Below are positions 1-38,033 of a stretch of DNA of 38,033 bases, one piece after another. The stretch is taken from the NCBI GenBank assembly GCA_903900975.1, contig CAIUPE010000059.1, positions 1 through 38,033 of the forward strand, written 5' to 3'. Every line of letters starts with the position of its first letter. The stretch's first letter is position 1. This stretch comes from an uncultured Hyphomicrobiales bacterium. GTDB lineage: Bacteria; Pseudomonadota; Alphaproteobacteria; Rhizobiales; Beijerinckiaceae. The notes below the pieces were generated by a model. That model saw only the letters and a list, made by a program, of their open reading frames with translations. It ran no database searches and was not told where the DNA came from. A program made the position numbers and the translations under genes.

Positions 1-137
1 AAGATCAAGATGGGGGTCATCAAGAACCCGCCTCCGATCCCGAAAAGGCCAGAGACAAATCCAATCAGCAGGCCAACACCCGCAACCGCACCTAGATTGA
101 TCCAGACACCGGCAACGGGGAGAATAAGGTCCAACAT
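1..137 (-). CDS. TauE/SafE family permease, N-terminal fragment
   Basis: The reading frame starts at ATG (137-135) and runs off the left edge, giving 45 residues. It begins MLDLILPVAG and contains GFVSGLFGIGGGFLMTP, the glycine-rich first signature of the TauE/SafE (PF01925) inner-membrane permease family, which exports or imports sulfite, sulfoacetate and other sulfur anions. It lies 9 nt after the second YeeE/YedE gene on the same strand, so it is probably the third gene of a sulfur-transport operon. The motif makes the family call firm despite the short length. The substrate cannot be read from this piece. The gene continues outside the window. Confidence 0.85.
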   Translation of the reverse strand, partial: MLDLILPVAGVWINLGAVAGVGLLIGFVSGLFGIGGGFLMTPILI

Positions 138-146
138 GAAACGGGA

Positions 147-566
147 TCAGCCTTTGGGTTGTCGGTTGAGATAGCCCGCCAGCACCATGCCAGCCGCCAT
201 CGCAACAACGAAAAGAGCGGCTTTCCATTCTCCCATACCAATGGATACCAGCGCCGGGCCCGGACAAAAGCCGGATAATCCCCAGCCGATGCCGAAAACA
301 ATGCTACCGGTGATCAATGCACCGTCGATCGGCATTGTATCATTTAATATAATAACCCGTCCAAGCAGGCTTCGGGCTTGTCTCCGGGCGATACGAAAAG
401 CAAAAAAGCCGACAATTACAGCGCCACCCATGACAAAGGCGAGGGACGGATCCCAAAGACCGGCAATGTCGAGGAACGCTTTGACTTTGGCAGGATCGGT
501 CATGCCGCCCAGCAACAGCCCGCCACCAAAGGTTAGACCAATTAAAAATTCACTGATCCGCTGCAT
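147..566 (-). CDS. YeeE/YedE family half-transporter (DUF6691-type), second copy
   Basis: A 139-residue hydrophobic protein with about four membrane segments. It carries the family signature LSGFCPGPALVSIG near residues 95-110, with the conserved cysteine that in thiosulfate transporter YeeE lines the substrate path. Proteins of this size are half-units; two such halves correspond to the two repeats of full-length YeeE/YedE. The paired half is encoded directly upstream, 3 nt away, and TauE/SafE follows. Known relatives take up or export sulfur species and often sit in sulfide/polysulfide detoxification operons. No rhodanese, persulfide dioxygenase or ArsR-type BigR regulator is visible here, so the exact role stays open. 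Confidence 0.85.
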   Translation of the reverse strand: MQRISEFLIGLTFGGGLLLGGMTDPAKVKAFLDIAGLWDPSLAFVMGGAVIVGFFAFRIARRQARSLLGRVIILNDTMPIDGALITGSIVFGIGWGLSGFCPGPALVSIGMGEWKAALFVVAMAAGMVLAGYLNRQPKG

Positions 567-569
567 GCG

Positions 570-1007
570 TCAGCCTCCCAAGCCCAAGGCGTGTATCGCC
601 CACACGGTTACCATGCCGCTGCCGACAAACAGAATCGTCGCAACAATGGAGCGTGGCGAGAGGCGGGCTATGCCGCAGACACCATGGCCACTGGTGCATC
701 CCGAACCCAACGCTGTGCCAAAGCCGACCAATAGGCCCGCCACAGCCAGCCCCGATGCAGATCCATCAATCCGTCCGATCGGTAAAAATCCGAGAGCGCG
801 GGCCAGAAGTGGTGCGGCGATGAGGCCCAGAAGGAACGAGGTCCGCCATGCGATATCGCCCTTTTTCGGTGGCAAAGCCCCGCCGAGAATACTGCTGACA
901 CCCATAATCCGGCCATGCAGGAGGATAAAAGCGGACGCGGCGACGCCGATCAACAGGCCACCACCAAGCGATGGGAGCGGCGTAAAATGGTTCCAATCGA
1001 GGCTCAT
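570..1007 (-). CDS. YeeE/YedE family half-transporter, first copy
   Basis: A 145-residue membrane protein from the ATG at 1007; a GTG at 1028 in the same frame would add seven residues. I chose ATG because the family usually begins a few residues before the hydrophobic stretch that starts here at SLGGGLLIG, and because no ribosome binding site precedes the GTG. The signature GSGCTSGHGVCG near residues 104-115 is diagnostic of the YeeE/YedE sulfur-transport family (PF04143) and holds its conserved cysteines. It is the first gene of the three-gene set yeeE-yeeE-tauE. Together with the next gene it probably forms one functional transporter for thiosulfate or a related sulfur species. Confidence 0.87.
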   Translation of the reverse strand: MSLDWNHFTPLPSLGGGLLIGVAASAFILLHGRIMGVSSILGGALPPKKGDIAWRTSFLLGLIAAPLLARALGFLPIGRIDGSASGLAVAGLLVGFGTALGSGCTSGHGVCGIARLSPRSIVATILFVGSGMVTVWAIHALGLGG

Positions 1008-1094
1008 TGGCAAAGTGGCTCCGGTCACAAACAGCGATCAATGTTGAAATCGATGCCAGAAAATGAGCCTGCGCCGCAAGTAAAACCCGAGGGG

Positions 1095-1967
1095 CTATGG
1101 CGCACACTTATGGCGTTCGAATGGCATTTTATTAAGCTGCAGCAAAGGAAAAGCCCCATCGGCCACGGAGTAACGGGGGTACTGCAGGCGATTTTGGTGC
1201 GTTACCACTTGTATCGCCAGGGGGTCAATATCGGCTAAGGCGCGTGCCGCCGCCGCCCGGGCCGCGGCTAACATGGGCCGGGGATCGATACGCTCCTTAT
1301 CCTTAACCGATTCGGTGAGTTTTCGGGCGGCCTCTTGGCCGGTTGATTGCGTGGCGTAATACCGTTCAAAAGTCGCTTCGAATTGGGTCATGCGCTCGGA
1401 TAGCCGCTCGATTGCGGCGTGAAGCGCCGCCTGCGCCGTTTGATGGCGTCTACTATCCAAAGTCATACCTTTTTGAAGCTCTCCGAGCAGACGAACAATG
1501 TCGGCGCCGTCCTGTGTAGGCCTAATTTCGGTTTGAAATGTGGTGAGCTGATCGGCCAAGTGGACGAGATTTTGATGGATCAAAGGTAGGATGGAATCGG
1601 ATGAATTTTGTTGATGGACATTCACGGCGACAAAAGGGGCGGGAGGAGCTGCTTTTCCCAAACTGTTTATCTCGTCGTCTATTCGACGGATCATGGCCTG
1701 AATGCCGGGGGATTGGTCAAGGCTTATATCGGTAAGGCCACGTTCTTCCAGGCAGGTTTCGAGCGTAAGAATTGAATAGCTTAGCCGAAAGAGGCGGTGC
1801 CCGCTCTGTGCGGGCTGATGCAGTTCGACAAGCCTGCTCTTCAAGCCTGCAATCGCATCCATAGCTTTAGGCGGCGCTCGGCCTGGCATGTTTGAGGCTG
1901 GTGTCAGCTCATCAATTGACGAAACGTGAGATGATAAGGGTTCAATATTCTTTGCACTCTTCCCCAT
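1095..1967 (-). CDS. Hypothetical protein, 290 residues, helical
   Basis: I do not recognise this protein. It is soluble, has no signal peptide or membrane segment, and looks mostly helical. Residues about 60-110 are leucine- and isoleucine-rich, residues about 165-230 are a probable coiled coil rich in E, R, Q and A, and an alanine-rich helix (PRPMLAAARAAAARALAD) follows near residue 230. Similar short alanine-rich segments occur in alphaproteobacterial coiled-coil localisation proteins such as PodJ, but this resemblance is only by eye. It lies 87 nt upstream of the YeeE pair on the same strand and is divergent from the merR gene across a 325-nt AT-rich gap. Codon use matches its neighbours and the frame is long, so it is probably real. 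Confidence 0.6.
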   Translation of the reverse strand: MGKSAKNIEPLSSHVSSIDELTPASNMPGRAPPKAMDAIAGLKSRLVELHQPAQSGHRLFRLSYSILTLETCLEERGLTDISLDQSPGIQAMIRRIDDEINSLGKAAPPAPFVAVNVHQQNSSDSILPLIHQNLVHLADQLTTFQTEIRPTQDGADIVRLLGELQKGMTLDSRRHQTAQAALHAAIERLSERMTQFEATFERYYATQSTGQEAARKLTESVKDKERIDPRPMLAAARAAAARALADIDPLAIQVVTHQNRLQYPRYSVADGAFPLLQLNKMPFERHKCAP

Positions 1968-2292
1968 AGGAAATACCCCGTCATCATCGCTGTGCAGTCA
2001 AACTTAAACCGCGATAAGCCGGTCTGTTCGCCTGATTTCAAAAAATCCTGATTTAGATTGGAAAAATACCGTAAAATTTTTGTTAATTTTGAGCCAATAG
2101 TGCGAATGAGTTGAAAAATTTTTCCGGAACGATCAGCTTACCCAAGCGGCGTTATAGTAATCAGGCAAATTTTTTTGGGTTGAAAACCGATATTGTGTCA
2201 TTTTCTAATTGACGTTTGGGATAAAAACGTTGATTTCAGTTAACGATAAAGTTTTCGCTCGTTTTTTGTGTTACGTTAAGCGGAGTTAGGTT
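1968..2292. other. AT-rich divergent intergenic region
   Basis: These 325 bases lie between two divergent genes and are visibly richer in A and T than the flanks, with several runs of A or T. No open frame, RNA gene or clear hairpin with a U-tract was seen. It presumably holds promoters for both directions. Only weak -35-like hexamers were found (TTGACG at 2209-2214 on the plus strand), with no convincing partner at the right spacing. The plus-strand gene at 2293 has a good ribosome binding site, GGAG at 2282-2285. Confidence 0.6.
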
Positions 2293-2733
2293 GTGGTGAA
2301 ATCAGTGTTAAAAGTAAAACGTGCAATTGCATCGGGTGTAGCCTCTGGTCGGGGTCGTTCCAAGGCGGGTGTGGTGGATAGCGAGTATGTGTTTACGATT
2401 GGCGATCTCGCGCACGAATTTGGCGTAACCTTGCGGACGCTGCGTTTTTATGAAGATCGCGGTTTGATCAAGCCAAAACGCCAAGGCCTCACACGGCTGT
2501 ATAGCGAGGCTTCGAAAGCCCGCCTCAAGGAAATTATGAAAGCGACGCAGCTCGGCTTCACCTTGACCGAAATTCGTGCTTTGTTGGGTGTCGATGGATC
2601 GGCCAAGGCCGCACCGGCGCTAAAGCTGAACAAGACGCAGATTTCGGAACAGCTGGCTCATCTGGAAAGCCAAAAGGCTGAAATCGAAACCGCTATTACT
2701 GAATTGAAGTCGATGCAGAAGCTGGCTGCTTAA
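2293..2733 (+). CDS. MerR family transcriptional regulator
   Basis: A 146-residue regulator. The start is GTG at 2293, with GGAG seven bases upstream. After a basic extension of about 30 residues comes the MerR winged helix-turn-helix (FTIGDLAHEFGVTLRTLRFYEDRGLIKPKRQG, given here only as landmark F35 to G66), with the RxxxxxGL-type turn of the family. A C-terminal dimerisation helix follows at about residues 105-143. There is no cysteine cluster for metal binding, so it is not a mercury or copper sensor. Its place directly before thiolase and fadJ suggests control of fatty-acid degradation, as MerR-type regulators do in several alphaproteobacteria. A hairpin terminator separates it from the thiolase gene, so the two are probably separate transcripts. 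Confidence 0.88.
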   Translation: MVKSVLKVKRAIASGVASGRGRSKAGVVDSEYVFTIGDLAHEFGVTLRTLRFYEDRGLIKPKRQGLTRLYSEASKARLKEIMKATQLGFTLTEIRALLGVDGSAKAAPALKLNKTQISEQLAHLESQKAEIETAITELKSMQKLAA

Positions 2734-2762
2734 TCTCATCCTTTGGCCGTCATTGATCCCTT

Positions 2763-2797
2763 AACCGTGTCAGCCTAGACTGCGCCGACACGGTTTT
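2763..2797 (+). terminator. Rho-independent terminator after merR
   Basis: AACCGTGTC (2763-2771) pairs perfectly with GACACGGTT (2787-2795) around a 15-nt loop, and a short T run (2794-2797, then ATT) follows. It lies 30 nt after the merR stop and 18 nt before the thiolase start. It probably ends the merR transcript; because it is so close to the next start it could also act as an operator or leader hairpin. Confidence 0.6.
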
Positions 2798-2814
2798 ATT
2801 CGGGGGCAAAGCCA

Positions 2815-4023
2815 ATGGCGGATGCGTATATTTTTGATCATGTGCGCACACCGCGCGGACGCGGCAAGCCAGATGGCGCGCTGCATGAAGTTACAGCCCT
2901 TGCGCTAGCCGCCGCCCCGCTCCGCGCGCTCAAAGAGCGCAATCAGCTGGATCCGAAACTGGTCGATGATGTGGTGTTGGGCTGCGTCGATCCCGTTGGC
3001 GAAGCGGGCGGCAATATTGGTCGTGCGGCGGCGCTGGTCGCAGGATACGGCATTGGCGTGCCGGGATTACAGATCAACCGGTTTTGCGCCTCAGGTCTGG
3101 ACGCGATCAATTTCGCCTCCGCGCAAATCATGGCCGGTCAACAGCAGATGGCGTTGGCGGGTGGCGCTGAATCGATGAGCCGCATTGGCCTTGGAGCGTC
3201 CGGCGGCGCATGGGCGGTGGATCCGGCGATAGCCATTCCCGCCTATTTTATGCCGCAGGGGATTTCGGCTGATCTGATTGCCACCAAATACGGTTTTTCG
3301 CGCGGTGACGTCGATGCCTACGCGGTCGAGAGCCAGAAGCGCGCGGCAAAGGCGTGGTCTGAGGGGCGGTTTGCCGCGTCGGTTTCACCGGTCCACGATC
3401 TCAACGGCCTCGTAATCTTAGACCGCGACGAGCATATGCGGCCAGAAACCAGCCTCCAATCGCTCGGCGGCTTAAAGCCGTCTTTCGCGGCGATGGCCCA
3501 GCAGGGCGGGTTTGGCGCGGTAGCGATCCAGGCGCATCCCGTGGTTGAGGTGATCGACCACGTCCACCACGCGGGCAATTCGTCGGGTATTGTCGATGGT
3601 GCCGCCGCCGTCCTGTTGGGCTCGAAAGAGGCGGGACAGGCTGCGGGCCTCAAACCCCGCGCACGGATTAAGGCCTTTGCCAATATCGGCTCCGATCCGG
3701 CTTTGATGCTGACAGGCCCCGTCGACGTCACCAAAAAGCTGCTCAAGAATGCCGGTATGACCATCGGCGATATTGATCTCTTTGAAGTCAACGAGGCCTT
3801 CGCCGCAGTTGTCTTGCGGTTCATCCAAGCGTTTGGGGTTGATCCCGCCAAGGTAAACCCAAATGGCGGCGCGATTGCGATGGGCCATCCGTTAGGCGCT
3901 ACCGGCGCGATGATCTTGGGCACAGCGCTTGATGAGCTGGAGCGCACGGGCAAAAGTGTAGCGCTTATTACGCTTTGCATCGGTGCCGGCATGGGCACGG
4001 CTACCATCATCGAGCGGGTATAA
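2815..4023 (+). CDS. Acetyl-CoA acyltransferase (thiolase)
   Basis: A 402-residue thiolase, the normal length of the family. It shows the acylated nucleophile Cys91 in NRFCASGLD, the histidine motif GHPLGATGA and the second cysteine in CIGAGMG near the C-terminus, so all catalytic residues are present. It cleaves 3-ketoacyl-CoA to acetyl-CoA plus a shortened acyl-CoA. The start ATG at 2815 is preceded by a G-rich stretch. Its partner fadJ begins 5 nt after its stop, so the pair is co-transcribed and together could form the soluble beta-oxidation complex. The pairing points to degradation rather than polyhydroxybutyrate synthesis, where a reductase gene would be expected instead. Confidence 0.93.
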   Translation: MADAYIFDHVRTPRGRGKPDGALHEVTALALAAAPLRALKERNQLDPKLVDDVVLGCVDPVGEAGGNIGRAAALVAGYGIGVPGLQINRFCASGLDAINFASAQIMAGQQQMALAGGAESMSRIGLGASGGAWAVDPAIAIPAYFMPQGISADLIATKYGFSRGDVDAYAVESQKRAAKAWSEGRFAASVSPVHDLNGLVILDRDEHMRPETSLQSLGGLKPSFAAMAQQGGFGAVAIQAHPVVEVIDHVHHAGNSSGIVDGAAAVLLGSKEAGQAAGLKPRARIKAFANIGSDPALMLTGPVDVTKKLLKNAGMTIGDIDLFEVNEAFAAVVLRFIQAFGVDPAKVNPNGGAIAMGHPLGATGAMILGTALDELERTGKSVALITLCIGAGMGTATIIERV

Positions 4024-4028
4024 AAACA

Positions 4029-6218
4029 ATGACCATGAACCTCACCCAATTCCGCTTCGAAACCGATAGTGACGGCATCGCCACGCTGACATGGGATATG
4101 CCGGGCAAATCGATGAATGTGTTCACCGATGTTACGATGGCGGAGCTTCATCAGGTCATTGATCATGTCGCAAGCGATGCCGCGATCAAAGGCTGCGTCA
4201 TCGTCTCCGGCAAACGCGATAGTTTTTCAGGCGGCGCGGATATCCGCATGCTGGAAGGCTTGGCCGAGCGATCGCGCGAGAACGAAATCACGTTGGGCGC
4301 GGACGAGGCCAACCGGCTGTTTTTCGAGGAATCGCGGCACTTGTCGCAGCTTCTGCGCAAGCTCGAAACCTGCGGCAAGCCGTTTGCCTCAGCCATCAAT
4401 GGCGTGTGCCTTGGCGGCGCGTTCGAGTTGGCGCTCGCCTGCCAGTATCGCATCGTGTCGGATGATGCGAAAACCCGCGTCGGCCTGCCCGAAATCAAAA
4501 TTGGCATTTTTCCGGGCGCGGGAGGCACGCAGCGCGTCGCCCGTCTTGCGCCCACCGGCGATGCCCTGCTCATGATGATGAAGGGCGAGCCGCTCAAGCC
4601 AAACGCCGCGCAAAAGTTCAATCTGGTGCATGCGATTGCACCTAAGGCCGAGATCGTTCAGCGCGCCAAGGACTGGATTAAAGCAGGCGGTTCCGCCACC
4701 CAGCCTTGGGATGCTAATGGCTTCAAACTGCCCTCCGGCCCCGTCTATTCCAAAGCGGGCATGATGGTGTGGCCAGCGGCCAGCGCCATCTTGCGCAAAG
4801 AAACTTATGATAATTACCCTGCGGCCAAGGCGTTGTTGCAATCGGTCTATGAGGGCCTGCAACTGCCAATGGATGCCGCCTTGCGGGTGGAAAGCCGCTA
4901 TTTCGCGCATATCCTCAAGGGCCAAGTGGCCAAAGCGATGATCCGCACTTTGTTTGTCTCGATGCAAGCGCTCAACAAGGGCGCGCGTCGTCCAGCGGGT
5001 GAACCCGCCTCATCGCTGCGCCGCATCGGCATCATCGGTGCGGGCTTTATGGGCGCGGGTATCGCCACCGTTGCAGCACTCGCCGGTATCGACGTGGTGC
5101 TGATCGACCGCGACCAAGCCGCTGCCGATAAAGGCAAGGCGTCGGCCGATAAGGTCATGGCAGGCCGCGTCTCGAAAGGCCGCGCCACGGAAGCCGAGCG
5201 CGAGGCATTTCTGGCGCGCATCACGCCGACACCGGATTTTGCAGCCCTTCACGATGTCGATCTCGTGGTTGAAGCCGTGTTTGAAGACCCAACGGTTAAA
5301 GCCGATACGATCAAAAAGGCCGAAGCGGCGATGCCTGCTTCCGTCGTATTTGCGTCCAACACCTCCACACTGCCGATTTCCGATCTCGCCAAGCATTTTA
5401 CGCGGCGCGCCGATTTTATCGGCATTCACTTTTTCTCGCCGGTCGACCGGATGCAGCTTGTTGAAATCATCATGGGCAAGGAGACAGGACCAAAAGCCCT
5501 AGCTATCGCTTTCGACTTTGTCCGCCTCATCGGCAAAACGCCGATTGTGGTCAATGACGCGCGCGGCTTCTTCGCCAATCGCTGCGTGCTGAACTACCTC
5601 CTCGAAGGCCATTTGATGCTGCATGAGGGCGTGCCGCCCGCGATGATCGAAAACGCCGCGCGGATGGCCGGTATGCCGGTTGGCCCCTTGGCCCTATCCG
5701 ATGAAATCGCGCTCGATCTGATCTACAAAATCCTCAAAGCCACCAAAGCGGCGCTGGGGCCGAGTGCGATCAATCCCGTGCAAGAAGCGATGATGACCAG
5801 CATGGTGGAAACCCATGGTCGGCTGGGACGTAAATCGGGCGGCGGCTTTTATGCCTATCCGCAAGGCGCACCGAAGCATCTTTGGAGCGGGCTTTCCGAA
5901 TACCGCACTACCACGCTTGATCCGGACAGCATCGATATTGAGGAATTAAAACGTCGTTTGCTTGTCACCCAAGCGCTCGAAGCAGCCCGCTCGATGGAAG
6001 AAGGCATTGTTGTCGATCCGCGTGAGGCCGATGTCGGCGCAATCTTGGGCTTCGGCTTTGCGCCTTACACCGGCGGTCCGATCTCAATGATCGATGGCAT
6101 TGGCCCAAACCGTTTTGTGGCGCTGTGCGAGGCTTTGGCCCATAAACACGGGCCGCGTTTTGCACCTAACACTTTGCTGCGCAGCATGGCTGCAAAAGGC
6201 GAGCGCTTCTACCCTTAA
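4029..6218 (+). CDS. fadJ: 3-hydroxyacyl-CoA dehydrogenase/enoyl-CoA hydratase (FadJ/FadB-type)
   Basis: A 729-residue fusion carrying out two steps of beta-oxidation. Residues 1-200 are an enoyl-CoA hydratase domain with the two catalytic glutamates Glu133 (GGAFELA) and Glu155 (LPEIKIG). The NAD-binding Rossmann fold begins at Gly337-Ala-Gly339 (IGAGFMGAG), followed by the SNTSTLPIS segment and the catalytic histidine of GIHFFSPVDRM. The dehydrogenase C-terminal domains fill the rest. I start at ATG 4029, just after the thiolase stop; the frame opens 54 nt earlier inside the thiolase gene, but that extension is compositionally odd and overlaps conserved thiolase sequence. Its TAA overlaps the stop codon of the convergent kinase gene in the shared bases TTAA. 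No acyl-CoA dehydrogenase gene is nearby. Confidence 0.93.
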   Translation: MTMNLTQFRFETDSDGIATLTWDMPGKSMNVFTDVTMAELHQVIDHVASDAAIKGCVIVSGKRDSFSGGADIRMLEGLAERSRENEITLGADEANRLFFEESRHLSQLLRKLETCGKPFASAINGVCLGGAFELALACQYRIVSDDAKTRVGLPEIKIGIFPGAGGTQRVARLAPTGDALLMMMKGEPLKPNAAQKFNLVHAIAPKAEIVQRAKDWIKAGGSATQPWDANGFKLPSGPVYSKAGMMVWPAASAILRKETYDNYPAAKALLQSVYEGLQLPMDAALRVESRYFAHILKGQVAKAMIRTLFVSMQALNKGARRPAGEPASSLRRIGIIGAGFMGAGIATVAALAGIDVVLIDRDQAAADKGKASADKVMAGRVSKGRATEAEREAFLARITPTPDFAALHDVDLVVEAVFEDPTVKADTIKKAEAAMPASVVFASNTSTLPISDLAKHFTRRADFIGIHFFSPVDRMQLVEIIMGKETGPKALAIAFDFVRLIGKTPIVVNDARGFFANRCVLNYLLEGHLMLHEGVPPAMIENAARMAGMPVGPLALSDEIALDLIYKILKATKAALGPSAINPVQEAMMTSMVETHGRLGRKSGGGFYAYPQGAPKHLWSGLSEYRTTTLDPDSIDIEELKRRLLVTQALEAARSMEEGIVVDPREADVGAILGFGFAPYTGGPISMIDGIGPNRFVALCEALAHKHGPRFAPNTLLRSMAAKGERFYP

Positions 6219-9200
6219 GGCGCGCGCGTCGCCCACCACTGGGCCAATAGTGCGCGCAGGGCCGCTGGTTTTAGCGGCTTATGCATCACCACGATGCCGC
6301 TGGCTTCAGCCGCGTCGCGCACCGTTGGCGTGCGGTCGGCGGTGACCAATATCGCCCGCAGATCGTCACCAAACCGGCCACGCAGCAAACCAATCGCATC
6401 GATGCCGGTACCCTCATCAAGATGGTAATCGGCCACCACGACATCGGGCTTGGTAGGCATATCAGCCAGCTCGGTTAAGCCTGACGCCGTGGTCACGCGG
6501 CAACCCCAGCCTTCCAGCAAAAGCCGCATCCCGTCGATAATCGCGGGCTCGTTATCAATCGCTAAAACAGCCATACCGGCCAAGGGCGTCGAAAGCGTAG
6601 GCGTGCGCGTGGGCGCGGCCTTGGTAATCGCAATCGGATCGGTCAGCGGCAACTCGACGGAGAACAGCGAGCCACGCCCCGGGTCGGATGAAAGCTTTAA
6701 AGGATGCCGCAACAGCCGCGCGATGCGCTCGACAATGGACAGGCCCAACCCCAAACCGCGCGCAACGCGTGCGCCTTCATCCAGCCTTTTGAACTCGCGG
6801 AAGATGGTCTTTTGCTGCGAGAGCGGAATGCCTAACCCCGTATCGCGAACCTCAATCCGCACTTTGCCTTTCTTGCGGCGACACCCCACCAGCACGCGCC
6901 CTTCAGGCGTATATTTGATGGCATTCGAAATCAGATTTTGCAGCAAGCGCCGCAGCAATCGGCGGTCGGAGCGGACGGCAAGCGAGGTCTTGACGAAGGT
7001 GAGGTGAAGGCCTTTTTCCTTGGCCATCGGCTCAAGCTCGATACGCAATTGGTGCAGCAAATCATCGAGCGCGAAGCTCGTCAGCTCCGGCTTCATCGCG
7101 CCCGCATCGAGCCGTGAAATATCGAGAAGCGTGGTCAAAATATCTTCCACTGCTTCCAAAGAGGTGGCGACATTCTCGGCAAGGCTTTCATCGCCCTGCT
7201 TCCGGTCACGATCAAGAAGGGCGCTGGAATAGAGCCGCGCCGCGTTGAGCGGTTGCAAAATATCATGGCTGGCGGCGGCCAGAAACCGTGTCTTTGACAG
7301 GTTGGCGTCTTCGGCCTCCGCTTTGGCGCGGGTCAATTCGCTGTTGAGCCGGAGCAATTCCTCCGTCCGCTCGCGTACCCGCGCCTCAAGCGATTCATTG
7401 GCGCTGGCCAGCGCTTCCTCCGCCTTCACCGTATCGGTGACATCGGTATAAGTAGTCACGATACCGCCATCGGGCAGCGGCGCGGAACGAAATTCCACCG
7501 TCTTTCCATCGGGGAAAAGACGCAGGCGCGACGGGCTTGCCTCGCCTACAAAACTGGCAAGCCGTGCCGAAACCAATCGGTCTTTTCGGCCCGGACCATA
7601 CAGGCCCTTTTTGGCGTTGAAGCTGACAATCTCCTCTAACGTCGTTCCCGCCCGCATCATCGCATCGGGCAGGCCGAAAAGTTGCTGGAATTCGCGGTTC
7701 CAGCAGTTCATTTTCAGATCACGATCAAACACCGTAATGCCTTGGCGGGCATGGTCGAGCGCGTGCTGCAACAGGTCGCGATTATTTTGCAGGGCGGCGG
7801 AAGCATCATCGAGCAGCCGCAACGCATCGGCGCGGCTGACATTGCCCCCGCTCAGCAGCATCGACAGCACGCGGCGGGAAGAGGCGGCCCCGATGGCCGA
7901 TGCCAATTGATGCTCGGCAAAGCGCAGCGTTTCAATATCGGCGGAGCGGTCCTCGCTGCCATCGGCATGAAACGACGGGATCAGGCCCGCAAAAGCGCGG
8001 TCGGTTTGCTCGACACCGAGATAGCGGCCCACCACCCGCTTCAACTCGCCAATCGTGACGGGGCTCCGCCAAAGCCGGAAATTGAACGACCGCAGCGAGC
8101 GATCGGGCGATACAAACAGCCCCGCTTGCAAGGTTTCAATCGGGTTGGGCACCCTGAGCAGTGAAAAGCCAATATAGGCCAAAAGATTGGCAGCAAGGCT
8201 AAACAGCGAGCCATGGGCGATGAAGGGCAAATCCAGCCCAAACAACGCCGTAGGCTTTAGCCACTCCACCCCGAACGGACCATGCACCAAAAGTCCATCC
8301 ATCGAGAAGCGAACAGGGTCGGCAAGGTTTGGCAGAGCCAGCGTGTAAAACCACACCGCTATGCCTGCGATCAATCCGGCACTCGCACCAAGCGCCCTTC
8401 CGCGTCGCCACAACAGGCCGCCGAAAAAGGCGGGGGCGATTTGCGCAATGGCGGCAAACGAGACCAGACCAATCGACGCCAAAGCCGCTTCGCTCGTGGT
8501 GCGAAAATAGGCATAACCCGCCAGCAGCACGAGCACGATGGCCATCCGCCGGATCGCCAAAACCTGTCCGCCCAAATCACCCGAGCGCGGCCGCGATAGC
8601 TTCTTCCGCCCTTGCAGCATCAGTGGCATCACAAGGTCATTCGACACCATCGTGCCCAGCGCCACGCATTCCACAATCACCATGGCGGTTGAGGCCGAAA
8701 ACCCGCCGATAAACACGATCAAGGCCACAAACCCATTACCCGCATGCAGCGGCAAGTGCAGCACCGCCATATCGCGATCAATCATGCCGGGCGGAAAAAT
8801 CAGGTCGGATCCGAGCGCAATCGGCACTACAAAGACATTGATCAGCACCAGATAAAGCGGAAACAGCCACGCCGCCCGCTTGATATGCGCCGTGTCCCTG
8901 TTTTCGATAATCGCCATGTGGAACTGACGCGGCAGCAGCAAAATCATCGCGGCAGAGAGCGCGGTCATCGTCACAAGGGTTGCGATCCCGTTGCTTCGGT
9001 TCAAGAGGGGCTTGATGTCAGCCCGCGCCGCAATCGCCGCAAAAAGCGCATCCGGCCCGCCAAACATCCCCCAAACCACAAAAAGTCCCACCGTCAAAAA
9101 GGCGGCAAGTTTGATCACGGATTCAACCGCAATCGCGAGTGTCAATCCGCTTTGATGGTCGCGTGCATCGATATGGCGGGTACCGAAAACGGTGGTGAAG

Positions 9201-9724
9201 GCGGCCAGCACTAAGGTGACAATTAAGGCCAGCGGGCCAGCACCAGGGGTCGAAAACCCCGGATTGCCGTTAGGCACGGCATCCAAAATCGTCGCCAACG
9301 AAACCGTGATCGCTTTTAACTGCAGGGCAATATAGGGGATTGATCCAATCACCGCGATCAGCGCCACAAGGGCCGCTACATTCGCGTTTTTGCCGTAACG
9401 AGCGGCAACAAAATCCGACACCGAGAGAATATTTTGCGCCTTTGCCAGCGTGACGATCCGCTCTACAAAGGCACGCCCGAAACCGATCACCAGAATAGGC
9501 CCGATATAAATCGCCAGAAAATCCAAGCCCGTGGCAGACGCCAAACCCACCGAGCCGAAAAACGTCCAGGAGGTGCAATAAACCGCCAGCGTCAGCGCAT
9601 AAAGCGTTGCCCCCTGCCGGCCATTCAGCAGCTTCTGGCCATAGAGATCCCCAAAATGCGCCACGGCAAACAGGCCTGACAGATAGATCAGCGCCGTAAG
9701 AATGATAACCCAGCCTGCAATCAT
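6215..9724 (-). CDS. Hybrid sensor histidine kinase with sodium/solute-symporter-like sensor domain
   Basis: An 1169-residue protein. Residues 1 to about 490 form a multi-helix membrane domain of the sodium:solute symporter (PutP-like) type. A PAS domain lies near residues 660-770 (DRDLKMNCWNREFQQLFGLP), then a coiled-coil linker and the HisKA motif ASHDILQPL with His820. The ATPase domain has the N-box NLISNAIKY and the G-boxes RDTGLGIP and GLGLGLSIV. A C-terminal receiver has phospho-acceptor Asp1099 in VVADYHLDEG and Lys of HKPL. This is the architecture of NahK/ErcS'-type and CbrA-like kinases that sense a transported or metabolic ligand. It is divergent from the aminotransferase and near a LuxR-type response regulator, a plausible output. 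The ligand is unknown. Confidence 0.92.
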   Translation of the reverse strand: MIAGWVIILTALIYLSGLFAVAHFGDLYGQKLLNGRQGATLYALTLAVYCTSWTFFGSVGLASATGLDFLAIYIGPILVIGFGRAFVERIVTLAKAQNILSVSDFVAARYGKNANVAALVALIAVIGSIPYIALQLKAITVSLATILDAVPNGNPGFSTPGAGPLALIVTLVLAAFTTVFGTRHIDARDHQSGLTLAIAVESVIKLAAFLTVGLFVVWGMFGGPDALFAAIAARADIKPLLNRSNGIATLVTMTALSAAMILLLPRQFHMAIIENRDTAHIKRAAWLFPLYLVLINVFVVPIALGSDLIFPPGMIDRDMAVLHLPLHAGNGFVALIVFIGGFSASTAMVIVECVALGTMVSNDLVMPLMLQGRKKLSRPRSGDLGGQVLAIRRMAIVLVLLAGYAYFRTTSEAALASIGLVSFAAIAQIAPAFFGGLLWRRGRALGASAGLIAGIAVWFYTLALPNLADPVRFSMDGLLVHGPFGVEWLKPTALFGLDLPFIAHGSLFSLAANLLAYIGFSLLRVPNPIETLQAGLFVSPDRSLRSFNFRLWRSPVTIGELKRVVGRYLGVEQTDRAFAGLIPSFHADGSEDRSADIETLRFAEHQLASAIGAASSRRVLSMLLSGGNVSRADALRLLDDASAALQNNRDLLQHALDHARQGITVFDRDLKMNCWNREFQQLFGLPDAMMRAGTTLEEIVSFNAKKGLYGPGRKDRLVSARLASFVGEASPSRLRLFPDGKTVEFRSAPLPDGGIVTTYTDVTDTVKAEEALASANESLEARVRERTEELLRLNSELTRAKAEAEDANLSKTRFLAAASHDILQPLNAARLYSSALLDRDRKQGDESLAENVATSLEAVEDILTTLLDISRLDAGAMKPELTSFALDDLLHQLRIELEPMAKEKGLHLTFVKTSLAVRSDRRLLRRLLQNLISNAIKYTPEGRVLVGCRRKKGKVRIEVRDTGLGIPLSQQKTIFREFKRLDEGARVARGLGLGLSIVERIARLLRHPLKLSSDPGRGSLFSVELPLTDPIAITKAAPTRTPTLSTPLAGMAVLAIDNEPAIIDGMRLLLEGWGCRVTTASGLTELADMPTKPDVVVADYHLDEGTGIDAIGLLRGRFGDDLRAILVTADRTPTVRDAAEASGIVVMHKPLKPAALRALLAQWWATRAP

Positions 9725-9833
9725 GGCGTCGGTATGTCCTCGAAAAAGTCAGGAAAACAGAATTCCAGTTCGCGTGCACTATGGCAAGCGCTGCTTGTTT
9801 ATGGAACAAAGGAGAGATTGACCGTTTAAACCC

Positions 9834-11042
9834 GTGAGTAAGCCCATGTTTTCTGCCAATGCCACATCCGACCTCACCCGATTTGTACGTCCTGAGGCTT
9901 TGGCGGCACCACAAAGTGGCATCACGGAAGTGTTTACCTATGGCTGGGGCAGGCCGGGCTTGATCCCGCTTTGGGCGGGCGAGGGTGATATGTCGACACC
10001 CGCTTTCATCACCGAGGCAACCACCCGCTCGCTCGCGGTGGGTGAAACCTTCTACACGCCCAATCGCGGCATTCCGGATTTCAGGGCCGCGGTCGCCCGC
10101 TATATGTCGAAGCTTTACAACCAGACCTTCGCACCCGAGCGGTTTTTGTGCACCATTGGCGGGATGCACGCCTTGCAGGTCGCGATGCGGATGGCGCTAT
10201 CGGCGGGCGACGAATTCCTCGTGCCCTCGCCTGCATGGCCGAACTTCATCGGATGCGGCAAGGTGATTGGTGCTGTGCCCGTTGATGTACCGATGGGTCT
10301 GACCAATGATGGACCGAAGGGACGCTGGTTCCTCGATATTGATCGGCTTGCCGCTGCCGTTGGCCCTAAAACCCGCGCCATTGTGATCAATTCACCCTCA
10401 AACCCCACCGGCTGGACGGCCACACGCGCCGAGCTTGAAGCGGTGTTGGCGCTCGCCCGCAAGCACGGTCTCTGGATCATTGCCGATGAAATCTACGGCC
10501 AGTTCGTTATGGATGGCTCGGCCCGCGCGCCGTCTTTCCACGATGTCATGGATGAGGATGACCGCATTCTCTTCGTGCAGACGTTTTCCAAAAATTGGGC
10601 GATGACCGGCTGGCGCATCGGCTGGTTGGAATGCCACGCTTCGCTGGCGCAAACGGCGGAAAATCTCATCCAATATTCCTCGTCAGGTGTTGCCACCTTC
10701 TTGCAGCGCGGTGCGATTGCAGCGCTTGATCACGGCGAAAGCTTTGTGAAGCATCAGATCGAGCGGGCGAAAAAGGGCTGCGAGATTGTGTGCGATGGGT
10801 TGGCCAGCACCGGCAGGGTTAAGTTCGTTCGCCCCGAAGGCGCGTTCTATCTCTATTTCCAGCTGGAGGGCGAAAAGGATTCGATGGCGATTGCCAAGCG
10901 CCTCGTCGATGACGCGAATGTTGGCTTGGCACCGGGCGTGGCGTTTTCCAGTACAGAAGATGCTTGGCTAAGACTCTGTTTTGCCCGTAAAGCCGAGGAC
11001 TTGACCGAGGCAACGGCCAGATTGGTGCGGGCGCTGAGCTAA
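9834..11042 (+). CDS. Class I/II pyridoxal-phosphate aminotransferase
   Basis: A 402-residue fold-type I aminotransferase. Residues that bind the cofactor are visible: Asn190 in NSPSNPTG, Asp218 and Tyr221 in ADEIYGQ, Lys253 (the Schiff-base lysine) in FSKNWAMTGWR, and the C-terminal arginine in WLRLCFARK. It belongs to the broad aspartate/alanine aminotransferase group; the amino-acid substrate cannot be told from sequence alone. The start is uncertain: GTG at 9834 is the first start after an in-frame stop, ATG at 9846 is the alternative, and neither has a well-spaced ribosome binding site (GGAGAG at 9811-9816 is 17 nt from the GTG). It is divergent from the hybrid kinase gene. Confidence 0.9.
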   Translation: MSKPMFSANATSDLTRFVRPEALAAPQSGITEVFTYGWGRPGLIPLWAGEGDMSTPAFITEATTRSLAVGETFYTPNRGIPDFRAAVARYMSKLYNQTFAPERFLCTIGGMHALQVAMRMALSAGDEFLVPSPAWPNFIGCGKVIGAVPVDVPMGLTNDGPKGRWFLDIDRLAAAVGPKTRAIVINSPSNPTGWTATRAELEAVLALARKHGLWIIADEIYGQFVMDGSARAPSFHDVMDEDDRILFVQTFSKNWAMTGWRIGWLECHASLAQTAENLIQYSSSGVATFLQRGAIAALDHGESFVKHQIERAKKGCEIVCDGLASTGRVKFVRPEGAFYLYFQLEGEKDSMAIAKRLVDDANVGLAPGVAFSSTEDAWLRLCFARKAEDLTEATARLVRALS

Positions 11043-11337
11043 AGTTAAAGTTTCCGCACTCTTACCGATCCCACCCGGTACATTCTAATTTACGCCATAT
11101 TATTCAGGTAGATGAGGGCAGTCGGAAAGACTGTTATCCCTTTCCGCAAGGCTATGCGGACAAAGTCGCAAGACAAAATACGCAACCAATTGCCCGTTGA
11201 ATCGTTTTCGATACAACCAATGCGAAAGTGTGGTCACCTCGACAAGGCCTCTCGCAAAGGAAGAACCGAAGAGATGGTTGGTGCTGATCATCGAACGTGT
11301 GTTGAGCGTTCATGAAAATAGCCACAGGAGGTTAGTA

Positions 11338-11952
11338 ATGGTCGATTCCCGTAGGGTTGAACAAGATATTTACATTGCCGATGCCGATTTGGCGTTTCGG
11401 AGTGCCGTCGCATCAAGCCTTGAAACCCAAGGTTACCATGTCACCCTGTTTTCAGATGGTCAGTCTTTATTGGCGGCAACCCGCCATCACGCTCCCGGCT
11501 GCATTGTTCTTGACGCTGAAGTCTCCGGCACCACCGGCAATGATTTACTCGTCGAACTTGGCCACCGCGTCGCTGCTCCGATTGTCATGATGTCGGATCA
11601 CGCCAATGTCGAAATGGCGGTTTCGGCCATGAAAAAAGGGGCCAAGGATTTTATGGCCAAGCCATGTGTTGCCGATGCCGTAGTTGGCCGCGTGCAGCAG
11701 GCGCTCGCCGAAAAACGGGGATCGAACGGTTCTGCACCCAATGTGATATCGATGCCCGGCGGCGAAAGATTGACCCCACGCGAACGCGAGGTATTGCAGA
11801 AGATCTCGGCAGGCGGCTCGAACAAAGAGGCCGGTCGGCAGCTCGGTATTTGCCCGCGCACCATCGAGGTTCATCGAGCCCGGATTATGGAAAAAATCGG
11901 CGCGCGTAATACGGCGGACCTGGTTCGGATTGTTTATTCCGCTTCATTTTGA
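11338..11952 (+). CDS. FixJ-like response regulator (receiver + LuxR helix-turn-helix)
   Basis: A 204-residue response regulator. The frame is open 141 nt further upstream, but ATG at 11338 has a perfect AGGAGG (11326-11331) six bases before it and matches the family N-terminus. The receiver domain (about 1-125) has phospho-acceptor Asp59 in CIVLDAEVSG, Ser in VMMSDHAN at the switch position and the conserved lysine in FMAKP. The acidic cluster reads IADADLAF, so one of the usual two adjacent acids is alanine. The LuxR/GerE DNA-binding domain is LTPREREVLQ...SNKEAGRQLGI...RTIEVHRARIMEKIG. A FixK-like gene follows directly, the order seen in fixJ-fixK. No fixL is present; the nearby hybrid kinase is a possible partner. 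Confidence 0.88.
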   Translation: MVDSRRVEQDIYIADADLAFRSAVASSLETQGYHVTLFSDGQSLLAATRHHAPGCIVLDAEVSGTTGNDLLVELGHRVAAPIVMMSDHANVEMAVSAMKKGAKDFMAKPCVADAVVGRVQQALAEKRGSNGSAPNVISMPGGERLTPREREVLQKISAGGSNKEAGRQLGICPRTIEVHRARIMEKIGARNTADLVRIVYSASF

Positions 11953-12002
11953 TCCTTTCGGATTTCTCGTCGGGTTCCCCCTTTCCCTCGGCAGGTGCCG
12001 TC

Positions 12003-12632
12003 ATGTCCCATTATTATGAATCAGCCGGGGTTGAATCCCCCGGTACCGGCCGCTTGATCGATTTTCCCTCGCGGGTCACCATCATTGACGAGGGTGAACC
12101 TGCTAATGCAATCTACCAGATCGTGTCTGGAAACGTCATGATTTCGAAATTGTTGCCTGATGGAAGGCGGCAGATTTTCGAAGTCTTGGGGCCGGGCCAC
12201 ATGTTTGGTGTCACGCCGAACGGACATTATGATTGCATTGCGGAAGCGCTCACGGATGTGCGGGTGACGGCCTTTGAAAAAGGTCAAGTCGACCGCTCGT
12301 CCGCGTTCAACGCACAGCTCGCGGACGTGTTAAAAATTCAAATTTGTGCGTTGCATGAACATGCTGTTCTGCTTGGGCGAAAAAGCGCTGTCGAACGCGT
12401 GGCGTCCTATATTCTTGAATTGATCGAGGGGACATCCCCAAACGAGGGTTGGGTGTCGGTTCGAGTTTTGATGACGCGCTCTGAAATTGCCGATTATTTG
12501 GGGCTGACGCTCGAAACCGTCAGCCGGGCATTTTCCCATTTAAAGCGAGATAGTATCATCGCTTACGAACGATACGACGGTTTGATACGCGTGAATATTC
12601 CGCGATTGCGGCCGTTAACCAGTACCTATTGA
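12003..12632 (+). CDS. Crp/Fnr family regulator, FixK-like
   Basis: A 209-residue regulator with an N-terminal cyclic-nucleotide-binding-type beta-roll (about 30-120) and a C-terminal winged helix with the recognition helix TRSEIADYLGLTLETVSRAF. The E..SR pattern in that helix is the one that reads TTGAT half-sites in FNR and FixK. The N-terminus lacks the cysteine cluster of oxygen-sensing FNR, so FixK-type is the better match. I chose ATG at 12003, with AGG-rich sequence just upstream; a TTG at 11949 overlapping the previous stop would add 18 residues. It follows the FixJ-like gene by 50 nt and is probably transcribed with it or activated by it. No matching TTGAT-N4-ATCAA box was found in the window. 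Confidence 0.87.
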   Translation: MSHYYESAGVESPGTGRLIDFPSRVTIIDEGEPANAIYQIVSGNVMISKLLPDGRRQIFEVLGPGHMFGVTPNGHYDCIAEALTDVRVTAFEKGQVDRSSAFNAQLADVLKIQICALHEHAVLLGRKSAVERVASYILELIEGTSPNEGWVSVRVLMTRSEIADYLGLTLETVSRAFSHLKRDSIIAYERYDGLIRVNIPRLRPLTSTY

Positions 12633-12670
12633 TCGGGCCTCCTCGATTTTTCCGATCATCAAAGGCGCGG

Positions 12671-12737
12671 GGATGCCCGGCACCGCTCCCCCGAGACATT
12701 GCCGGGCATCCGGCCGGTTGAGCGTAGGATCAACCGG
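12671..12737. repeat. Two tandem perfect hairpins downstream of the FixK-like gene
   Basis: GGATGCCCGGCA (12671-12682) pairs over 12 bp with TGCCGGGCATCC (12700-12711), and only two bases later CCGGTTGA (12714-12721) pairs over 8 bp with TCAACCGG (12730-12737). Neither has a U-tract. They lie 38 nt after the regulator stop and before the convergent lipoprotein gene. They may stabilise the 3' end of the mRNA, act as a bidirectional Rho-assisted terminator, be a REP-like element, or belong to a small RNA. Nothing else was seen in 12633-12817. Confidence 0.6.
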
Positions 12738-12817
12738 TCGGTCGAATGTGCCATCGTTGATCGCGTGTTTCATTGATCATTCGCAACCCGTCTTGTCAGT
12801 CGTGACGCTCGGGCTAA

Positions 12818-13204
12818 TTATTGAGCGGGCACCAATTCATACCCTTTGCCAAACAGGCAGGTCTCCACCGCTTGGTTTCGCGCCGTCTCATTGGCATCAT
12901 GGGTTGAATAGGTCGGCGGGACATAAACCGGGCCGCGTGGATAGCACGCACCATAGCCTTCAAAAGAATGATGACAATGCGAGAAACCGCCATAAACATA
13001 ACCGCCACCTGTGTTTTCGATGACCGTCATGATCGGATAAAGGCGTGAGGCTCGGACCTCGCAGGCATATTTATCGCGCTCGAATTGCTCCAATGATTTT
13101 GTCGGGTGCACCCATTCGTAGCGCTGGCAACCGACCAGGCCAGTCAAGGCGATTATAATGGCAAAGCCCTTCAGCATGGAGGAAGGTGACGAATGATTTT
13201 TCAT
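12818..13204 (-). CDS. Putative lipoprotein, 128 residues
   Basis: The N-terminus has a basic start, a hydrophobic core (GFAIIIALTG) and the lipobox LVGC, so Cys26 should be lipidated and the mature protein membrane-anchored in the periplasm. The mature part is short, with a Gly/Tyr/His-rich centre (GGGYVYGGFSHCHHSFEGYGA-type, residues about 66-86) and several cysteines. It ends KGYELVPAQ, a pattern seen in small lipoproteins of unknown function whose last helix holds a C...GY motif. I do not recognise a specific family. It is divergent from anmK and convergent with the FixK-like gene. ATG at 13204 is used; Met10 is an alternative but would shorten the signal peptide. Confidence 0.7.
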   Translation of the reverse strand: MKNHSSPSSMLKGFAIIIALTGLVGCQRYEWVHPTKSLEQFERDKYACEVRASRLYPIMTVIENTGGGYVYGGFSHCHHSFEGYGACYPRGPVYVPPTYSTHDANETARNQAVETCLFGKGYELVPAQ

Positions 13205-13308
13205 GATCCAATTCCACTCATTTATGGCCAGAAAGATTGACGATAGCGGATCAAGGCGTGAGAAGACATCAGGACGTTTAACGACATGATAAGGTCATCG
13301 AAGCGGCT

Positions 13309-14409
13309 ATGAAAGTGATCGGCGTAATGAGTGGCACTTCGATGGACGGCATCGACGTCGCCCTGCTCGAAACGGATGGTGAGGCAGCGATCAAACGCGG
13401 CCCATCGTCGGTCAGCGCCTATCCGTCTGATCTTCGCGAGGCGCTCATTGCGCTAGTGGCGGATCAAAAGCGGGCTGAATTTGAAGACGTCGCGGCATTG
13501 TCTGATGCGGTTACCGATGCCCATTGCGAAGCCGTTGAGGCATTTTTAAAGCGGGTTGGCTTGGCAAAACACGCCATCGATCTTGTTGGCTTTCATGGTC
13601 AAACGATTTTTCATGCGCCGGATCGGAAGCTCACGCGACAATTGTTCAATGGTCCGCGTGCAACCGCCCGCTTGGGGATCGACAGCGTCTGCCAATTCAG
13701 AACGGCCGATGTAGCCATGGGGGGCCAGGGCGCGCCGCTTGCGCCGCTTTATCATCGCGCTTTGGCTCAGGCTTCCTTACTCGAGATGCCCGTGATGGTG
13801 CTCAATCTTGGCGGCGTGGCAAATGTAACCTATTTGAATCGCGACCATGTGATTGCCTTTGATACGGGTCCTGCCTCCGCTTTGCTGGACGATTTTCTGC
13901 GCGAGCGACGCGGCATAGCGTTCGATCAGGATGGTGCGTTGGCCGCCATTGGTCAGCCTGATCGCCTTATGGTTGAGCAGTTTTTGGCCCACGAATATTT
14001 TCGTGCCTTTCCGCCAAAATCGCTTGATCGCAACGCATTTCACGAATGGATGAAGTTGGTGTCGCCATTATCGGATGCCGATGGCGCGGCGACGCTTGCT
14101 GCTTTTACGCTCGAATCCATCTGTGCTTCGATCGCCCATGTGCCAGAACCTCCCAAACGCTGGCTGGTTGGCGGCGGCGGACGGCATAACCGCTTTTTAA
14201 TGCAAGGGTTACGGCAAAGATTGGCGGTTCCGGTCGATCCCGTTGAGGCTTTAGGATGGGATGGTGATACGCTCGAAGCAGAATGTTTTGGCTGGCTTGC
14301 TGTTCGAGCGCTCAAAGGTTTGCCGCTTAGTCTCCCCTCGACAACGGGCGTTCCTTATCCGATGTCAGGGGGCGAGATATCGCGTGTCAGAAGGGAGCCC
14401 GTCGCGTGA
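13309..14409 (+). CDS. anmK: Anhydro-N-acetylmuramic acid kinase
   Basis: A 366-residue kinase of normal length. It opens with MKVIGVMSGTSMDGIDVAL, the defining AnmK phosphate-binding signature, and has the catalytic-region motif GFHGQTIFH, then VLNLGGVANVT, FDTGPASALLDD and VGGGGRHN of the actin-like fold. It opens and phosphorylates 1,6-anhydro-MurNAc released during cell-wall turnover to MurNAc-6-phosphate, in the cytoplasm. The stop overlaps the start of the following serine hydrolase in GTGA, so they are translationally coupled. No murQ etherase is in the window. Confidence 0.95.
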   Translation: MKVIGVMSGTSMDGIDVALLETDGEAAIKRGPSSVSAYPSDLREALIALVADQKRAEFEDVAALSDAVTDAHCEAVEAFLKRVGLAKHAIDLVGFHGQTIFHAPDRKLTRQLFNGPRATARLGIDSVCQFRTADVAMGGQGAPLAPLYHRALAQASLLEMPVMVLNLGGVANVTYLNRDHVIAFDTGPASALLDDFLRERRGIAFDQDGALAAIGQPDRLMVEQFLAHEYFRAFPPKSLDRNAFHEWMKLVSPLSDADGAATLAAFTLESICASIAHVPEPPKRWLVGGGGRHNRFLMQGLRQRLAVPVDPVEALGWDGDTLEAECFGWLAVRALKGLPLSLPSTTGVPYPMSGGEISRVRREPVA

Positions 14410-15416
14410 GCTTACTTGACCACATTGACGCTATTTTTGCGCCTGCCCACGGGGCCGTTGCCGAGCAGCGTATTCCCAGCGTCGCCTTGGGCCTTATCAA
14501 TCGCAATGGCGAACGCGCTGTCCGAGTGGTAGGTCATGCCCAAATTGAACCTGAAACGATCAGCCTGACGCGGGATATGTGGTTTGATCTCGCCTCGTTG
14601 ACGAAGGTAATCTTTACGACGCAGCAGATTTTGCGACTGGTCGATATGGGCAAGGTAGGGCTCGACGATCCTCTGGTCCGCCATATTCCCGATCTCCGCC
14701 AATATGATGTTTCCGCGCCCGAGCGCGCCTTGACCATCGGCCAAGTCCTCGCCCATCAAACCCATTTGCCCGCGGTCGAGCCGCTCTATACGCTAGGCCA
14801 AGACCCTGAAACGCTCAGGGCTTACGTACTACAGCGAAGCTGGAAAGCGGGATCTCCCATCTATTCCGATATCAATTATATTTTATTAGGTATCCTGATC
14901 GAGCGGGTTAATGGCTTGCCGCTGGCGGATCATATCCTGCCGAAGGGTTTGAGTTTTGCGCCGCCGGCTGCCCTAAGTGTGGCGACGGAGCGTTGTGCCT
15001 GGCGGGGTCGCGTGATGCGCGGCGAGGTGCACGACGAGAACGCCTTCGCGCTCGGCGGCGCGGCTGGCCACGCCGGATTATTCGGAACCGTCGACGGCGT
15101 GCTTGACTATGCGCTCGACGTGCTTGAAGGCCGTGTCCTAACATCGGACTCCGTCGCGCGGATGATGACGCCTATCGCCGGAAATCGAGCTTTGGGATGG
15201 GAAGTGGTTGAGCAGGGCTGGCATGGCGGTCCGGGACATTCCGACCAAACCATTGGCCATCTTGGCTTTACCGGGACCGGACTATGGCTTGATTTTGAAC
15301 GAGGCATCGCCTGGACCTTGCTCACGAACCGAGTGCATCCGTCACGCCACACCGACACCGGCATAATGGCGCTACGGCGCGAAACGGGCCGTCTTGTCGG
15401 CCTGTTCAGTGCCTGA
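14406..15416 (+). CDS. Serine hydrolase, beta-lactamase/class C family
   Basis: A 336-residue protein of the beta-lactamase/transpeptidase-like family (PF00144). Ser64-x-x-Lys67 (ASLTK) is the nucleophile motif, Tyr153-Ser-Asp155 (IYSDINY) takes the place of YxN, and GHLGFTGT near residue 275 replaces the KTG box. No signal peptide is seen, so it should be cytoplasmic, which argues against a secreted beta-lactamase. GTG at 14406 overlaps the anmK stop. Serine hydrolases of this fold act as MurNAc-peptide amidases in cell-wall recycling (for example AmiE of Bacillus subtilis), so a role in removing stem peptides is a reasonable inference from the coupling. The end overlaps the convergent methyltransferase gene by 11 bp. 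Confidence 0.85.
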   Translation: MSLLDHIDAIFAPAHGAVAEQRIPSVALGLINRNGERAVRVVGHAQIEPETISLTRDMWFDLASLTKVIFTTQQILRLVDMGKVGLDDPLVRHIPDLRQYDVSAPERALTIGQVLAHQTHLPAVEPLYTLGQDPETLRAYVLQRSWKAGSPIYSDINYILLGILIERVNGLPLADHILPKGLSFAPPAALSVATERCAWRGRVMRGEVHDENAFALGGAAGHAGLFGTVDGVLDYALDVLEGRVLTSDSVARMMTPIAGNRALGWEVVEQGWHGGPGHSDQTIGHLGFTGTGLWLDFERGIAWTLLTNRVHPSRHTDTGIMALRRETGRLVGLFSA

Positions 15417-16155
15417 GGTTAAGCGCGATCAATCCCCGATGAAGCGCTTCGGCTTGTGGCGTAAAGGCCCCGTCAATCTCATGCAAAACGAGACCGGGCA
15501 TGAGGGTAAGAGGCGCCTTGCTGCCTTTGATGCCTTCGATCAATAAGCGGGTTGCCGGTTTTTTCGGATAGGCAAAAATGGGCAGAATCGAAACACCGCC
15601 GAACCGTCCTTTAAACGCTGCCAAAAGGTCAGCCAGCGCATCGGCACGGTGAATCAGGGTCAGCCTGCCCTGCGGCTTCAGCATGGCGTGACATCCAACA
15701 ATCCAACGATCAAGCCCTCCGTCAGGCATCAAATGCGCACGCTTCCGATCCTCATTCGGGGACATTCGGGACTTTCCATCGGTCAGATAGGGCGGATTGC
15801 TGATGACGCGGTCGGCTTCTCCTTTGGTCATTCCCATGGCCTCGCGACGTTTGAAGGGGGCAAGCAAGTCACCCTCAATGACCTTCGCCCGGTCTGCGAG
15901 TCCATTCGTATCGATGTTCTTGCGGGCGAGTTCGGCTTCTTTCGGATCGATTTCCATCAAATGCACCCGCGCCGCAGACACCCTTATGGCGCATGCCAGT
16001 CCCGCCGCGCCGCTGGCCGAGCCCGCGTCAACCAAGAGGCCTGTAAATTGATCCGGTACGGTTGCTGCCAATAAAATGGCATCGGTCCCTGCCCGATGGC
16101 CGGTTTCCGATTGCAGGAGACTGAGTTTTCCGTCGAGAAGCGCAGTCGGTATCAT
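15406..16155 (-). CDS. TrmN6-like class I SAM-dependent methyltransferase (COG4123 type)
   Basis: A 249-residue methyltransferase. It starts with the family hallmark LLDGKLSLLQSETGHRAGTDAILLAA, which I cite by its landmarks L7 to A31, then the SAM-binding motif I as VDAGSASGAAGLA and the catalytic SNPPYL motif of N6-adenine methylases. Relatives methylate A37 of tRNA-Val (TrmN6). Motif I usually reads D(L/A)G(A/S)GxGxxG; here the third glycine position is Ser/Ala-rich (GSASGA), a mild variation. It overlaps the DUF2007 gene by 4 bp (ATGA), so the two form one operon divergent from ispB, an arrangement common in alphaproteobacteria. Confidence 0.88.
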   Translation of the reverse strand: MIPTALLDGKLSLLQSETGHRAGTDAILLAATVPDQFTGLLVDAGSASGAAGLACAIRVSAARVHLMEIDPKEAELARKNIDTNGLADRAKVIEGDLLAPFKRREAMGMTKGEADRVISNPPYLTDGKSRMSPNEDRKRAHLMPDGGLDRWIVGCHAMLKPQGRLTLIHRADALADLLAAFKGRFGGVSILPIFAYPKKPATRLLIEGIKGSKAPLTLMPGLVLHEIDGAFTPQAEALHRGLIALNLRH

Positions 16156-16376
16156 TGTGGCCGCAATTCGGCATCAAAGCCTGCTTCATGCAAAAGGATG
16201 CGGGCGCGTTCGGCGTCCGCGCTTGCCACGAGAATTCGGCGCGGTATCGCCCCGATCGAGCCTTCAATGGCGCTGGCGAAGGTGTCGGCAACCAAGAGCG
16301 TAATGCCCGCCGAAGTCAAAAGCGCATCGACCGCCGAGATCAGAACAAGATCGTTGCTACGTAAAATTTCCAACAT
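16152..16376 (-). CDS. DUF2007 domain protein
   Basis: A 74-residue protein beginning MLEILRSNDLVLISAVDALL, followed by the hydrophobic strand and the conserved ADTFASAIEGSIGAIPRRI segment of DUF2007 (putative signal-transducing protein). The C-terminus VASADAERARILLHEAG is typical. The function of the domain is not established; it resembles a small ferredoxin-like or GlnB-related fold. It is the first gene of a two-gene operon with the TrmN6-like gene and divergent from ispB, with the promoters in the 133-nt gap. Confidence 0.85.
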   Translation of the reverse strand: MLEILRSNDLVLISAVDALLTSAGITLLVADTFASAIEGSIGAIPRRILVASADAERARILLHEAGFDAELRPQ

Positions 16377-16509
16377 AGAATACCCTTATGACCACCCAAA
16401 TCGGATTATCGGGCGTAAGGAAGGTTTGGCAAGTTGCGAAGTACTGTCCACCGTGGCATTTTGCGCGGCAATCGGGCGAAGTACCGTCCTCGATCGAAAG
16501 GAATATCGC

Positions 16510-17526
16510 GTGGGTGTCGTTGTACCTTTGGAAGGCAAATCCGCGTCGGGTCCGAGCCTTGATTCGCTTCTGTCCTTGACCAAAGTTGGGATGGAAGGCG
16601 TTAACCGGATGATTTTGTCCCGCGTTGGCTCCGATGTTGAGATGATTCCCGAGATTGCGAAGCATTTGATCGAGTCCGGCGGCAAACGGCTTCGTCCGAT
16701 GTTGACCTTGGCCACGGCTTCGATGTGTGGCTATGCGGGCGAGGGTGATATTAAGCTCGCTGCAGCCGTTGAATTTATGCACACGGCAACCCTCCTTCAC
16801 GATGACGTCGTTGACGATAGCGAAATGAGACGCGGCAAACTGGCGGCGCGGATGCTGTGGGGCAACGAGGCGAGCGTCCTTGTCGGCGATTTTTTACTCG
16901 GTCAAGCGTTTAAAATGATGGTCGAAGTGGGTTCCCTTCACGCGCTCGACGTCTTGTCAACGGCGGCGACCGTGATTGCCGAGGGAGAAGTGTTTCAGTT
17001 GGCGGTCGCCAAAAATACGGCGACAACGGAGGATGAATATCTCTCCGTCGTGCGCGGTAAGACAGCCGCTTTGTTTGCCGCAGCCTGCGAGGTTGGGCCG
17101 ATCATTGCGGGCTTTGGCAAAGCGGAACAAGCGGCTTGCCGGTCATATGGTGCCAATCTCGGCATTGCCTTCCAGCTCATCGATGACGCGCTGGATTATG
17201 GCGGCATAACCGCCAAACTGGGTAAGAATCTGGGCGACGATTTCCGCGAGAGCAAAATTACCTTGCCAGTGGTACTTTCGTTCCGCCGCGGCACCGAAAT
17301 TGAACGGGCGTTTTGGAAGCATGCGCTGGAAGAAGGTCATACGGGCGAAACAGAACTCGCCGAGGCGATTTCGATCATGAAGAAGCACCGCGCCATCGAA
17401 GACACAATTGAGCGCGCACGGCATTATGGCGCGATGGCGCGCGATGCTTTGGCACTGTTTGCCGACACGCCGATGAAACAGGCAATGTTGGAGGCGGTCG
17501 ATTTTTGTATCTCACGCGCCCATTGA
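16510..17526 (+). CDS. ispB: Octaprenyl/decaprenyl diphosphate synthase
   Basis: A 338-residue trans-polyprenyl synthase. The frame is open far upstream, but that part is opposite to DUF2007. GTG at 16510 is preceded by AAAGGAA at 16497-16503, six bases away, and gives the standard family length. The first aspartate-rich motif is DDVVDD at residues 98-103 (LLHDDVVDDSEMRRG) and the second is DDALD in QLIDDALDYGG; GGKRLRP binds diphosphate. The enzyme makes the long isoprenoid tail of ubiquinone from FPP/GPP and IPP. Residues before the first motif suggest a long-chain product; the exact chain length (C40-C50) cannot be read by eye. Confidence 0.92.
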   Translation: MGVVVPLEGKSASGPSLDSLLSLTKVGMEGVNRMILSRVGSDVEMIPEIAKHLIESGGKRLRPMLTLATASMCGYAGEGDIKLAAAVEFMHTATLLHDDVVDDSEMRRGKLAARMLWGNEASVLVGDFLLGQAFKMMVEVGSLHALDVLSTAATVIAEGEVFQLAVAKNTATTEDEYLSVVRGKTAALFAAACEVGPIIAGFGKAEQAACRSYGANLGIAFQLIDDALDYGGITAKLGKNLGDDFRESKITLPVVLSFRRGTEIERAFWKHALEEGHTGETELAEAISIMKKHRAIEDTIERARHYGAMARDALALFADTPMKQAMLEAVDFCISRAH

Positions 17527-17533
17527 AGGTGTT

Positions 17534-17896
17534 TCAGCGCCTCGGTGACCCGTGGTGCTGGGCGATGCGCCAGTTTCCGTCCTGTTTGACGAGCATCCAC
17601 GTTACCCGATAGGGCATCGGGGTTTCGCCATCGGCAAAATCGACATGCGCAGCGGTTGCCGCCATGGTGTCGCTTAGCATGACGACCCGAGGGAATGCGT
17701 ATTCAGCAACATGAACGTCAGGGCCACGGCCGCCAAAATAGTCCCGAATGGCCGATCGGCCGACCACCAATTCGGGGATGGAACCAAACAGCATCGCGTC
17801 TTCGGTATAAAGGGCGGAGTGGGAGTCGAGGTCATGGCTGTTGAAGACTTCGACCCAGCGTTTGTGAAGCGCTTCGATGGTAGGTGTAGGGTTCAT
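17534..17896 (-). CDS. SnoaL-like / DUF4440 nuclear transport factor 2 fold protein
   Basis: A 120-residue small domain protein of the NTF2-like superfamily (SgcJ/EcaC type). It shows the family pattern of an N-terminal helix (LHKRWVEVFNSHDLDSHSALY), then TEDAMLFGS, and a C-terminal strand WMLVKQDGNWRIAQHHGS. Members are ketosteroid-isomerase-like enzymes or ligand-binding proteins; here no function can be assigned. It is convergent with ispB, whose stop is 7 nt away, and divergent from prfC. Confidence 0.8.
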   Translation of the reverse strand: MNPTPTIEALHKRWVEVFNSHDLDSHSALYTEDAMLFGSIPELVVGRSAIRDYFGGRGPDVHVAEYAFPRVVMLSDTMAATAAHVDFADGETPMPYRVTWMLVKQDGNWRIAQHHGSPRR

Positions 17897-17922
17897 TGAA
17901 CGTTTCCCTGAGCTTTTATAAT
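17896..17922 (+). promoter_or_regulatory. Possible sigma70-type promoter upstream of prfC
   Basis: TTGAAC (17896-17901) and a perfect TATAAT (17917-17922) are separated by 15 bp, slightly shorter than ideal. A transcript would begin near 17930 and give prfC a leader of about 150 nt. The -35 hexamer overlaps the start codon region of the minus-strand SnoaL-like gene. Low confidence because of the short spacer and the distance to prfC. Confidence 0.3.
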
Positions 17923-18078
17923 GCCCATGAAGATAGGCACCATGACGCTTGGATGTCCATCATTGAACGAACCCGCGCGCGGTTAGGTTGATTGGCCTCT
18001 TGATCCTTGCCCTTTTCCCGACTACGTCCCCTATGGTGGGTGCAACGGGCATCCGCTTTTTGTTCTGTTGAAAGTCAC

Positions 18079-19665
18079 ATGACCGCCCCCACCCCTGCCT
18101 CACGCCGACGTACCTTCGCCATCATCTCCCATCCCGATGCCGGTAAGACCACGCTGACGGAAAAGCTCTTGCTGATGGGCGGTGCTATTCAGCTCGCGGG
18201 CGAGGTGAAAGCAAAGAAGAGCGGTACCCAGACGCGTTCGGACTGGATGGGCATTGAACGCGAGCGCGGCATTTCGGTTGTTACGTCGGTGATGACGTTT
18301 GAATATGGCGGGTGTGTTTTTAACCTCCTTGATACGCCCGGCCACGAGGACTTTTCGGAAGACACCTATCGCACACTGACCTCCGTCGATTCAGCCGTCA
18401 TGGTCATCGATGCGGCCAAGGGTATCGAAGCCCGGACGCGCAAATTGTTTGAAGTGTGTCGGCTCCGCGATATTCCGATTGTGACCTTCATCAACAAAAT
18501 GGACCGCGAAACCCGCGATCCTTTCGATCTGCTGGACGAGATCGAAAAGACCCTCGCCCTCGATACGGCGCCCGTCAATTGGCCGATCGGGCAAGGCCGC
18601 AGCTTTGCTGGCACTTATGATTTACAGCGCAACCGTGTGCGCCGCATTGATACTGACGAGGAACCGATAACGGTCAATGGGCCGGAAGATTCACGCGTTG
18701 AAGCCCTGCTCCCAAATCATGAATGGCCCGCTTTTCTCGATCAAATATCGTTGGCGCGCGAAGCCTGCCGTCCGTTTGAACTCGCAGCATTTCGCGAAGG
18801 ACATCTCACGCCGGTTTTCTTTGGCTCTGCCTTGCGCAACTTTGGTGTGCGCGATCTGATTGATGCGATGGCCGCCATTGCCCCGCCGCCGCGGGCGCAA
18901 GAAGCCGATACCCGCATGGTGGAAGCGGAAGAGCCGAAAATGACCGGCTTCGTCTTCAAAATCCAGGCGAATATGGACCCCAATCACCGGGACCGTATCG
19001 CCTTTATCCGGGTGTGTTCTGGTAAACTTGAGCGCGGCATGAAGGCTAAGCTGGTTCGCACCGGCAAACCCTTGCCGATTAACGCGCCCCAATTCTTTTT
19101 TGCGCGTAACCGCGCTCTGGCCGAAGAAGCTTATGCAGGCGATGTCGTCGGCATCCCGAACCACGGCACGCTCCGGATTGGCGACACCCTCACCGAGGGG
19201 GAGGAACTTGTGTTCCGTGGCGTTCCGAGTTTTGCACCCGAAATCTTGCGCCGGGTTCGCTTGAAAGACGCCATGAAGGCTAAAAAATTGCGTGAAGCGC
19301 TTGAGCAGCTCGGTGAAGAAGGCGTCGTTCAGCTCTTTATACCGTCCGACGGATCTGGGGCGATTGTCGGCGTTGTCGGTGCCTTGCAGCTCGACGTTTT
19401 ATTGGAACGACTTCAGGCTGAATATGGTGTTACCGTCGAATTTGAGCCGTCGCGCTTCACCATTTGCCGGTGGATTGAATCGGCCGATAAAGTCGAACTT
19501 CAAAAATTCATCGATGCCCATGGTTCATCCATCGCGCATGATCTCGACGGTGCGCCGGTCTTCATGGCACCGTCGGCCTTTACGTTAAATTACGAGCACG
19601 AGCGGTGGCCTGCCATCGAAGTGAAAGACATCAAGGATTATCAGGTGCGCGATAACGTCGCCTGA
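18079..19665 (+). CDS. prfC: Peptide chain release factor 3 (RF3)
   Basis: A 528-residue translational GTPase of normal RF3 length. ATG at 18079 gives the family N-terminus RRTFAIISHPDAGKTTLTEK. GTP-binding motifs are SHPDAGKT (G1), RGISVVTSVM (G2), DTPGHEDFSEDTYR (G3) and INKMDRE (G4). It recycles RF1/RF2 from the ribosome after termination. The frame extends 72 nt upstream, but that extension starts in non-conserved sequence. An Ldh2-type dehydrogenase gene follows after 22 nt and may be co-transcribed, with no obvious functional link. Confidence 0.95.
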   Translation: MTAPTPASRRRTFAIISHPDAGKTTLTEKLLLMGGAIQLAGEVKAKKSGTQTRSDWMGIERERGISVVTSVMTFEYGGCVFNLLDTPGHEDFSEDTYRTLTSVDSAVMVIDAAKGIEARTRKLFEVCRLRDIPIVTFINKMDRETRDPFDLLDEIEKTLALDTAPVNWPIGQGRSFAGTYDLQRNRVRRIDTDEEPITVNGPEDSRVEALLPNHEWPAFLDQISLAREACRPFELAAFREGHLTPVFFGSALRNFGVRDLIDAMAAIAPPPRAQEADTRMVEAEEPKMTGFVFKIQANMDPNHRDRIAFIRVCSGKLERGMKAKLVRTGKPLPINAPQFFFARNRALAEEAYAGDVVGIPNHGTLRIGDTLTEGEELVFRGVPSFAPEILRRVRLKDAMKAKKLREALEQLGEEGVVQLFIPSDGSGAIVGVVGALQLDVLLERLQAEYGVTVEFEPSRFTICRWIESADKVELQKFIDAHGSSIAHDLDGAPVFMAPSAFTLNYEHERWPAIEVKDIKDYQVRDNVA

Positions 19666-19687
19666 CGTCAAACATAGGAGAGGCGAA

Positions 19688-20770
19688 ATGGCAGGTTTAT
19701 CTCCCAATGAGCGGCTTTTTGGCGCCGATGCCTTAAAGGCCGTTGTCCGTGAAATCTTCCGCGCCGCCGGTTCAAGTGAGAGAGAATGTGCGCTTGTTGC
19801 CGATCATCTCGTTGAAGCCAATCTCAAAGGTCATGATTCCCACGGGGTTGGCATGATTCCAGCCTATGCGGCTTCCCTCGCGGTCGGCGATCTGGTGCTG
19901 AATGCCACGCCAAAAATGGTTCGCGATACTGGCGGTGCGATGGTGCTGGATGGCGGGTTGGGGTTGGGGCAAGCGATCGCCCATGACGCTATGGCCCTGG
20001 GCATTGAGCGCACGCGGGAAACCGGTTCCGCCATTGTAGCGTTGCGAAACAGCCACCATATCGGTCGAATTGGCCACTGGGCCGAGCAATGTGCCCGCGC
20101 CGGCTTTGTCTCTATTCATTTTGTCAATGTTGTCGCCGAACCGGTGGTGGCTCCCTTCGGCGGCAAAATGCCGCGGTTGGTAACCAATCCGGTTTCGATA
20201 GGCATTCCACGCCGCGGTTCCGAGCCTGTTATCGTTGATTTCGCCACCAGCAAACTCGCGCACGGAAAAATCCGTGTCGCCTATAATAAAGGCGTGCCGG
20301 TGCCCGATGGCACATTGATTGATGCCGAAGGGCAACCCACCAATGATCCGGCTGCGATGTTTGAGGCTCCAACGGGTGCTATTCTTCCGTTCGGCGAGCA
20401 TAAAGGCTGGACGCTCGCCTTTGCTTGCGAGGCTTTAGCTGGTGCTTTGACGGGCGGCCTTGCCATGAAGGGTCCCGCAACGCGTAAAGCTATCGTCAAC
20501 AATATGCTGTCAATTATTGTCTCGCCCGAGGCGATTGGGACGCAGGTTACCTATTTATCGGAACTGGAAGAATTCATTCATTGGGCGCAATTGCCGTCGG
20601 CTGGGGAAGTGCCGACCGTTCTACTTCCGGGCGATCCCGAGCGTACGACCAAGGCGCAGCGGCTCAACGCAGGCATTCCGGTCGATGCCAATAGTTGGGC
20701 ACAGATCAAAGCGGCGGGCGTGTCGTTGGGTGTATCGGCACAAGCGCTCGACACCCTTGTTGCCTCGTGA
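19688..20770 (+). CDS. Ldh family malate/L-lactate-type dehydrogenase
   Basis: A 360-residue NAD(P)-dependent oxidoreductase of the Ldh2/YlbC/YbiC family, distinct from classical Rossmann-fold malate dehydrogenases. Landmarks are GHDSHGVGMIPAY with the catalytic histidine, NSHHIGRIGHW, TNPVSIGIPR, DFATSKLAHGKI and FGEHKGWTLA. Members reduce or oxidise 2-hydroxy acids such as malate, L-lactate, sulfolactate or ureidoglycolate; the substrate here is undetermined. ATG at 19688 has AGGAG well placed upstream. Confidence 0.9.
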   Translation: MAGLSPNERLFGADALKAVVREIFRAAGSSERECALVADHLVEANLKGHDSHGVGMIPAYAASLAVGDLVLNATPKMVRDTGGAMVLDGGLGLGQAIAHDAMALGIERTRETGSAIVALRNSHHIGRIGHWAEQCARAGFVSIHFVNVVAEPVVAPFGGKMPRLVTNPVSIGIPRRGSEPVIVDFATSKLAHGKIRVAYNKGVPVPDGTLIDAEGQPTNDPAAMFEAPTGAILPFGEHKGWTLAFACEALAGALTGGLAMKGPATRKAIVNNMLSIIVSPEAIGTQVTYLSELEEFIHWAQLPSAGEVPTVLLPGDPERTTKAQRLNAGIPVDANSWAQIKAAGVSLGVSAQALDTLVAS

Positions 20771-20863
20771 CAGTGGTACAGCTTGCTTCCGGCGGTGCGG
20801 CGGGCCATAGAACAGCCAGCCTGTGCTGCGAAAGCACGGATTGACGACCATCTGAAGGGCTGC

Positions 20864-21886
20864 ATGACGGAATTGGCCAAGAATAGCCTATCCGCACCGG
20901 ACAAGAAGAAGCCGGAGCATCGATTGACCCGTTGGCTTGGCCCCGCGCTGAGCGGCGCGCTTATTCTCGGCTCGATTTTCGTCCTTCGCCTGCAACTGGC
21001 GGATGTGACATTTGCCGATGTGGCAGAGGGTTTGCGCAAGGCCACGGGTGGCCAGCTGGGTCTCGCCATCGGATTTACTTTGCTCAGTTATATGTTTCTG
21101 GCGGGCTATGATACGCTCGCCATGCGGCAATTGGCGATTCGCGTTCGCCTGCTGACGGTCATTTTCGCTTCGTTTACGAGCTATGCCATTTCCTTCACTT
21201 TAGGCTTTCCGCTTTTAACGGCCGGAACGGTGCGATACCGGATTTATTCGGCCAGCGGCATTTCGTCGTCGAAAGTGATGAGTTTGACCTTGATTGCAGG
21301 AATGACCTTCATTCTGGGCATGGCGGTTGTCGTGGGCATTGGTTTGATGTGGCAGGCGGAAGCCATTTCGGCCATCAACCAGGCCACGGCCCATATCAAC
21401 CAATTGGCAGGCATGGCCGTCTTGTCGGGTATTCTCGTCTATCTCGTCTGGGCCGCCGCCAAGCGCCGCCATGTCCGGATTAAGCAATTTATCATTGAAT
21501 TACCCACCCTTGGCGTTTCGCTCGGCCAGCTCGCTTTGGGTGCCGCGGATGTTTGCGCGGCAGGTGCTGTCCTTTATGTGTTTTTGCCGGAAGGACACGG
21601 CATTGCGTTTGAGACTTTTGCGGCTGTCTATGCCTTTGGCTGCATTTTGGGCGTCGTTAGTAATGTTCCGGGCGGATTGGGCGTCTTGGAAAGCACGATG
21701 TTGGGGGCGTTTTCCACCGTCGCAAAGCCAGATCTGATCGGCGCCTTATTGTTGTTTCGCCTTTGTTATTATCTCGGGCCGTTTGTTGTTGGGCTATCAA
21801 GCCTCGGAATTTACGAAATTGTCATGCGACTGTCACACAATCGTGGGGAAGCTAAAGATCATGCGCACCGCGAGGGTGGTTCGTAA
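20864..21886 (+). CDS. PF03706 integral membrane protein (MprF flippase-domain-like, UPF0104)
   Basis: A 340-residue protein with about seven or eight membrane segments. ATG at 20864, with AAGGG five bases upstream, is preferred over the earlier in-frame ATG at 20783. It shows PF03706 landmarks: FASFTSYAISFTLGFPLLTAGTVRYR and the terminal SNVPGGLGVLESTMLGAF. This domain is the membrane (flippase) half of lysyl-phosphatidylglycerol synthase MprF; the catalytic aminoacyl-transferase half is absent. The last 70 bases of the gene contain a PhoB-box-like element, and phoR starts 28 nt after its stop. It could flip or handle a phospholipid or lipid precursor; a link to phosphate stress is inferred from position only. 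Confidence 0.87.
   Translation: MTELAKNSLSAPDKKKPEHRLTRWLGPALSGALILGSIFVLRLQLADVTFADVAEGLRKATGGQLGLAIGFTLLSYMFLAGYDTLAMRQLAIRVRLLTVIFASFTSYAISFTLGFPLLTAGTVRYRIYSASGISSSKVMSLTLIAGMTFILGMAVVVGIGLMWQAEAISAINQATAHINQLAGMAVLSGILVYLVWAAAKRRHVRIKQFIIELPTLGVSLGQLALGAADVCAAGAVLYVFLPEGHGIAFETFAAVYAFGCILGVVSNVPGGLGVLESTMLGAFSTVAKPDLIGALLLFRLCYYLGPFVVGLSSLGIYEIVMRLSHNRGEAKDHAHREGGS
21819..21836 (+). promoter_or_regulatory. PhoB box inside the 3' end of the PF03706 gene, before phoR
   Basis: TTGTCAT (21819-21825), GCGA, CTGTCAC (21830-21836): two 7-bp PhoB half-sites at the required 11-bp period. Thirteen of the 14 half-site bases fit the consensus CTGTCAT/CTGTCAY. It lies 79 bp upstream of the phoR start codon and would allow PhoB to drive phoR-pst from within the upstream gene. 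The -10 region is not obvious (TAAAGA at 21853-21858 is weak), so promoter activity is inferred. Confidence 0.65.
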
Positions 21887-21914
21887 CGCTTAAAATGACA
21901 GAAGGATCGACGGT

Positions 21915-22988
21915 ATGGAACTGAGCCAGGCAGCCCTGCTACCGGAAGTTCTTGATGCGCTGTCGGATCCGGTCATTCTCGTCGATGGACGCAAAGTGGT
22001 CACGTTTGGCAATGCCGCGGCTATGGCGTCTTGGCCCGCCCTTGTGAAGGGAGCGCCGCTTTCTTTCACCCTTCGTGCGCCTGATCTGATCGATGCGATC
22101 GATCGTGTCTTGGCATCGGTTGCCCCCATGATCCGTGGGACTATGACCGAACGGTTGCCGGTAGATCGGTTGTTTGATTTTCAAGTGGTCAGCCTGTCGT
22201 CGGCATTGAGCGCAAGTCCGCGCACGGCACCGGCGGTTGTCCTTGTTTTTCGTGATCTGACCGAGGCAAAGCGGCTTGAGGCGATGCGGGTCGATTTTGT
22301 GGCAAATGCGAGCCACGAATTGCGGACGCCTCTGGCATCGCTTCTAGGGTTCATCGAAACGCTGCAAGGTCCGGCCCGCAATGATCCGCTCGCTCAAAGC
22401 CGGTTTTTGGGCATCATGCGGGAGCAAGGTCGTCGCATGGCCCGCTTGATCGACGATTTGCTTTCACTCTCGCGGGTCGAAATGAGCGAGCATCGTCGGC
22501 CGGTGGATCCGGTCGATATGGCGGTTGTGATACGCCAGGTTGCCGACACCCTTCGTCCGGTGGCCGAAGAACGTCAGGTCGCGCTTGAATTTCATTTGCC
22601 GCCGGAGCCTGTCTTGGTGGCGGGCGACCGCGATGAATTGATGCGGGTGGCTGAAAACCTGATCGAGAATGCCATCAAATACGGCCACTCGGGCGGACGG
22701 GTCGAGCTCACGCTCACGAAGGAAGCCTTGGGTCAGGGGAAATGTGGCGAGGGCCATCTCATCGTTCGAGATTTTGGCACCGGTATTTCGGCTGAACATC
22801 TTCCGCGCCTGACCGAGCGATTTTACCGTGTGGACGCGTCCGCCAGCCGCGAAACGGGCGGCACAGGTTTGGGGCTCGCGATCGTCAAACATATTGTAAA
22901 TCGCCACCGGGGCCGCCTAACGATTGAGAGCGAGCTTGGCACAGGGTCGGTCTTCCACGTTATTTTACCCTTGTTTTTGGGGGAATAA
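21915..22988 (+). CDS. phoR: Phosphate regulon sensor histidine kinase PhoR, lacking membrane segments
   Basis: A 357-residue kinase. A PAS-like domain covers about residues 10-115, then HisKA with His134 in NASHELRTPLASLLGF, the N-box ENLIENAIKYG, RDFGTGIS and GGTGLGLAIVKHI. It phosphorylates PhoB when phosphate is scarce. AAGGA sits eight bases before ATG 21915, and an in-frame TAA at 21891-21893 rules out any N-terminal extension. Most PhoR proteins carry one or two N-terminal membrane helices; here none exists, so this PhoR should be soluble or recruited by PhoU or the Pst transporter. It begins the phoR-pstSCAB-phoU-phoB cluster. Assignment rests on context together with the PhoR-like kinase core. 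Confidence 0.9.
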   Translation: MELSQAALLPEVLDALSDPVILVDGRKVVTFGNAAAMASWPALVKGAPLSFTLRAPDLIDAIDRVLASVAPMIRGTMTERLPVDRLFDFQVVSLSSALSASPRTAPAVVLVFRDLTEAKRLEAMRVDFVANASHELRTPLASLLGFIETLQGPARNDPLAQSRFLGIMREQGRRMARLIDDLLSLSRVEMSEHRRPVDPVDMAVVIRQVADTLRPVAEERQVALEFHLPPEPVLVAGDRDELMRVAENLIENAIKYGHSGGRVELTLTKEALGQGKCGEGHLIVRDFGTGISAEHLPRLTERFYRVDASASRETGGTGLGLAIVKHIVNRHRGRLTIESELGTGSVFHVILPLFLGE

Positions 22989-23012
22989 TGAGAATTACGC
23001 CGATTCATCCCG

Positions 23013-23041
23013 CTGTAATTCAAACGTCACATACGTGTCAT
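23013..23041 (+). promoter_or_regulatory. Three-unit PhoB box upstream of pstS
   Basis: Three 7-bp units repeat every 11 bp: CTGTAAT (23013-23019), ACGTCAC (23024-23030) and GTGTCAT (23035-23041), with AT-rich 4-bp spacers. This is the layout of tandem PhoB sites at pst promoters. It lies 115 bp before the pstS start and 25 bp after the phoR stop. The -10 is weak to the eye. It should place pstSCAB under its own phosphate-responsive promoter. Confidence 0.75.
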
Positions 23042-23155
23042 AAAAAGTCCCTAGGGGTGATCGCGACGGTGCAAAAGCCTCGTTAAGGGTGTTGCATTTT
23101 CCCATTTCTCATGAGGGAACGTGTCGCCTCTTCGGTCCAATATGGAGATCATTCC

Positions 23156-24172
23156 GTGAAATTTTCAACCTTGCTTGCCGCTGGTATTGCTCTGGCCGTA
23201 ACCGCTACCGCAGCCTTCGCCGATGATATTTCGGGTGCTGGCGCGACGTTCCCCTTCCCGGTTTATTCGAAATGGGCTGATGCCTATAAGAAGGCAACCG
23301 GTGTTGGTCTCAACTATCAGTCCATTGGCTCGGGCGCTGGCATCAAGCAGATCCAGGCCAAGACGGTAACGTTCGGTGCGACCGACATTCCGCAAAAGGC
23401 GGAAGACCTTGCCAAATTCGGCCTTGTTCAGTGGCCGCAGGTAATGGGCGGCATTGTTCCTGTTGTGAATCTCGAAGGGATTGCCGCTGGCGACCTCGTG
23501 CTCGATGGGCCGACCTTGGCCAATATCTATCTTGGTAAAGTGAAGACGTGGGACGATGCAGCGATCACCAAATTGAACCCAAGTGCTAAGCTGCCAGCGT
23601 TGCCGATCGTTGTGGTTCGCCGTTCGGACGGTTCGGGTACAACGTTTAACTTCACGACCTATCTTTCCTCGGTCAGCCCGGACTTCAAGGCGGCCGTTGG
23701 TGCTGGACAGGCCGTTGAATGGCCTGTGGGCGTCGGCGCCAAGGGCAATGATGGCGTCGCAGCGAATGTGATGCAGACCAAAGGCGCGATCGGCTATGTC
23801 GAATATGCCTTCGCGAAGCAGAACGCGATGGTAAACACCGACATGATCAACTCGGCGGGCAAGCGTGTGAAGCCAAAGCTTGAAAGCTTTGCAGCGGCTG
23901 CCTCGAACGCCGATTGGAACAGCGCTCCCAATTTTAACCTCGTGATTGTTAATCAGCCGGGCGATGCGTCCTGGCCAATGACCAATGCGACCTTTATTCT
24001 GATGTATTCCCAGCCGGACGATAAGGCTGCGGCTGCGGCGGCACTGGCCTTCTTTGATTGGTCTTTTACCAATGGTGCGAAGATGGCAGAAGAGCTTGAT
24101 TATATCCCGATGCCAGTGTCGGTTATCGCGAAGATCAAGTCGTCCGCTTGGACGACCATCATCACGAAGTAA
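23156..24172 (+). CDS. pstS: Phosphate ABC transporter substrate-binding protein
   Basis: A 338-residue periplasmic binding protein. GTG at 23156, with GGAG eight bases upstream, gives a clean signal peptide ([19 protein letters not shown], cleavage after AFA and before DDISG). Phosphate-binding landmarks are [38 protein letters not shown] and the terminal [11 protein letters not shown]. It delivers phosphate to PstCA. A reading frame from ATG 23111 would hide the signal peptide behind 15 extra residues and is less likely. A GC-rich hairpin separates it from pstC. Confidence 0.95.
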
Positions 24173-24190
24173 TCTGACGATCAAATCCTT

Positions 24191-24217
24191 CGGGGCGACC
24201 GATCGCCGGCCGCCCCG
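24191..24217 (+). other. Intercistronic hairpin between pstS and pstC
   Basis: CGGGGCG (24191-24197) pairs perfectly with CGCCCCG (24211-24217) across a 13-nt loop, with no T run after it. Hairpins at this place in binding-protein operons protect the upstream mRNA or partly block transcription, giving more binding protein than permease. That role is inferred here. Confidence 0.6.
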
Positions 24218-24240
24218 ATAGACAAGTGGAGCCATTCATC

Positions 24241-25245
24241 GTGTCGACAGCTGACGAGACAATGCAAGCCATCCCGCACGTCGCAAAGCAACAGCGTGCG
24301 CGTGTCCTGCTCGGCATGGCCTTAGGAGACAAGGTCTTCGCCTTGGCGACACAAGTGGCCGCCTACCTTGTTTTGCTGGTATTGGCAGGCATCATCCTCT
24401 CGCTGATTGTAGGTGCTTGGCCAGCGATGAAAGCCTTTGGCTTCGAATTTCTCATTACCCGCCGCTGGGCACCTCAGCTTGAGCCGGAGCCTGTTCTGGG
24501 CGCCTTGGCACCCATCTATGGTACGCTGGTTTCATCTTTCATTGCCATGTTGATTGCCGTTCCATTCGGGCTTGGCATTGCCATTTTTCTAACCGAGCTT
24601 TGCCCGCATCGTTTGCGCAAGCCCGTGCGGTTGGCGATTGAGTTGTTGGCTGGCATTCCGTCGATCATTTACGGCATGTGGGGTTTTTTCGTCCTTGGCC
24701 CGTTTCTGGCCAATTATATTGAGCCCAGCCTTGTGGCGGCATTTGCCAATATTCCGGTGCTGAACAGTATTTTCAGTGGCGAAATGGTCTCCAATCTTAG
24801 CCTGTTCAACGCGTCGCTTATTCTCGCTATCATGATTTTGCCCTTTATCACGGCTATCGCAGTCGATGTGTTTTCAACCGTTCCGCCTGTTTTGAAAGAA
24901 GCGGCCTACGGCATCGGTTGCACGACATGGGAAGTGGTCAATAATGTTGTTTTGCCCTTTACCCGGGTCGGCGTTGTCGGCGGTGTGATGTTGGCCTTGG
25001 GCCGCGCTTTGGGTGAAACCATGGCGGTTACGTTCATTATCGGCAACAGCTTCAAGATTTCGGGTTCTATTTTCGCTCCCAGCACGACGATATCCGCTGC
25101 GATTGCGAGCGAGTTTGCCGAAAGTTCGGGTCTTCACCAGTCGGCCCTTATCTTGCTCGGTCTGTTGCTCTTCGTTCTGACCTTTTTTGTCCTTGCCACT
25201 GCCCGTTTCATGTTGATGCGGCTTGAAAAGCGCGCGGGAGCGTAA
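24241..25245 (+). CDS. pstC: Phosphate ABC transporter permease PstC
   Basis: A 334-residue inner-membrane permease with about six membrane segments after a 30-residue cytoplasmic start. The EAA-loop region is LKEAAYGIGCTTWEVVNNVVLP...GRALGETMAVTFIIG, typical of PstC. GTG at 24241 is preferred, with GGAG at 24228-24231 nine bases upstream; a GTG at 24226 would add five residues. It pairs with PstA to form the phosphate channel. Its stop is 3 nt before the pstA start. Confidence 0.94.
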   Translation: MSTADETMQAIPHVAKQQRARVLLGMALGDKVFALATQVAAYLVLLVLAGIILSLIVGAWPAMKAFGFEFLITRRWAPQLEPEPVLGALAPIYGTLVSSFIAMLIAVPFGLGIAIFLTELCPHRLRKPVRLAIELLAGIPSIIYGMWGFFVLGPFLANYIEPSLVAAFANIPVLNSIFSGEMVSNLSLFNASLILAIMILPFITAIAVDVFSTVPPVLKEAAYGIGCTTWEVVNNVVLPFTRVGVVGGVMLALGRALGETMAVTFIIGNSFKISGSIFAPSTTISAAIASEFAESSGLHQSALILLGLLLFVLTFFVLATARFMLMRLEKRAGA

Positions 25246-25248
25246 GAC

Positions 25249-26091
25249 ATGCCAAGCTATTCTGCCCGTCAGCGCAAAAGTACGATCGTCATGGCGCTCT
25301 GCCTCATGGCCACCCTCATTGGTGTGGTCTGGCTTTTTTTGATTCTGTTCTCGCTCTTGATCAATGGCTTGCCCGGACTAAGCCTCGCAACTTTCACCGA
25401 AATGACGCCACCGCCCGGTTCCCATGCTGGCGGTCTTCTTAACGCGATTTATGGCAGCGTCGTCATGACCATTTTCGGCGTCGGTATAGGCGCGCCGATC
25501 GGCGTTTTGGCGGGTACCTATCTTGCGGAATATGGCCGCCATTCGAAGGTGACGCCGGTTATCCGTTTCATCAACGATATCTTATTAAGCGCGCCATCGA
25601 TCATTATCGGCCTGTTTATTTATGGGGCTGTCGTTGTGCCGATGCGCAGCTTTTCGGCCGTAGCGGGATCAATCGCACTCGCCGTTATCGTTATTCCGGT
25701 AGTCGTTCGAACGACCGAAGATATGTTGCTATTGGTACCCAATACGCTGCGCGAAGCGGCCTCTGCGTTGGGCCTGCCGCGTTCCTATGTGATCCGAAAA
25801 GTCACCTATCGGGCTGCCCGAGCTGGCCTGATCACTGGTATTTTGTTGGCGGTAGCTCGGGTTGGCGGTGAGACCGCACCTTTGCTCTTCACCGTACTTT
25901 CGAACCAGTTCTGGAGCGCGAACCTTCTGAAACCAATGGCAAATTTGCCGGTTACGATTAATAATTTCATCAATAATCCCGACGCCAACTGGAAGCATCT
26001 CGCCTGGACGGGCGCGTTGCTGATCACGGTCGCGGTGCTGAGCCTTAACATATCAGCCCGTTTTTTTGGCGCTTCGAAAGACGGCCAATGA
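25249..26091 (+). CDS. pstA: Phosphate ABC transporter permease PstA
   Basis: A 280-residue permease with about six membrane segments. Landmarks are [50 protein letters not shown] (EAA loop) and [10 protein letters not shown]. It is the second subunit of the Pst channel. GGAG lies eight bases before ATG 25249, inside the end of pstC, so the two are translationally linked. Length is normal. Confidence 0.94.
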
Positions 26092-26127
26092 TGTCTGCAA
26101 CCCCCTGCTGCAAGAGCCCGTTCTGTC

Positions 26128-26883
26128 ATGCTTGAAAAAATTACCGTCAAGGATTTGAAATTCTACTACGGGGCAAATCTGGCCCTTAAGGGAATTAATA
26201 TCCCGCTTTATGCCAATAAGGTCACGGCTTTTATTGGGCCATCGGGTTGTGGAAAGTCGACCTTATTGCGGGTATTGAACCGCATGTATGACCTGTATCC
26301 GGGCCAACATGCCGAGGGGCAGATCCTGTTTGACGGGCGCAATATTCTTGAGCCGGGGGAAGATTTGAACCTGCTCCGTTCCCGCATCGGCATGGTATTT
26401 CAAAAGCCAACGCCGTTTCCGATGACCATCTATGACAATATCGCTTTTGGCCTAAAGCTCTATGAAAACCTGTCAAAATCGGAACTTGATGGACGGGTCG
26501 AAGATGCATTGAAGCGGGCGGCCTTATGGACCGAAGTCAAAGACAAACTCGGTGCCAATGGGCTGAGCTTGTCGGGTGGCCAACAGCAACGCTTGTGCAT
26601 TGCCCGTACCGTGGCCATCAAGCCGGAAGTGATTTTGTTTGATGAACCCTGCTCCGCACTCGACCCGATTTCAACGGCAAAAATTGAAGAGTTGATCGAC
26701 GAATTGAAGCACGAATATACGATCGCGATCGTCACCCATAATATGCAACAAGCCGCTCGCGTATCCGAACACACCGCGTTCATGTATCTCGGCGAACTGG
26801 TCGAGTTTGATGAAACTTCAAAAATCTTCACCTCGCCGCGCGATCAGCGCACGCAAGATTACATTACCGGCCGTTTTGGCTGA
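26128..26883 (+). CDS. pstB: Phosphate ABC transporter ATPase
   Basis: A 251-residue ABC ATPase. Walker A is GPSGCGKST, the Q-loop region is [17 protein letters not shown] (the PFPMTIYDN piece is typical of PstB), the signature is LSGGQQQRL and Walker B is [13 protein letters not shown], with the switch histidine in [12 protein letters not shown]. It powers PstCA and helps PhoU and PhoR signal phosphate status. It starts 36 nt after pstA. Confidence 0.96.
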
Positions 26884-26912
26884 TTGAACATGCTCCGATT
26901 GGGAGGCACTAA

Positions 26913-27620
26913 ATGAGTGACCATACCGTACGCGCCTATGACGACGAGCTGATGGAAATTGGCCGTAAAATTACCGAAATGGGTGGCATCGCCGAAACGA
27001 TGCTGTCCCATGCCATCCAGTCCCTTGTGAAGGGCGATACCGAACTTGCGCAGCGTGTGATCGCAACCGATCCAAAGCTCGACGCCCTTGAACGCGAAAT
27101 CGAAGAGAAGGCGGTGTTGACCATCGCCCGGCGTCAGCCCATGGCCATCGATCTTCGCGCTCTTGTGTCCGCCATTCGCATTGCTAGCGACTTAGAACGG
27201 ATTGGTGATCTTGCTAAAAATGTTGGTAAGAGGGTTGTTGCGATTGACGGGCAATTTGCGCCACAAAAGATCGTTGGTGGGGTCATTCACATCAGCGACC
27301 TAGCCCTTGATCGTCTCCATCGTGTTCTCGACGCTTACGCCCATCGTGACGTCGAGGGGGCGATGTCGGTTTGGAAAGAAGACGAAGAAATCGATCAACT
27401 CTATAATTCGCTCTTTCGCGAATTATTGACGTATATGATGGAAGATCCACGCAATATTGGCTTTTGCGCGCATCTTCTTTTCTCGGCCAAGAATATTGAG
27501 CGAATTGGCGATCATGCGACCAATATTGCCGAGACCATCAAATATCTGGTGACGGGTGAATCGATGACAACCGATCGGCCGCGGGCCGCCGACGGCTATA
27601 CGCCCCTTTCGACGCCATAA
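26913..27620 (+). CDS. phoU: Phosphate signalling protein PhoU
   Basis: A 235-residue all-helical protein with two PhoU repeats. Metal-binding-type motifs are seen in each half: SDLERIGDLAKNVGKR and KNIERIGDHATNIAE. It connects PstB with PhoR and keeps PhoB inactive when phosphate is plentiful. GGAGG is well placed before ATG 26913. Because PhoR here has no membrane anchor, PhoU would be the natural bridge to the transporter, an inference. Confidence 0.96.
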   Translation: MSDHTVRAYDDELMEIGRKITEMGGIAETMLSHAIQSLVKGDTELAQRVIATDPKLDALEREIEEKAVLTIARRQPMAIDLRALVSAIRIASDLERIGDLAKNVGKRVVAIDGQFAPQKIVGGVIHISDLALDRLHRVLDAYAHRDVEGAMSVWKEDEEIDQLYNSLFRELLTYMMEDPRNIGFCAHLLFSAKNIERIGDHATNIAETIKYLVTGESMTTDRPRAADGYTPLSTP

Positions 27621-27652
27621 TCCCTATTTGCCGAGACTGAGAGTTTCCCGAT

Positions 27653-28360
27653 ATGTCCGCAAAGCCGCGTATCTTGATTGTTGAAGACGAGGAACCGCTA
27701 ACGCTTCTCCTACGGTATAATCTTGAAGCAGAGGGCTATGCGGTTGACAGCGCTGCGCGCGGTGATGATGCGGAAATCATGCTGCGGGAACAGGTTCCGG
27801 ATTTGGTTATTCTGGACTGGATGTTGCCGGGTCTGTCGGGTATCGAGCTTTGCCGTCGGCTTCGGTTGCGACCGGAAACGCAAGGCCTTCCTGTGATTTT
27901 GCTCACCGCGCGTGGTGAAGAAAGCGAACGCGTCCGGGGGCTTGCGACCGGAGCAGACGATTATGTCGTCAAGCCCTTTTCAGTTCCCGAGCTTTTGGCA
28001 CGCGTCAGGGCGTTGCTGCGTCGGGCATCGCCGAACCGTGTGGCGACGTCGTTGGAAGCGGGCGACCTCTTGCTTGACCGGTCAAGCCATCGGGTCCGTC
28101 GTGGTAACCGCGAACTTCACCTTGGGCCAACGGAATTCAAGCTGCTGGAATTTTTGATGGAACGGCCGGGCCGCGTATTTACGCGAGGTCAATTGCTCGA
28201 TAGCGTCTGGGGAATGGACGCTGAAATTGACGAGCGAACGGTGGACGTGCATGTCGGGCGTCTCCGCAAGGCGATCAACAAACCACGCGAACGCGATCCT
28301 ATCCGTACCGTAAGAGGCGCGGGCTATTCCTTCGATGAAAATTTTGCCCGAAGGGCCTAA
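27653..28360 (+). CDS. phoB: Phosphate regulon response regulator PhoB
   Basis: A 235-residue OmpR-family regulator. The receiver has the acidic cluster VEDEE (Glu11-Asp12), phospho-acceptor Asp55 in VILDWMLPG, Thr of LLTARGEE and Lys105 of VKPFSV. The winged helix is LHLGPTEFKLLEFLME...RTVDVHVGRLRKAI...RTVRGAGYSF, the PhoB type. It binds the 11-bp repeated boxes seen ahead of pstS, phoR and the olsB-like gene. It is the last gene of the cluster, and a hairpin at its end faces the convergent gcrA. Confidence 0.95.
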   Translation: MSAKPRILIVEDEEPLTLLLRYNLEAEGYAVDSAARGDDAEIMLREQVPDLVILDWMLPGLSGIELCRRLRLRPETQGLPVILLTARGEESERVRGLATGADDYVVKPFSVPELLARVRALLRRASPNRVATSLEAGDLLLDRSSHRVRRGNRELHLGPTEFKLLEFLMERPGRVFTRGQLLDSVWGMDAEIDERTVDVHVGRLRKAINKPRERDPIRTVRGAGYSFDENFARRA

Positions 28361-28362
28361 TG

Positions 28363-28388
28363 GTTAAGCCTCAGTCACGAGGCTTAAC
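28363..28388. terminator. Bidirectional hairpin between convergent phoB and gcrA
   Basis: GTTAAGCCTC (28363-28372) pairs perfectly over 10 bp with GAGGCTTAAC (28379-28388) around a 6-nt loop. It begins 2 nt after the phoB stop and includes the gcrA stop codon and its last codons. No long T run follows on either strand, so termination efficiency is uncertain. Confidence 0.6.
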
Positions 28389-28937
28389 ACGGCGCCGGTC
28401 GTTGGACGGCTGATAAGCAATCCGCGCATGGAAGCTGCAGTAAGGTGTGCCGACCGGAGAATTGCCGCCACAAAAGCGGAAATCGGTTGAAGATGGATCA
28501 CCAAACGGCCAACGACACGTCGTTTCGCGTAATTCCATAATGGTAATGCGCTCCGACATCGGAACGACGACATCTTCAAAGGGTTGGACATCGTAATCGA
28601 TAACCGGGGCAAGCATCGTCGTCGCCGATGCGGCCAAAGCGAGGTTGCCACGAACCGATGCACCGCCACCACCAGTTGTCGAAAATCCACCCGACGAAGC
28701 CGTTCGGCTACCGGCAGTATGGGTGAGGGGATGGCTCGGAGCGCGTGTCACCTTCCGAGGACGCGATGAAGGCGTTGACGGAGTCTTCGCACGGCCTGAA
28801 AGGCCTAAACGGTGAACTTTTCCAATCACTGCATTGCGCGTGATGCCGTGGTTGAGTTCTGTAGCGATTTGGCTCGCGCTTAATCCCTGATTCCAGAGCT
28901 TGCGAAGCAATTCTACCCGTTCGTCGGTCCAAGACAT
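28371..28937 (-). CDS. gcrA: Cell-cycle regulator GcrA
   Basis: A 188-residue GcrA. ATG at 28937 gives the classic N-terminus MSWTDERVELLRKLW followed by LSASQIATELN and TRNAVIGKVHRLGLSGRA, the DNA-binding helix-turn-helix; a frame start at 28949 would add four residues. A Ser/Thr/Gly-rich linker of about 60 residues follows. The C-terminal sigma70-binding domain has CRWPFGDPSSTDFRFCGG and PYCSFHARIAYQP with its conserved cysteines. GcrA works with CcrM methylation of GANTC sites to activate cell-cycle genes. Four GANTC sites lie upstream within 180 bp. The 3' end lies in a hairpin shared with phoB. Confidence 0.96.
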   Translation of the reverse strand: MSWTDERVELLRKLWNQGLSASQIATELNHGITRNAVIGKVHRLGLSGRAKTPSTPSSRPRKVTRAPSHPLTHTAGSRTASSGGFSTTGGGGASVRGNLALAASATTMLAPVIDYDVQPFEDVVVPMSERITIMELRETTCRWPFGDPSSTDFRFCGGNSPVGTPYCSFHARIAYQPSNDRRRVKPRD

Positions 28938-28970
28938 TCTTAACCCCATTTAACCCATGCATCGCCGAAA

Positions 28971-29111
28971 GAGTCCGGACGATAGGCACCATTCACGCTG
29001 TCGTGCCGGATGGCCGGAGCAATTTACCTGACGCGAGAGTCACCAGATATCGTGTTTGATGTGGGCACAACCTACAATATGCCGTGACTCGGCCGCAAGC
29101 ATCGTGGAGTC
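28971..29111. promoter_or_regulatory. Cluster of four GANTC (CcrM) methylation sites in the gcrA-argD gap
   Basis: GAGTC 28971-28975, GAGTC 29037-29041, GACTC 29086-29090 and GAGTC 29107-29111 lie within 141 bp upstream of gcrA. By chance about one site per 256 bp is expected, so this is mildly dense. Such sites in promoters are read by GcrA and CcrM, so feedback on gcrA is possible. The gap 28938-29337 (400 bp) otherwise holds the argD promoter and terminator described separately, and no gene or RNA that I can recognise. Confidence 0.5.
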
Positions 29112-29232
29112 AGCCAAACAGTTTTCCCCAGCGATGAGCGGTGGATATCTTTGTTATGAAGGCATTGTGGCGATTTTAGCGCTGACCCTGTTCGGTTGAT
29201 CGGGGTGTGGCCAATGAATTCGGACGGATTGA

Positions 29233-29260
29233 TTGACACGGTGGCCTCGCATTCTATGAT
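29233..29260 (+). promoter_or_regulatory. Strong sigma70-type promoter ahead of argD
   Basis: TTGACA (29233-29238, a perfect -35) and TATGAT (29255-29260, five of six at -10) are separated by 16 bp. Transcription should start near 29267, giving argD a leader of about 70 nt. An intrinsic terminator lies directly inside that leader. Confidence 0.65.
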
Positions 29261-29276
29261 GTTGTCGATGCGAAAA

Positions 29277-29309
29277 GCCGTCCTCGACAGGACGGCCATT
29301 TTTGTTTTT
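29277..29309 (+). terminator. Intrinsic terminator in the argD leader
   Basis: GCCGTCCT (29277-29284) pairs perfectly with AGGACGGC (29289-29296) across a 4-nt loop, followed by CATTTTTGTTTTT, a good U-tract. It begins about 10 nt after the predicted start of the argD transcript and ends 28 nt before the argD ATG. It may attenuate argD or end a transcript coming from upstream. Confidence 0.75.
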
Positions 29310-29337
29310 GAGCGATATTTTTCTGAAGGAGATCGTC

Positions 29338-30573
29338 ATGGCCGAAACAAGTTCCGCCGCGCCTTCCACACCGGCCCTTTTGCCGGTCTTTGCGCGTCTG
29401 GATCTTGCCTTCGAGCGAGGCGAGGGCGCTTGGCTCATCTCCGATAAAGGCGAACATTATCTCGATTTTGGCTCCGGTATCGCGGTCAACGCCTTGGGTC
29501 ATGCCCATCCCCACCTGGTCGAAGCCCTAAAAGCGCAGGCGGAGAAGCTTTGGCACACGTCCAACCTTTACCAGATGCCGGAAGGCGAGCGTTTGGCGCG
29601 TCGGCTGACGGAGCATTCATTTGCCGACACGGTTTTCTTTACGAATTCCGGTGCCGAGGCACTTGAATGTGCCATCAAGATGGCACGGAAGTACCACGCG
29701 GCATCCGGTCATCCCGAACGGTATCGGATCATTACCTTTGAAGGTGCCTTTCATGGCCGAACGCTTGCGACGCTTGCCGCTGGCGGGCAGCAAAAATATC
29801 TGGAAGGATTTGGGCCAAAGGTTGATGGCTTCGATCAGGTCCCATTTGCTGATCATGATGCGATTGAGCGGGCTATAACCCCAGAAACCGCCGCGATTTT
29901 AATTGAACCTATTCAAGGCGAGGGTGGCGTTCGCGTTGTGCCAACCCAGTGTTTGCGGGGGTTGCGTGAATTATGCGATCGGCACGGCCTCTTGCTGATT
30001 TTTGACGAGGTTCAATGTGGTGTCGGGCGGTCCGGCAAGCTTTTCGCCTATGAGCGGTCAGGGATTGCGCCCGATATTATGGCCTTAGCCAAGGGCATCG
30101 GCGGAGGCTTCCCGATGGGGGCTTGCCTTGCGACAACGGAGGCCGGAAAGGGCATGACCGCAGGCTCGCATGGAACAACCTTTGGTGGAAATCCACTGGC
30201 AATGGCGGTAGGCAACGCCGTGCTTGATGTCATTTTGGCACCCGGCTTTCTTGACCATGTTGAGAAAGTGGCTCTGTTGTTCAAACAGCGATTGGCGGAA
30301 ATAAAAGACCGTCATCCCCGCATCATCGCAGAAATTAGAGGGGAAGGTCTGCTGATCGGGTTGAAAATGGCCGTTCCCAATACCGCGATGACGGGAGCAT
30401 TGCTGCAGGAGAAGATGTTGTCGGTTGGCGCGGGTGACAATGTTGTTCGACTTTTGCCACCTCTGATTATTGATGACGCACTGGTGGGTGATGCGGTGAG
30501 ACGCATTGACCAAGCCTGTTCGCGGATCGAGGCAGATATGGGCCTCCCACAGAAGAAAGCGGATGCAAGATGA
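29338..30573 (+). CDS. argD: Acetylornithine aminotransferase
   Basis: A 411-residue class III aminotransferase. ATG 29338 has AAGGAG spaced about seven bases upstream; the frame opens 36 nt earlier at a non-ATG codon inside the terminator tail. Landmarks: [35 protein letters not shown], Asp223 in FDEVQCG and the Schiff-base Lys252 in [10 protein letters not shown]. It makes N-acetylornithine in arginine synthesis and may also act in lysine synthesis. It overlaps argF by 4 bp (ATGA). Confidence 0.95.
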
Positions 30574-31514
30574 GTACGCCGAGGCACTTTTTGGATATAA
30601 CCGATTTTTCGTCGGATCAATTACGCAACATTTTGGAAGGTGCCGTTAAAATAAAAGCCCTGCGCCGCGCCGCGCGGGCTTCCGGTGGGCGCTCGAAAGA
30701 TCGGCCGCTTGAAGGCAAAGTTCTGGCCATGATTTTCGATAAGCCCTCGACCCGTACCCGCGTCTCGTTCGACGTTGGTATGCGCGAGCTTGGCGGCGAG
30801 ACATTGATGTTGACCGGTGCAGAGATGCAGCTGGGCCGTGGGGAAACCATTGCCGACACGGCTCGCGTGTTGTCCCGCTATGTCGATGCCATCATGATCC
30901 GCACCCTCGATCACGCCAAAATGCGTGAACTTGCCGATAATGCTTCGGTACCTGTCATCAATGGTCTCACTAAAATGTCACATCCGTGTCAGGTAATGGC
31001 TGATGTGATGACGTATGAAGAGCATAATGGTCCTATTCAGGGTCGCACGGTCGCTTGGATGGGCGATGCCAATAATGTTTTGGCTTCGTGGGTGCATGCG
31101 GCGGCTCGGTTTGATTTTCAACTGAAGATCGCTTCGCCCGAAGACTTGTCGCCGTCGGCCGAATTGATTGCATGGGCGCGCAACGAAGGCGCCCGGGTTA
31201 CCGTGACCCGTAGTCCGCAGGACGCGGCTGAAGGTGCAGACTGCATCGTCACCGATTGCTGGGTTTCGATGGGTGATGAAGATGCCGGTCGCCGTCATAA
31301 TCTGCTGCTGCCGTATCAGGTGAATAGTAAATTGTTGAAGCTTGCTGCGCCCAAGGCCTTGTTTATGCATTGCCTGCCCGCCCACCGTGGCGAAGAGGTG
31401 ACCGATGAGGTGATGGATGGTCCGCAATCGGTTGTGTTCGACGAAGCCGAAAATCGTCTTCATGCCCAAAAGGGCGTTTTGGCGTGGTGCCTCGGCGCGA
31501 TATCCGCATCATGA
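30570..31514 (+). CDS. argF: Ornithine carbamoyltransferase
   Basis: A 314-residue transcarbamylase of normal length. The carbamoyl-phosphate motif is [10 protein letters not shown], the ornithine-side residues lie in HPCQVMAD and MGDANNV, and the catalytic cysteine is in [11 protein letters not shown]. It converts ornithine plus carbamoyl phosphate to citrulline. It is coupled by ATGA overlaps both to argD before it and hslO after it, the standard alphaproteobacterial order. Confidence 0.96.
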
Positions 31515-32491
31515 CTGACTTCATGATGGATTTTGCGGATGATCGCGTCTTGCCGTTTACGGTCGAAGCGCTCGATATTCGGGGCCGGGCTGTTCGCTTA
31601 GGCCCGATGATCGACGAGATCCTTGGCCGGCATGCTTATCCCGATGCTGTTTCGGAATTACTCGGACAGGCGACGACTTTAGCCGTTTTACTGGGCTCGG
31701 CGCTGAAATTTGAAGGACGATTTCAGATCCAAGCCAGAGCCGATGGGCCGGTCGATATGCTGGTTGTCGACTTCGAAGCGCCTGACCGCGTTCGGGGCTA
31801 CGCGCGGTTTGACGCAACCCGTTTGGTTGATGGCATGACACCCGCCGAGGTATTGGGTCGCGGCCAGTTGGGTCTCACCATCGATCAGGGCAACGATATT
31901 TCGCGTTATCAAGGCATTGTCGCACTCGATGGACAAGGGCTCGAGGAAGCCGCGCAGCAATATTTTCGGCAGTCCGAGCAGATACCCACCCGCGTTCGTT
32001 TGGCCGTCGGTAGGGTGGTTCAAACCGATGGTGCCGGCGATTTACGTCCCGTTTGGCGTGCCGGTGGCGTGATGGCGCAATTCATGCCCACCTCGCCGGA
32101 GCGGCAACGAAGTGCGGATCTGCATCCGGGCGATGCCCCGGAAGGGGCAACGATTTTGCAATTTGGCGATGATGATGCCTGGACGGAAGCTAGGCTCCTC
32201 ATCGAAACAGTCGAAGATCATGAGCTGATCGATCCAACCTTGACCAGCGAAGCGCTCTTGTATCGCCTCTTTCACGAAAGTGGGGTGGTGGTCTTTGATG
32301 CCGAAGCCATTACGGCGCAATGCCGCTGTTCGCGGGATCGCATTGTGTCGATGATCAAGGGATTTCCGCCGAATGAGCGGCGTGAAATGGTAGCCGATGA
32401 CGGTATGATTGGTGTCACCTGCGAATTTTGTTCAACGCGCTATGAAGTTTTGCCGGATGACGTCGATCTTCAGGACGAGGATGGGCGGTAA
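31511..32491 (+). CDS. hslO: Redox-regulated chaperone Hsp33
   Basis: A 326-residue Hsp33. ATG 31511 overlaps the argF stop. The N-terminal substrate-binding domain carries the family pattern ([35 protein letters not shown]). The C-terminal redox switch has CRCSRDRI and [10 protein letters not shown], giving CxC and CxxC zinc-binding cysteines. Oxidation releases zinc and activates the holdase. All four cysteines are present, so it should be functional. Confidence 0.95.
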
Positions 32492-32570
32492 AACAATCCC
32501 CTCCACCTTCGCCGCCTTGCGGGCTTAAAGGGTTCGGATTATAACGCTTCCGTAACAATCGGAACCGATA

Positions 32571-32921
32571 ATGAGTGTAACCCTTCGCCCCTCGGAAGCC
32601 TTGAATTTATGGCACATGGTCACGCTCGGCCTTGTTCGTGAAGACAGTCATGATTTTTCGGCCCGACAAATTTCGATTTTGCTCACCGTTTATCTGGAAC
32701 CGCCGCCCCACACGGTGCGGGGTTTGGCCGCGAAACTGCAGGTAACAAAGCCTGTGATCACCCGCGCGCTCGACACGATGGGGCGCCTCGAATTGGTGAG
32801 CCGTCGACGCGACGAGGCCGATCTTCGTAATGTGATCATTCAGCGGACGGTCAAAGGGGCCTTGTTCATAGAGAGGATTGGCGATCTTATCGTGTCAAGC
32901 GGAAAGGAACTGCCTCGATGA
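32571..32921 (+). CDS. MarR family transcriptional regulator
   Basis: A 116-residue MarR-type winged helix protein. The pattern is SARQISILLTVYL (helix 2), VRGLAAKLQVTKPVITRALDTMGRLELV (the DNA-binding helices) and SRRRDEADLRNVIIQRT (the wing). It is at the short end of the family, lacking much of the N-terminal dimer helix. The stop overlaps the start of the NlpC/P60 gene by ATGA. It may control the adjacent gene; its ligand is unknown. Confidence 0.85.
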   Translation: MSVTLRPSEALNLWHMVTLGLVREDSHDFSARQISILLTVYLEPPPHTVRGLAAKLQVTKPVITRALDTMGRLELVSRRRDEADLRNVIIQRTVKGALFIERIGDLIVSSGKELPR

Positions 32922-33790
32922 ACCACGCCGACCGCCGCCTAACCCCTGCTCGCCCGGATCTGGCCGCCGATCACCTTCGTGGCATGATCGAATCCCCTCG
33001 TTATGTGGCGGGGGAGCGTCAGATTGTTTTTGACGGATCAGCCGATCTTCGTCGAGCGCCGGTGCCGGACGCCCCGCTTGAAACCGAAGCCCTCCATGGC
33101 GAGATCTTCACCGTGTATGACCGTGACGACGAAGGCTGGAGCTGGGGGCAACTCGAACGTGATGGCTATGTCGGTTTCATGCCGTCAAAAGCCTTAACGG
33201 GCGATATCGCGGCACCGACCCATCGCGTCAGCGTGCTGCGCAGTTTTCTTTACGGTGGTCCCAGCATCAAACTGCCACCGATGGCCGCTTTATCGCTGGG
33301 TAGCCGGGTGACGATCATCGGATGGAAAGAGCCTTTTGCGATTACCCATCGCGGACATTATATCATCGCCGATCATCTGGTTGCCGTTGATCACGTGGAG
33401 CGGGATTTCGTCGCGGTGGCCGAGCGCTTTCTTGGTATTCCCTATTATTGGGGCGGTAAAACCAGTCTTGGGCTCGATTGTTCGGGGCTTATGCAGGCAT
33501 CCCTCAACGCAGCGGGGATCCCGGCACCGCGCGACACCGATATGCAGGAGTCGATGCTGGGGGCACCCTTGGCATGGCCCGATGATTTTTCGACGCTCGA
33601 ACGCGGCGATCTCATCTTTTGGAAAGGCCATGTTGGGGTCATGCGTGATGCTACCGAGTTGGTGCATGCCAGTGGCCATCAGATGCTCGTGGTCTGCGAG
33701 CCTTTGCGTCATGCGGTTGATCGCATTCTTGCAAAGGGGGCGGGCCCCGTCACATCGATCCGTCGATTACCTGCCCTATCGGCTCAATAA
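32918..33790 (+). CDS. NlpC/P60 family cell-wall peptidase with SH3-like domains
   Basis: A 290-residue protein. Residues about 35-155 are bacterial SH3-like repeats and residues about 165-285 the NlpC/P60 cysteine peptidase. Catalytic Cys188 is in LGLDCSGLMQA, His238 in WKGHVGVM, and His250 of LVHASGHQ is the third polar residue. It should cleave peptide cross-links of cell wall, often gamma-D-Glu-diaminopimelate bonds. There is no signal peptide, so a cytoplasmic role in recycling of muropeptides is likely. It overlaps the MarR-like gene by 4 bp and the convergent dehydrogenase gene by 7 bp. Confidence 0.9.
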   Translation: MNHADRRLTPARPDLAADHLRGMIESPRYVAGERQIVFDGSADLRRAPVPDAPLETEALHGEIFTVYDRDDEGWSWGQLERDGYVGFMPSKALTGDIAAPTHRVSVLRSFLYGGPSIKLPPMAALSLGSRVTIIGWKEPFAITHRGHYIIADHLVAVDHVERDFVAVAERFLGIPYYWGGKTSLGLDCSGLMQASLNAAGIPAPRDTDMQESMLGAPLAWPDDFSTLERGDLIFWKGHVGVMRDATELVHASGHQMLVVCEPLRHAVDRILAKGAGPVTSIRRLPALSAQ

Positions 33791-34728
33791 CCTTTTCCCC
33801 GGCTAACCGTATGGCGCAGAGGCTCGCCGCGTTCGACACGGCGGATTTGCGCGGCAATCGCACTGGCCACCGCGAGAGGGTCTGAGACGGAGGCATTATG
33901 CGGGGAGATCGTAACCCTTGGATGGGACCACAGCGGGGATTCCACAGGCAATGGTTCGGTTTGAAAAACGTCGAGAACGACTTCGTGCAAAGTGCCGTCC
34001 TCAAGGCAGGCCAAAAGATCAGATTCAATCTGGAGGTTGCCCCTTCCGGCATTGATCAAAGAGGGTGCTGGCAAACGACCATCCCGTGCCAAGCTCCGCA
34101 ATAAGGGAGCATTGATTATTCCGCGGGTTTCGTCGGTGAGGGGCAGAAGTACCACGAGGATGTCGGTACGCGCGAGAAAGGCCATGAGTTCCGTTTCGCC
34201 CGCATAGGTTTTGATTCCGTCGATCGCCTTGGGGGATTGGCTCCAACCGGCAACATCAAATCCGATCAGGCTCAATTTACGCGCCGCATCGCTTCCCAAA
34301 ACTCCCATGCCCATGACGCCAACGCGAACATCGCAAGCGGCGGGCTGCCAATCATCATCGATCCACCTTTTTTCCGCTTGTTGCTCGCGGTAGCGCCGCG
34401 TCTGTCGAAGGATCGAGAGCGCATGCAAGAGGACATATTCGCTCATCCGGTTGGTGAGATCAGAATCGACCACGCGGGCAATCGGCACATCCGGTATTTG
34501 GGGATCGCGAAAGAGATGATCGACCCCCGCTCCCATCGAGAAAACGGCCTTTAAGTTGGGATAGGCGGCCAATGAACCGGGTGGATGATACCAGGTCATC
34601 GCGAATTCCACCGCCGCCGGATCGAAGACATCACCCAGCGTGACGATGGCGCGATCGGGTAATAGTTCCTGAAACTGCTTTACCCACGGGTTTGGATCAC
34701 CGGAGCCGAGTGCAATTAGTAAACTCAT
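33784..34728 (-). CDS. ghrA: D-isomer 2-hydroxyacid dehydrogenase (glyoxylate/hydroxypyruvate reductase A type)
   Basis: A 314-residue NAD(P)-dependent reductase. The dinucleotide-binding motif is GMGVLG at Gly140-Gly145, and the catalytic triad is Arg229 (NAGRGN), Glu258 (FQTEPLP) and His277 (SPHNAS). The sequence follows the GhrA branch, reducing glyoxylate and hydroxypyruvate. ATG 34728 with AAAGGG at eight bases is my start; GTG at 34734, overlapping the deoA stop in GTGA, is the alternative. It follows deoA in one operon. Confidence 0.87.
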   Translation of the reverse strand: MSLLIALGSGDPNPWVKQFQELLPDRAIVTLGDVFDPAAVEFAMTWYHPPGSLAAYPNLKAVFSMGAGVDHLFRDPQIPDVPIARVVDSDLTNRMSEYVLLHALSILRQTRRYREQQAEKRWIDDDWQPAACDVRVGVMGMGVLGSDAARKLSLIGFDVAGWSQSPKAIDGIKTYAGETELMAFLARTDILVVLLPLTDETRGIINAPLLRSLARDGRLPAPSLINAGRGNLQIESDLLACLEDGTLHEVVLDVFQTEPLPVESPLWSHPRVTISPHNASVSDPLAVASAIAAQIRRVERGEPLRHTVSRGKGY

Positions 34729-34730
34729 GG

Positions 34731-36053
34731 TCACAGCCCTTTGCCTTGAATACGGTCATAGATCAGTGGATTTTCCGCAGGTTTTTGAGGCCCGATAACA
34801 TAGGCGCGCTTCAAATCCGCTATGGCTGCATCCGCAGCCTTGTCCGAGCGGGCATGAACAAAGCCGAGCGGTAAATCTTTGGATATTTTAGTGCCTAAAG
34901 GCAAAAGCGACGTAAAGCCAACGGCCGGGTCAATGGGGTCTTCAGCCCGTGTCCGACCACCGCCCAAGGAAACCACGGCCAATCCGATGGACCGGGTGGC
35001 GATGGCGGTTACGAAGCCCTCTTGAGCCGCAAAAACCGGGCGGATGATGGGGGCCGATGGAAGATGATGGTGTGGGCGAGCGATCAAATCCGACGGCCCG
35101 CCCAAAGCCGCTACCATGCGTTGAAAATGCTCGGCTGCTGCCCCGCCTGCAATGGCTGATTCAACCTTGAAACGTGCCGTTTCGAGATCTGGCGCCAGCC
35201 CACCAATCAACACCATTTCGGCCCCAAGCGCTACAACGACCGCATGCAAACGGGGGTCCCGATGGGTACCGGTGAGATAATCAATGGCATTGATCACTTC
35301 AACGCTATTTCCCGCGGCCGTAGCGAGCGGTTCGTTCATATCGGTTATCAGGGCCGTTGTTGGTAAACCGGCGCCGGTGGCAACCTCTGCGAGGCTTGCA
35401 GCCAAATCTTTTGCGCCCTCCAGCGTCGGCATAAAGGCACCACTTCCGGTCTTCACATCCATGACCAGACCTTGCAATCCGGCAGCCAATTTCTTCGACA
35501 GAATGGACGCTGTGATTAGAGCAATCGATTCAACCGTCGCGGTGATATCGCGGATGGCGTAGAGTTTTTTATCGGCAGGGGCGAGATCGGCCGTCTGGCC
35601 AATAATGGCGACACCCGTTTCGCGTACTACCTTTCGAAAAAGGGACAAATCAGGTTGGGAAACATAGCCGGGTATTGCGTCCAGCTTGTCCAAAGTACCA
35701 CCGGTATGCCCTAAGCCCCGGCCGGAAATCATCGGCACATATCCACCGCATGCCGCAATGGCCGATGCAAGCATCAGGCTCACATTATCGCCGATTCCGC
35801 CGGTCGAATGTTTGTCTAGAACCGGCCCTGGCATATCGGACCAATCGAGAATAGTACCCGACTGCATCATCGCAGCGGTCAATGCCACGCGCTCAGCCAT
35901 GGTCATTCCGCGAAAAAACACGGCCATCGCAAAGGCAGCCCCTTGGGCGTCTGTCACGCGGCCTTCGCCGAGGCCCGATATCAATTGGACAATCTCGTCA
36001 CGGCTTAATTCGTTGCCGTCACGCTTTTTGCGAATGATTTCTTGCGGCAACAT
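34731..36053 (-). CDS. deoA: Thymidine phosphorylase
   Basis: A 440-residue enzyme of the expected length. The phosphate-binding signature is DKHSTGGIGDN with Lys81, His82 and Ser83; LGHTGGTLDKLDAIPGY and VMDVKTGSGAFM are further hallmarks of the pyrimidine nucleoside phosphorylase family. It splits thymidine into thymine and deoxyribose-1-phosphate. GGAG lies seven bases before ATG 36053. It is followed by the hydroxyacid dehydrogenase, perhaps in one operon; no other deo genes are present. Confidence 0.93.
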   Translation of the reverse strand: MLPQEIIRKKRDGNELSRDEIVQLISGLGEGRVTDAQGAAFAMAVFFRGMTMAERVALTAAMMQSGTILDWSDMPGPVLDKHSTGGIGDNVSLMLASAIAACGGYVPMISGRGLGHTGGTLDKLDAIPGYVSQPDLSLFRKVVRETGVAIIGQTADLAPADKKLYAIRDITATVESIALITASILSKKLAAGLQGLVMDVKTGSGAFMPTLEGAKDLAASLAEVATGAGLPTTALITDMNEPLATAAGNSVEVINAIDYLTGTHRDPRLHAVVVALGAEMVLIGGLAPDLETARFKVESAIAGGAAAEHFQRMVAALGGPSDLIARPHHHLPSAPIIRPVFAAQEGFVTAIATRSIGLAVVSLGGGRTRAEDPIDPAVGFTSLLPLGTKISKDLPLGFVHARSDKAADAAIADLKRAYVIGPQKPAENPLIYDRIQGKGL

Positions 36054-36119
36054 GATCTGTCTCCGGACTTCCCATTCTCCGGTGATACAGTGCTTTTGTA
36101 AGAAAAACAGGCCTAAAAA

Positions 36120-37007
36120 TTATGCGGCGTAACGGGTGGCATCCTCGCCATAATGGTCGATATAGCGGGGGTGGATGGCTTTTACGGGAAGGATAACCAG
36201 CACATCCGTGGTGCCAAATTGATGGTCAATCACGGCCCCGTCCCCAATTTTTGCGCCTACCCTGAGATAGCCTTTAATCAGCGGCGGTAGCGCGTGCAAC
36301 GCCAATTTGCCATTTACCGCTTCACGTTGCATCCGGTCCATCGCAATCCGCCGGTTAGGCAAAGCGGACGCACGCCACTCGCCTTCAGCCCGGGCTGAAT
36401 GATGCAGGAAACTCAACGGTAAAGCGAGCGCATCCGGATCGGTACCCTCGAAACTCGCGCAACCGAACATCACATCGATTTTGTAACGCTTCACATACGC
36501 CCAAATGCCATGCCAAAGCAGCTCAACCGTTCGTTTATCGCGGTAAGGCTTGGCCACGCAAGACCGGCCCAGTTCGAGGAATCGAGCGTCTGGATGAGCG
36601 GCCAGCATGGGCCCGATATCGAATTCGGACGCCGTATAAAAGCCGTTATAGTGGTCGGCGATTTCTTGCCGAAGCAGGCGATAGGTTCCCACCACTTTGG
36701 GTTTGATGTTCGCATGGTCGATAACCAGCAAATGGTCGCATATGGTGTCGAACGCATCAATATCGCGCCGCTTCAACCGCGATACGAGGTCCGGCAAAGC
36801 CGACATTTCTTCGCAAAAGACGGTGTAACGCAGACGTTGCGCCCGCTTGATGTCTTTTTTGGTCGAAGCCAACCGAACTTCGAGAGATCCTATACGACCT
36901 AGGGTAAAACGGTCGTGCAACGGCTTGGGAAAGAAAGATTGAATAAAGCCCGACCCCGTGCGCGCCGCCGAAACAACCTGTTCGGTAATGACTTTGTGAG
37001 CGAGCAT
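36120..37007 (-). CDS. olsB: OlsB-like acyltransferase (ornithine lipid synthesis, GNAT fold)
   Basis: A 295-residue protein resembling OlsB (about 296 residues in Sinorhizobium), which acylates ornithine with a 3-hydroxyacyl group to give lyso-ornithine lipid. Landmarks: RLASTKKDIKRAQRLRYTVFCEEM, ICDHLLVID, VVGTYRLLR, FLELGRSCVAKPYRDKRTVELLWHGI and MFGCASFEGTDP. ATG 37007 is preceded by AGGGGA at about eight bases. No olsA lies beside it, so the pathway would need a distant partner. A strong PhoB-box array sits in its promoter, which fits a phosphorus-free lipid replacing phospholipid when phosphate is low. Confidence 0.85.
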   Translation of the reverse strand: MLAHKVITEQVVSAARTGSGFIQSFFPKPLHDRFTLGRIGSLEVRLASTKKDIKRAQRLRYTVFCEEMSALPDLVSRLKRRDIDAFDTICDHLLVIDHANIKPKVVGTYRLLRQEIADHYNGFYTASEFDIGPMLAAHPDARFLELGRSCVAKPYRDKRTVELLWHGIWAYVKRYKIDVMFGCASFEGTDPDALALPLSFLHHSARAEGEWRASALPNRRIAMDRMQREAVNGKLALHALPPLIKGYLRVGAKIGDGAVIDHQFGTTDVLVILPVKAIHPRYIDHYGEDATRYAA

Positions 37008-37054
37008 GGTAGCGATCCCCTGCAGAGCCGGCCGATCCGAACGAATCGACCTCC

Positions 37055-37101
37055 ATTATATATGACAAAGTCATCATGAAACGCTGACGATCTTATGACA
37101 G
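37055..37101 (-). promoter_or_regulatory. PhoB-box array and -10 of the olsB-like gene
   Basis: Read on the minus strand: CTGTCAT (37101-37095), TCGTCAG (37090-37084), TCATGAT (37079-37073) and TTGTCAT (37068-37062), each starting 11 bp after the previous. The first two, CTGTCAT-AAGA-TCGTCAG, form a near-consensus PhoB box. A perfect TATAAT lies at 37060-37055, directly after the fourth unit, with no good -35, as expected of an activator-dependent promoter. The mRNA would begin near 37048, giving a leader of about 40 nt. Confidence 0.78.
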
Positions 37102-37113
37102 TCGTCTGAATAG

Positions 37114-38008
37114 TTATCCGAGGGTTTCACGCGCGCGATAGCTCAAGGCTTCGGCGAGATGCAGGCGACGGATTCCATCCGACCCGTCGAGATCGGCTAA
37201 GGTGCGCGCGACTTTCAAGACGCGGTGATAGCCGCGCGCCGTCAGTTTCATGGCGTCAGCCGCGCTGCGGAGCAAGGCAAGGCCGCTCTCATCAAGCTGG
37301 GTAATGGCGGTCAGATGCTGGACGGGGCAGGTCGCATTGCAGGTAACATTGGCAAGTCCAAGCGCTTCGAATCGGTGAGTTTGGATGTCTCTCGCGCGTG
37401 CAACTCGACGCGCAACGCTTTTGGATTCCTCGGATTTTCCCGGCGCAATCAAATCGGCAGCCGTCACAGCAGGGACTTCAATCACAAGGTCGATCCGATC
37501 CAGAAACGGACCGGAAATGCGGGATTGATACTGCGCCATGCAGGTGGCGTTGGGGGGTTTTTTTGCAGGCAAAGCCTGGCTCTGTGGCTTTGCCACAGCG
37601 GCACGGGTTCATCGCGGCAATGAGCTGAAAACGGGCCGGATAGGTCACGCGGTGATTGGCTCTTGCGATAATCACCTCGCCCGATTCGAGTGGCTGGCGC
37701 AGGCTATCGAGTACTTGGGGCTGGAATTCAGGTAATTCATCCAAGAATAACACGCCGTGATGCGCGAGCGAAACTTCGCCGGGTCGCGCCCGAAGACCAC
37801 CGCCGACCAAAGCGGCCATCGACGCGGAATGGTGCGGGGCGCGAAAGGGTCGCCGATCGGTGATCTCGCCCCCCGCCAAAGCGCCCGCTACCGATTGGAT
37901 CATCGAGACTTCCAACAGCTCGCGCGGTCCGAGGGCCGGTAAAATCGAGGGCAATCGGGCGGCCAGCATCGATTTTCCTGCACCGGGCGGTCCGGATAAG
38001 AGCATGTT
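37114..38008 (-). pseudogene. comM: comM (YifB) Mg-chelatase-like AAA+ ATPase, 5'-truncated and frameshifted
   Basis: Two frames together give about 296 residues of ComM, the helicase that supports branch migration in natural transformation. Upper frame (38008 to about 37560): NMLLSGPPGAGKSML with Walker A, FLDELPEF (Walker B), FQLIAAMNPCRCG. Lower frame (about 37560 to 37114): QYQSRISGPFLDRIDLVIEVP and the C-terminal domain to the TAA at 37116-37114. The switch lies in an A7C6 tract (minus strand, 37564-37552); one A fewer would restore a continuous gene reading CKKPPNATCMAQYQ. The first part, about 215 residues, is missing at the right edge, and an in-frame TAA (38011-38009) precedes Asn-Met. 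It may be a sequencing or cloning artefact rather than a true pseudogene. Confidence 0.8.
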
Positions 38009-38033
38009 TTATCTAATTAAATTTATTTAAATC
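38009..38033. other. AT-rich terminal sequence, probably not native
   Basis: The last 25 bases contain only two C and no G, next to a moderately GC-rich gene. They break comM directly before its Asn codon: the family has GGHN there, but a stop codon is found. The palindrome ATTTAAAT (38025-38032) is a rare-cutter-like site found in polylinkers. Vector or linker sequence at a fosmid-size insert end, an assembly error, or a genuine rearrangement could each explain it. Confidence 0.6.

Follow-up and report, generated by a model that had tools for sequence, protein, structure and literature searches.

Genes of the olsB locus

The window, a stretch of 38,033 nucleotides that makes up a whole contig, comes from a 2.9 Mb genome whose nearest named records are metagenome bins of Hyphomicrobiales, Beijerinckiaceae and Alphaproteobacteria. 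The gene of interest, which a first-pass annotation had called OlsB-like, passes the curated OlsB model NF052555 (Table 1); a PDB sequence search with its product returned nothing up to E = 1. Two genes, deoA and ghrA, had been placed downstream on the same strand. Their order and strand are as described and deoA scores over its cut-off, but the second gene falls well under the cut-off of its model and is better termed GhrA-like. The deoA gene adjoins olsB in all 11 genus loci examined (11/11).

Upstream of olsB, on the same strand, are two open reading frames (ORFs) with Mg-chelatase domains, which we take to be of ComM type. They appear to be one Mg-chelatase-like gene (37114-38005) split into two overlapping frames, 37114-37596 and 37478-38005. 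The split lies near a G/T run (about 37554-37567), and an AT-rich tail closes the contig; the gene may be broken, or there may be an error in the sequence.

The window also carries a set of Pho genes. The first-pass annotation located phoB about 9 kb away, in agreement with the measured distances (the gene ends 7.8 kb short of olsB and 8.7 kb short of the repeat array described below). In this PhoB, the C-terminal domain can be aligned with E. coli PhoB (1gxp); the recognition helices are similar, both sequences having RTVDVH..RLRKA. A phoR-like gene, pstS, genes for permease and ATPase components and phoU complete the set. In five of the eight genus genomes in which both were found, olsB and pstS are on one contig, ~12 kb apart.

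Table 1. Features of the window, with the scores on which each assignment is based.
Feature	Position	Strand	Evidence
phoR-upstream Pho box	21819-21836	+	17.3 bits
phoR-like sensor kinase	21915-22988	+	TIGR02966, 319.2 bits, just below cut-off 334.2
pstS Pho box array (best site of window)	23013-23041	+	22.2 bits (two-unit); 26.7 bits (four-unit sum)
pstS	23111-24172	+	TIGR00975 and NF008171, over cut-off
Permease and ATPase genes, phoU (after pstS)	to 27620		PhoU: TIGR02135, over cut-off; permease and ABC domains
phoB response regulator	27653-28360	+	TIGR02154, 334.6 bits, cut-off 296.2
GhrA-like 2-hydroxyacid dehydrogenase	33784-34734	-	PF02826; NF012013, 218 bits, cut-off 403
deoA, thymidine phosphorylase (next gene downstream of olsB)	34731-36053	-	TIGR02643, over cut-off
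olsB, L-ornithine N-alpha-acyltransferase, 295 aa	36120-37007	-	NF052555, 399.9 bits, cut-off 320; PF13444
Predicted -10 region TATATAAT	37055-37062	-	TATATA (37062-37057) by pstS spacing rule; TATAAT (37060-37055) as first read
Unit 4, predicted PhoB half-site TTGTCAT	37062-37068	-	9.7 bits, pstS-trained matrix
Unit 3 register, TCATGAT	37073-37079	-	-4.6 bits; not a PhoB half-site by score
Unit 2, weak predicted PhoB half-site TCGTCAG	37084-37090	-	1.6 bits, pstS-trained matrix
Unit 1, predicted PhoB half-site CTGTCAT	37095-37101	-	11.7 bits, pstS-trained half-site matrix

Outside the window, the same genome encodes OlsA (G000:C54:20662-21459; NF052553, 319.6 bits, cut-off 300). A weak Pho-like site (9.2-13.2 bits) lies 57 to 63 nt upstream of olsA in 6 of the 11 genus loci scanned. 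BtaA was not found in this genome by a PF11899 search. Within the genus, olsB is present in 11 of 12 genomes; the remaining one (G006), although listed as 100 per cent complete, gave no OlsB match, while matches to OlsA and to an OlsF-N-like gene (see below) are present.

The repeat array and its predicted -10 region

Read on the minus strand from 37101 to 37055, the region before olsB consists of four 7-mers, CTGTCAT, TCGTCAG, TCATGAT and TTGTCAT (units 1 to 4), which are separated by aaga, cgtt and gact, respectively, and followed by atataat. The 7-mers begin at 37101, 37090, 37079 and 37068, and so the 11-bp steps of the first-pass annotation are exact. The same annotation took all four for PhoB half-sites. 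As a well-established PhoB target, pstS served for training, with no olsB input: the sequences before pstS in 29 loci from this genome and its relatives (29 of 31 fetched; L128 and L141 were dropped, the loci being clipped) gave an 18-bp matrix, and a half-site matrix trained on pstS promoters was used to score the single units. By this measure units 1 and 4 are strong and unit 2 is weak, while unit 3 scores below zero. A two-repeat Pho box is present (CTGTCAT-N4-TCGTCAG, 13.8 bits, the second repeat being weak), but the region is not a strict four-unit PhoB array, in which each unit would look like a half-site.

The top matrix sites of the window are those of pstS (22.2 bits; this locus belongs to the training set) and phoR (17.3 bits), with olsB third. 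The pstS array contains three clearly positive half-sites. The strong phoR site sits inside the 3' end of the preceding ORF (a PF03706-like membrane protein); a site of at least 10.0 bits is found upstream of phoR in 9 of 10 genus pstS loci, to which coding constraint may contribute. A strict pattern search of the whole genome gave three matches only, two of them overlapping, and no regulon was derived from it.

Could the array be no more than TGTCA-like words that happen to line up in an AT-rich gap? Of 300 first-order Markov windows, 158 contain a two-unit box that scores as high; such a box by itself is therefore not significant over the whole window. The four-unit sum, in contrast, was reached in 1/300 such windows and the score of units 1, 2 and 4 in 0/300. 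Since the two-unit box is common by chance, the case is carried by the fourth unit and by conservation. Across the five closest genomes (81 to 100 per cent identity in OlsB), 29 of the 40 array columns are invariant, as opposed to 1/12 between the preceding ORF stop and the array and 6/54 between the array and the ATG (7/66 for the flanks). Six of the seven positions of unit 2 and the TGTCAT of unit 4 are invariant in these genomes, and the TGTCAY of unit 1 is kept across the sampled olsB promoters. Together with the recurrence of such sites before other olsB genes (see below), these figures reduce a chance origin to a next to negligible probability. A palindrome around unit 4 (TGAC-N3-GTCA) was also considered; it was seen by eye in L001 and L002, is absent from L003-L005, and was discarded.

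The position of the -10 was assessed from the pstS promoters. In 26 of 27 pstS sites (L136 and L138 of the 29 loci gave none) the -10 starts with TA 10 nt past the proximal half-site, in an alignment whose matrix was seeded with TA; a plain count based on the furthest-downstream site to reach 9 bits gives 17/27. The perfect TATAAT noted in the first-pass annotation is indeed present, 47 nt before the olsB ATG, but this spacing rule favours an overlapping TATATA two bases upstream. In the five nearest genomes, TA lies 10 nt past unit 3 in 5/5 and past units 2 and 4 in 0/5, and unit 4 was rejected as the activating unit by the same rule. Of the 11 genus genomes with olsB, seven have the fixed TA and four lack it, namely L035 and L020, which do have a box, and L010 and L009. 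No sigma-70-like -35/-10 pair was detected around TATAAT (the sole pair in 33700-37600 is at 36217-36190, inside olsB), and a sigma-70 promoter with its own -35 was rejected for want of a -35 partner. The absence of a -35 is as expected of a PhoB-dependent promoter. The layout is hence that of a Pho promoter, with a -10 about 10 nt past the proximal unit (here the weak unit 3) and no need of a -35.

The last T of unit 4 is also the first base of the predicted -10. In the same register, 12 of the 27 pstS sites carry TC and eight GTC, the core of a half-site; a unit set against the -10 is thus not peculiar to olsB. The first-pass annotation had proposed that four units, rather than two, give graded or especially strong control. 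This idea is not borne out: unit 3 fails by score, unit 4 occupies a register in which 12 of the 27 pstS sites already show the TC of a third half-site core, and multi-unit arrays also stand before pstS of the window and before another ORF of the genome.

The E. coli pstS promoter, with its two tandem Pho boxes, resembles the olsB array in having four units spaced by 11 bp, of which the third is weak. Its -10 is found some 10 nt beyond the last of them, while the predicted -10 of olsB starts at the last base of the fourth unit. The E. coli phoB promoter offers another parallel in that PhoB half-sites overlap its -10 region, but those sites are weak, antisense and have 5 bp between their cores (PMC6194859). 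Unit 4, by contrast, is strong and on the coding strand. Multiple Pho boxes are likewise described for E. coli ugp (PMC4415409).

The overlap of unit 4 with the -10 raises the possibility of self-limitation, in which phosphorylated PhoB (PhoB~P) would first occupy the upstream units and activate; at high levels it would also occupy unit 4 and block the polymerase, giving a pulse of expression and not a higher level. The shared base would permit this, and the weak half-sites around the E. coli phoB -10 repress at high PhoB~P, as reported in PMC6194859. Those repressing sites differ from the strong unit 4 in strength, strand and spacing, however, and some of the pstS promoters, which should be fully activated, share the core in this register (TC 12/27, GTC 8/27). 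We regard self-limitation as improbable.

Recurrence of pstS-like sites and an olsB-type element

Sites of this kind were sought before olsB in other genomes. The 110 loci comprise 30 fetched loci, 83 of 100 genomes having given a match, and the top 80 of 140. Being those that best match this OlsB, they are closely related, and form neither a random nor an independent sample. The motif set holds 94 of them. Twelve were left out as duplicate contigs, and four others were scored later (L015, 13.0 bits; L016, 6.9; L018, 7.8; L019, 8.9).

An unsupervised motif search of the 94 upstream regions returned one dominant promoter motif, roughly tcTGTCACAnAActGTcngAaanntGTgaTnT. Independently of it, the pstS matrix finds a site of at least 7 bits in 74/94 regions, versus 83/3472 control windows (taken from the same loci, overlapping each other and including coding DNA), and 66 of these 74 sites coincide with the unsupervised motif. 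Relative to shuffled regions, 74/94 exceed the 95th percentile and 38/94 the 99th; read on the reverse strand, the corresponding numbers are 8/94 and 0/94, with 8 of 94 passing the pstS-matrix mark. In 20/94 regions there is no pstS-like site of 7 bits. The recurrence of pstS-like sites before olsB is the strongest evidence that the array holds a PhoB site, as far as sequence comparison can tell, and along with the PhoB model match and the recognition helix it upholds PhoB as the likely regulator of olsB, as first proposed.

Another regulator of the OmpR family, such as ChvI or CenR, might use the repeats instead. Both govern genes of the cell envelope in Alphaproteobacteria, and direct repeats are frequent targets of OmpR-family proteins (PMC9275681 and PMC9731502). 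The motifs reported there are different, namely TGA-N8-TGA for CenR and TTGC-N3-GCAA or N-GCC-N8-GCC for ChvI, and on this ground the two were rejected as candidates; moreover, the olsB sites were found by a matrix trained on pstS promoters. Control by a regulator of this kind is very unlikely.

The olsB promoters are similar to related pstS promoters in their 11-bp half-sites, in the TA 10 nt past the box and, in part, in the half-site core against the -10. They differ in two ways. Firstly, the second half-site is weaker. Secondly, 42 of 88 olsB sites carry an element, TRTGNT, at offset 23, while none of the pstS sites has it (0/27); no other offset from 0 to 52 occurs in more than two olsB sites (these counts omit L009, L020, L026, L039, L058 and L100, which have no convincing motif). 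The element lies 17 nt from the first PhoB half-site, for example in L037, L087 and L107, and is seen in Roseibium, Ancylobacter, Pannonibacter, Chelatococcus, Stappia, Blastochloris, Prosthecomicrobium and others. In the window its position is the unit 3 register, where CATGAT stands, and there is no strict match. TRTGNT may be a -10, in keeping with its 17-nt distance, or a degenerate third PhoB half-site; its second base is G in 24 of 42 cases, which speaks against a plain -10. Among the open papers listed, which are not searchable for the motif itself, we found none on an olsB-specific third element.

The element bears on a further reading of the array, namely that only units 1 and 2 are PhoB sites, that unit 3 is the olsB-type element and that the TGTCATA of unit 4 is an extended -10. 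The score of unit 3 (-4.6 bits) and the promoter-like 17 nt between first half-site and TRTGNT (42/88 sites) are in its favour, and TGTCATA fits the extended -10 rule (TG-n-CATAnn). Against it stand the 24/42 elements with G in second place, the 9.7 bits of unit 4 in exact 11-bp register, and two genus relatives, L036 and L037, that score above zero at all four registers. We consider this reading possible but rather unlikely. In L037 and L036 unit 3 is TTGTGAT and GTGTGAT (4.5 and 5.1 bits, respectively), and since both loci are positive throughout, the four-register array looks like a real feature of the lineage as judged from these alignments, with weak inner units. There are exceptions within the genus; L010 is positive at units 1 and 3 only, and L009 has no site.

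A broader and speculative proposal, which we think quite unlikely to hold in full, is that the olsB promoters of the order, unlike those of pstS, form a PhoB class of their own, marked by TGTCAY, a second half-site that is weak, and TRTGNT fixed 17 nt after the first half-site. In the clade to which this genome belongs, a pstS-like geometry would be superimposed on it, shifted downstream by one 11-bp step, such that the level of PhoB~P would choose between weak, full and self-limited expression of a gene for membrane remodelling.

Predicted PhoB control of ornithine-lipid synthesis

The stretch is very probably a conserved, PhoB-activated promoter for olsB, of a known kind. Its sites are conserved and match independent pstS sites, and the genome has the genes for PhoB, a PhoR-like kinase, the Pst system, OlsB and OlsA. 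From these we infer PhoB binding, the direction of regulation and the start site as follows: (i) at low phosphate, the PhoR-like kinase would phosphorylate PhoB; (ii) PhoB~P would bind head to tail in the 11-bp register, strongly at units 1 and 4 and weakly at units 2 and 3; (iii) bound PhoB~P would stand in for the -35 element and recruit RNA polymerase to TATATAAT; and (iv) OlsB would N-acylate ornithine, with OlsA completing a phosphorus-free ornithine lipid, so that the lipids of the cell would be expected to change.

Much of this has precedent. Ornithine-lipid synthesis is PhoB-dependent in S. meliloti, and a putative Pho box precedes olsB of A. tumefaciens (PMC3972451). Genes for glycolipids and ornithine lipids have Pho boxes in A. 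tumefaciens, S. meliloti and M. loti, and such boxes are predicted before olsB in Burkholderia (PMC7814305). Several of these bacteria make more ornithine lipid when phosphate is low (PMC3972451, PMC7814305). The array described here is the same as these Rhizobiales lipid-gene boxes in consisting of PhoB-type direct repeats upstream of an ornithine-lipid gene; it differs in that the matrix used in PMC7814305 is an 18-bp, two-unit one, whereas the olsB array runs through two further in-register units to the -10. PhoB control of olsB is, then, an arrangement already reported in related bacteria, and mostly ordinary. What is gained is its likely extension to an uncultured genus. Because no BtaA was found, ornithine lipid may be an important phosphorus-free replacement lipid in this genome (other classes, made by glycolipid and sulfolipid synthases, were outside the search).

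Two other genes of the genome, both outside the window, also stand behind repeats of this kind. The first is a separate gene for a 325-aa acyltransferase (G000:C45:28200-29174; L144/L160). Its product matches OlsF, a bifunctional ornithine-lipid synthase, over the N-terminal half of that protein (PF19576; 131 bits, under the cut-off), and the gene follows an ORF that we assume to be kdsA. A Pho box (12.8-21.3 bits) lies directly upstream of this OlsF-N-like gene in 12/12 loci, from 11 of the 12 genus genomes; outside the genus, 8/18 loci have one that reaches 9 bits, six of them among the eight with 54-66% identity. In all 12 genus loci an ATG is 12-13 nt past the expected -10 start, which suggests, from spacing, a leaderless mRNA; TA is found at that start in 6/12. 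Along with the fixed TRTGNT element, this Pho-boxed gene provides testable leads on the wiring of lipid remodelling in the order.

The second is a 279-aa ORF preceded by a clean three-unit array, TGTCAT-N5-TGTCAT-N5-TGTCAT (G000:C93:3745-3772; L173/L174). Its product gave no Pfam match at 1e-6, and is presumably an outer-membrane protein.
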